Shown: piece after piece, positions 1 through 64,000 of the stretch
How the letters are laid out: every line of letters begins with the position of its first letter
Position numbering within the stretch: the first letter of the stretch is position 1
Origin: Coffea arabica
Taxonomy: Eukaryota > Streptophyta > Magnoliopsida > Gentianales > Rubiaceae
NCBI RefSeq assembly: GCF_036785885.1
Contig: NC_092317.1
Span: 3,660,501-3,724,500 of the forward strand
Direction of reading: 5' to 3'
Length of the DNA: 64,000 nucleotides
Translations under genes and position numbers: made by a program
Notes under the pieces: model-generated
What the model was told of the DNA's origin: nothing
Seen by the model: the letters and a program-made list of their open reading frames with translations, nothing else
The model's database searches: none

Positions 1-1889
1 AAAGCGAGGAAATATAGTAGTTTGGATCCCTTATTTAATTTATTGATCATTATTTAATAAAGTATTTTTTTTGGTACTTTTCAGAGAACAAATTTCATAA
101 TGCTAGTTAGTTCTTATACAGCTATAAAATTTTCAGCTGCGAGAAGGTGGTAATCACATTAGAGTGTGTGCTATACATTTATTTATAGATCCACTCACCA
201 ATGGAAATAAAGAAAAAAAAAAGTAAATAAAGATAGATCCTTTAAAAAGTTAAACAATTACCCAAAAAAAAAAGAAAAAAAATCAGTTACCCAGCCCACC
301 CAATTGTTTCAACAGATCCAAAAAGCATTGAGCAACCTCCACTGAACAAGTTAAGCCCACAAGCCCAATGCCAATACCCGCTCCGTTCGAACCCCCACGG
401 CCACCATCTCCCCTCTCCTAACCAGCACAGCACCCGCTGCCCTGTCCTGTCCTGTCCTTCCCCCGCGATAACCTTCTGCTTGCCTAAAGCAGCTGCAGTC
501 GCCCTCCGCCGCCTGTCACCTTCTCCTTGCTCATGGAAGCTTCGCTCGCCATTCTCATTCCCCTTTTCCTGTTTTCTACCCACTTGCTAATCTTTTAAGG
601 GTTTTCAGCATACGAGTTTGGCCTGAGGTATGGAGCTTCGTTCATGTTGTTGGTGTATTTTGTCTACATTGAGCTCGTTCAATGGATTTTACTTATCAGT
701 TTGTTCGGGATGCTGTTGGAGTATTTTCATTGCCTTTTGTCACTAATTTTAGTGAAGCTGAATTTGTTTAAAATTTCGTCCTGAGTTGAAACGGTTCGAA
801 TCGGACAATTCGGACTTTTTTGACGCACCACGAATCGTGACCCACCGATTGTGGAGTTGATCGTTCTCGAACGGCCAGCTAGTTCCGGTGACAACTAGTC
901 CGATGCGGACAAGACATTGAAGCATTTCAATAGCCGTTTTTTTTTCTGTGCGAAAATTTTTGGTGGTGTCAATTGGTTTGGGCTCAATGATGTGATTTTT
1001 CGAAAATATTTTGGATGATTTTCTGGTATATAAGTCAACTACACGTCCAAAAAAAAATTGCAAAGGCACTTTTATGGTTTGCGAGCTTGCCCTCGACGCA
1101 ATGTTTCTAGCGATTAGGCACAAAAAGTAGTTTTGAAGGACTAAGGGTGAACTCCATGATTGCATAGTAAATTCCTGTTAGATTCACAATTGAATTACTC
1201 CAGAGAATTCATTTTGTATTAGTCAAGTTCACTTTTTGTGGGACTTGTGATCCTGCTGCTTTCGAGGACAACTAACTCTAGTTTTAACTGGTACACTTCG
1301 TGCAAGTATAAATAAAAAATTTGTTAGTTATTCTTAGTGATGCATTCAGTCAAATGATCAAACCCAGTAGATAAAAATGACTCCATGTTGGTGGCAAAGA
1401 TCGCAAACTCAATGTCTATGACATGCATTCAGTGGTAATGGTTGTGTATGATGTGGTAGCAGAGTCTCTATAAAATTTATTAAGTTTTAACAAGTAGGTT
1501 CCTTAGAGAATAGGTTCCACATTTAACCATGTATTATTGTTAATGTTGGGCTTGCTCTTTTACTTCGCCAATTGTAGGAATTTGTTTGAAATGATTGAGT
1601 TATAGTTTGATGCCCAATATTGAGGCTAAGCTATATTCATGTCCTGTTGCTGATTGCTTGTTCATGTCTTAATATGATCAATTGCCGGGGATGGCCCCAT
1701 TGTCTGCTGGATTTTTGAATAATGTAAAGTGTGGAAAAGAATGAAGCCTATTCTTTTAATTAAAATTTTGTTATGCACAATGTGATGGTTCTTTTCCAAT
1801 ATGTATATGTAATTTTCTGTGATATTCATTTTACATGTGTTGTTTTCAGAGGCTTGTGAAAAGCAAAGTTCCATAGATTCAGCACAAGG
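1..1889 (+). promoter_or_regulatory. Upstream region and probable spliced 5' leader of NUP96
   Basis: There is no supportable gene on either strand here. The first 300 bases are AT-rich with A-runs, and about 360-600 is C/T-rich like a plant transcript leader. A donor-like site (GAG/GTATGG) at 627/628 and a strong polypyrimidine-CAG acceptor ending at 1849 suggest one leader intron of about 1.2 kb, placing the start codon 40 bases into the second exon. This is inferred from splice-site appearance only; no transcript evidence is available. Confidence 0.45.
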
Positions 1890-4800
1890 ATGGAGGTTGA
1901 TTCGGGGAGTTTGGATCTTCTTTTACTAACTCCATATCAATGTAAAAGAAGAAAATTATCTCCACATGGAAAAGCTGCTTCTTTGTCATGTCAGGATCTG
2001 AGTAGGATTGAATCTTTGTTCCCAACCCTGCAATCAGCCGATTATTTCACTGAACCTAGCTTGAGTAAGCTTGTTACTCAGGAGGCCTTATATCCTGGTT
2101 ATTGCAGCAGAGTTAGGGATTTTACTGTAGGAAGGTATGGTTATGGATGTGTAAAGTTTATTGGGGAGACTGATGTTAGATGGTTGGATTTGGATCAGAT
2201 CATCAAGTTCAGGAGATATGAGGTGGTTGTCTATGAAGATGAAACTACCAAGCCTGCCATTGGTCAGGGCCTAAATAAAGCAGCTGAAGTAACTTTAGTA
2301 CTGCAAACAAGAACTTCAAGAGATAGCTGCAAAAACCAGTCAACCAGAGTTATGGAGAAGCTGAGGCTCAGCACAGAACGACAAGGTGCAAAATTTTTGT
2401 CTTTCAATCCATCAAATGGTGAATGGAAATTCCTTGTTCAACATTTTAGCAGATTTGGTTTGAATGAAGATGATGAAGATGACATAACCATGGATGATGT
2501 GTCTACTGAAGTTCAAGCTCCTTTGGAAATGAATGGTGGAGACATTTCAGACATTGATGAAGAAACTGCTTTTGTTGATGCACCTTCACTTTCACATTCT
2601 CTTCCTGCTCATTTAGGGCTTGATCCCGCGAAGATGAAAGAAATGAAAATGTTGATGTTCCCTTCAGAGGAAGAGGATGAGGAATCCAATGGCATGATTT
2701 CATACCAGAGGGAACGACTGAATAAAGAATCTGTGAAATCTCCTTTAAGACAGTCTTCTCAGCAGATAGTGAACAAAGACAGTCCTCCTTTAGTTCGCAA
2801 GACCCCACTAGCTTTGATTGAGTATAACTCTGGAAGTTTTGGCTCAAGCTCTCCTGGATCAATTTTAATGGCCAAACAGAATAAGGGTGTCCTCCTAAGG
2901 ACAACAAAAGCTGAAGGTTTCAGGCTTGATCTGAAGCAACAAACACCAATAACTGGTAACCATTCTGGGAATATCGTTGATGCTGCATTATTCATGGGCA
3001 GATCGTTTCGAGTAGGCTGGGGTCCTAATGGCGTTCTTGTTCATTCTGGTATGCCTGTTGGCAGTAGTGGCTCTCAAAGTGTTTTATCTTCAGTAATTAA
3101 TTTAGAGAAGGCTGCAGTGGACAAAGTAGCACGAGATGAAAATAACAAAATTAGAGAGGAGCTTGTTGATTTTTGTTTTGAGTCTCCACTTAGTCTTCAC
3201 AAGGAAATGAGTCATGAGACGAGGGATGTTGAAGTTGGATCCTTTAAACTAAAGCTTCAAAAAGTTGTCTGCAATCGATTCACACTCTCAGAGATTTGCC
3301 GTAGCTATATAGGGATTATTGAGAGGCAACTTGAAGTTACAGGGCTGTCTTCTGCTTCTCGGGTTTTACTGATGCACCAAGTAATGGTCTGGGAATTGAT
3401 AAAAGTTCTTTTTTCCTCAAGGCAAATGAACGGACAATTGAAATCTGTGGAAGTGGACCATGAGGGAGACATGATGGCTGATGCTGGGGAAAGTTCTCCT
3501 GAAGTTGACTTGGATGCACTTCCATCAATCCGGAGAGCTGAGTTTAGTTACTGGCTTCAAGAGAGTGTTTGCCACCGGGTACAGGAAGATGTGAGCTCCT
3601 TAAATGAATCTAGTGATCTGGAGCACATATTCTTACTCCTAACTGGCCGCCAGTTGGATGCTGCTGTGGAGTTGGCTGCATCTAGAGGAGATGTCAGACT
3701 AGCTTGTCTTTTGAGCCAGGCTGGTGGGAACACCGTCAACCGTTCTAATATTGTCTGGTAGCTTGATATTTGGAGAAACAATGGGATGGACTTCAATTTT
3801 TTTGAGGAAAATAGGATGCGTCTTCTTGAATTGCTTGCTGGCAATATCCAAGGGGCCTTGCATGATGTTAAAATTGACTGGAAGAGGTTTCTGGGAGTGT
3901 TAATGTGGTATCAGCTTCGACCTGACACTTCTTTACCCATTGTTTTCCACACATATCAACAGCTCCTTGACAATGGAAAGGCTCCATGTCCAGTTCCGGT
4001 GTATATTGATGAGGGACCAGTAGAACAGGCAGTAAAATGGCGTGCAGGAGAACATTTTGATCTTGCTTATTATCTTATGCTTCTTCATTCTTCTCAAGAA
4101 AATAAGTTCGGCTTTCTAAAGACCATGTTCAGTACCTTTGCTTCAACAAATGACCCACTTGACTACCATATGATTTGGCATCAGCGTGCAGTTTTAGAAG
4201 CTGTGGGCACTTTCAGTTCTGATGATCTTCACATTCTTGATATGGGACTTGTTTCTCAGTTGCTCTGTTTGGGCCAGTGTCACTGGGCGATCTATGTGGT
4301 GCTTCACATACCCCATCACAAGGATTATCCTTACTTACAGGCTATGCTTATCAGGGAAATCCTCTTCCAATACTGTGAAGACTGGAGTAGTGATGACTCA
4401 CAGCGACAATTTATTCAGGATTTAGGAGTTCCTTCAGCATGGATGCATGAAGCTCTAGTAAGTCGCTCTGTTTCTTTCAAGTCTGTTCATTCCTTTAGCT
4501 TGGCGTAGATTACTTGTGTTATGGTTGGGAAGCTGCAGAGATTTTTCCCAGCTCTGACAGGTTTGAGGAATTTTTATTTTGGGCTTCCTTTACAGGTGTA
4601 GTAGAAATATAATATTAAGGAGTCAAATTGACTCGTTCTGCTCCACTTCTGGTTGTCATAGTTCATTTGCTTAAAGGGGAAAAATTAAGAGCACTATATA
4701 GGGGTTCCATTCTGCTGATCTTTTTTTTTTTTTTTTCAATTTAAAATGCATGCAGGCAACGTACTTCAATTACTATGGAGACTTTTTCAACGCCCTAGAA

Positions 4801-7082
4801 CACTTCCTTGAATGTGGGAACTGGCAAAAGGCACACTCAATCTTCATGACTTCAGTTGCTCATTCTCTGTTTTTGTCAGGTGAAAGACTCGAAGCTACAT
4901 TTTCTCTTTCTTCTACCTATTACCTCACTATGTTGCTCATACTGGCTGATACAATTTTTGTTCTTTTGGAGCATGTGACAGTAGTTTCCCTCAAGAATTA
5001 GATGCTTGCCACCTTATTACCAAAGATTTTACAAGTGGTTCAGATATAGTGCCTGCAAGGAGAAACTTGGAGTTTCTTCACAGCATGCTTTTGAATTGAT
5101 TTAACCATTATATATTTGTGTACATTGATTATAGCAGCGTAGGTAGAGTCACATGTCTCTGCTTTCTCTCTAGTTGTCATTAGTTTAGAACTTCGATTAG
5201 ATCTCTTTTGAGAAGGGAGGCTTGGTTAATTGATTTGAGCTTATGCAAGTTTGGCACACTTGAACTCCTGGTATAGTAGCATAGAGAGGGTTGAAACAAT
5301 TTTTCAACCTAGTTTTTCAAGGGGAAGCTCAGTCTGAGTTATAGGCCGTGTCTTTCAAATTTGACCAAATAAAAGTTTGATGAAGAAAACTATAAATGTT
5401 ATTTTTGTGGGAGCTTGGCATTTTTTTTGTCACTATATATTCCTAGTTTACTGTCCATAAGGCTTAATTTTTTAACAATAAGTGGTAGTAAATAGTGCTA
5501 GTCCTTTTCTTTTTCTTTTTTTTTTTAAAAAAAATTAAACACTTTATAGTCTTGAAAGTGATAACACACTAATTTTTTTAGAGAGACCTTTCTAATCCAT
5601 TAAATGTTGAGTTATGCTCCTACAACCGGTGCTTTTAGGCAACATTCTGTGTCAGAATGAGTCTGCTTAGATTTGCTTTTTAATTTCCTAGCTTGGTATG
5701 ATCTCTTCTTCTTTTTGTTTTTTTGGTAATATATATTGTCTTCCAGTTTATATTTGCACTATTTAGGTGGTAGCAGAACATTCTTTTCCATTAAAATATT
5801 GGGCAATCATTTACATTCTGGGCCAATGGTTTACATCAAGAGATCTTCTTTGCTGCTGTTTGATGGTATTGTTTAATCTATTAAAATATCCCTACTTTTT
5901 GCAGCCAAGCACTCAGAGATATGGCAGCTCGCTACTTCCATGGAAGACCACAAGTCAGAAATTGAAGACTGGGACTTAGGAGCTGGAATGTATATTTCAT
6001 TTTATTTGTTAAGGAGCTCTTTGCAGGAAGAAAGCACCACAATTAATGAACTGGTACAATAATCCTTGGAAAAGCTGCAAATGTTTGTTAGGGCATTCCA
6101 TATCTCAAGATTACATGTGTCAGCTGAATGAATGATTTCAAATGTTAAAACTCAGATCTCACATGTCATGTGAAAATTTCACCACACAATTCTCCTTGAC
6201 ATGTTCCCTGATATATCATTCTCTGCCTTGTGTTCCCTCAGCATATGTTTGTGCTTTGTGTGAGGACTAATGAGCACGGTGATGGTTGCAGGATAACCTA
6301 GAGAACAAAAATGATGCCTGTGCAGACTTCGTTGGTCGAGTGAACAAGTCTTTGGCCGTTTGGGGTAGCAGATTGCCTACTGACTCAAGGTATTGATAGT
6401 ATTTTCTTCTTCCTTTTTTTTCTTTAATCCTTTGGAATTTCTATTTGGATACGCAAATAAGGTAACTATACATTATAAATGTGTATAATTTGAACTGAAA
6501 TGATCAGTTATAGGATGGATTTTGCTTATTTTCTACTTCATCTATATCCTTTTCTCTTGGAGGGATGTTGAGTTAATGGAAACATGGAAGCAAGTTGGAC
6601 GCTTAGCATTGAACTTGTTCATTTACCCTGTACAAGTAAAAAAAATTTTGCATTTGGATAACTATTTTCTCCTTTTTCTGTGGAAGTTGAACTAAAGTTT
6701 TTGTTTAAAATTATGCCAATCTCCTTCTGTGCTTTCTATAACCGCTTTTCTAGTTGATGTGCTGTATAGGGCATCATCTTGCTTTTGATTTCCTGTTTTT
6801 TATGGTTCTTGCGGGTTTCTTGTTTATTGGATTGTTCCTTCATTTAATTATTTAAGCATCTTCACGACGTACTGGCGTCTCAGGGTGGTTTACTCAAAGA
6901 TGGCTGAGGAGATCTGCAATCTGCTTGTGTCTGAAAGCGGTGAGGGTTCAGGCATTGAAGTTCAGTTAAGCTGCTTCACGACCATATTCAGAGCACCCCT
7001 CCCAGAAGACCTTCGCTTATGCCATTTGCAAGATGCCGTCTCATTGTTTACCAGTTACATCTCAGAGGCTGCCCCCCAGTAG
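1890..7082 (+). CDS. NUP96: Nuclear pore protein NUP96, with an in-frame stop in exon 1
   Basis: This is a scaffold nucleoporin of the NUP107-160 (Y) complex, orthologous in appearance to Arabidopsis SAR3/MOS3. That gene acts in mRNA export, auxin signalling and immunity. Coding exons read as 1890-4457, 4756-4879, 5905-6053, 6292-6389 and 6884-7082, all with GT-AG borders and compatible phases. They total 1046 codons, matching the roughly 1046-aa Arabidopsis protein. The N-terminal part (about residues 40-200) resembles the autoproteolytic NUP98 C-domain fold (motif VRDFTVGRYGYGCVKF). The remainder is the helical NUP96 domain with conserved stretches such as LDYHMIWH and FQYCEDWSS. Oddity: codon 624 is TAG (3759-3761), where relatives have Gln. 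Homology continues in the same frame on the other side, and every other exon is open. The allele as read would end after 623 residues. It could be a real nonsense allele, a heterozygous site or a base error; the family call itself is secure. Confidence 0.93.
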
Positions 7083-8321
7083 TTCGCTTCGCTTCCACTT
7101 TGTTTGGCCAACCTTTTGTAGTTTTAAGTTTCGGTATTTGTATGCTAAAAATCAGTAGTATCTTTGTACAATTTTCTTGAAAGCCAGACAATTTTTGTTC
7201 TTTCCTTTGGAGGAATTTTGGCGTGTAATTAGATTTTTGAAGAGGTCGGGTGACATATACAGCATGTTAGTAGAATTGAAGTGTCAGTCTGGCTGGTTTT
7301 TTTTTTTTTTTTTTGTCAAAAGTGTCAGTCTGGCTGGTTGATAGAGCACACAGACGTATTTCAGCACCTGATGATGGCCGGAGTCGGCGAGTGTCCTGAT
7401 CCTGAAACTTTTAAGGTTGGCAGCTGTTAATTACGTTGGATCCACGGCTGGACCACATGGACGTGCAGTGCAAGTGGACAAATGGCTACTTTCGTGCCAT
7501 CTGAGCATTCCATGGAAGTCAAGTTCTCAAAGTTCATATATGCCAAATTAACGTAGTATATTTTATTGCTTTGCCACTTACCCTGAAAAATACACAATTT
7601 ACCTATTTTTTAAAATCTATTGTGCTCAAATTTTTCTTTGGGAAAGGGGATTTTTTGTTTTTTGGGGGGGGGGGGGGGACGCGGGTTGGAAGAAGCAGCG
7701 ATATAAAATTTTACAAAATAAAATAGAAAAAACTAGACCAATGAAGAAGTGAGAATTTACTTTTATACCAATTGATACCGATTCTTCTCTTCCAAAACTT
7801 GTCTAAGTTTTTGAAATTTGAGTTAAAAAATAAGAAAGTTTCAAGACAAGAGCAGGAAAATCTCGAAATTCACCACCAAAAGTGGACAATTTTAATTAGT
7901 GAAAATCAAGAAGTAAAACATTTGAATTCGGACATTCTTAAACTCTTTATTTCTTTTTTTTTTTAAGGTGTAAAGTGGGAATCTAGGAAAATAGACGGTT
8001 GAAAGTTGGGGAATGCTCAAGTACTCTTCAGAACAGATGACGTCACCAATCCTTTGTGAGGTTTTTACAACGACCGATACGCGCACCCGCTGGTGCCGTA
8101 CGCCGCTCTTTGCTCTTTAAAATTAGAGTTGCAGTACAACTACAAATTGCGGATTACTAATCCAGCTCAGGAGTCCCTCTCTCTCCCTCTCTCTCGAGTC
8201 GGGGGAACAGCTTTTCGAGCGACGACTGCCTCAGCATCGTTCGCTCGAAGGGTTAAATTCCGCGTAATCGCAAATTCTCTCTCTTCTCGATAGAGTTCTC
8301 GACGAGGAGGAGCAGAAGAGG
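7083..8321. other. Intergenic: NUP96 3' end and DCN1-like promoter/leader
   Basis: No gene is seen. It holds the NUP96 3' UTR, a 15-base G-run at 7664-7678, an AT-rich middle part, and a CT-rich leader-like segment (about 8160-8320) containing repeated CTCTC tracts just before the next start codon. Confidence 0.6.
7279..7339 (-). repeat. Poly(T) insertion flanked by a perfect 20-bp duplication
   Basis: Two identical 20-bp copies (7279-7298 and 7320-7339) flank 16 T followed by GTCAA. On the minus strand the insert reads TTGAC followed by a poly(A) tail. This is the structure expected of a severely 5'-truncated LINE-driven retroposition with its target-site duplication. The GAC-A(n) end matches the 3' end of the SINE at 44801-45011. 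It lies about 200 bp after the NUP96 stop codon, probably in or near its 3' UTR. Confidence 0.65.
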
Positions 8322-11300
8322 ATGCCTCGCAATTCATCAAGAAAAGGTCCCTCCAATTCTGCTACCTCCACCAATTCTTCCTCGGCGGTCGATCTCTTTC
8401 GCTCTGGTGATGATCCTTTCGTTTTTTTTCCTTTTAATATATATCTGGAGTTGAATTCTTTCTTTTATAAATTGGAATTTGATCCTCTTCCCCTTCAAAA
8501 TTTTTTTTTTTTTTTCTGATTGACATATCAGTAGTGTTCATGATGACTTGATGCTTAATTCTGCTTAATTGGACTGAAACTCCCGTATGGGAAGTTTTCT
8601 CTCTGTCGCGTATTACTAATATCTATGCTGACTTAAAATATTTCTCTTTGCTTTTTTTGGGTTCTTTCATTTTCGTTGTTTGCTTTTTCTTTCTGCTTTT
8701 GGAAGCTCAGTTGGTATGGATAATATTTAATTGAAGATTATAGCCATTGTTTGCAGCTTTTTTTTTTGTTATAGAATTTGTGGTGGAGCTAGATTGGCGT
8801 GTCATTCCAAGGATAAGGCTTGAATGTTGTGCTTAGGTAAGTAATTATGCAAGGAAAATTGTGATGACTACAGTAGTTCTTGGATTCTTAGATTGAAAAT
8901 TTTGTAGAGACCTCATACTATAGTATTTTGAATTTCAGTTCTTTTTGATAAATTTCTTTGACTCGAATTTCGTGTTGACTTTGTGTCAAAGGACTGCTTT
9001 TGATCGTTCGCTTTGAGGAGAGTGGGAGTAATCGAAGTAGAGACTTATGATATGCTCTTATGCTTTCAAATTTGGATCACTATTAGCTTCACTAAGAAAG
9101 AAAACAAAAACACAAGGTTGAGCTTGGGAATATGCTGTCTATGTGACTTGTCCTCTTCTTTGGTGAACTTACATCCTGGATGATCTACTTTTGAGTTGGA
9201 TGTCAAGCCCAGTTAATGGTTTTCAGAGCATGTCGATTTGATAATAAAGGTGTGAACTTTAGCCTAAAAAATTATCAAGGTATGATTTTGAGGTGCCAGC
9301 TAAGGACTAAGAGAGTAAAAGGACACCACATTGCATTTTCTGCTGCTTGAAGCAATTAGCATTGGAATAGCTATAGTTCAGGACGGGTTAGCAAGAGTGG
9401 CTGGGAGGTTGGGAATGTTTTGGACTGCACAGAGTCAACAAGATGAACTTTAACAGGATAACTTGTCTTCTCTAGGCTGACAACTTCATGGTCTCACTAC
9501 TCTTTATATCTTTGTTCTTTTCTTTGCTTGTCAATTAACAGCGTAAACTTGTCTTCTTTAGGCTGAGAACTTCATGGTCGCTGTTCGTTTTCTCTTTGTT
9601 TTTTTCCTTTACTTGTGACCTTGTTTTTCCTTTTATTTTTCTTTTGTTGGTGATGGTTAATGGAAGAATAAGGGTTACAGCATATAGTTAAATGGTGCAT
9701 ATCTCCCTATTCCCCCTCCACCCTGGAAAAAAGAAAAGAAAAAGAATTCAAGAAAAGATCTAGTGTCAGAGACTCGAGAAACCCTCATATAAACCATTTG
9801 TTAGCCTTCTGCCTAGGACTTTTGATGTCAGTTAATGATTGTAAGAAAATAATGGTATTAGGACATTCGCCTGAGCTTCTTGGTGAAGTAGTGTTGTATT
9901 CTACAGCTTAAACTCAATTGAGTTGTGCATTATCTTTATTTTTCATATAAACAAAAAAATATGAACAAATTTGCTCGTTTGGCTGATTTGTTGTAAGGTA
10001 CTTTATCAGTTTAATCTTTTCAAAATTATTTTCTTTTGGATAACTAGTGCCATTCTGAATTCTAAGAATCTGCAATTATTATAAATTTTTCTTGTCATTT
10101 GCATTTACTAACGGTGATATTCTTGTCATTTGATATGATCTTGTGATACAACAGAAAATTTCAGCACATTAAACTCTCTTTTTCATCAGTTGTATTTTTA
10201 ATTCTTCAGCTACAGGTAAAGCTGCCAGCAAGGAGCTGGAGCGAATCGATCAGCTCTTCTTTTCATATGCAAATAATTCATCTGGATTAATTGAGTAAGT
10301 CTGCAAATTACATTTCCTATTCTGTCCGTGTCATTTGAGCAAGTCTGTGAATTACATTTTATATTCTGTCCATGTCATTTTGTGATATATTTTTCACCCT
10401 ACTGATTGAATTAAATCTTATAATCTTCATCCATTATTGGGATGACACTTCTCTCAGACCATCAGTTTTCTGCTTTTGAATCAAGAATTTTTCTTGTTCA
10501 TGCTGTTCATCGTGTCATTCACTTTTTGACGAATGGCTGGAAGCAAATATGAGTTCAAGCAACAATAGAAGCACATTGAACATTGAACGTTTCACTTCTT
10601 TTCACATGGTCTATAACATGTGTTAGTGATTATGCTATAAGAATTGTTGTCTAGTTGAATACAATTCTAAAATTCTCTCTTCTTAGGAGTTGGGTGATTG
10701 CATAATTGTCATTTCTGATTGTTTCCTTGACTAGCCCTGAAGGAATTGAATCTTTTTGTTCTGATTTGGAGGTGGATCATACTGATGTCCGGATATTAAT
10801 GCTGGCATGGTAATTTTTCTTTTCAGTTGTGATTTTCATTCACATAGTTTCTTGTAGTTCTGAAATACTGGCGAATGTTAATCTCAGGAAAATGCAAGCT
10901 GAGAAACAAGGATACTTTACCCTGGTAAGGAAGCAAAACCGAGAGCATGAAGTATTATGATTAGAGCACTATCTGTTGTGGCTTTGGCTTCTTTTGGAAT
11001 GGAATCATGTTTGACTCTTGGATTTTGATATTTTTAACTGCAACAAACCTCGTGGATAATGACAATTAATAACATTAAGATGGATGAGGAGTTGCATCTT
11101 TGTCAATAGTGACTGCAGACCAACTATTGAAAAGATGACTAGCATCTGTTTGACTATGCCTTTGGGCTTTTGGCTCCTAAATGATGCTTCATTTGTCGTA
11201 ATATGCGAATGAAGAGAATTAATTTTTATCCTTTTAAATGCTATACTCTTGAATCCAAACAGAGCCCTATGATTTTCTAGATTTCTTGAGTTAATGAAGC

Positions 11301-12549
11301 CACTCTCTTTCTAGGATGAATGGAGAAGAGGTCTCAGAGCATTGCGAGCAGATACAATTGTTAAACTGAAAAAAGCACTTCCTGACCTTGAGAAAGAGGT
11401 TAAATTATTTTTACTCTACAACTTTGATAAGTTAATGGTATCATGTCTTGATGCTCCCTAGAAAGAGAGTGACCAAGGGAGATTTGGTTGGTTTCGCTTT
11501 AACCTTTTTCCTACGTATTTTATAGGTTAGGAGACCGTCAACATTTGAGGATTTCTACACATATGCGTTCCGATATTGTCTAACAGGTGAAATTCTGTCT
11601 GTGCAAGTGTTGTCACGTTTTTGAAATTTGTACTCCCCTTTTCTCCTTCTCACCTTCTATTCTCTGATTTTTTTAGAGGAAAAACAAAAGAGCATTGATA
11701 TTGAGAGTATATGTGTTCTACTGGATCTTGTTTTGGGATCCCGATTTGGACCACAAGTTGACTATTTGGTTCAGTATCTTAAGGTGAGTAAATATTCTTC
11801 TTTCATAACACTTAAATTGAAAGTTATTCTTATTCCAAGATAGCCATATCATTCTCAGGACTTTGCGTTTAATTTTAATGAAGAAACCTTATTCACATAG
11901 TTGTCTTGCTGCCCTCTTTTTAAGAATTGAGTATTATATGATCTTAGCATGTCTGTGGTGTATGTGAACTTCTGCAACTTGCCATGATGTGGTACCACAG
12001 AGGTGACATGGTTCCTTTTTGTCGTAATTAATTATTATTGTTTGCAATTTGAGTTAATTTTACAGGAACAGCTGTGGGATTTTATTGTTTTGAGCAAGAG
12101 GTGAAATAGGTAATCTTTGCTAATACTTTTGTGGCTTTGATTTTTCTGCAGACACAGACTGATTACATGGTTATAAACATGGATCAGTGGAAGGGGTTTT
12201 ATCGTTTTTGCACTGAGGTAGGTTGGTGTTGGTTCTTTCATTTTTATTCCCCAGATGTTTGTCAAATCTTCTAGTAAAGATGATCATCTCGTATTGGGAT
12301 TCATGTTGATGATCCTGACACTGGTCTAGTTTGTGGGTATCCTCCGTTTTAGTTACATGAACACCCTATATGTTAAATTACATTGTTTGTAACCTCATCC
12401 CGCTGCGTGATTTTGAATTCTTGACCTTCTGAGCTTGATGGTTCTTGTGACAGATAAGCTTCCCAGACCTTAGTAACTATGACCCGGACTCTGCTTGGCC
12501 CTGGATCTTGGATAATTTTGTTGACTGGATGAGAGCGAAGCAGGGTTAA
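8322..12549 (+). CDS. DCN1-like protein (defective in cullin neddylation)
   Basis: This is a scaffold-type E3 that helps transfer NEDD8/RUB from the E2 to cullins and so activates cullin-RING ligases. Nine coding exons: 8322-8406, 10210-10294, 10735-10809, 10888-10924, 11315-11398, 11526-11586, 11677-11783, 12152-12217 and 12454-12549. All join in frame to 231 residues, within the usual 230-260 for the family. The first 28 residues are a Ser/Asn-rich, low-complexity leader with no UBA domain. The DCUN1 (potentiating neddylation) domain fills the rest, with recognisable [16 protein letters not shown], the [12 protein letters not shown] helix, and a C-terminal NYD...[12 protein letters not shown] segment that contributes to the cullin/E2 patch. 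Intron 1 is unusually long (1.8 kb). The start is chosen because it is the first ATG in frame with the domain after a leader-like CT-rich stretch. Confidence 0.93.
9460..9618. repeat. Imperfect tandem duplication in intron 1 of the DCN1-like gene
   Basis: A segment of about 72 bp beginning AACTTGTCTTCT, with GGCTGA and ACTTCATGGTC, at 9460 recurs at 9546. The copies have several substitutions and small indels. No coding or transposon signature was seen. Confidence 0.6.
10291..10378 (+). repeat. 44-bp tandem duplication that includes an exon end and splice donor
   Basis: Copy 1 (10291-10334) starts with the last four bases of exon 2 of the DCN1-like gene and its donor GTAAGT. Copy 2 (10335-10378) follows at once with six substitutions, one of which turns the donor GT into GC. 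The real donor is the upstream one, because it joins in phase to the acceptor at 10734. Confidence 0.75.
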
Positions 12550-13927
12550 GGTTAAATTTAGATGCAAACTTAGCCTTCCTCCCCAAAATGCCATCCTCAA
12601 AGTAAGCAATCACGTTCCCTATTCCATAGATGGGGATGCTCAGCGGTCTCAAATGTGACAAGAGGCGTCATTGCACAATCTATTGGCTATGTGACTTTCA
12701 CGTGTGTGCGGGACCAGATATGTTGATCCTCAAGCACGAGTTTAGCGCAGGGGCTGTTAAGAGTCTTGTCACAATATTATGCTTAGCATTGTTATGAGAT
12801 GAATTCAGATCTTTTTGGGAGAATGCATTACCATTATATGACAGAATTGATATGCTTGCAGGATTCAAGCAAGACTATACACATCAAGTTGGCTGCCTTC
12901 TGCACCATCTTCTGTTTAGAAGCTTTTGCTTTTATTTTTACTGATTGATGTTCTTTCTTTCCTTTTTTTTTATTGGGTGTAGGGAACGGATAAAAAATGA
13001 AAGGTGCCTTATTCTTGCAGAACTGAATCTCTTGCTAGAACAGCTTCGCATCTAGTTGCTTCTGTGTTACATGGAAAACTTGTTACTACTATATAAAAGT
13101 TTCAATATTGTCGTCTGCTTGTATTTTGCGCTCCCTGTTCTCTATTGGCATTTTACAGCTGCTTTATACGATGCCTTGAGCAGATTTAGCGGTGGCAGGA
13201 AGATGATATGATTGAATGGTAAGCTGGTGGGGCCTGTTTCAGGTACTGCTGGGACTTTTTGCAGCTAAAACGCAGAAAGTTGGGGGACAGTGGTTGGTAA
13301 ATCAAGAAAAGGAGTCCCCATAATTCAAAAAGCAGTTGAAGTAATATCTACTTTACATGCAAAATATTCTCAAGAAATCAGCCAAGCCCCCGTGACATTG
13401 GATGTGGAATACCATGAGTCGATTAGGGCCAGCAACCGCTAATGAGGAATTACATGTCTTAGTTTGGTTAACAACTACTTTTGACTGTTGGTAGATGCCC
13501 TCACCCTGGTGCTTAATTCCTTAACGAACTGGATTTGACAGGAGCAAACCAGGAACCTATATATCTATCTAACCAGCGTGAATGAATAACAGAAATGTCA
13601 AAAATCTGGGTGTGAAGCGACCCACTTTACATTTTGAGTTCCTTTAGTGTCTGTAAAATGAAAAAGAATCAGAAATGGAACGCCCAATTCACTGGATGGA
13701 ACGCCAAGACGTGGTTCTAAACACGTTAGTTATTATATTATGGCACAAAAAATTTGGGTCCGACAAGTTTAATGGTACTTTTTAGGTGCATTTTCAGGTC
13801 CAAATTAATCCAAGGACTCTGAATGTACAAATATGACAAAAGTTTCTTGAGAGGGGTAAGCACTATAGATCACCCGGGATGGGGGAAAAAATTAAAAAAG
13901 GTTTTATATAAACCCACATGAAGACAT
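12550..13927. other. Tail-to-tail interval between the DCN1-like and DeSI genes
   Basis: No coding gene is seen. The left part is presumably the 3' UTR of the DCN1-like gene, and the right part the 3' UTR of the convergent DeSI gene. A polypyrimidine-CAG acceptor-like site near 13020 could reflect 3' UTR splicing, but this is speculative. Confidence 0.5.
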
Positions 13928-15400
13928 CTAGGAAGAACTAGAGCCAGGAATCAATGGTGAAGATGGAGGATGAGAGGTTCTACTTGGATCCCTATTCGTT
14001 GAATCTTGTGAGGATGAAGATGACGATGAACTTGAAGGCGAATTCGATCTTTTTGAGCGGCTCCTGAGTTTCGTTTTCTCGCTATCGCAGACCTTGTCTT
14101 CGATTGTGTGATGACCAACTTTAGTTGTGTTTAAGGTCACTGGAATGATACACTTACAGAAGAAACCTGAGAGCCAAAAGAGAAGATACATGATGTTTTT
14201 AACTAAATCCGACATGAATAGACTCCCAAAAGCTTCTGCTAATTCAGGTAATAAGCATCAAATCAAATGGTTGTTCGTAATCGTTCACACACACACACAC
14301 TCTCAACTCAAAATGCAGAACAACCAAAATTTATATCTTTTCGTAGACCTTGAAAGCTAGTAAAAAAATGTGATGGATTCGTGAGTTCTGGTATCCTTTT
14401 CAAACGGTAAGCAAAACTACTAGTAGTTTTTAGCCGAATGTTCTATTTGGTTTCTTCTTATAAAGAAGAAAAAAAAACTTCGAGACTCAATCAAAACCAT
14501 TTAAAAGCAAATTACAGCACACAGTTCTAGGAAGATTGCACAAAAATTTGAGATAAAAAAAAAAAAAAAAAAGAAAGCACAGAGAAAGAGGGAGAAGGTT
14601 GGGATGGAGGCTTTTACCTAGCTTGGCAAGGCGATTGACCCAGCTGGGAATTGGATTCCCAGTGAGCTTAATGCAAGCATCATTGCAGAAATGGTTACAA
14701 TTCTTGGTTATGAGATTGTACGCATTTCCTCTGTACTTTTCAGCAAGCTCCTCCATCACTCCCCTCACCTGCCCTGGTGTCATTTCCGTCCATCCCATCA
14801 ACAGCGATTTCCTAAACGTGAATCCATCGCACTGCTTTGGTTCCCCTTCGAAAATTCCGGTCGTCGGATACTCATGAGCTCCAAATGCATACTCCACCCC
14901 GTGAACTGCCAAGTTCCATCCCACCCACATGATCATTAATCATTTTTACTCTGTTTGTAACCTTTTCCTTTCCTTTTCTATCTATGTAGTTATTCCTTTT
15001 CTCTCTTTGTCCCTCCTGTTTAAGCTTTCCTACGGTGTAACTTGTTGCAATTGAAATAATCAAAGAACACTTTTCTGCTCAATCTAATCAAATTCTATGT
15101 GGGTTTTCCTTTTCACCAACTATCAAGCCAATGTAGATCTGAATTTGCATAGATTCAGAGCCATAGATAGTAGCATAACAGTTACGCCTTTCAGTTAAAT
15201 TTTTTTAAAAAAAAAAAAAAAAAAAAATTCTGCCAAGCTTGAGAGAAAAGCAAGAATGAATTCTGACCTTGAACTCCGGAATGGTAGACCCCGAGGCCGA
15301 GCCAATAAGCATACCCATTAATGGATGTAAGGTCATAAACATTCAGGTTCACTGGCACTGTTCCGCGGCCATTTTTAACTGAACTTTTTCTGCACAACAT
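13928..15400 (-). CDS. DeSI-like protein (PPPDE thiol peptidase)
   Basis: This is a PPPDE-fold cysteine peptidase of the DeSI family, whose studied members remove SUMO or ubiquitin or act on palmitoyl thioesters. Three coding exons on the minus strand, 15400-15268, 14905-14618 and 14166-13928, give 219 residues. Catalytic His is H40 in GVYHSGV and catalytic Cys is C114 in the NLITKNCNHF motif; the intervening YAFGAHEY segment is typical. The tail after residue 140 carries the usual hydrophobic Cys-containing stretch (FFCKCIIPVTL), then a Ser-rich region with a run of nine Ser. No signal peptide is seen. Synteny suggests it corresponds to Arabidopsis At1g80690 (from memory). Substrate cannot be inferred from sequence. 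Confidence 0.93.
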
Positions 15401-17830
15401 TCTTGAATTTACTCTGTAGTAAAAAAAAAATTTTGACGAATATGCAAGAATGAATATATCTATATATATATATATGCACTAAAATTTGAATCTTTATTTG
15501 ATGAAGAAGAGAGAAAATTGAGTTGAGCAGCTTTCGTGAATGTTATCTGTGAGTACAAACCGGCGGCATATCAGTGCCGCAGCGTCCAATTTTGGCGGAC
15601 GGGAAAGAATATATAAAATCTCGGGGAAGGAGAGAAATGGCCCTGAGCTTGAGTGGGAATTACAGCAAGGACCTGAGGTGATTGGTTGGAATCCCAGCTG
15701 TGCAAGTGTAATCTATATAATTTTTTAAAATTTTGAAAATTCTTTTTGGGAGAAAGTAACGTACACTCATTATGAGAAGTGGTGGCAGGATGTTTATTTT
15801 ATTAGATTAATTAGGAGGTTAGATAGGATGGCGAAGGGGGTTTATGAGGATTTTGATTATATTAAGGTATGATTATCTGTGATTATTATTGTATACAGAT
15901 TGGTGCAAAGAATTGACAGAATGTGATGATCCCTGGTGCAGAGTAAGTTGGTGGGACTGGGCCATGCAAGAATTGATTTTTGATAATTCTCCTTGTCCTC
16001 CTACATCTTCTTCAACAAGCTCTTTCTTTCTTTTCCTCCCATTGCAATTAATTTCACAATTGGTAAGTGAAAAATGCAGCATCCTGATTAAATCTCTAAT
16101 AGGGTAACGGCTAATCCACAATTTAGACACCAACCTCGGAATCAAAGGTTTGAAATTCTGAAGATAATAAATATGTGTGTGTGGGTTTTTGTCGGACAAA
16201 TCCTTTCATATGTCCAAGAGAAAGTCAGTAGTATATTGGTTTCTCGTCCCCTTTTTTTAGTTCTATGCCTTGATTCTGACTCATGTTAGTCACGGAGTAG
16301 CTTCATTTGTCAACAGTCAAAGCCAAATCAAGAAAGTGAATTTGTCGAGAAAGATTTGCTTAAACAATTAGCATAAGTGAAACGTGTATTCAAGATTTTT
16401 CAATATTAGCTAAGTAGATCTTGGCTTAATAGTTAAAATTGAGATTTCAAGGTTCAAAAATTTTAGATTCAAATTCATCTTTTCCATTTTCGTTTCTTAA
16501 ACACCACCTTCCCCCTGTTTTTAAAAAAAAAAATTAGAAAAAAAAATCTCAAGATTAACGTCCTAACTCAACCCAAACGTAACACCCAATTTTTTTTTTT
16601 TTTTAAAGGCGTAATATTCAAATTTTTGTTGCTCTAATATTGCAAATGGACGGCAAGTGGTTTTCTAATTAAAATCGCACACAACAATCTTAACAAGAGA
16701 ATGGAGCCTCTTCCACCCTAACACACTGTTTCTGGCTAACACGTTTGTTTGGATAGAGATTATTAGCCAAAATTTATTTGCTTGTATTATCAATATATTT
16801 TTCAATCATATCAAAAAAGTGTTACTGTATTTTTTTTTTAAACAAAAAATTATCCCAAATGATCTACTATTCAAACAAACTTGACGATTAGTTTTGGTCT
16901 CATCTCGCAATCGACATTAGCTTTGCTGATGTAATAAAACCTCCAAGCACCACCATAATATCTCCATAATCACCATTGTTAATAGCATGAGTGCCACCAG
17001 CCACCACTTACTACTGCTTGCTTCATCTCATAGTTTTATCTTATCCTGAGGTACTCATTTCATAACTACCATTGCACCAAATCAGGTTGGAATAGTAGGT
17101 CCATTTTATGCTAATGCTGATTGAAATTGTTTTAGTACTATTGATGGTTCGTTTGAAAAAAGTGGCAGCACATAGGAATCGAAAAACCATAATGTCGAAT
17201 ATCATTTTCTTTTCTTTCTTAGGAATAAAGACCTCATTGGAACTCAAATATTGCCTCAGACATCGATTGAGGCTTCAGATACAATTTCAGGAGTGGGGAC
17301 GGGAGAGGTAAGGAGAAATAGGTGATGGTCGAAGTGGGTAAAAATTAAAATGACTATTGATTATCATCTCAGTACAGCTTAAAAAACAATTTGGAGAAAA
17401 TCGGAATTCTTTGTGCCCAAAAGAACCTTGTTTTATCTCCATGTTTAAAAAAGAAAAAATTGTTCAATTCAATCTTTCATTCTCTAAAATTAGCACGCAT
17501 ACTCGGTATGCTTATGAACATATACTTCTTGCTAAAAGATAGATCATGTCCAAGCCCCGATTTGGTTGATCCTAAAAGCTACATACAAGATTTGAAGAAA
17601 AAAATAAGGGACTTATTCTGCCAAGTTCAGAGACTAATTCAGCCAAATTGGCAAAATTTCAGAACTTGATGGACCAAAGCTGCAAAATTTGGAGCTCGAA
17701 TTCTGATCTTCCGGTCCATTTTCTCCGCCCAAAAGCGAATTTAGGAGTAGCACTAAACAAAATACCTATTCGGCATTCTCCACCCAAAAAACAAGCGTTG
17801 TTCCCTCTGTGAAATGCTGATGACTGAAGA
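15401..17830. other. Divergent intergenic region between the DeSI gene and the unknown mitochondrial-type gene
   Basis: No gene is supported. It contains the DeSI leader (about 15401-15540), a TA microsatellite near 15460, A/T-runs, and a short MITE listed separately. A stretch at about 16410-16480 resembles a decayed tRNA-derived SINE (box A-like GGCTTAATAGTTAAAA and box B-like AAGGTTCAAAAA), too degraded to call. Confidence 0.5.
16743..16880. mobile_element. 138-bp MITE, TGTTTGGAT-type terminal repeats
   Basis: Terminal inverted repeats GTTTGTTTGGATAG (16743-16756) and CTATTCAAACAAAC (16867-16880) match at 13 of 14 positions. The interior is AT-rich, with the GTGTTACTGTATTTTT phrase that recurs in the element at 34144-34303. 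No target-site duplication was evident. Confidence 0.55.
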
Positions 17831-20208
17831 ATGAGAAGCAGGGGACAGATATGGGGCCTATTTTCAAAGCGATTCAGACGCTTTCAAAGCAGACCCTTTT
17901 GCACCAACAAGCCCTCCAACGCTAACAACAAGAATGGCACTAATATTATTATCAAGGAGGAGGCTAATGTTGCTGATGAGGCTTCTTCTTCATCTATAAG
18001 CCGACAAGATGCCTATAAAGAGCTGGAAAACCTCAACTTCATGACTGCTGCAAAGATTCTCTTTACCACTCCCCCCAAAAACAAGAAATTTGGGTACAGT
18101 TTGTAGGGAGTGCATTCATTTTACTTAATACGTGTTAATACGTGGCATGCTATTAATCTGTGTTTCTTGTTGATTTCTTTTAGGCATTTCACCGAACAGC
18201 TTCTGCACATGTATTTTTGAATAAATTGTTAGTTGGATCATGGCAAAGTTTCCATTTCTATGGGATTGTTGTGAGTATTCCTTTTGCGAAATTTACCTAC
18301 GACTAGTCTCACAAGAATGACTAATTTATGTTCAGAAAGAGGCTTTGCTAGCATTAGCAAACTTTATGGCGAATTTTTTGTGTTGGGGACAGTCAATGCT
18401 TGAATTCGTTGAAGCTTATATATATTCTTGGTGCCTATTCCCGGCAATTGTTTTCGAGCCTTTGAAGGTAATGGCTCATTCCTCGATTGGGCAGTGCTAT
18501 TACAAGTCTTCATAGCTTTTCTGTAGTTTGTCTGCATATTATGTAAAGATCAAATGGAATGCTAATTCAATAGTTATTGAACAAAAGAAGGGTTGAAGTG
18601 ACAGCAGAAAAGCATAAAAGAGGGAATCAAGGGAAGGACAAATTAAACAAAATTGCATCATCTGAATCTGTTGCCTTCTCTTATGCTTGATATCTTGACC
18701 CCGTAATCATGGCCTATCGAGGGAGTTGGTAGACTCTCATATGATTTCCATACGAGACTTCTCAAAGCATTTTTATCGGTGTTCATACTATTGCAAGACG
18801 ATTGGTGACCTTTTATGTTTTGCTGGAAAATGGCATTTTTGTTACCATTGCTCCCGCATTCTCCTTATGTATTTCTCATTGATGGTCAGGCTTGACTTCC
18901 ATCTGGTACAACTCTTCTTTGCCTGCTTGCCATCATTGGGTACTTACAATCACAAACTCTCACTGTATAATTGTTTTGCAAGTTGATAAAGGTGTTAATA
19001 TGTTTTTGCTGTTTTCCCTGGCAGCTGTATATTTGGTGGCTCAGTATGCTCGCTCAGAAATGAGAAGAATGGATGCGGTATGACAACCTTATCTTTTCAC
19101 TTCAATGGCACATTGCTTTGACAGTTTTGCTTTTCAATTATAGCACAAGCTTCAGCAAATCATGACTTAGTTGATGATGTGAGATTTGATTGAACAACTT
19201 GAGACTAAAAATTGCTGTTTTGCACATTTAAGAGTCAAGCAGACATTGAACCATTTTTATCCGATACATCACGGTTTTCAACATAAGATATAATTGTTTT
19301 CTGAGGTTTTAGATTATTAATAATGTTGGCTGTTGACGAGATTGTTAATATACTCGTCATTTTTGCTTAATGTCAAATCAGCTGGAATAAAAGGGTACAA
19401 AACTTGGTTTCTGAATTGATGGTGTTTATGTTTACTGGTGTGGCTGTTAGGATTTTCTATTGCAGGCTTCCTTCATTACTAAATTCTTCAATTTAGGTTA
19501 CGACTGGATTGCTGCTTTTTAATTGAAATTAAAAACGATAGAAAAGAGTAAGATGTTCAGCAACAGATTCCGGATTAACTAGAAGTACCTATTATCCTTA
19601 AGTGATATCGATCATGAAGTGATATTCCAATGAATTGATCTCTTTCGCAAATACTTCCTGTTTAAACTGGATATGATATAAAATACTTTTCAAACTTTTC
19701 TCCAAGACCTTAAACTCTTGAGCAAGCAATCCATAATCTTATTGTGTCAAGTTGTAGTTTTGCACTGTAAATTGGCTTCTTGTTGATTATGCTCCCACTG
19801 AAAGTGCAACATCAGGAACTGGAGGTGAAAAAAAAAGCTGAAGAAGAGGCAAAAGCAACAGAGAAGGCTGCCGAAGAACAAGAAATGACATCTGATCCAC
19901 AGCTTTTGGCAGTAAAGGTGAGACTAGATAAGCTGGAAGAGACGGTGAAAGAAATTGTGGTGGAATCAAAGAAAAAATCAGCCGATCCCAGAGATAAGGG
20001 TCAGGTTGATGATGGTGGAAGAAAGCAACCAACAATGGTTAAACCCAACAATAGTGCAGGGGATGCCAGTTCTTCTAATGCTGCTAAGGGCAGCCCCAGC
20101 AAAGAGGCTGGCGAGGGTAGGACACCATCCACAGCACTCACTGATGCTTCGCGGGGTGATCAAAAGTCCAGCAAAAACTACGAGCCCTCTTCTGATGTAA
20201 AGAAGTGA
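17831..20208 (+). CDS. Conserved-type plant protein of unknown function, probable mitochondrial membrane protein
   Basis: I do not recognise a named family. Four coding exons, 17831-18093, 18890-18939, 19025-19077 and 19816-20208, join in phase to 252 residues. Residues 1-25 are rich in Arg, Phe and Ser with no acidic residue (MRSRGQIWGLFSKRFRRFQS), as in a mitochondrial presequence. Residues about 40-85 are polar and contain SRQDAYKELENLNFMTAAK. One hydrophobic segment (about 90-112, FHLVQLFFACLPSL then AVYLVAQYA) is the likely membrane span, and the following RSEMRRMDA is positively charged. The last exon is a Lys/Glu-rich coiled coil (about 123-180) and a low-complexity Ser/Lys tail. Consistent splice phases and a clean frame across four exons argue that it is real. 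It may be the counterpart of At1g80700 by position; function is unknown. Confidence 0.8.
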
Positions 20209-21151
20209 AGAGTGATTAGATTGAATTTTGATCGGATTTGGCAAGCCTTTTATACATCGGCAAAAAACATTTTTGCAACAAGAATTGGATGGAAATTCGG
20301 AGACTTGTAAGAGCCGGAGAGGTAATGAGCATATGTGTCAATTGCTCGGATAGATTGAGAAGTAATCATGTTTGAGGGACCAATGCTGTACGATCACTGG
20401 AAGGCCAACCTAGGCGGGCTTTAGACATCTAGAATCTTAAATTTCTTGGAGGCTCTACATGGAGCAGTTTTGGTGACTTTAGCTTTTCCCAATCTTTTCA
20501 GGAGTTCATTTGGATTTCATGGCTCTACCTTATGTATAAGCGAATATGCATTTTGAAAACCATCTTCGTTACTTCACAGTGCAGTAGTAGTAGAAAATTA
20601 GAAATTTGCAAATCTATTGCTCGTCAGGTGAGATAAAGTAGAATTATGCACTTTATGAACAAATCACTAGGAATATTCTTCACAATGTGGCCGATGGTCA
20701 TATGTATGTATCTTGATTATCCTCCGGCCACACTCCCATCGTAAAAAAGAAAGAATTCTCTTCAATAGCAGTTGCTGCCTTGCTGCATAGTACCTCCAAC
20801 GAACACTGGTGCATGCATGCATTTGGGTTAAAAACAATTATGTTGTTACAATTTTTTTGATCCTTTTTATCGCAATCTTGGATTCTTTTAAAATAGTGCA
20901 ACTGCAATATTTGGCAAGTACCCAAAAAAAAAAAAAAGGACCAACAGGACTTGGTCCAAGATATTTCAAGCCCATTAAACCCAGCAAGCAAAACGATTGC
21001 TCAACAAAATCACATTTCAATTTGCGTTACTTGTCTCTGATGTCGTTAAGGCTGGAGGGCCAGCCAGACAGGTGATAAACCCTCCTTAAACCCTCAACCC
21101 ATCATCGGACTTGCCACAGACCTCACACAGTAACACACACACACAGGGATA
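20209..21151. promoter_or_regulatory. Intergenic with promoter and leader of the MAM33-like gene
   Basis: No gene is seen. Two telo-box-like AAACCCT motifs (21078-21084 and 21088-21094) lie about 60-75 bp before the start codon. Such motifs are common in plant genes for translation and mitochondrial biogenesis. A short CA run precedes the ATG. Confidence 0.5.
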
Positions 21152-23356
21152 ATGGCGCATCGCTTAGTGAGACCTCTACGAGGGACCATGACAAGACTTC
21201 TTCAGCAGCTACAGTTGAAGCCCTCCAGTGCACTGAACCCGGCAAACTCAAGCAGAAATTACATATCAGAGATGCGAAAAGAAGCATTTGAGGGCAATAT
21301 TCTCAGACTTCTCCGCAATGAAATCCAATACGAACTCGACCACTCTCCTCCCTCCCAGGTACTCATTTAACCTCGTATACTATTATTCGCTGTTACTGTT
21401 ACTGTTTCTGTTTCTCATCAATTTCCCTTGCCAAGAACCAAAGTTCTGTTCTTTTATACCTGAATTATTCCGGGGTTACGGTTTACTCATTTCTTCTCTC
21501 TTTTTTTCTTTTTTTGGTTAATTGACCCTCTATTTTTTTCATCAACTGTCCTTGCCAATAGCTAAATTTTTGTTCTTTGTCGCTGAATCATTAGGGAGTT
21601 AGTGTTTCACTTACCAAAACCCCCTACTTATTTAATCTATCTTTCCAATCCTTATTGCTGAATTATGTGAAGCTTCGGTCTTGATCATCGACTTTAGGCT
21701 GTTTGGTCGCCTCTGGAGAAGTTTTAATTGTTAGGGATGTGGGATGCTTGCCCGATCGCCTTTCTCTTATATCCCTTGGCAAGATTTTAATTGGTGAAAT
21801 AACATAACATGATGTTAAAGCAAATCAGTGATGGAACTGGACCTAACAGGAATTCTTCTGTCTGCTAAATGGGAACCGGAACACATGAAGTTCTGTACAG
21901 AGTGGTATCTTATATTCTAAAACTGGTCAGCTAACAAAATACGAGTTCATACTAAATTTTCTGGGGTTAATTAATTTCTCCCAAGAGATTTGTACAAAAT
22001 ATATCGCCTGTAAAATCTAGAAGGAAGAGATGATTTTCAATTTTTAGGACAAGTTCGACCATTGTGAAGTAAATGTGTGCTGCTGCTGCCTTAGTCAAGC
22101 ATCATTCTCCATGCTATGCAATGACTGGTGAATTGTTGTTTTTAAATTAGTTAGAAGGTTAGTCCAGGTTACATGGCGCTTATTGTATCAAGTTTCCTTT
22201 GAGTTTGTTTCAAGCGGAGGTACCACTTATTAATCTTGTAGGACTGTGGCAGAGAACCTCTTCAAATATGTAGAAATATGAGGGGTGAATATGAGAAATG
22301 ACTAAATTGTGACGTTCAAGGAAATATGTAATTGACAATCACAATTGACGAAACAAATGAAGGGATAGAAGCAACAAAGCACATTCCAACTGATAATCTC
22401 TTATTGCAGCCTATTCCAGAATTTCACCTTTTTACAGTTGATGAAAGGCCTGGAGAGCAGTGGATCAGATTGAAGAAGAAATTTGGAGAAACTGAAGAGA
22501 TCAAAGTTGATGTAACAATGTTTGATGTGTCTATCCCAAAAAAGGAACCAGGTGGTGTTGTCACGGAGGATGACGTGCAGCTTCGCGTTACTATGATTGT
22601 CAATATCTGCAAGGGGGAAGGTGTTGATGTTTTGGAGTTTGTTTGCTCTGCATGGCCTGACACCATCGAGATTCGGAAAGTTTATGCTCGTGGACAAAAA
22701 CAGATTACAAGTCCACCCTACATGGGCCCGGAGTTTAAGTATGTAATTGTTTTGCTTTGCTTCTTGAAGTCATCATGATTTAACCGAACATGGTCCTTGT
22801 CTCAAGTGTTATTGGTACTTGCTTTCTTAGAACATGATGTTGTATATTCAGGAAGAAGGATGTAATGCTACCATTTTTGTGAAAGCTGGTGAGAAGTAAC
22901 AATCATAGCATACAGTATTTACTATTTGTATCCTGTATCTTGTTTGCCGCCTCAAGTGAAGGGAACAAAGAAATGGAAGCCAAAGAAAAAAGAAAAACCT
23001 GAAGAAATGGATTACATTTTTATTAACCTGTTGTATATGTATATATAAAATTTTCCTAATGGTACAAAACTATCTGAAAACCAGAAACCATGGTGTCCTT
23101 TTTCGTTGTTTCTCAGCAACTGAGGGTGGAGCTTTAGCCCTTCATATTATGCTTGTTCTGATTTGTATTTGTGGTTTTTTCTATATGCAGGGAATTGGAT
23201 GATAAGCTGCAAGATTCGCTTTATGATTATCTGGAGATAAGGGGTATAAATGATGAACTTGCTGCATTCTTGCATAGTTACATGAAGAATAAGGATAAAA
23301 CTGAATTTATTCGTTGGATGGGTACAGTCAAATCTTTTGTTGAGAAGAAACAGTAG
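21152..23356 (+). CDS. Mitochondrial glycoprotein family (MAM33/p32) protein
   Basis: This is a matrix protein of the MAM33/p32 (gC1qR) family, doughnut-shaped trimers linked to mitochondrial ribosome and respiratory complex biogenesis. Three coding exons, 21152-21358, 22410-22738 and 23191-23356, give 233 residues, close to the usual length. The N-terminus (1-45) is Arg/Ser-rich without acidic residues, as for a mitochondrial presequence, followed by AFEGNILRLLRNEIQYEL, a hallmark start of the mature domain. The acidic beta-sheet middle (FTVDERPGEQWIRL...EFVCSAWPD) and the C-terminal helix (ELDDKLQDSLYDYLEIRGI...LHSYM) are intact. The start has the context aATGGC. Arabidopsis has neighbours of this family both at At1g80720 and At1g15870 (recalled), so synteny alone does not choose between them. 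Confidence 0.94.
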
Positions 23357-26300
23357 TAGTAGTCAGGCTACACTTATCACTAGTTGCGGTATCTAGATCA
23401 TTTGATTGCAGTATAGGAAGGATGAGACTTCATTACTTGTCATCATCTTTGAATTTCACCTCAAGCGTAAGATGTGTCACCTCAATTTTAACATAAGATT
23501 GGAAGTAGGCTGACTTTTTCCCGGCTTTTCTATTGGCTGTTCAATATTCTTGGATTTTCTTATTCTTGTAATGTGGAGTTGAACATTAAAAAGATTCTGT
23601 ATGCTGTACAAGTCAATTTATGAAGTTCTGACACATTTCTCTGAGCAAATTTTTAGTTTGTTGCACAGCTTGATTGTTTGTTTAGATAACAGAATAATCA
23701 GTTTGATAGATAATGGAGATCATGATTTCTGACAAACCATATGAATGCAGCATCGTACTGTTTTATGTGTTTTGTTGCTTCTTATCGTCGCCCAACAAAA
23801 CTCATTAATGTCAGGGTATGTTTAGATTAGAGATGATCAATCGTCAATTCTCATGCCAGTGTCACTTATTCTCTGTTGTTTCCTTTTCTTTGTTTTTTCC
23901 CTTCTTCCTGAATATCGATTGAGTATTTGGTATGATAACTGGAGAAAATAAACACGCGGTTAAAGTTGTCAATAGGGAAGAGCTTACCTGTAAATTTTGA
24001 TATTACCAGCAATAGTCTTCATCAAGGATGAAGCATTTATTACCATGTTGATTGTTAATTTAGTACCTTTTAGAAACAACAAACGTGCTTGTGCACTGTG
24101 CCGACCTTTTAATTGGAGATTTGTTGATTTCGCCTTCTTTATAATAACCTCATTAAACACAAGGCCTCATTATGAGCATCTGTACATGATTCATCTTGGA
24201 TTTAGCCAGTATGAAGTACCTATTCTGCTGCTGCTACTATGGAAGTATGCCTATTTGCAGGTCCTTTGCCTTCTTTTTATTCAACAATAAAGAGCGGGGC
24301 TGTCTGGTAGGTACTTTTAGTTTGTCAACATCCCAAGATTGTACCAGGAATACCTTTTTTTTCTTTCATTTTTTACTCTCACTGATTGAAAAGACTGCCT
24401 AATTTTGCTCTGAATGTCGTGCTTGCAGTTTCTAATACTTTCACAGAGTTATTCTTTGGAGGTTAAACTTAGCAGTTTCATTTTTATTCAAGATATATAT
24501 ATATTTTTTTTTTTTGGGTGGGGGGTTGGTTCTCTGGAAGGAGCAGCTGACCCCTCATTTTCATGGGGTCAATTTAACTGAGGCTCCAGAGGGATAATGA
24601 AAGTTACTGAAGCTATGACCACATTTTACTCCAGAACAGGAGTCTCCACTGAAGTGAATGTAATGTTTTCTCAAGCTAGCTTTACAGCAATGGGCAGGTG
24701 CTGATGACATCATGCAATGGATATACTCTCCCAGTTTCAACAGGTGCTTAATGTTTGGTATGTGTGAAAGGATGTTTGATATCATCCTAAAACACAGTGT
24801 GTTTTATGAGGATAGGACAACCAGATAATTGGCCTTTCGTTAAAGAATAGGGCCCTCACCAAACATAATTTGGAGCCGCATAATGCCTGAAGAGAAGAAC
24901 CAACTTTCGTTTCCCCACCGTAGCATACGTTTGTTCGTTTCCCACCTAGCGTACACCCCTTGTTCCTGGTCTCTTGGTGTTGGACCCATGGTTCAAGTTA
25001 GTCAAAACCTACAGAATAATGAAGCAACACGCTTCTTCAGATTAGGGGGTCAAACTTCAGGCCACAAATCGATCCCTGATCAGGATTGTGTTTGTTGAGG
25101 CAAAAGGTTATTTTGATCTGAATGTATTGAATCGTTTTAGTACCACCGACTAACAAATTTTGCCCAGAGAAAGGTTGAAAAGAAGAAGAAGAATTGTTCA
25201 GAAAAAGGGATTCAGACTATGACAAAAGCTTTAAAATTGTTGACTTAATTTGGTATCTGTTATTTATCACGTCTCTAGTTGCTGCTTGGATCACATTAAG
25301 GACCCTGAAATGCATCTAGTCAGTTCTGTCGTGTACAACATTCTCAAGTATCTCAAACTCTCTTTCAAACAGAAAAATTGTACTCTTATGTTATTTCAAA
25401 AACACGAGCTACTGAAACATGAGTTTCAAAGATTTTGCATTGAAAATCTTGACACGATCAATTCCAATGCCTCTAACATGGCCCCATGCCTCCACCGAAC
25501 GAGCAAGAAGTTTATTATGATGGTAGTACAATTTTTTGTTTGCCCCCTCCTCCTCCTGCTAATTAGACCACATAACTTTACAATTTACAATTTTGCACGG
25601 TACCTTAGGGGGATGCCATTCTCTCAAAAGGGCTTGCTTGCTTTCTAATAGTGCTCGACTCTGAATTAGTCGAGTCGAGGGTTTAAATATAATCACCAGA
25701 CGACACTTGAAAGAAAAAATGAAAAACTTAACGAATTATTGGCCCCACATTTCTCTAAATAGATTTTGCCCAAAATTGGAGACATCAGTAGAGAGAGGCC
25801 TGTGACAAGTAGTACCAACATTGCAACATGCACATAGGGGAAATTTTTGAGTTAAACATTGTATAAAAAATGAGGGGGAGAAAAAGTTGTAAGTGAAGAA
25901 TTTCTACAATTTTTATTTTTATTTTTTTTTTTGCATTCTTACCATTAGCATCACCATTCATTCATTCAATTTCTTGCACTCGTTATCGTTTGTACAACTA
26001 CTACCAAGCCATTAATTTAAACAAGATTACGCATTGAAATCCTACTCGATATCAATTTAAGACTTCTACTTTACACTTATATATTTTTGGTCTGAAATTA
26101 ATTAGTTTGTGCACATACACGAATGATCTTTTAATGACATCTACCAGATCTTTTATTTGTTTCAAGAGAACACTACGGTTTACAGTTTGCATCGGACAAT
26201 TTAAGGTGGAAGATTGATGATTAATTTGATTCCATACACAAGATATCCTGTAATCATCTCATACCATTTAAAGACGTGATTTTAGGTAGTGGCAGAAAAT

Positions 26301-27637
26301 TATTATGCCCCTCATCCTGCAATCTTAAATTTATCAAACAACAGAGAAGTCACATACCATGAAATGAAGCTTCTTTAATCAATTGAAAATCATTGTGGAT
26401 CTTCTTTCTTGAGACACAAAATAATATAGGCTCTATTACACACACATATAAAAATCGTCCATCATTATTATTAAAGTTAAAGATGCCCCCTGTGAGTGGA
26501 TTTTTGAGTTACGTTACTCTTGGATAATGACAAGATAATTTTTAAATATTTTACGTGCATCATGAGTCTGATGTGTCTCCACCATGGTACTAGCCATATA
26601 GGGTCCTGCTTAAGAGATCTCTTAGGTAACAAATCAAGGCAATGAAGATTTGCAACATTTTAATGTAGGAAAATTGATGTGATAGCATGGCTTGTGGATC
26701 ATTGTAGAACTCAATTTCCACATGGCTTTACCTAACCATTGAGGAAGACCTCTGCATAGATGGTCTATTTCTTCGCCTGCAGGTGGGTCAAAAACCCTGT
26801 CGTTTAGTAGAGTCTCAGCCCTTCTAGGTTCTAACGACCACTACTACTTTCTACTACTACACTTTTTTTTTTTTTTTTTTTTGTGTTGTTGGAGCTAGTA
26901 ATGTCACTTCAGAGTGGTATATTTAATCAATCATTCATTCATTTAACTGTACGGACTGATGTTTATATGCAATACTGACTGAAACCCATGATACCATTAA
27001 TTAAAAATGTTTAAATCTTCAAACCATATACATAGTTGTGGTGCCCAAAAGCATAATGGGAATCCTGACAGTTTCTTCAAATATCATGGATCATGTCCCG
27101 TTTGATATTTACAAGGATGACAATTAAAGGCTCCATAAAACCACCATATATTTCCATGTTTCTGAAAATATTCTGAGGATCAAGCAACTACTTGGACTTG
27201 GAGACTTGTTTCTTTTTCAGCCAACTGTTCCTCAAACAACTCTTTCGTTTTTCTTTTGAAAATTTGCATTAACATACCGCAAAGCGTTCTGCCAAAAAAA
27301 AAAAAAAAAAAAAGCTCTATGGAAGGAACATCAACTAAAGCTTAAAGAGATTTTGGGACGAGATGTCAAAATTGAGCACATATGATAATCTAAGCAACGC
27401 AAATTGATCGCGAAAGCTATACACGATAGAATCTGCCAACTGCCAAAACGATAAAAATAACCAATTCAAGAATAGCAAATTCCTCTGCGGCTAATGAAAA
27501 AAAATAACAATTTTAACATCTACTAATTATTTTAAAAAGAAAAAAAAAACAGAATCCAATAAGAAGGAACCCTAGAAAAAAACTGTCACAAAAACAAATA
27601 AGCTGTAACTACTGGTGCCACTAGGACTACTGCTGCT
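23357..27637. other. 4.3 kb intergenic region without a supportable gene
   Basis: It contains the 3' UTR of the MAM33-like gene, AT-rich DNA, a T-run near 26863-26884, and the 3' flank of the zinc-finger gene. One open frame (25250-25648) starts at a non-ATG codon, shows no family motif and is not called. No transposon ends were recognised. Confidence 0.5.
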
Positions 27638-28609
27638 CTAGAGTTTGAGGGACAAGTCGAGCTTTTTCAACTCTTCTTGACTAGTTTTCAGGTTAGGAGG
27701 AGGACCACTGTCCCATTTGTACGACCCTCCAATTCCTTCAACCACAGGAGTAGAAAATTTTTGATTAATATTGGTATCAAACCTAGCAGCCCCACCAATT
27801 GAGGAAGATCCCATGTGATAATTTTCCGGTGCAAGCCTCCCAATCGCCGGTTGCTGATCAAGAGGCTTTCTAGACCATCCAGCTTGCCCATACATAGGTG
27901 AAAAGCCAACATGATTGGATGCAAAATAAGCCGGCTTGGGAATCATGGAATGAGCCTGAATCCCAAGAGACCTGTTGTTGTTGAATGAGCCATGCAGAGG
28001 CAAAGAAGCCATGCTTGGGTAACGCTGCAACAATGAATCGTGCCCAAAAGCTGCTGCTGATGAAGATGACGCTCCCCCGGTCGAACCACCAATCCGGTTC
28101 CCTCTTTTTGCGATTGTTCTCTCACGTTTATGTGCATTTTGATGGCCTCCAAGAGCCTGAGAACTACAGAATTTTCTCTGGCAGTAGTTGCAAGAAAACA
28201 CCCGTCGCTCGGGTTCTTGATTGTTACTAGCACTATTATTGTTAACCCCCAGGGGATTAATGGCATCCGTACTAGCGCTAGTACTTGAGGGATGATTAAT
28301 CTGTGATGAAACCCCCATGTTGTTGTGTAGACAATCTATAAGGTTGAGTTCAGGCTTCAAATCCTTGGCGCTGGCGAGGCTTAAATCCAAAGCGAGATGA
28401 GGGGTTTTGACATCTTTATCATCATCTTCTTGCTTGTGATTTTGATGTTGCACTTCTTCTAATTTTGGGCTGTCCATTGATGGTGAGTTATTTGGGCACG
28501 CAAGAGAATTAGTATCGGAAAGTGAGGCTATGGTTGAAGAAGAAGAAGAAGAAGCAGAAGTTTCATGAGAGAGATCACATGCCTCCTTTCTTGTTGTTTT
28601 TGCCTTCAT
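27638..28609 (-). CDS. ZFP1: Single C2H2 zinc-finger EAR repressor, ZFP1/ZFP4 type
   Basis: This is a nuclear transcriptional repressor of the plant single-finger C2H2 family, which acts in trichome, shoot and hormone-related development. It is an intronless 323-residue protein. The finger is C140-x2-C143-x12-H156-x3-H160 and contains the plant-specific QALGGH DNA-contact motif. There are two EAR repression motifs: LDLSL at about 74-78 and LDLSLKL as the last seven residues, the typical terminus for ZFP1, ZFP4 and ZFP7. The N-terminal quarter is Ser-rich and acidic; the region between finger and C-terminus is Gly/Ser-rich. It is longer than Arabidopsis ZFP1 (about 228 aa). The name rests on position next to MAM33, L7-1 and NIP6-1 homologues; ZFP4 remains possible. 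Confidence 0.9.
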
Positions 28610-31600
28610 ATGGAAGAATTGATGTGAGACTTTCCACCTTGCGGGTGAAGATTATTGGGATAAATACAAAGAAAGTCGTAATACTTATTGATTGAGAATA
28701 AATGCTGTGGCGCTATGTATAGAAGGAAAATATACAGTTACAGGATCTTATTACGGTAAGAATTGTGAGACAGACAATGGAGAGAGCTGTTATATCTATG
28801 CGTCAGCAAGCTTTTGTTTTGTTTTGTTTCAAATTCATGAAGGACACCAACACTTTCCACTCGTCTTTCCTTATGTTAAATTTTTTTTCTAAATTTTCTT
28901 GCCTTTTTGGTCTTGCCCATTTTGGGGACTTCGGTGGTTGTTTCATGAAAGAAGGCCTAAAGAAAAGGTGATCTTCCTTCTTAGTGTTAGCATTTTGAAA
29001 TAGACCTTTCCTTGAAAATATGTGGTTTTGAGTCGAGGTACGAGTTGGAACAATGACTTCCATTTTCTTTATTCCTTATCCTTCTTGCTTGCGAACTGCA
29101 ATGTCATCCAAAGTGTCAAAAACATGCATGACCGCTTGATGTGCATCAGGGTAACACTAGCTCAAAGTTGTGATTGAAAAGATCACAGCCACTATCTATC
29201 TATCTATGGGGTTTCTTTTTTTTTTTTTTTTTCCTTAATCTCGATCTTATTTCCTTCTAACAAACAGATGCTTTCCTCTATTCCTTTGGATATTTTGTTG
29301 AACTAGACTTCTTAACCCCCAAAGAAAAAATTACATGCGTTTAAAAGTAACATGGCAAGAAGTACGTACAGGTATTAAAGAAGGAATGATGTTTGCCTTA
29401 AATAATCAGCGTCAATTATGCAAAGCATTTGCATTAATTACTTCTAAATCGAGAGGGATTTTATTCTTCTTAGGTAAGTAAGTTCAAACTTGTGAAAAAA
29501 AGAGGAATTTTCGGGTATGGAATTAACATTCGTTACTGGTAATATATATCGGTGTTGTGTTCGCATTCCAAAATGATTAATTACCAACTTGCATGGCATG
29601 GATTTGAATATAGCTGATATAAAGACAAAGTTCATGCAATCTCATCAAGTTGGGAAGAAAAGAAACATTATTGATAACGAATAATGTAAGAGTGGTGCTG
29701 TTGCAGGTTAGTTTGTCACAATTTTATACTTAATTTCTAGTGCGACAGTACTCATAATTAAGCATGGAAAAAAAAAAATTACCGCTGCAATAGAGCACAT
29801 AAAATTTCTTTAGAAGCTAGAAAGAAAAATTAATCTTATAATTAGTATACAAACTAACTAGCATGTCAAATTAATGGAAGTTAATTACTCGATATTTTTT
29901 TCCTTTTTCCTTTTTTGGAGGGGAAGCTATAAAGCACAAATCAGGAATATATATATTACACATCCACTTCATGTGGAAGAAATTTTTATATATGCCATCA
30001 TGGTGCTTTTTATGGCAATATTCAAAGATCATGTCATCATTAAGCTTCCCAAGCAATGAATACATCAGTAATTTATTCCACTCGCTAAGAAAGAAATCAT
30101 GCGATTTTCCCACTAATAGAAATGAATCCTATACATTAATTGCTTTGCACCAAACACCTTGACTGAAATTATTTCAGCAGTGAAATAAATATTGTGTGCA
30201 CATATACATATAAACCATGAGCTAGCGCTCTATCATTATTTTCGAATATCAACAAAATAAGTTTAATAATATCCTCTTGAGGAAGAAATTAATGAGTCTC
30301 ATTTCTTCTAGATGCTCCATTAACTAAATATAGTCATAAAATAATTACCAATATCTCACCACTGATTAATTGCTCGAAACGAAGCCAAACATGATTTCAA
30401 TTTCAAAACCCTTTCTTGGCAAAGGAAAGTAACTTTCATTCCAAAGTGACAGGCACTTTTATTGGGTGGTTTTTAATTTTAATACAGTCGAATTTATGAC
30501 AAGGATTTGTTAGGTACCACTCCACATTGAAGAGAGAATATTATACCCTAAAATGAAACTTGCTCCTCGAATCAGATCTTGGGAGCTGAATCATTATTAT
30601 TAGTGGCCTAGGAATCTTATTTCGCTGTTGTCGATATCTCATGATCAATCTGCAAATACACAAGTAGATAAAAGAGTTCCAATAGCTCTCACAAAGTCTC
30701 TACTTTGTTTGCTTTGACAATAATTCATTCAGATGTGATTGCTTAATTTAATGGTGTATATCATACTATTACTTGTTCACGGTCACGTAATTAACTACTA
30801 CATCCTTCTGTCTTTTCATTTTTGGTTCTTTCCATTTAATTTCTTTCCCCTTTACAATAAATCAAGGGACAATAACGGAAAACCTCCTCTTCTTAAGTGG
30901 AATTTATTGAGATATATTCGACCACGAGATCGATGCAGGAATACATTAATAACTTTGGCTAAGCTACAGTTCGGATCATCATCGCTATTTTTTAGAATTT
31001 CTTTTTTTTTTATATATATAAAAAAAATGTATTTTAGCGATCTGATATATATATGTGTAAAGTAAAAGAATGATTAAAAAATGCGTTCACAAAAAATGTA
31101 AAAATGTTTTCTTGAAAAACTACAACTCAAACAATTAGATTAGGGGACCATATAAACTATAAGTTGAAGTTGCAAAAAAATTAAACTGAATCCACACTTC
31201 GGTATTAAACTGTTTTTCCGTTGTTGAATTAGCTCGAGATAAATTTACTAATAAATGTTTGATGAGGAAATTAGGTAATTTGGGAGACATTTATGGTTTT
31301 ATATGTATCTATGCATTCGAGCCAAACATTTTGCCCTAAAAAAATCCTCTACCTACTCTAAGTTAGACTTCATCGGTGGGATCTGTATTGCGTTATTTCA
31401 TTAAACATTTTGTCAACCATGAAGAACATTTTGCGGATGCGGAATAATTCAAAGGCCTTCGTCAGTCGAAAAAGAAAATAGAAAAAAGATAACCAATAGC
31501 CCAATAGCATCAATGCCCCGTGCGCAAATAGGAGTTGTGTTTTGTCATGCAGCAGTTGGAAATGCGACGAATGGCCGACAGGTAGATGGCGGAAGCTGAT

Positions 31601-34143
31601 GTATAAGGGCCTTAACGTGCTACCTCAGTGCCATCCGACGCTGAGATTGATCTCTTTGTAAGAATTATTATCCACAGAACACAATCATTTCCTATATATA
31701 TACATATATAGCTTCTGATAAACATCGTTTTCACCGAACACTACTGTTAATTAAAGAAAAGGGAGAGACGTATTCTCATTGGAGAAGAAAGGGATCAGGA
31801 AAGAAAAGGACATTAGTTTGCAGTTTTAGTTGGAAATTATTCAGTGCACAATAACCATGCTTGGCGGTATTGTACACTAGGAGAAGATGATTGTCAATGA
31901 ACACTGAAAAAACTAGCTTTGAAAACTGTAGTACCGTAAAATTAGGATGAAGCCTCACAAGACAAATAGTAGTTTCAATCCACAATCCAAGATTTTCTTT
32001 ACTACTCCCCCTCCCTCCCTCCCTCCCTCTCAGATAAAGAATAATACCATGTTTGTTTGGACAGGAGATTATATATTGAAAAGAATTTTTAGAATAATCG
32101 CATAGAGCGTGCGCTTTACTTTAGGGATAATATGATATACGTAAAATAAAAGTTTATCAAAAACATAAAAAAAAATAATTAAAAAACATGTCCAAGGGCA
32201 GAGTGGCATGATAGCTGCAGCGTAGACTCGCGAGTGTGTGTGTGTAGTGTATTGCTAATTTGCTATACACATTTTTTATACGTACAAGTGTAGGTTCGTG
32301 TCACGCATTTACATGATGATGATAATGAAACTTGTGTTGACAATCCCAGCAGGATGAAAAGGGTGTGGTGGTATCCGCCCAACAGCACACGATCGATTGT
32401 GATAAACTAAAAAGGCTAAAACAAAAATAACAAATGCACATGCATGCAGTGTCTTTGGATGACATTATGGGGCAATTGTGAAATGTGGGAGAAGCCAAGG
32501 GACTTTTGCGTTGATTCCTTGTTGGGTTGAGTTTGCTTAGTCTAATCAAACAGCAAGTCTAGATAATAAAGCTGGTTAGATTTCTTTGTCTGCATATCTG
32601 ATGCAATCAACATCAGAAAGAAATTTTGAAGAGGAAGCTTTTGTAGCCTTTTCTATCGCTGTCTTTCAGTTTCACATAGAAAAAGGCAGATCACGAAAGA
32701 AGAGGAATATATCAAAGTCCAAACACCACTTCAACTATGACGTCTCCCGTTCCTTTTAAATGTCACATTCAAACCCACACCATCTCCCCATTTTTCACTT
32801 TACTTCTTGTTGCTCGGTTCGTACATGAATCAGCTTAGAAGTGGATCCCTTTTTTTCCCCCAGAAAACCCCACAAAAAATAAAAAAATGTGGATCACAAT
32901 TTACAATAACCGCAGAAAAAAGTGAATTAAACTAACCCCAGCACAAATTGCATTAAATCCTTCTCTGAACTGTAGGTTGGGGGTTCAAACTAACCCCACC
33001 TTCAGTAATAAAAATTTAAAAATTGTGTCAAAACATCCTTTTGATTTAATCAAATCTATATACCTGTTAACCTCTCTTACGATACTATCGTTGCCCGGCC
33101 AAAAAATGAAAAAGGTGAATCACAATTTACAATGCCCATTTTGCTAAATGAATTTGACAGCAGGCCAGGGTACTGGGCATGGTCAGCATCGCGCTGCTCC
33201 AGTGGATTTGGAAGAAAACTCTCGCCCCTTAGTCTTCTTGGCCCATTTGGCTTGCCCAATCAACAACCCGCCCAGCCACAGCAACCCCCATATTTGATAC
33301 TATTAAAACCTAGAAAATCCCCAAAAAAAAAGGAAAATGGAAAAGTATATACGTATTTCTTATTTTGGCCGGCATGATACTTTCAGCTAAGTAAGGTATG
33401 CTGAAACTTGTTTTGGTTACAGACTCCCACTTTCAAGTAGGTAATATTTTCGAAAGGGTTGGGATCTTCTCCGTTCAATTTCTCTCCATTGTTTATATCT
33501 TAATTTATATAATATTATAAAATTGTGTGATTGTGCCTTTAATTTTTTTAAAATCTCTAAATCAACATACTAAAAAATGATATGTATTTTTTTGACAATA
33601 TCTTGACATTCAATTTAAAATAAACATTTGAACAGTGAAATATGTATATATAGGTCAAAATTATGAAAACAATTGCAATGACTAATTAGACGGCAAAACT
33701 TGGTCAATTTCATGCAAAATTTTATGTATAACTGACACAAGTAATGAAATATATTATAAACCGTGTTGATTTTCGAATATAATTTCTAAATTAATTTTAT
33801 TAAGGCGTAATCGAGAGAATTTCCCTCCAATGTAACGGAGAGGAGCCTAATCATTCTCAAAAAAACCTCATTTCAATAACAGACAAGACTCTACACAACC
33901 ATGCTATAGAACTTTCTTTCTCAATAATTAAAACGCTACACAACTTTCTCAATCATTTTCAGTCAACCGATGGATATCCAAGATATAAAAGCCCAACAAA
34001 TTTAAGCACGAATTTGAAGTTAACTCAATGATAATGCCATATAAAGTCCAAAAGATGACCTGGTACAACGTCTTGTTACAAACTCAGGATGATTTATTTG
34101 TTACAAACGTCTTGTTACAAAAGATGACCTGGTACAACGTCTT
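28610..34143. other. Gene-poor AT-rich region, left part
   Basis: No gene is supported on either strand. It contains the zinc-finger promoter and leader (from 28610), simple repeats (TATC at about 29193-29206, CCCT at 32008-32030), several long A/T runs, a possible decayed TGTTTGGAC-type MITE near 32048, and a 28-bp repeat at 34050-34077 and 34119-34146. In Arabidopsis the gene between ZFP1 and L7-1 is CMT1 (recalled); nothing like a chromomethylase is present here. Confidence 0.5.
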
Positions 34144-34303
34144 GTTTGAATAAGAGTTTATTTGGATGATTTATTTGAAATAATTACTGTAACACTTTTT
34201 ATGATGTGATGTATGTGAGATAAAAAAGATGATAAGAAAGATAAAAAGATGATTGAAATTTGTGAAGCAAATTATTTTATTTCAAATCTTGTTTGTCCAA
34301 ACA
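34144..34303. mobile_element. 160-bp MITE of the TGTTTG / ATTTGAAATAA family
   Basis: The ends begin TGTTTGAATAAGAGTTTATT and finish GTTTGTCCAAACA. The inverted motif ATTTGAAATAA near the left end pairs with TTATTTCAAAT near the right end. The interior has the ACTGTAACACTTTTTATG phrase shared with the copy at 16743-16880. No clear target duplication. Confidence 0.5.
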
Positions 34304-34364
34304 CACCAGACACTAAGAACTAAGGATGAATTGTATGGACAAAGGAAAGAAATGCACAAGCAAC

Positions 34365-34736
34365 TAGAGCTGTTAAACGAACCGAACTGTTCGGTAACTC
34401 GGTTCATTTCGAACGAATTTTTTTGTTCGATTAATAATCGAGCGAACATGAGCATGTTCGCGAGTTTTAACGAACGTTCGCGAACATGGGCATAATTATC
34501 ATTTGACAAATTTTAGAATTAATTTTATGGCTAGACTTTTATGTTTGGAGGGTTTTATTTGTTATTTTTATGTTAATGTTAGTTATATAGTTAATGAATA
34601 ATAGAATTTAGTCACTTAGTGCTTTAATTATTTTTTAGAATGATTAATGATTTATATGGCATATTTAAGGCTTAAAATAATTTGGATTCGAACATTTCGA
34701 GCATGTTCGCGAACGGCTTGTTTATATTAAACGAGC

Positions 34737-34770
<34 letters not shown>

Positions 34771-34930
34771 TACGAATTCGAACTCGAACATGAACTTTGT
34801 TTAATGAATCGAACAAACACAGGTTTGGAGTTCGAAAATTAACGAACGAACATGAACGTTGTTCGAATTGCTTAACGAACAGAGGTCAAATATGAGATAC
34901 TCGGTTTGATTCGACTCGTTTACAGCTTTA
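34365..34930. mobile_element. 566-bp hAT-like MITE with 8-bp target duplication
   Basis: It starts TAGAGCTGTTAAACGA and ends TCGTTTACAGCTTTA, an imperfect terminal inverted repeat. It is flanked on both sides by the identical octamer CAAGCAAC (34357-34364 and 34931-34938), the duplication size of hAT transposons. The subterminal parts are dense in GAAC/CGAAC repeats, including about five consecutive GAACAC-type units at 34738-34768. No coding capacity. It is the best preserved of four related elements in the window. Confidence 0.8.
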
Positions 34931-36313
34931 CAAGCAACTAAATTTAGATGGAATTAATTTTTTTTTTTTAAAAAAAAGAGTAAGGATGGAACGACAGTAT
35001 ATCTTAATATTCAAATCTAGCATGCCGGCAATATTGACAGTCCAGATACATGCACCTTGCAATTAAAGATTACATGGAAAGTATATGTACGAGGAACTAA
35101 GATGAAAAGGTAAAAACCATGTGTACAAATTAAGCTGACCATCATGGGGAGTCAACAACATTTTGCCAGTGCTTGATCCAGGCTTGACAATGTGCATCTT
35201 AAGTTTCAATGGATGCAAAAATTTTCACAAACTCCTGTTTGAACCCAACTAAAGATCAAGGTTTCTAGCCTTGGAAAGTTACTGAAATTTTCGCATCTAG
35301 CTGAGTAGAGGACAATATCAGCAACGTTGCAATACTTGCAGAATGTACATACGAACATTTGACAAAACAAACATATATACCACACTTGTCAAATTTATTC
35401 CACTTTGTACCCCTCTAATTTATACCCATCTAGCTTAGGGAGCTAGCAACTGTGGTGAATTCCTGATTGATACCATTGCTGAATCTAAAACTTGGGCTTC
35501 CTCCTCAATTTTCTTGTAAATATCACCTCTGTAGAAATGTCTTGTCCTAAACAAAACAAATGAAACAAGACATCCAAACAATGTGGCAGCAGTTATTATC
35601 TCAAAAGATCGCCTGTAACATTTCATGCCCTGGTATGTTAAACTTTCCCGACTTTCCTAGTGAGTCCCAATGTTGCTATTTGCTTCATAGCCACCTTGTC
35701 ACAGAGATAGCCCGCCATTCTCAACATTCAACATGTAACAGCCAAATAGACTAGCCCGGCACCTAAATATTGTCAAGTCGAGTGGTATCTCTGCTTCTGC
35801 TCTGATTGCTTGTAATGATATTAAACAGCTATTAATGTGTCAATAACTAAAACAACCTTTTCAATAAGTTTATGGATTTAAGTGTACGATTATTACTAGC
35901 TCAACTCCTCAAACATTTAGTACAAGAATTCCAGAAAAGGAAGAAAGAAAAAAAAAAAAAAAGAATTCGAAAAAATTGATTGCCGTGCATGGGGGCATAT
36001 TGCTGCATTCTAAATGATTGGGACTGAAACACAACTATTTAAAATATGAGGGACCTTTCTAGCAATTTATCCCAAAAAGGGACGTTCTCAGCTTATTTCA
36101 CTAGGGTTTAATAAGTATTGGCAGCCTTGTATATCTTCCCCGCTCTCTCTATTTGTTCTCCGCAACAGGACCGCCACTGCTTATCGCTCCGACGGGTGTT
36201 TCTCCGGTGAGCTTTTGAGAAGACGACGTTAACATTGCTTCTCTTTGTTTTATTAATTATTATTTTATTTTTTTCTTAGCTTTAATTTAGAGGTTGTGCA
36301 GAGATTTAATACT
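34931..36313. promoter_or_regulatory. Intergenic with promoter and leader of the L7-1 gene
   Basis: No gene is seen at 34939-36060. A telo-box (AGGGTTTA, 36103-36110) lies about 200 bp before the start codon, as expected for plant ribosomal-protein promoters. A CT-rich leader follows, and the T-rich stretch at 36240-36290 may include a small leader intron. Confidence 0.5.
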
Positions 36314-39300
36314 ATGGCGGAAGAGGAGCCGAAGCCGTTGAATTACATACCAGAGGTGATATTGAAGAAGAGGAAAAACAATGAGGAGTGGGCGATTAGG
36401 AGAAAGCAGCAGTTGGAGCAGAGAGTTAAGAAGCTCAAGTCGGATAATTTCGTTATTAAGAAGCCTGAACAGTTCATCCGAGAATATCGCGACAGGGTAA
36501 TTTTTCTCTTAATTTCTTGCTTTTAAGGTACTAAATTTTGTTAAAGTTGTTCAATTCGTAATACTACCACTATTACTTGATCTCTGTTTCCTGTGAGTAC
36601 AAAGAAGTTTGTAATACCACTAATAGCTTCAGAATTGATGTTTAACACAAGACTTTCTCCTAGCTGTCCTTTGATATTTTGAGCATACCTGATTCTGTAT
36701 TTGGAAAATTTGAGCTTTCGAAGATTCTTCATGTATTAGTCCCAAACGTGTGTGTTTACATGAGGTTTTCTTCGTATTTGTGATCTGTGGCAATGAAGTT
36801 ATGAATGCAAAAAACCTTGGACTATGATCTTGTCCTTGGGAAGGCTGTAATAATTGAATGCCCTTCTATTATGATCTGAAATGACTTCGTCCTCCTCTGT
36901 GTTGTGTGACATATGGGATGTAATCTAGTTTACCAAATTTGAAGAACAAAAACAGCGGAAAGAGGGAAGAAAGGGGTTCTTTTTTTTAGGTTTTTTTTTT
37001 TGGGGGGGTGGCGGGGAGGGGGACAAATGAAAATGCCAATTAGCAGAGCAAGTGCATCAAATTTTATAAATGATGAATCACTTGCATTGAAGGTTGGCAA
37101 CAGTATAGTGATTCTCCGTGCCTTTCAAATTCACTCAGTTTTGATTATGGCCTCGAACAAATCACTACATTTTTCAAATCTCCCCCACCCCCTGTCCATG
37201 TGCATTAGTGTTGTTAGTCATCTGACTATAGTCTGCAGTTGAGTTATGTCCTTCTGATCTAATTCCAATGAATGCTATGTCATACATGTTGGAGCCACTG
37301 AAAAGCTTTGAGTACTCATTTGGTGGACATGGCTCTCTATAGTATTTTGGGTTGTACCACTTCTTTTCCGTTGCTATCCAGCAGCAGAACGTTATTGAGT
37401 TATGACCTTAAATTTCATTGACAAACTTTTCTACTATCTGCCTATGTTCTGGATGCTTGGTTATGATTTGCTAAAATTCTTACTGTGAAATATTGGTATC
37501 CATTGAGCTGCTAATTGGAAGGGGGACAAATGAAAATGCCAATTAGCAGAGCAAGTGCATCAAATTTTATAAATGATGAATCACTTGCATTGAAGGTTGG
37601 CAACAGCACCCATATAGTGATTCTCCGTGCCTTTCAAATTCACTCAGTTTTGATTATGGCCTCGAACAAATCACTACATTTTTCAAATCTCCCCCACCCC
37701 CTGTCCATGTGCATTAGTGTTGTTAGTCATCTGACTATAGTCTGCAGTTGAGTTATGTCCTTCTGATCTAATTCCAATGAATGCTATGTCATACATGTTG
37801 GAGCCACTGCAAAGCTTTGAGTGCTCATTTGGTGGACATGGCTCTCTATAGTATTTTGGGTTGTACCACTTCTTTTCCGTTGCTATCCAGCAGCAGAACG
37901 TTATTGAGTTATGACCTTAAATTTCATTGACAAACTTTTCTACTATCTGCCTATGTTCTGGATGCTTGGTTATGATTTGCTAAAATTCTTACAGTGAAAT
38001 ATTGGTATCCATTGAGCTGCTAATTGGGAGGGGCACAAATGAAAATGCCAATTAGCAGAGCAAGTGCATCAAATTTTATAAATGATGAATCACTTGCATT
38101 GAAGGTTGGCAACAGCACCCATATAGTGATTCTCCGTGCCTTTCAAATTCACTCAGTTTTGATTATGGCCTCGAACAAATCACTACATTTTTCAAATCTC
38201 CCCCACCCCCTGTCCATGTGCATTAGTGTTGTTAGTCATCTGACTATAGTCTGCAGTTGAGTTATGTCCTTCTGATCTAATTCCAATGAATGCTATGTCA
38301 TACATGTTGGAGACACTGCAAAGCTTTGAGTGCTCATTTGGTGGACATGGCTCTCTATAGTATTTTGGGTTGTACCACTTCTTTTCCATTGCTATCCAGC
38401 AGCAGAACGTTATTGAGTTATGACCTTAAATTTCATTGACAAACTTTTCTACTATCTGCCTATATTCTGGATGCTTGGTCATGATTTGCTAAAATTCTTA
38501 CAGTGAAATATTGGTATCCATTGAGCTGCTTTCAATATTTGTATTATCCTGCCTCTCATGTCTCATATGTCGAAGCTAATTTTATTTGGAAAACTGCAGC
38601 TTCAGAAACCAGCGCTTTTTGTCATCTGCATGTACTGTTGTGTTGTCTGATATCTTTGCGTCCTGATAGGCTAATATATTTGTCATTTGCTGTTTGGCCA
38701 GGAGATGGACCTTGTCCAAATGAAAAACAGGAAGAAGCAACTTATACGGAGTGGCGTGATACCCGACTCCAAGCTTCTATTTGTCGTACGCATAGGAGGG
38801 TGGGTATCTAGACATCTTATTCACTTCCAATTAGTCAATACAATGATCTATTAGATCTTATCCTTGGACATTTATGAGTTATTTGGGGTGCCTTTAAAAT
38901 TGTACATCAATTCGCCATTTTTTATTTGTTTCAGAAAGAATGATATGCATCCAAACACACGGAAGGTTTTGTATTCCTTGAGACTGAGGAGAGTGTTTAA
39001 TGGTGTCTTTCTCAAGGCGAATGGAAGGATAATGGAGATTTTGAAGAAAGTGGAGCCTTACATCACTTATGGGTATGCCAAAGCTGAACCGTATTGCTGC
39101 TGATTCATATGAAGTTACAAGCTATACTTAATAGCATGTGAATTCTGTTATGTTTTTATTGAGTTGTACGTATATCTGCTCCTTTTAGAGGTCTGCTTGA
39201 CATGCTGACTTGAAACAAATGATTGGCTTATCCCTGATAAAACCTTGGGACAATTGATTGACTGTACTTGCTCGCAACTGCCCACCTTGATTTGCTGCAT

Positions 39301-39996
39301 GTCATCTCTTTTTTGAGTTCAATCTTCCTCCAGTTCTCCGTTATCGTTCTTGAAATCTAATTGCTTGACAACTCTGTGTTGTGTAACTTTGTGAGAATTT
39401 AGCTTTTTTTGCTGGCAAATACATCTGTTCTCATCTTTACACGAGGTGGTTGTCCAAATAACATGTTGCAATTCTGCAATTTCAGTAAAAGATGGTTAGC
39501 TGTACATAAGCATACTGAATACAGGTTATATTTCTGTTCTTGTTTTGCGTCCGCTGGCTTCTCAGAAATACATGTTCACTTATAGGTATCCTAATCTGAA
39601 GAGTGTGAAGGATTTGATATACAAGAAAGGCGTGGCAAAATTTGAAAAACAGAGGGTTCCTTTAACTGACAACAACATTGTTGAACAGGTATGAGAGAGA
39701 GATCACTTCTTTGTTGCTTGGGTCCTGTCTGTAGTTGCTTATTAAGATTAGCAATAACGCGTTTCAATAAATTTTTGCAGGCATTGGGCCAGTTTAACAT
39801 AATATGCTTAGAAGATATTGTAAATGAGATCACAAATGTCGGCCCACACTTTCAGGAGGTCTCCAGTTTTCTTTGCCCTTTTACTCTCAACAAGCCTGTA
39901 AAGGCATTGCAGGGCAAGAGGAGACGATACAAGGACGGTGGGGATTCTGGAAATCGTGAGGATGACATCAATGAGCTGCTTCGCAAGATGAATTAA
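36314..39996 (+). CDS. RPL7: 60S ribosomal protein L7-1 type (uL30 family)
   Basis: This is an L7/L30-family protein of the large ribosomal subunit or of its assembly. Five coding exons, 36314-36496, 38702-38799, 38935-39072, 39586-39688 and 39781-39996, give 245 residues, the usual L7 length. The N-terminal basic extension contains [13 protein letters not shown]. The uL30 core has [21 protein letters not shown] and the highly conserved [23 protein letters not shown] and VGPHFQE stretches. It ends [15 protein letters not shown], as in L7. The N-terminus differs from the canonical plant L7 (which I recall starting MVKGVVVPE). It resembles the divergent Arabidopsis copy At1g80750, so an Rlp7/RPL7L1-like assembly role is possible. 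Intron 1 (2.2 kb) carries a triplicated repeat, listed separately. Confidence 0.94.
37023..38530. repeat. Three tandem copies of a ~509-bp unit inside L7-1 intron 1
   Basis: The copies run 37023-37525 (503 bp), 37526-38034 (509 bp) and 38035-38530 (ends early). They differ by a handful of substitutions and one 6-bp gap: copy 1 lacks the CACCCA present in copies 2 and 3. No terminal inverted repeats, poly(A) or target duplication. Each copy starts near ACAAATGAAAATGCC and ends near CATTGAGCTGCT. Each also keeps an open frame of about 78 codons, explained by the recent copying rather than by coding. The near-identity implies recent expansion by unequal exchange. Confidence 0.92.
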
Positions 39997-40678
39997 CACG
40001 TTGATGGAGTTCCTTATCTAGATATTAAGTCAACGAGCTGATGTACTTTTTTTTCTTTTTTTTTTGGGAATTAACCAGTTCAAGTACTTTAAAAGCTTTG
40101 GAGCATGTAGCTGTAATTCTTTGTTCCGTTAATTAAGGAATGCGTATCATGTAGTAATATAAGGATTTTGTCTTTAATGCAGTTGCACGGTAACAGAATG
40201 GAATTTATCATTGTAGTATACTTGGTTAACAACAATACTAATCTGAAAGTAATGAATGATCGGAAAAGAAAAATGGAGTAATTAGTGGTCCAGTTACAAA
40301 ATGATTGTATGAGAAGCAAAATTTTAAACATAGCCTCAGGCTACGATTGGCTATATTCTGCATTCAGAAGATGTAAACTAGCAAGTAATCAATTTTCGCA
40401 TACAGGCCAAGAAGTGAAACATGCCCCGTAGCCGCGGCATGTCATTTGAAAGTGTCCGCCAAATGGAACCTTTGTGCCGAATTCGAGGACGTGGTGTACA
40501 TTACGCCAGGATTCGAGGACGTCCAAGCTCTTGAAGCCGAAAGCCTGAATCATTGCGCCATTTAGATTTAGGTGTACATCATTATGTTGTTTGTTGTTGA
40601 ACTTTGTCTAGACGGCATGCAAACGGTTAACCTTAATCAAAACGAATAGCAGCTTATACGAATGCTCTGGTGTTTGAC
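39997..40678. other. Short intergenic: L7-1 3' UTR and upstream region of the small membrane-protein gene
   Basis: No gene is seen. A T-run lies at about 40045-40065. A short direct repeat with ATTCGAGGACGT occurs at 40480-40530, upstream of the next gene. Confidence 0.5.
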
Positions 40679-41029
40679 ATGGAACACGGTGATGACTGGT
40701 TAGCCCTAGACAAACTCTACCACGTCCTGTTCGGCTTCTGCGCCACTATCATTTTCACTCTCCTTGCTTCCCGGACCCGCTACGCTTTCATCCGCAACCG
40801 TTCAACCTGGGTTGGGTCCGTACTTTCATTGATGGCTGGCGCTTCCAAGGAGGTTGCAGACGAGATGGGCTACTTCAAATCCGCCGGTGCTTCAGCCAAA
40901 GATGCTGTCGCCGACCTCTTCGGGACTTTAATTGCTGTTTTTGCTCTTTGCTTGACTGAATCATTTAATATCCCGGTGGGACTCGGATCTGATTATTCGG
41001 ATCAAGTTAAGAGGGTCGAGATGGTTTGA
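40679..41029 (+). CDS. Small intronless membrane protein, tentatively YfiM/DUF2279-like
   Basis: The product is a 116-residue protein encoded by one exon. I recognise the type only loosely. LDKLYHVLFGF near the N-terminus (about 10-20), then a hydrophobic segment (about 14-31), a second one (about 40-53, WVGSVLSLMAGA), the polar motif GASKEVADEMGYF with SAGASAKDAVADLFG (about 52-80), and a third hydrophobic stretch (about 78-95). The order DK..H, then KE..DE, then KD..AD..G is what I recall from bacterial YfiM-type (DUF2279) membrane proteins. That link is an inference. The start is the first ATG in the frame; an in-frame GTG lies three codons upstream. Codon choice is GC-richer than the flanks, which supports a real gene. 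Function unknown. Confidence 0.78.
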   Translation: MEHGDDWLALDKLYHVLFGFCATIIFTLLASRTRYAFIRNRSTWVGSVLSLMAGASKEVADEMGYFKSAGASAKDAVADLFGTLIAVFALCLTESFNIPVGLGSDYSDQVKRVEMV

Positions 41030-43383
41030 GATTGACCTCGTCAGGTGCAAAGAGGACATAAAGCTGTCCACTTGTGAAGGAATCATCTGTCAGGTTAGCT
41101 GGATTCATTTGATGGGTGTTTTTCGTTGCTCAGAAATTCCAAATTAATATGCAGTTTTCCTCATCTTTTTGTGATGGTTGCTTCTGTTGATGAAGGATGT
41201 GAAGTTTCAAATTCGTGGATGCACTTAGCTGTAGAGGTAATAGCTACGTGATTAATCTGTTTTCTGAATGATTTGATATTTGGCCATTTCAGATGACTTT
41301 ACCTATTTATTCTCTCTTTCGAAGTCGGTAATTTGAGATGATATCCTCTGTATGCATATCTGTTCATTTGGAATTCATAGAGGGGTCAATTAGTTTTCAT
41401 GAAGGGGTAAAGGTGACGACTTTGTTGATTGGTTTTCATGAATTTGCTACTTGACTAGCTGTTTGATTTTTAACCTGTCCTAGAACTGAAAGTATATATC
41501 CTGTGGTAAAAGTTAGATTATTCCACCAATAAAGTGTGTTGTGTGTCGTTTGTATAGACACTTCGGTGTCGTTTGTTTCACGAGGATCTTCGGGAATGTG
41601 CATCCCCTTCCAATAACAGGGCTGTTAAAGGTAAACTCATGGTTTGGAGTGATTTAGGAAGTGATTATTATTGTTAATTATTGTTTAAAAGTGATACAAT
41701 TTGGTTGAAACTTGAAAGGACACCTAAATGATGCTGCATTGCTGTCCATCAGCGATGTTGATTTCGTGGAACTGCAATGCACTTGTTTGATTGTTACTCA
41801 TCCTCCTTCGGGAGATGTAAACACACCATAAACAGGATTGACACTGATGTAAACTGTTTTTTAAGAAAATACTGTGGCTGACCTCATAACAATCAGTTGC
41901 ATCTTAGAAACTCCCAATTTTTATTTATTTGTTTGTTTAGAAACTCCATGTTATTGGTCCAGGATTTGTCCATTCTTGAAAACTAGTCTCCTTAGCATTC
42001 ACAGACTTGTGCTTTATTCAAACTGGTGATCGATGCACACTCGATGTGTGTGCAATCTTGGTACTTTGTTGCTATTTCTAGTCAAATCATCAGCCTTTCC
42101 TACCTATTTAGTCTGATGTAACCTGAAAATTCTGGGTGAAGTATGGTAAAACAACGAATAGGCTGAGATGAGATGTTTGGAGCAACACTTGATCTGTTGC
42201 ACTGCGTTCTGGGATAAATGCTGAAGCATGTAGCTGGTCTTGTTGCAGGTGTTGTTGAGTTGCAGAAATGGTGGCTGTGACAATGGTTTGTTGGTCTCCT
42301 CATGTTTGGACAGTTACGCCATCAAGGATTGGCTGAAGCAGCATAACAATCTGAGAATCTGGTTTGGAGTTCATACGCAGGACTTAACGAATTGACATCG
42401 TATAATCCTCCGGCTATGTGCATTATCTAATTCTGGCAGCCGATTTCCAATTTGCTCAAACATCTGATACACGCATCTGCTTTGTAATGACTTCAATATC
42501 TCTACTGCTCCCGTTGAACTACATTGCCAACTGGATTGCTTTCCAGTGTTATCCTTTTCCACCCTGTCCTACAAATCTTTCAACCGTGATAGATCTTCAT
42601 ACCCATCGTGCAGTTCTGCAGGGAGTAATAGAGGCCATGGACTCAAAGGCTTCTGCAATAGCCTCCTCTTTGGGTGGACTCTTATGATTCTTGTACTTCG
42701 GGGTGGATCTAGATACCTTTTTTTTTTCAGTTGGTTCAATGTTTGCTAAAACGCAGAGAATATCTCATCACTTTCTTAAGAAATTTGTAAAGCAAATGCC
42801 TTAAATTCGTTTCTTTAATCGTTTAATTCCACCCTTAGCACCAAGGCTTGTTTTTGGCACGAGACAGCTGGGCCGTTCTAAAAAATCTCCCAGAGCCTGC
42901 CTCATATAGCAACAAGAAGGATGGCAAATTGGCAAGACTTGAACTGATAATTTTCATGGTATTAATTCTTACCATTTTGTCACAATGAGACAATTCATAG
43001 ATACAGGCAACGATGCTAGCAAGACTCGAACTAATGATCTTACAATACAGCTCTTAAATTCTTTTCAACTAAATAAACTAGAATTGAAAATCTCACAATA
43101 CAGTTATTGCTTCCTTTTCATCTAAGCTATGCATATCCTCTCAACCAAGCTATGTGCCAAAGCAAAAATACAAATTTGGAATTTTAGCCCCGTAGAATAA
43201 TCATCTATTTATGAAACATTATACTAGCTAGACTATGTGATGAAAAAAAAAAAGCCAGGCTATACGATGGATGAGCTTAAACTCTAATTTTTCATTTTAT
43301 AACTCTAATTTCGCTTTGATGACATTTTTTTTTGGGCGAAAGTAGTTCAACAGAAAATTAAACAAAAATAAAAGGGTGGTAAG
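41030..43383. other. 2.35 kb intergenic region, mostly unassigned
   Basis: It contains the 3' UTR of the small membrane-protein gene, possibly spliced. At 42090-42690 the minus strand has Gln-rich and other peptide-like stretches in several frames interrupted by stops; they resemble a decayed coding sequence that I cannot identify. At 42920-43150 there is a tRNA-like array, listed separately. Confidence 0.4.
42920..43150 (-). repeat. Degenerate tRNA-derived (SINE-like) units in tandem
   Basis: On the minus strand, box B-like motifs AGTTCAAGTCTTGCC (from 42948) and AGTTCGAGTCTT (from 43032), plus a weaker TTTTCAATTCTAG (about 43080-43092), each end a similar AT-rich unit. The last two units align over ACAATACAG...CTTTTCA.CTAA (plus-strand reading). 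This suggests tandemly repeated, old tRNA-derived repeat copies. No intact cloverleaf is visible, so this is not a working tRNA gene. Confidence 0.4.
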
Positions 43384-43826
43384 TAGGGATGTACGCGAAT
43401 AGCTTGGTCAATGGCTTGGCTTGAACTCGGTTTGACCGAGTTCGAGCTACTCGAGTACACATTTGAGTCGAGTTCAAGTCAGAATTTTGCAGCTCATCGA
43501 GCCGTATAATTTAAATAATATATATAATATAAATAATATATATGTACTATAATTATAAAATGATCATTATGGATATAACTTATACTAAATTTACAAGTAA
43601 GGTGTCGAGTCAAAAAGCTTAATTGCTCGACTGAATAAGGCTTGACTAAAGGTCGAGCCTTGTCGATTCTCATCTCGAGCTTTTAAAGATTTTCTCGAGT
43701 CAAACTCGAGTTTGAGATTTTTCGACTCAATCGAACTCGAGCTCTAAGTTATTTATAGGTTAAGTCGAGCTCGAGTATAAGCTGTATAGCAATACTCGAG
43801 CTCGACTCGGCTCGAGTATAGCAGTA
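43384..43826. mobile_element. 443-bp hAT-like MITE, TCGAG-rich
   Basis: It begins TAGGGATGTACGCGAATAGC and ends in ...CGGCTCGAGTATAGCAGTA. It is flanked by GTGGTAAG (43376-43383) and CTGGTAAG (43827-43834), a 7-of-8 match to an 8-bp duplication. Subterminal parts are packed with CTCGAGTT/TCGAGCTCGAG motifs. The terminal inverted repeat is poor beyond the outermost bases. It ends just upstream of the RPSA promoter. Confidence 0.6.
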
Positions 43827-43842
43827 CTGGTAAGCTCTGTAG

Positions 43843-44127
43843 TGGGCCTTGGTCTTTGGACTGGTTACCTATGCTTGAAACGGGCCAAGAACAACACAAC
43901 AGTCTGATCTGAAGTCTGAATAGACATAGAGAGCCCAGGGGCAATTAAGTCAAGAAAATTAACTAGGGTTTCTGATGAGGGTATAAGGGCTATATATTTA
44001 TTTCAGTCATCAGTAAAGAAGCCAGCCTTCGTGTTCATTTTCCGGAAACCAGAACAACCCTAGTTTCCGCCAGTTTCCCCCGCCCGACAGGCAAAAGAGC
44101 AAAAGCGAGAGAGGGATTGACAAAACA
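43843..44127 (+). promoter_or_regulatory. RPSA promoter and leader: site II, telo-box and TATA motifs
   Basis: A site II element TGGGCC (43843-43848), a GGGCC at about 43880, a telo-box-type AGGGTTT (43965-43971) and a TATATATTTA (43991-44000) stand in the order usual for plant ribosomal-protein promoters. The start codon follows about 130 bp after the TATA motif. Confidence 0.6.
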
Positions 44128-46553
44128 ATGGCGACTGCTACTACGCAGAAACAGCTGTCGACGAAGGAGGCCGACATCCAAATGATGTTGGCCGCCGAAG
44201 TCCACCTCGGTACCAAAAACTGCGATTTCCAGATGGAGCGCTACGTCTTCAAGCGCCGCAACGACGGTAAATTCCCATTCTATTTTATTTTGATCATATT
44301 TTAAATTTATTTTTTAAATTAATTTGTTAGTACTGTGCTATGTCGTTACTCGTCTGGTGTATGAGGATCTTATGGTATTCTAGATGTCTAATCGTTCTGG
44401 TATTATTTGCCTTGTTAGGTTCTCACATTTTCGGGCAATTATCTTTTAGTAGTCAATTCTGATGGTAGTGCAAGTCCTGACGAGTATGATGGGATCTCAA
44501 TTTTGAAGTTAAATTATGGGGAATAAATTTCTGATTTTAGGTGTGAGTGACAATCTTTGAATATGTCGGGCTTTTTCTTTCGTCTCGTTTGAAGTTAAAT
44601 TATGCCTAACGTTATGATCTAGCTGGAACTGAATGAAACTTGAAATGGTGCAGAATTAGGAATTTGGCTTCTGTTACTCTAAAATTAGGACACCTGACGT
44701 AGAATTTTGGACGAGCAGCTAGGTTGTAGGCTTAGCTAGTTGTAGATGGCCTTTTTTTCGGTGTGCTTGAAAGCTTTACTGAATGTGCTTGTGAGTCTTT
44801 GCCACTGGCCATTTGGTCCAGTGGTCATCACCATTAAAGGTGACGCTGGAGGTCAGGGGTTCAATCCCTGCCTTCCACAAATTTGCCACAATCTGTGGTG
44901 GTCTTAATTGACCTTCATTGATAGAGTCTGTACTCACATCGAACCCCCTCCCCTTCCCCTTAGATTATGCTAGATTAGGTTATAGGACATCTATCGTTGC
45001 GACAAAAAAAAGTGCTTGTGAGTCTTTTACTTTTGTTTTTATTGTATGTTGATTTTTATTGTTAACGGCTCAGGAATTCACATCATTAACCTTGCAAAAA
45101 CATGGGAAAAGCTTCAAATGGCTGCGAGGGCTATCGTTGCGATTGAGAATCCTCAGGACATTATTGTCCAATCTGCCAGGCCATATGGTCAGAGGGCTGT
45201 CTTGAAATTCGCTCAGTACACCCATACTCATGCAATTGCTGGGCGCCACACTCCTGGTACCTTCACCAACCAGCTCCAAACCTCATTCAGTGAGCCTCGT
45301 CTCCTTATCCTTACAGATCCAAGAACTGATCATCAGGTTATCCCTCGTTCTTGTTTGAGGTTTACCAACTGGGCTTTTAAAATAAAAAATATGGACGGAA
45401 TTGTCTTGCTTGTTATGATTCTCAAACTTCTTTTGAACTACCTGCAGCCTATTAAGGAAGCAGCTCTGTCAAACATCCCAACCATTGCTTTTTGCGACAC
45501 TGATTCCCCTATGCGATATGTTGATATTGGTATCCCTGCTAACAACAAGGGGAAACACAGTATTGGTTGCTTGTTCTGGCTTTTAGCAAGGATGGTTCTA
45601 CAGATGCGTGGTGTTATCCCACAGGGTCACAAGTGGGACGTTATGGTAAACACTACTGTGTTTTTGTTTTGATTTCACATCTATCAGTAATTTTGCTCAT
45701 TCAAATGGGGAATATGCTCCAATTGATATTCCCCAATTGACTTCTGAAGTTTGATGATGTTTGAAATCTTCATAATTTCTTGTTTGGATTAACATGATGT
45801 TCTGACACACATAAACAAGTGGCAGCAAATTAGACTGAAATTTGTTTCTGTTACTTTGCATGTCTGAAATATAGTTCTTTTTTTTGCATTTTGGCAGGTG
45901 GACCTGTTTTTCTACAGGGAGCCTGAGGAGGCCAAGGAACCACAAGAAGAGGAGGCACCTGCTCCAGATTATGGTGACTTTACTTCTGCAGCTCTTGGAG
46001 TTCAGGATAGTTGGGGTACTAGCAATATTCCAGAGGGAGAATGGACAATGGCTGCCCAACCTCCCATTCCTGCAGTTCCTGCAGCTGGTTGGCCTGCAGA
46101 GCCTGGTTAGTTTCTGTCCTTTAAAACAAATAATATTATACGAAAAGTGTTTTACTGCCAAGTTTTTGTATTTAAGTGTATAATGTGAAATGGTGAATTG
46201 GCTGTCCTTATTTTGTTAGATGCTGCCACCAGTTTATGGCTTAAACTTTTTTAGTTAAAAAACAAGTGTTTTTGAGTATCTTTTAATTCTGCAACTTTTG
46301 TTATCTATCCTTGGTACATTGATGTCCCTAAGCTTACTGCTTGTGATCCATTTGTGTTGAATCGTGCATTGTTTTTATTTTGTATCCTAACCCTGTCAAC
46401 TAATTGTGGAAATTTGTCTTCTGATTGTCTTCAGTCCCTGCAGTATCAACTGACGGATGGGAGGCAACTGCTGCACCACCAATGGCTCCTGGAGTTAGCC
46501 CCATGGCTCCTGGAGTTAACCCCGTGGCTCCCCCCGGTGGGGATTGGGAGTAG
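44128..46553 (+). CDS. RPSA: 40S ribosomal protein SA (uS2, laminin-receptor homologue)
   Basis: This is the uS2 component of the small ribosomal subunit, required for 40S maturation. Five coding exons, 44128-44266, 45074-45336, 45448-45645, 45898-46105 and 46435-46553, give 308 residues. The uS2 domain (about 15-205) shows [12 protein letters not shown] near the start, [35 protein letters not shown] and GLFW-like [16 protein letters not shown]. The plant C-terminal extension is acidic, then Pro/Ala-rich with repeated MAPGV units, and ends GDWE. The third exon has [13 protein letters not shown], a normal plant variant. Phases agree at every junction. Intron 1 (807 bp) holds a SINE. Confidence 0.96.
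44785..45027 (+). mobile_element. tRNA-derived SINE with 16-bp target duplication in RPSA intron 1
   Basis: Body 44801-45011 (211 bp). Box A-like TGGTCCAGTGGTCATCACC and box B-like GGGTTCAATCCCTGCC form the Pol III promoter, followed by a tRNA-unrelated part and a terminal GCGACAAAAAAAA tail. The identical 16-mer GTGCTTGTGAGTCTTT flanks it at 44785-44800 and 45012-45027. Same orientation as the host gene. The perfect duplication implies a fairly young insertion. Subfamily not assigned. Confidence 0.88.
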
Positions 46554-48112
46554 AAGTTTTTGTTAGGGAACATTTTGTTAATTTGTCCTCCTACCTTAAG
46601 CCATGCAATCTGCTTAGCTTGAACATCTGTTAGTTTATGGTCTGAATCCTGCCATAGTTATTTTTGTAGCGGTTGAGCTTAAAGAAAATTCTCTGATACA
46701 GTTCCAAAATGGTGTTATATGTTTGTCTCAAAACTATAGAGCTTATCTTCTGCTGATATGCTGGTGGATGTTTTTTGAAAATTTTGCATGTTGGGCATTT
46801 TCAAGTCAAAAACTAAGTTGATTATATTATGCTTTGTGCACGCAACCTAGTGTGAAGTTTGATCCCTAAGAAAAAAAATGTGTTGGTACTGGTTTGCCTT
46901 GCCAGTTGTGCAATCCCTTAAAACGGGGTAAAAGCATTTTCATCTTGAAATCGATCGCTCCTGGTAACAGCTGAATGTGGCACTTCCTATTCTTGTATTG
47001 CGCGTTCTAATGAATTCTTGTGCATTCAAGTGGATATTAGACCTGGCCTGTCACGCCAGATCTAAGCCACTGGGGTGGGTATGCTATCGGAGCGAGGCCA
47101 CTCGCCACTCCAAGGGCGGTGGGAAGTCAAAAAGCTACCTATGTTTAATGCATGCGGCAGATGTGCCTTGAATCTTAAATACGCGTGTTACACTTACACG
47201 TACGAGGTGTACCCAATACGCCTTAAAGATACGGTGCTCGATGATTGGCTGGCCCGCCTAACGGTGCAAAGAAAAGAATTTGGTAAAACTTGGGAGTAAA
47301 AATCTTGCCACACATACAACAATGTAGATAACGGAAAGATTTGTAGGAATGCCGGAAGGAAGTAAATTATATCCGTCACCATGCCGAGTGAGTTGTGTGG
47401 ACAGCTCAGCTTGGAACCTCAACGGACGAGATTTTGAACAGGTATTTCCAGTGTTGCAGTTCACTGGCTAAGTTGCGTGAATCCCTCTCATTTCTCTTGC
47501 ATTAAATTATAGAGAAGGAAAGAGAGAAATGTTCATAAAAATCCGTTTGCGTTAATAATCAGAAAATAATCCAGGCAAATATCAAGAATAAATAAACTCG
47601 GGATGTTGTCACTTATCCATGAATTCCTCCATTAACTTTCAAGTAAAATCTTGTGCCGTGATTTTGACTGAGGACATTCTTGAGCATATCAATGGCAGGA
47701 AGATGGTAGCAAAAGAGCAAGTGGACTCGTAATAATGGCTAAGGTATTCATTCATGCCCGGAGAGAAGGTTTGATGAGATTTTGGTCTGACTATTTTGCT
47801 GTTTCCGGACTGCCTGCACCACTTTTAGGAGGTCTATTCTTTCATTTATTTATACTGATTATAAGTGGAAGCATAAATGTCGCAAAACAGTTTTGTCATC
47901 GAGATTCATTCAACGGCTTGGTTTTGCATATCCATTCAGTCTCTAAACCAACAAGCAACAGAAATTGAGAAAAAAGAAGGGGGGGAAAAAATACGAAAAA
48001 AAAAAAACACGTCCAAAGTTCGTGCCAAGCCTGTACAGTTAACTTAGAGACAACGAGCCAAATTTGTGCAATGGTTCCCCAGCTAGCGGAGTGTATCACT
48101 ATCGATCATGGT
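46554..48112. other. Tail-to-tail interval between RPSA and NIP6-1
   Basis: No gene is supported. The RPSA 3' UTR is at the left. A patch at about 46970-47290 is GC-richer than the surroundings, with several unrelated open frames and no motif; its origin is unclear. An A-run lies near 47998-48008, and the NIP6-1 3' UTR is at the right. Confidence 0.45.
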
Positions 48113-50352
48113 TCACCTTCTGAAGCTGGGTGCTGCTGATGACATGTTTTGAGGGTTGGCATCATCATCAGGTAACTTGACAGCAGAGTAAGTACCTGCA
48201 CCAGCCAGTGCCCCAAGTACGGGTGCAGTCAGGTAAATCCATATGCCTTTGAAGTTGTTTGCTGCTACAGCTGGACCCAGAGTTCTCACTGGATTCATCG
48301 ACGCTCCCGTTGACTCCCTGTACCATTACACGAGTGGAAAGTTTTAGATTCATTGGTGATTTCTCAACATTTGTTAATGATGCTGGGGACTAATAATTCA
48401 GGAGGAATGACTGGTGTGCATCGTTTTGAGCCTCTCAAAGAGTTTACTTTTTTGTATTTCCCTTTCTTCTTCTTGAGCAGAGAGAAAGGAAGCATCTCGT
48501 TTTAACTTTCTGAGTTGTCAACTCACTTTCTTTTTCCCATTCCAAAAGGCAATTATACTTACATTCATCTTGGCCGCAATAATGATAGCAGCAGAAGTTT
48601 TCTTTTCCACACAAAATTTTTTAAAAAAAAAAAAAGATTTTCTTTTCTTATTCCTTTTTGCAGCATTATTATCCTTCCAGAAATCTTTATGGCCAAACCT
48701 TTTTCATTCTGAATCATCATAACAAGAAATCTATGTGGATTGTTGCCTGTTGGTCTCATTTTTGGTTTTCTAACATGAAAAGTACTTCTTGATTTCTTCG
48801 TTATGGTCACCTTCTCATGGATTGAATTCAGCCATTGACCGTGGCCCTTGTATGTTCACGTTTGAAATTTTTTCCATCACCAGTATAATTAGGAAAAGAA
48901 ATTAAGGGAAAAAAAAATCAAAGAAAGAATCACTTGAGATGATTATTAAAATTTTGAAGATTACCCAGCTATGAGTATGTTGAGCATGACTGTAGCTCCC
49001 ACTGCAATTCCTGCAAGCTCCCCCACCTGTGGAGTGACACAAATGACATGATCATCAATCTGAGAATTAACCATCTTCTCACAAGGTTCCACTAGTGTCC
49101 TACACATGTTAGGTTCTTGCATGATAATGCATGTGAGGAATAACATGATAATAAGTCTGAGATTTGGTCATCATGTTACATTACGATTACATACATGTGG
49201 ATGGAAGTACAGAATCCAAGCAAACTTATAAGACAGAAAACCAAAACTGCAATAAGGCCAATAATTTCCATACCCTGTTTATATCATTACATTGATTTCC
49301 AGATCACTGACAGATTTGCCTGAACAAGTGTCTGTAATTTTGTAGTGGCACAACTTGATGTGGTCGTTCAAATTAATATTCATTAAAATCTGAAACTTGC
49401 AGCTGTCATCATTTAACAGATTGTAGCAACGAATTACAATAACTAAGACTATTAGTAGCATCTGAGTAGTGAGGGGTGACTTACAGCTCTGGTGTCAGTG
49501 GCCACAGCAGTAACAACAAACATGAGATTGAAGCCAATGATGAATTCTAAAGCAAAAGCCTGGCCATACTCTCCTGATGGAATAGTTACTCCCCCGCTCA
49601 TAATAGGATGGAAAATTCCCTTGAGTATAAATGCAGCAGATAATGATGCCAATACTTGTGCTGCTATGTATGCTGGAACCTGACCAAAATACAAATTGCA
49701 CCATCTGAGAGCATTCAAATGCTGTAATCTTATAGTTGAAAACTACTTGTCTCACTCGTTTGCAGTTTTTAAGGTTAGTTGTTTATACATGCTTCCAAGG
49801 AAAGTGCTTGAGAGCAGCAAAGGCAATGGTGACTGCTGGATTGATATGGGCTCCTGAAATATGGCCTGTGGCAAGAATCACAATCATAACAGCGAGTCCG
49901 GTGGATGCTGATAGGCCTATAAGAGTCTCTGAGCCTTGAGTCTTTTGATTTACTATGGCCGTGGCTGTCCCTGAAAAGATCAGTATCAGAGTGCCTATAA
50001 ACTCAGCTCCCACCTGATTTGAACAGCAATTCAAGAACCAATAATATCACATAAAAAGTTATATATGACAGTTTATATTCAGTGCGGGATGTGGAAATTC
50101 ATAACAGCTTTCGGGAGATTTGCACACCTTTCTTGCAAGTGAGACGGGAGGAGGCGGCAATGCGCAGGAGACAGAGGGTAAGGTACCTTCTTCCAAGGCC
50201 CATGCTTCAACCATGAAGCACTTGCAGCTACTAAGAAGGGATCTTCTGCCATTGCCACTCCTCTCAGGCTTGATCCCACCAAAAAGGGGAGCTCCAGGAG
50301 TCCCTGGAGTGACTGGCGTTGAAGGGGCTGAAGGGACATCTTCAGAATCCAT
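48113..50352 (-). CDS. NIP6-1: Aquaporin NIP6-1 (boric acid/small solute channel)
   Basis: This is a NOD26-like intrinsic protein of the plasma membrane. Arabidopsis NIP6;1 channels boric acid in nodal vasculature. Five coding exons on the minus strand, 50352-50128, 50013-49789, 49679-49485, 49026-48965 and 48317-48113, give 303 residues, the usual length. The N-terminus has the [12 protein letters not shown] signature of NIP5/NIP6. The six-helix pore follows, with first loop motif HINPAVT (N133-P134-A135) and second loop motif MNPVRT (N244-P245-V246). The NPA/NPV pair fits NIP6;1 rather than NIP5;1 (NPS/NPV). It ends PSFRR, near the family's usual terminus. The start is the in-frame ATG after a leader without introns. 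A TATA-like TATAAAT lies on the minus strand at about 50469-50475. The AUGUAA minimal uORF known from NIP5;1 was not seen at 50353-50520. Confidence 0.96.
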
Positions 50353-53047
50353 CAATAAAGAAAAGGGATTGAGGACAAAGTAGAGTTGCAGTAAGAGAAG
50401 CTGGTACCGCGTGCTTAAGTGCTTACCCTTCCTTCGTCCTTGTGACTGAGCTGGAACATGATGCACAGATTTATACTACAGGGCATAAGAGAGTTGACCT
50501 GTGCAGTACCATGAGAAAAAGAAGGCCTGAAATGAAATTAGTGGACTGAACTCAAATGTGCTGAGCGAGTGAAAGTGGCTTTGGAAGTGGATGGCGGGAC
50601 AAAATCAGAAAATTTTTTGCATTAGGAATTGAAAAGGACAAAATCAGAAGCATTGAACTTGAGACACCAGTCATGGTCTTCCCGTCCCTTCCACTACGAA
50701 ATGTACGTATTTTCACTCGAGGCTGGCTTGAACTCAATTATTGTCAAGACCACTGTCTGCAGCGCCCTTAGTTGTTAAAGGAAAAGAAATATACTTGGAT
50801 TTCAACTTTAGTAAATTAAGATCAGGAGACGGCCAGAGAATCATGGTAGGTGAATTGCTAGCGAGAATGCACTCCTCTTAGGAGATTATGTTGTTAAAGT
50901 AATCATATTTGGCAGCTTTCTTTTGATTAACAATAGCCAAAAAGGGACTAAAGGAGGAAAATGATGCGTCGGTTGCTAGGATCCCCTTGGGCTGTTTAGT
51001 TGTTTACAGAAGATGAATGGTTCAGTTTAGCCAACTTAAGGAGTAGTTATGGCTTCTTAACCTTTTCTTCACTTTCATGTCGCAGTGTAATGATTGAGAT
51101 CATTACCTCCAATTTTAAAACTAACACAGACAAGTCGGGTACATTAGTATCATGCAGGCAGCCAGTTGAGAGCAACATCTCTGTGGATCAATTAATTTGT
51201 TGCATTTGAAGGGGTGTAGGGCTCTGAAATTGAGAATTTCTGTCATGTGACGTACCCCATTTAAACCCCGATTTCACTCGAAACAAAAACTCGAAATTGA
51301 AAAGATTTCCAACGACATCGGAAAGTGAATTAAAGCATTTTATGAGAAGGTACATATTTAATTTTTTTCTTCTGATTATATATGTTTCATAATGATCATC
51401 TTTATAGTTTGACGTACTAGTGAAACTGCTAAAGTTACGCTCAGCTAGTGAACAGATCATGGGGTATTGTCTCCAACTCAATGCTTGTATAACTTGGAAA
51501 GTGAAGTACAGATTTCTTGTCTCCAATTTGTAAGTTTGCCAAGTGACACTTTTTAATAAGTATTTGGCACCAGTTACTGATAATTGGCTGGTAAATTCCA
51601 CCCATCCTTGCTCCTTCAGTACATGACAATTTTGGTCCCTTAACTTACATGACCCGTGATCCAAGATGAACATTTTGCTTTATTTATTTGGTGTGTCTTC
51701 AGAATTTAGATCAGCATCAGCTTTGATTGCTAAGCTTCAGCAGGGGTTTTGAATCTTGTTACGGAGAAGTGAAAACAACGCAAGAATAATACAAGTAGTT
51801 TTTTTTCCCCCCTTTCTTTTCTTGTTGAAGCATAAGAATAATAATAGTGAAAGTTAGCAAATGCAGAACACACAAATGATTCCTGTGTCTTGCTACGTTT
51901 ACATGGCAACTTTCTTTTGATGCATTTTCCCCAATCAGCCAAGTTGGCTACGCTGTTGTCTTATCAGCTGCATATGTATATATCGAGTCCCTAGAGCTAA
52001 CTCTACCGCTAGAAACAAAAGTCATTTCAAACTCTAAATTTGGTTCTATTAGACTAGTACTAGTTTGAGATGCAGAAGTAAAGGATAAAAAGTACTCCCA
52101 GTATCATAAACGAACCAAGAAAGAGATTCTTAACATAATTATTATTAGTATTTCAACGGCAGGGCATTTCTTGCGCTGACGGATGGTTGGCCAGGAAACA
52201 AAGTTCTTCCAATGTCATCTCAAAGACAAATTCTTGATGTCTAATTCAAAAGAGCCAATGATGCATTTGCATAATTATCTACTGATATGTAGAAGAACTA
52301 AATTCACTTAATGCCAACTTGCCATGCCAGGGGCATCTCTGCCTTCAGACGTATCAGATTATGGCAGCACTTTCCATCCAACTTTTGTTTATGGCTGCAA
52401 CCATTTGTTGAGAAGTGGGATGCGATGATAATTATTAATGTGGTACAGAGAGCACATTAATCAAAGCAGTAAAGGTTAATAAATATAGCAGCAGTAGTAG
52501 TAGTGGGTAGTAATAAATATAACATGTGGTAAATGAATGAATCAAACTGCTGAATGATGAACAGCGTAACAGTGATAGTTTGAATGCTCGGGGGCTCTTA
52601 TTGGGCATCAAAGCTGCCTAACCCAATGGACCCTCCGTCCTTGGGTTGATTCTATTCCCTCCCGATGGGACTCGGCACTGCGAGTCGGTAAAATTGTCCA
52701 GCCGTAGGGACGGCCTCCCCAATAAATAATTTAGAAACAAATATTTACCACAATAATTTTATTATTAATGTTTTTTTTAGTAACAGGAGATGAGTGAGAT
52801 TTAAAGACTGAGAGAGACTGCAACTCAAAATTTCTAAGACTGGGAGACTTTTCGCTATTTGAGGATGAATTACATTTGATTCCACCAGACATTTATTGCA
52901 ATTATAATGAATTTGTTGAAGGGATTGTTAATGAAATCGTCACGTGATACATGATGAACACTGTATAATTCACAGTAAATTACTTGTACAATTTCGTAAC
53001 AACACGCTGCCGACCGAATATGTGCAACAATTTCGTAACAACGCGCA
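50353..53047. other. Upstream region of NIP6-1 and intergenic DNA
   Basis: No gene is supported. It contains the NIP6-1 leader and promoter, including a 15-codon upstream frame with stop at 50415-50459 (minus) that may lie outside the transcript. A GC-rich patch at about 52590-52725 contains the self-complementary ACTCGGCACTGCGAGT. A repeated CAATTTCGTAACAAC lies at 52989 and 53028. Confidence 0.5.
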
Positions 53048-53545
53048 TGGGGCTGTAATCGAACCGAATTGCTCCCGAACTGAGCAGCTCGGTCAAAAAT
53101 TTGACTCGGACTCGGGTTAATCGAGTTCGAGAAACTTGATAAGCCAAACAAGTCGAGCTCGAGTATCCAGATGCAATGTTCAAAGGCATATTGAGTCTTA
53201 CCGATTTTTTAAATTTTAATTTTTTAATATATTATTGTTATTATGAAATTACCCATATGCCTAAAAAAAGTGATTGAATTTATGAAATGTTTCAAATCGT
53301 ATGAAAATTTTTAAAGGGCAATAATGTCTTTTAACTTAAAAATTATCAAGAAAAAGAAATTTTCTGACTCGCATTGACTCGAGCCAATGCAAGTCAAACC
53401 TGAGTTCTATGAGCAATCATCGAACTCAAGCTCGAGTTCTAATAATACTACTTGTTCGATCTCGAGTTCGAACCTCCTTCTTGCATGTCGAGTCGAGCTC
53501 GAATATGGCGATATTCGAGTTCGATTAAACTCAATTACATCCCTA
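53048..53545. mobile_element. 498-bp hAT-like MITE, TCGAG-rich
   Basis: It starts TGGGGCTGTAATCGAACCGA and ends AACTCAATTACATCCCTA, an inverted pair with several mismatches. Flanking octamers AACGCGCA (53040-53047) and AACACGCT (53546-53553) match at 6 of 8, consistent with an aged hAT-size duplication. Subterminal regions carry GTCGAGCTCGAG motifs, like the element at 43384-43826. The interior is AT-rich and noncoding. Confidence 0.6.
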
Positions 53546-53884
53546 AACACGCTACAAATGAGAGATAATAAAACAAGACCTCCTTTCCTAAGAAAGCCCC
53601 TTTATTTATCTTTTTCAAAAAGTTACAAAAATGCCAAACAAATATCTTTTAGAAATCTTCTTGTATCCGCTACCCATGTAAATTAGGAGTAACTTACATC
53701 CTATTGAACATGTGTTACATATCCATGATGCCAAAAACATCTGTTCAAGGAATCAATTAGGTTCATCTCTAGTCCTTGCAAGTACTCTATTCTACCAGTG
53801 ACAGATCCCTGTTAGTCACAAGTTAAAAGGAAAAGAAATTTCCATCGTCTTTCCTTATTACAACCACTTGCAAGTGCCTTGAGT

Positions 53885-54180
53885 ATACTCGACATCAAGT
53901 TGATCAAATTAAATTTGAATTTAAAAATATTAAACTTGTTAACTCGCAGCCGACTCAAGTTGGATTATATATATATATATGTTATTTAATAGTAAAATTA
54001 TATATATATTTCTAATAATTTATTATTTATTAAAAAAATATAATTTTTTTATTTTTAAAATAAAATAATTATTTTTATTTTAAACTCGAGTTCAAACTCA
54101 ACCTGAATTTGAGTCGAGTTCGAATTTCTTAAAACTATGTTAAGACCCGATTCAATTAGTCGATTCGATTCGTTGAGGGA
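53885..54180. repeat. AT-rich fragment with TCGAGTTC subterminal motifs, probable decayed MITE
   Basis: ACTCGACATCAAGTTGATC at the left, and ACTCGAGTTC and GAGTCGAGTTCGAA at the right, enclose about 130 bp of nearly pure A/T. The composition resembles the neighbouring hAT-like MITEs, but termini and target duplication could not be found. Confidence 0.35.
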
Positions 54181-54286
54181 AGTAAGAATTTAGTATTAAC
54201 AACTCTATATTATATTCATGGTAGAATCGACTCGGCGAGGGAAGTAAGAATTTAGTATTAACAACTCTATATTATATTCATGGTAG
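54163..54286. repeat. Two tandem copies of a 62-bp unit
   Basis: Copies 54163-54224 and 54225-54286 share GAGGGAAGTAAGAATTTAGT and the following 34 bases exactly. Only their first ~12 bases differ. A recent local duplication with no coding content. Confidence 0.85.
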
Positions 54287-54358
54287 TCTAGTACTACTTA
54301 CTGCGGGCCAATTACTGCTCATCTATTTGAGAGAAACCTTGACTCTAGTAGCACAGGG

Positions 54359-54864
54359 TAGGGCTGTCAATGGGTCGGGTCGGGCCGAAATTCATTATTT
54401 TGGACCCGGACACGGATCCAACCCGTTTATCCGACGGGTCTTTTATTCTATGTTTCGGATTCGAATCCGACGGGTCGGGTCCGGGTCGGGTCCACCCGAA
54501 CAAATTTAGCAAAATTTATAATTTCTAATAAAAATGAGAAAAAATATATTTGTAAACTAATTTATAACTAATGCAAAGAAAAAACCAAATAAGAAAAAAA
54601 ATCAAATTGACTTTACTCAAATACATCACCCTAATCAAATTATATTGATAAATATATATTTTTTAAATTATTAATTTATTTATATCCGGATCCGGGTCTA
54701 ATACGGGTCGGAATACTATATTCCGTATCCGACCCATTTTTTTTGTTTGACAAAACGGATCTGGATCCGGATCCGAGAAACGGAATTAAATCCCTATTCA
54801 TACCCGCAATAATTTCACGAATCCGGTCCGGATCCGAATCTAGACCGACCCGTTGACAAGCCTA
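54359..54864. mobile_element. 506-bp hAT-like MITE, GGGTCGG-rich
   Basis: It starts TAGGGCTGTCAATGGGTCGG and ends GACCGACCCGTTGACAAGCCTA, an inverted repeat matching at most of 22 positions. Flanks GCACAGGG (54351-54358) and GCTCAGGG (54865-54872) are a 7-of-8 target duplication. Subterminal parts are rich in GGGTCGGG and GGATCCGGAT; the middle is AT-rich. Noncoding. Confidence 0.8.
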
Positions 54865-55064
54865 GCTCAGGGAGTCTTGAAGACTCAAACCAAAAGCCCC
54901 CACACTGAAAATTACAGAAAGTGAAACCCCACTTAATAAACGTGCACTTTTACCAAGGCTCGATTTCCGATTTCCCTCTCTGAAATCTGAACAGCTCATA
55001 TCACTTTGCAAGTCCGGGCCCCGGTTCATTGACATATCATCGGGATTTGTGAGCATTATTATTA

Positions 55065-55392
55065 CTCCCTCCGTCCCACTTTGATAGTCCTGTTTTTTTT
55101 TCACACAATTTAAGAAAAAATAGTTAATTTTGTTGGAAAAGTAAATTTAGATTACTATTTTCTTAAAATACCCTCACATTAAATAGAGTACAACTTTATG
55201 GGAATTTGAATTGATGGTAAAAAAAGAATCAATTCTCATTAAACGGGGTAGGTTTATAGTAACAACAACTTACATTGAATAAGGGCATTTTAGAAAAATT
55301 AAAATACAACTACATTTTTCAATTGGAAAGTGGACTACAATTTGGGACAGACGAAAAAGGAAAACAGGACTATCAAAGTGGGACGGAGGGAG
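55065..55392. mobile_element. 328-bp Stowaway-like (Tc1/mariner) MITE
   Basis: Both ends begin CTCCCTCCGTCCCACTTTGA reading inward and stay identical for about 32 bp. TA dinucleotides flank at 55063-55064 and 55393-55394. The CTCCCTCCGT terminus plus TA duplication is the Stowaway hallmark. The near-perfect inverted repeats suggest recent activity. No coding capacity. Confidence 0.9.
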
Positions 55393-57514
55393 TATTAATA
55401 TTTTTCTTAAGTACTATGATTAGTCAATATTATATTCCCATACACGTACATTCTTTAGACGAAGGTGTACAACACAATATGTGGAAATTGGTATCACGAC
55501 GAAAATTGTTGAATATTAGTAGCATGTATATTTATTAGTATGTGAGCTCTAATCGTGTCTCATCTAATGATGATGTTTGATTAACGGTTCCAATTAGTCA
55601 TAGTGGTTTTTGCTGCGAAACACCGGATAATTCTCATCAGACCTCCAAGGTGGAGTGGAGGAAGTGACTCTACAGCTTTTTCACTTTTTCAGCGTCCCAC
55701 CAAATTCCCTCCCACCAGTGACTTGTCCATACTCTCTATTGGTACTGTACTAAGAAGGATTATTATAGCTACAAAACCAAAACCCATTTTTCTTACTGAC
55801 CTTTTTTCTTACTGCTTCTTAGGGTTTTGAGGAACCATTTTAGCTCTCCAAAAACCCTGCGATTGCTGCCGGCGATTCTCGTGGTCGCCGCCGCAGTTAC
55901 TGACGGTGGAGCCACATACATTTGGTCATCGTTTACAGTTGTCGTCTTTCACTGGTCACTCCCCGCTCTGTCTCTCCTCCTCCATCTTTTGAGGTAAAAT
56001 TTTGTAGAGGCCTTTTATTTTTCTTTTTCTTTTGTTGACAAAAAAAAAGTGGTGGAAATTTTGTGCTTCCGCTCTGTTTTCTGGCGTTATTTTCTGTTTT
56101 TAGTATCTATAAAGCTCTGCATTTGCGTAAGCTTTACCGTACTTAATCCCCTTTGCTTAATGTGATTTTTTTTTTCTCGGGGCATCATTTCATCCTCCTT
56201 TTGAACCTGCGTAATGGGACATTTTTGAAGTGTTAGCTTGGAGTACTGTTTGGAAATTTTTTTTTTCTCTTTTCAATCAAATTGGTTCCTTTTTTTCAAC
56301 ATTTTTTCTTATCGTATCTGTCAAATTTGCTAAATTTCTAATATTAGTTCCTGTTCACTCGACTATTAAGCACTTTTGAGAAAGCAGAAGAAAGCAAAAG
56401 AATATTTACCCACCATCAGAGAAAGCAGAAGAAAGAGATTAAGCAGAAGGTGCTCCTGTCTGAGCACTTTTGACTAATATGGCATAATTGATTTTTCTAG
56501 AGATTTGTCTTGCCTCTGTGAACTCTGCTATTGGGGTATAATGTAGAGACTGCTAACTCTTTAGTCCATTTAATCAAGAGTTCTTGTCTCAACCTTCTTG
56601 TATTTTTGGATTCAATTGGTAAATTAGCTCGACTTTACCCACTGCATCACACTCTAATTTTCATTCAGGTAACAATGTCGTGAAAGCTTCATTTTTATGT
56701 GATTTTTTAAATTTTCTTCTATTATTCTTGCTAATGTAAGAATACTTCTTTCCAGTAGCCCTTTTAAAATTTTTTTTTTTCCTCTCTCTCCCCTTTTTTC
56801 ACAGTTTTTGGACATATTTGGTATGTTAAACTGCAGATACTTCTGCTCCTCTTTTTGTTTCTTTGCTTTTGATACAGAGGACAGGGACAGGATTGGAGGT
56901 GGGCTGGGCATTGTGGCTTTGTTTAAACTCTAATTGATGTACAGGGATTTAATGAGCTTGCAACTGATTTTTTTTCATTGTGCATGCTAATTTACAAAGC
57001 TTGACTTCACAGGCCAGACAATTACGTATTTTATTCTTCTTGAGTATGGATATGATGGCTCACAAAATGAAATGACCTATTCCACCTAAGCATGTTTGTG
57101 CTATCACAGCTTTAGCGCTCTCAAAATGCTTAGTAAGATTGCTTCTGTATTTCAATTGTCATTCCGCTGCCGTCATTTGGAAGTTTACAACTTAAAGAAC
57201 AGTACATTGTTCACTTCAATTCTGCATCTGAGTACCTTATCACCTGAATTTATGATAGATCACACATTGTATCAAATTCAGTAGTCAGTACCTTGGGATC
57301 TCTCATGCAGTTCTATCATTATAATTTCCTTGTATTCCTAATGCTTATATTCATTTAAGCTTGATTCTTCAGGCCAATGTTTTGTGGTTTTATTGGTTGC
57401 TTCACTTTATGCAATTTAATTATATGTACAACTTTTGCTAATGATGTCAACATATTAAGCTTTATGGGTCACATGATTTATGTAAATCATCTTTTGGTTC
57501 ATGTTTATTGTTAG
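55393..57514 (+). promoter_or_regulatory. Promoter, first noncoding exon and leader intron of the FDM gene
   Basis: A CT-rich and GC-richer segment (about 55800-55993) resembles a transcript leader and includes AGGGTTTT near 55820. A donor-like GAG/GTAAAATT ends it near 55993. The acceptor TTTATTGTTAG lies immediately before the start codon at 57515. A leader intron of about 1.5 kb is therefore likely. No other gene is seen here; inferred from splice sites only. Confidence 0.45.
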
Positions 57515-60358
57515 ATGGGTAGCAGTTGCTCAGATGAAGAATCAGATATAAGTGATTCAGAGATTAAGGACTACAAAGAAAAGCCGTTAGAAGAATTGAA
57601 GAGTGGAAAGTTCAAAGTAAAGGGCCCAAATGGCTCCCTTCGTTGCCCTTTCTGTGCTGGAAAGAAGAAGCAGGATTACAAATACAAGGACCTTCTACAA
57701 CATGCTTCTGGAGTCAGTAAAGGTTCTGCCAACAGAAGTGCAATACAGAAGGCAAAGCATCTTGCTTTAGCTGAATATTTGGAGACTGATCTTGTAAACG
57801 AGGCTGAGCCACAACCATTACGTGTAACTCCACCAGCGGTTGCTGATACATCTGAGCAGAATGAGTTATATTGTTGGCCTTGGACAGGGGTGGTGGTGAA
57901 CATTCTGAACGAGACGAAGAGTGGGAAAGCTGTGGATAGCAGTGCATTCTGGTTGAATAAATTCTCCAAATACAAGCCTCTGGAAGTTAAAGTTTTCTGG
58001 GATGATGAGTGTCAGATTGCACAAGCTGTGGTAAAGTTTGATAATGATTGGATTGGTTTCAGAAATGCAATGGAGTTTGAGAAGTCCTTTGAAGGTGATC
58101 ACCATAGCAAGAAAGAATGGATTGATCAGAAAACTAACTCTGCTTCAGGTATTTTTGGCTGGTCTGCACGTGCTGATGATTATTATTCAGAAGGACCCAT
58201 TGGAAAGTATCTTCGCGATACTGGAGAACTTAAAACTGTTGCTGACCTTGTCAAGGAGGCCGTGAATGACAGAAACAAAGTTGTGGCTAATTTAACCAAT
58301 GAGATTGACCTGAAAAATGAAAATTTGAATAAGTTAAGAACAAAATACAATGAGAAGACCTTATCTTTAAGTAGGATGCTGGAGGAGAAAGACATGCTGC
58401 ATCGTGCTTTCTGTGAAGGTTTTTCCTCCTATGTTTTCATGCTATTAGACACACTGATTTACTGTAATTAACTTTGGTTTATGTGTGTTTTTTTTTTTTT
58501 TAAATTTCCTTGTTCCTTTCAGAAAGAAGAAAGATGCAACGGCTTGCTCACGATCATGTTAAAAAGATTCTTGATGAACAAGAGAAGCTTAACTCGGAGC
58601 TGGATAGCAAGAAGAAAAAACTTGATTACTGGAGTAAAGAGTTGAACAAGCGTGAAGCCTTAACTGAGCGTGAAAGGCAAAAGCTTGATGAGGAGAAGAA
58701 AAAGGTGATACCATTTGCACATTAGAATGCAGTCACTTATATAATGTGAGAAACATTTCCTGATTGGTGTCAACTGATGGTTTCCAGAATGACATGAGAA
58801 ACAATGCACTTCAAATGGCGTCTGTAGAGCAGAGAAAAGCAGATGAAAATGTGTTGAGACTAGTTGAAGAACAAAAGGTGGGTTCGATTAATATCATGTT
58901 TATGCTCCTTTTTCCGAGTTAATTATTACTTTGCTTTCTTTTTCATATTGTTCCTTGTAAATTGGGATGTTATATATGCAGAGAGAAAAGGAGGAAGCTC
59001 TAAAGAAGATTCTGGATCTGGAAAGGGATCTAAATGCAAAGCAGAAGCTGGAAATGGAAATTGAAGAACTGAGAGGTAAATTAGAAGTGATGAAACATTT
59101 GGGAGATGATGCTGCTGTTCAGAAGAAAATCAAAGAGATGACTGAGGAACTGAACGAGAAAGTTGAGGAAATGAAGTCTGTTGAGGATTTGTATCAAACT
59201 TTAGTCACCAAAGAGCGCCAAAGCAATGATGAGCTTCAAGAAGCTCGAAAAGAATTGATATCGGTACTTTCTTTTTCTTTTTTCCCTTTCAAGTTTCCAT
59301 AGAGTTCATTAAAACTGAAGTTGTGGTTGATACTATATGAGAAGTATAGGATCAGAAAGCAAACATCGGAACCATTCTACATGAACTTGATTCATGTTAA
59401 AAAATTATTGCTGATTTATATGGACTGGACATCCAAAATGGTAGTGGCTATCTGATAATGCCTCTCTGATTTTATCTAAAGAATGAAAAGTTGGTGATGT
59501 TCTTTTGATACTAAACAAGATGACTGTAAGGTATGTTATATGTAGGAGAGGAATCTAGGCATGAGTTAATCAATGGGTGGTCCTTAGTTGATCACATCTG
59601 ATTCAGAAGTGATATTCTTTTGCGTATCGTGTATGGCGTGAAACTGATTAGTTCACATGTTGAAATATGTGAATACAATGTTGTGTTCTTTGCTTTCAGG
59701 GCTTAAGTGAGATGCTGACAAGAGGCCGTGCTCATATTGGTGTTAAGAGAATGGGTGAAATTGATCCGAAGACTTTTGAAGGTGAATGCAAGCAGAGATA
59801 CCCTGATGATTATGACTACAAGGCCCTAGAATTGTGCTCCTTATGGCAAGAAAGATTAAAGGATCCTGATTGGTACCCATTTAAAATTGTGAGGGTCGAT
59901 AGTGAGAATCACCAGGTAGGCCCAAAATCATTCACTGTATTCTCTCCAGTTTCTGTTTTTCACCCCATCTTTTCACTCAATGCCTTTCATGGCTGACTTC
60001 CTCTTGTAAATACCGGAAGCCACTAGTTGTACGTCTCTTCAGCATGTTTTAGTTTCACTTATCTTCCATATCTATATGGGCAAAGGTTCTTTTATTCCCA
60101 GTATGTTGTAATATTTATTCCTCAATGCAGAAAATTCTGGATGAGGATGATGAAAAACTCAGGGAATTAAGGTCAGAATGGGGAGAGAATATCTTCCTTA
60201 CTGTAACAATGGCCTTGAAGGACATAGATGAGTACAATTCAAGTGGTAGATATGTAGTTTCTGAGTTGTGGAACTTCAAAGATGATCGAAAGGCCACATT
60301 GAAGGAGGTGATTGGTTTCATCTTCAAGCAATTGAAGACTCTCAAGCGCAAGAGATGA
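57515..60358 (+). CDS. FDM1: FACTOR OF DNA METHYLATION (zf-XS/XS/XH) protein
   Basis: This is an IDN2-related protein of RNA-directed DNA methylation. The XS domain binds double-stranded RNA with a 5' overhang, and the coiled coil and XH domain mediate dimers with IDN2. Six coding exons, 57515-58418, 58523-58704, 58788-58877, 58982-59263, 59700-59915 and 60131-60358, give 633 residues. Arabidopsis FDM1 and FDM5 are about 634 residues. Domains: zf-XS with CPFC (C44, C47) and H63; XS about 118-230 starting at YCWPWTGVVVN; a long Glu/Lys-rich coiled coil about 250-480; XH about 495-630, with KRMGEIDPKTFEGEC and ending LKTLKRKR. Assignment between FDM1 and FDM5 is not possible from sequence alone. 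Its neighbour is CAF1, as for FDM1 in Arabidopsis (recalled). Confidence 0.94.
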
Positions 60359-60520
60359 TTAGTTGAGGTACGCGTCTTATCCATGTATGCTGTCTGTTTA
60401 CTAGATTTCGGATACATGCAATTAGCTTCTAGTTAACAGCTGGGTCAGTTGTCAAGTGATAGGCAATTATATATGTGGTTGTGCTTACCCTACTAGGGTT
60501 CTCTTATGTAGATGTGCTCT

Positions 60521-60558
<38 letters not shown>

Positions 60559-63489
60559 GTATTTCTGTAGGCTAGCGGGAGAAGTTTGCAAATTGAATGC
60601 TCACAAGCCAGCATGGATTGGACATGGTTTGAAACGATAATCCTCTGTAGCACAACGAGTCTCAGCAGGCATATGTTTTCCTTGTGCGCTCTTGTGGGAA
60701 AGACCGTTCAAACTAATAATAATAATATTTGCTGAAACAAGACAATTCTGTACATTCGAATTGGGCCTGGCCAAACTTTTGAAAATCAATTCGACCATGC
60801 TTAAAGGTCTCCTTTGCAATGGTCCGTTCTGGAAACTGATGCCTGTCCGTTATATTTGTTTTAGGTGGCCTGGCATATCATCTGTTCCATTCAATCCGGA
60901 ATCGTTGCTGGGATGCCACGCCAACTTCAACACCCCAAACACATTCTAGAGTGTCAGGTTATTTAGTAGATTATGTTTTATACAGACAGAGTCCTAAAAA
61001 TGATAGTTTAACCTTCAAAAATCAATTGCAAATCAGTTCAACATGTTCCGCGCACGTTAGCTTATTTCTGTGAAATAACGCTGTTCGTTCCTGGGTTGGG
61101 CTCTAAAATCACATAGCAACAAGGAAGACTTTAGAGGTGGTCAAAAGGAGAAGAATATTACAACCACCGATTAATATTATCAAACAAACAAGAACAGAAG
61201 AAAAGCTCATTAGCACTGTTGGTAAGGGCCAATTGTTCGTTAGGCCTGAAGGTTTCCTTTTAAAAGCTAGTTTTTGCACCGATTTTCGCACCGCTTGACC
61301 TGAGAAGAAAATCTAATTCTGGCAGTACAAAACATCATATGATTAGGGATCAATAATATTCCAACAGAATTTGGGTCACAATACAGTGAAGCACGTCTGA
61401 TTTTACAAAACATTCTACTTCATCCTGCACTGCAGATTATTAACTACATATGCTGGAAAAAACAAAGTAAATGAAAAGGATTACGAAACTAAATCAGTGC
61501 CAGCACAAGGAAATGAAATCAGAATACCTGGTGACTTCATCCAGTCAATAACCACCCCAAACATCTGACTGTCGAATAGACGTAGAAAAGTAGAATTACT
61601 AGCAGATGTAGTACACACACGGTACTATGCTGGGAGAGAAATTCTTACATATCCGTAGCAAAAAAGTAAGACATTCCTTGCATATCCGTAGCAAAAAAGT
61701 AAGACATTGTCTGCGCTTGTGCGCTAGAGTAACTGTATAGAACCATTTCTCCAACAGATCATGTTTACCCAGATTGACTGGCCCAAAAATTTAGAACCCT
61801 TATGTCACCAACTACAGTTCCCATAGGTTCCCACACTGACCACAAAACACCCTCAGACTAATGCAAACAGAAAAGAATGGAAGGAAAAACAAATAGAGGA
61901 ATGGTAGAAAGAAATTTTGACAAAAAAGAATCGATGAAAGAAATTTGTACTCACCTAGAGAGAAAATTTTGGACGAAAAATCTTCCTCCATATATAGGCC
62001 TGATAATTACAAGATAGCAATAATCAACAGGCAACAATAGATATTTGCAGGAAGAAAGTCTAAGTTCCAAGTTAGTAGTAAATTTGAATGCCACAAACCC
62101 AATGACATGCTGAACTTGATATTTGCAGGAAAAAAAAAAAAAAAGCTTCAGACAACTCAAAAATACAATAGATCCAAGATCCAGGCTTGCATGACTCATG
62201 TCTATGGTACCAACAAGATGCCGATTCTGAATCCCTTAACTAAATGTCAATGGTTGAGTGAATGAAAGAAGGCAACTTGGGAACAATCATACTAAGCAGC
62301 TTCTTTCGTTGTTCTTGAGCAGTGGGACAGCTCTCTTTCGTTGTTGACACTTAAAAGAACTCATGCTAAGCAGACTGTCAACATCCTTCTTAAAATGGAA
62401 CTTCATAACATTTATCTCCAAGCATTAAGAGAAATTCACATTTTAACCCTGCAAATATAGTGGTTAAAACAAAGTCGAATATTACAGGAAGCACATCAAT
62501 GGCACTTATCATTCATTTCTGACACTTGAAAGAACTTGTGCTAATATGGCTTTGTGCAGACTTTTGACATCCTTCTTAAAATGGATATTCATATTATTTA
62601 GCCGAAGGAGCCAGCTAGAGATATTGATTTTAACCATGCGAAGATCATGCTGGTTGGAAACAAAAGGGAATGATCAAGGAAGTAAAGACAAAAGGAATTC
62701 CTAACCAATATAACTATCACTATGACTTCAACATGCTCAATAAAGAAGAGATGAGTTTGAACGTGGAAACTATTTAAAGCTAATCTGTGAACCACAAGCT
62801 GGGAAAGCCATTAACTCACAATGAAGCCCGGTTCTAAGAATAAATTACTAGCATGCTATTGACATAAATGACGCAAATCCCGAATTAAGGTAAGTTGTGA
62901 CTCAAGACATTTCTGTTTGGTCAATAAACCAAATAGTGGAAAGATTTACCAGGTTTCTATCACCCACGGATTGACTATTGATTCAAATCTAGGTTACGGT
63001 TAAAACTGGAAAGGACCAAAAGAACACAGATTAATTATGGAAAAGAAAAGGTACAAGAAGAAGAGAAAACGGATACAAAACATACCTGTACAACCTCTCA
63101 CAAAAGTCTCGAAGCAAAAGCATTTGATTCAGCCAAAATGTGCATGATGAACCCTGGAATGTCAATGAGAACTTGTTTTGATAAACTTGAGAACTATCAT
63201 TAATATCAATGAGACCTTGTTTTGATAAACTTGAGAACTATCATTACTCGCGGGACACCCATCCAAATGTTTTTAATTCTAGTCATCAATCCAGACCACT
63301 CATGTTGGGAGTGAGCAAGAAGTGAAGAGGATTGAAAACACAAAACCAAGGAAATCATTCAATATATACGGAAACGAACAGATAATTTCATCAATCAAAC
63401 ATCTTTATCTGGAAAGTTTACAAAGAAGTACATGGAGTACAATAAACATCTACTATCAATTCTTTGTTTTCACACATTTTTATTTTTTT
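60359..63489. other. Tail-to-tail interval between FDM and CAF1
   Basis: No gene is supported. The FDM 3' UTR is at the left, with a CT microsatellite. Much of the remainder may be 3' UTR or introns of the convergent CAF1 gene. Two short tandem duplications occur: a 28-bp unit at 61648-61675 and 61681-61708, and a 41-bp unit at 63162-63202 and 63206-63246 (one mismatch). Confidence 0.5.
60525..60554. repeat. (TC)15 microsatellite
   Basis: Thirty uninterrupted bases of TC repeat, about 170 bp after the FDM stop codon, probably in its 3' UTR. Confidence 0.95.
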
Positions 63490-64000
63490 TCAGTGAACAT
63501 TCTGTCCATTCTCAACACCTAGACCGTACAAGACACCAGTATACTTCTCCAGCGAGCCACTAAAGAAGTTCTCTTTCAACTTCCTGAATGTACAAGCTGT
63601 GAGCAAGCTATCTGAACCGGCTTGGTGGCAGACACCAACCCTCTCAACTTCCAAGAGCTCTGCCAGCTTGTTTAATCCACCATGGAGGCTGTTGCAGAAC
63701 TTCATCAAATGCTTGATATCATATATTACCGGAAAGTAGATATTAATCAATGTAAAAAACTCTGCCTGCGTGTCCGGCAGGTTCTGGCATGTGAGGAGCT
63801 TAAGCAAATACCCGAAATCATATCCACTATGAAATGTAACCCAATACACATTATCATTCAAAACAATCCCGGATGACATCAATAGCTCCCCGAAATGCTT
63901 TGCATCAATACCCTTTTCGTTATTCTTCGCAAAATCAAACCCACTCTGCCTCAACAATTCAATGGAATCATTCGCAAAAACATCTTCATTCGGGTTAAAC
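63490..64000 (-). CDS. CAF1: CCR4-associated factor 1 (CAF1) deadenylase, C-terminal part
   Basis: This is a DEDD-type 3'-5' exoribonuclease subunit of the CCR4-NOT complex that shortens mRNA poly(A) tails. Only the last 170 codons are in the window, and the frame is open to the edge, so the gene continues beyond 64000. Visible family stretches: [39 protein letters not shown] (a catalytic Asp), [12 protein letters not shown]-type segment, and [12 protein letters not shown] (the catalytic His/Asp region). It ends [12 protein letters not shown]. Plant CAF1 genes are usually intronless in the coding part, consistent with what is seen. It is probably the counterpart of Arabidopsis At1g80780 or At1g15920 (recalled). 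Confidence 0.94.

Follow-up and report, generated by a model that had tools for sequence, protein, structure and literature searches.

The premature stop codon of NUP96

How can a gene for a nuclear pore scaffold protein come to carry a stop codon in the middle of its reading frame? The question is raised by NUP96 in a stretch of 64,000 nucleotides from Coffea arabica (C8:3660501-3724500, hereafter the window), for which a preliminary description had reported a TAG at codon 624 of an otherwise open frame. Rereading at 3759-3761 of the forward strand, with codons counted from the ATG at 1890, confirmed that the TAG is truly present in the C8 sequence. On either side of the stop the NUP96 frame is open, up to 3758 and then from 3762 beyond the end of exon 1, and homology is found on both sides. 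Within exon 1 (1890-4457) it holds one stop in 856 codons, as compared with 38 to 86 stops in the other five frames. The claim that homology resumes in the same frame directly after the stop was also borne out; when an X was placed at the stop, codons 591-855 aligned without a break across it to Arabidopsis NUP96 (PDB 9SOB chain M, E 9.7e-125), a chain of the Arabidopsis pore model (PMC12626886). As had been anticipated for the relatives, codon 624 faces Gln in 9SOB_M and also in 7vci_F and 5a9q_5, the two animal Nup96 chains among the alignments listed, whereas the C8 copy reads TAG and is truncated there. A stop in frame, with conserved coding sequence following it, is among the features expected of a homeolog that was disabled by a nonsense change.

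The gene model comprises five coding exons (Table 1), which, if stop 624 is read through, give 1045 codons and a terminal stop, all introns being of the GT-AG type. The total of 1046 codons given earlier holds only when the terminal stop is counted, the sense codons being 1045, while the statement that the four downstream coding exons are open agrees with the model, as do their GT-AG borders. Membership in plant NUP96 is supported by PF12110, found above the cut-off whole in the second copy on C7 (see below) and split in C8, where positions 1-44 of its 295 profile positions lie before the stop and 48-291 after it. It is supported as well by the alignment of residues 343-1042 of the C7 protein to 2-699 of 9SOB_M (1084.7 bits), the 9SOB chain beginning at about residue 343 of the coffee protein; the C8 frame aligned to this chain in two pieces, or with an X at the stop. 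Arabidopsis NUP96 (9SOB chain M) and the animal Nup98-Nup96 chains share this domain order, with an autopeptidase-type domain first and the Nup96 helical domain after it.

Table 1. Coding exons, domains and premature stop of the C8 NUP96 gene (window positions)
Feature	Position	Strand	Comparison or source
Premature TAG, codon 624	3759..3761	+	CAG (Gln) in the C7 homeolog
Coding exon 1, begins with ATG, stop inside	1890..4457	+	C7 length equal
Coding exon 2	4756..4879	+	C7 protein aligned to 9SOB_M
Coding exon 3	5905..6053	+	C7 protein aligned to 9SOB_M
Coding exon 4	6292..6389	+	C7 protein aligned to 9SOB_M
Coding exon 5 (last), regular stop codon	6884..7082	+	C7 protein aligned to 9SOB_M
Nup98-type autopeptidase domain PF04096 (residues 50-191), before the stop	2037..2462	+	Pfam
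Nup96 domain PF12110, cut in two by the stop	3621..4457	+	Pfam

The intact copy on the paired chromosome

The genome searched comprised 1,197,963,845 bases in 131 contigs. A DNA search with the 801 bases that surround the stop returned two matches, the window itself on C8 and C7:3887134-3887934 at 99%, and a PF12110 profile search likewise returned two loci, the one on C7 without a stop and the one on C8 with one TAG; as these searches score the best candidates only, a third, diverged NUP96 copy could escape them. A second NUP96 copy elsewhere in the assembly, which the preliminary description had suggested looking for, is hence at hand on C7, the paired chromosome. It has CAG (Gln) at codon 624 and is not truncated. 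The two coding sequences are of equal length in all five exons, align without gaps and differ at 29 of 3138 bases (11 synonymous changes, 17 missense changes and the stop), and codon 624 of C8 is the only internal stop across both copies. In the noncoding part of the NUP96 region, 84 of the 3943 aligned sites differ.

The intact C7 copy sits at a collinear homeologous place, as is also expected of a nonsense-disabled pair. The two neighbourhoods are broadly collinear, with indels, as judged from aligned segments longer than 300 bp with more than 88% identity, which leave 25.8-32.9 kb of the window uncovered; a zinc-finger frame within this uncovered part matches C7 in order. On C7 (80 kb from C7:3883001, local positions 34710-45028), about 6.4 kb of extra sequence was observed between window 34082 and 35062, and at window 37014-38530, in the region 34082-38530, blocks of about 500 bp align out of order with respect to C7. 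For eight window frames other than NUP96, five of them with a Pfam family, no internal stops were seen in the C7 matches, the PPPDE frame being covered to 83% and the zinc-finger frame having one gap of three bases. When the C7 PPPDE frame was compared with the window, one stop was found within the match, and it may fall beyond the conserved domain, on the border of the frame.

Neighbouring contig numbers act as pairs in our gene-family searches. A segment of 116 residues of the solved xanthosine methyltransferase 2eg5, which we take to be from C. canephora, matched C17 at 100% and C18 at 98%, suggesting that the odd contigs are probably the canephora-derived subgenome and the even contigs the eugenioides-derived one. 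By the order at this other chromosome pair (C17/C18), the broken C8 copy is probably the C. eugenioides-derived homeolog. Three caffeine-synthase-like first exons at C2:680473, C2:689462 and C2:700940 match the 2eg5 segment equally (97%), and the comparable end of C1 has one such exon (C1:806674, 94%).

Divergence of the two copies and age of the stop

No advanced decay of C8 NUP96 was seen, its coding sequence having no second lesion and changes not being enriched beyond the stop. Between C7 and C8, Ka was 0.0050 and Ks 0.0155 downstream of the stop, and Ka was 0.0083 and Ks 0.0172 upstream of it. A recent nonsense change fits these data because there is no second lesion in the C8 coding sequence. 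The polarity of 18 codon differences was read by eye against the aligned relatives; five appear derived in C7 (codons 108, 616, 742, 759 and 993), four appear derived in C8 (codons 546, 905 and 1025 together with the stop) and nine are undecidable, two of the C8-derived changes sitting after the stop. This pattern fits a recent stop, without dating it.

Over the whole gene, the NUP96 pair has a Ka/Ks ratio of about 0.42 (17 missense, 11 synonymous), versus 0.19 (16 and 23) for the sum of nine other window frames, which are not all proven exons and from which the PPPDE and zinc-finger frames were left out. The contrast is not significant (Fisher p 0.14), and the idea that selection has been relaxed across the entire NUP96 gene was set aside. 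A separate observation concerns residue 759, which is Cys in the intact C7 copy and Tyr in Arabidopsis and the animal chains.

Probable loss of one homeolog and alternative explanations

We consider it very probable that in C. arabica the C8 homeolog, probably that of the eugenioides side, bears a single recent nonsense change in NUP96 that is tolerated through the intact C7 copy. A single C-to-T transition would have turned the Gln codon 624 from CAG into TAG, and such a mutation needs no special cause, given that 56 of the 1045 codons of the C7 copy are one C-to-T step away from a stop. Loss of the C8 function would be tolerated because the C7 copy is intact and able to supply the pore scaffold protein, buffering the loss. 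Between the stop and the following exon junction lie 696 nt; a stop far upstream of an exon junction is the usual setting for nonsense-mediated decay, and thus the C8 mRNA should be a target of this pathway and is probably degraded by it. Any C8 product would keep the N-terminal autopeptidase domain and lose 422 of the 1045 residues, and with them the greater part of the Nup96 domain. From the options offered in the preliminary description, a duplicated gene is upheld by the intact C7 locus and a recent nonsense allele fits, there being no second lesion, while heterozygosity is unsupported and a base error is unlikely. That a scaffold gene should be lost is no longer puzzling, as an intact parental copy is present on the paired chromosome.

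If the TAG were an error of base calling or assembly, C8 would in truth have C at the site and NUP96 would be intact in both copies; a lone substitution with no other coding lesion is what such an error would look like, yet we hold it to be very unlikely. HiFi data err mostly at homopolymers, and the longest homopolymer in the 34 bases around the stop is 3. Moreover, C7 and C8 differ at about 1-2% of sites, and since C7 has C at the site, mixing with C7 reads would yield C and not T. The published C. arabica assembly is HiFi based (PMC11018527). A real stop could be older than polyploidy, having come from the C. eugenioides-side parent, in which it was fixed or segregating. Arabidopsis nup96 mutants are viable and early flowering (PMC8953349), so that a diploid could in principle carry the stop, but loss of Nup96 in Arabidopsis brings broad defects (PMC8953349) and in the broken C8 copy the part beyond the stop is not enriched in changes, and we judge this origin unlikely. 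It is possible, if rather doubtful, that the stop belongs to a heterozygous allele or to one confined to a cultivar, and that other C. arabica plants carry intact C8 alleles, there being no sign here that the stop is fixed in the species. The published line ET-39 is di-haploid (PMC11018527), which makes heterozygosity unlikely, provided that our sequence is that assembly, although an allele limited to some accessions is unaffected by this argument.

A full or near-full protein might be obtained from C8 through readthrough of the stop or through an in-frame intron that splices out codon 624, and the frame downstream is indeed still open and homologous; even so, we find this barely credible. CARYYA is a plant-virus readthrough motif, and the CTTGAT that follows the TAG does not fit it. 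Folding of the RNA 3' of the stop showed no unusual stability (z -0.36, with 71 of 200 shuffles as stable) and C7 has the sense codon CAG at the site, so neither a stop conserved between the copies nor a stimulating structure, by which programmed readthrough would be recognised, was found. As to splicing, it had been stated that no intron could remove the stop. This is too strong, since lax cut-offs (donor score of 4 or more, pyrimidine share of 0.4 or more) gave 14 in-frame GT-AG pairs spanning the codon; it agrees with the strict donor cut-off of at least 6 of 8, which left 0 candidates from the 24 GT sites in the 400 nt upstream, but which would also miss three of the four donors of NUP96 itself (scores 6, 5, 4 and 5). 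The lax pairs listed would remove 222-582 nt of conserved sequence, that is at least 74 residues, and rescue by an in-frame intron (exitron) appears improbable from the sequence. Alternatively, a truncated protein of 623 residues could be made and have its own role, for instance by altering dosage in the Y-complex or by acting there as a dominant negative. Its frame does retain the autopeptidase domain together with the beginning of the Nup96 domain, yet the distance from the stop to the exon junction is a setting for mRNA decay and no sign of selection keeping the fragment was seen, which makes such a role highly improbable.

Homeolog loss in Coffea arabica

C. arabica is a young allopolyploid of 350,000-610,000 years (PMC11018527), in which loss of function in one subgenome copy, with the other copy kept, has likewise been reported as homeolog loss, silencing or pseudogenes. 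In the Geisha assembly 8,617 conserved loci are without a full ORF (PMC11708220), one homeolog was found silenced in 156 of 9,047 genes (PMC5015950) and about 5% of BUSCO genes are back to single copy (PMC11018527). However, what the accessible text of these three reports gives is genome-wide counts in which NUP96 is not named, whereas here one nonsense base is located in a conserved scaffold gene. Our literature search for NUP96 in Coffea found no account of a coffee NUP96 stop, and the C8 stop is apparently a previously unreported instance. Because homeolog loss and silencing are already documented genome-wide in C. arabica, this is a fresh instance of a familiar process, and the probable loss of C8 NUP96 is of the ordinary kind met in hybrid polyploids of recent origin. 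Even a gene for the pore scaffold can gain a stop because the genome keeps a second parental copy, and the C8 stop provides a clear marker for diploidisation in an allopolyploid crop. Being a single-base, subgenome-specific probable null, it could serve to examine whether the dosage of the Y-complex is of consequence.

Other nucleoporin genes

Among the nucleoporin families sought, with partial gene coverage and with NUP107 unmatched, NUP96 is the only pair with a one-sided stop. The partners found with PF11715 (NUP160) and PF07575 (NUP85) have the same stops on both sides, which are taken to be matches running through introns, and those found with PF04096 and PF08801 have no stops in the matched parts; the PF04121 (NUP107) profile search of the genome gave no match. 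Nup96 and Nup160 are described as hybrid-incompatibility genes in Drosophila. Perhaps, by analogy, the loss of C8 NUP96, in an allopolyploid formed from two species, was favoured by selection as a way of resolving a mismatch between the two parental pore scaffolds and did not come about by chance. We regard this as scarcely plausible.

Several further matches of the profiles, all without a full partner match, were observed in these searches. They comprise an extra PF08801 (Nucleoporin_N) copy at C9:5637810-5639123, a tandem copy of PF04096 (NUP98-type autopeptidase) at C3:73487268-73487690, and PF04096 fragments at C4:73323706 and at C3:73480672, the latter with three stops.
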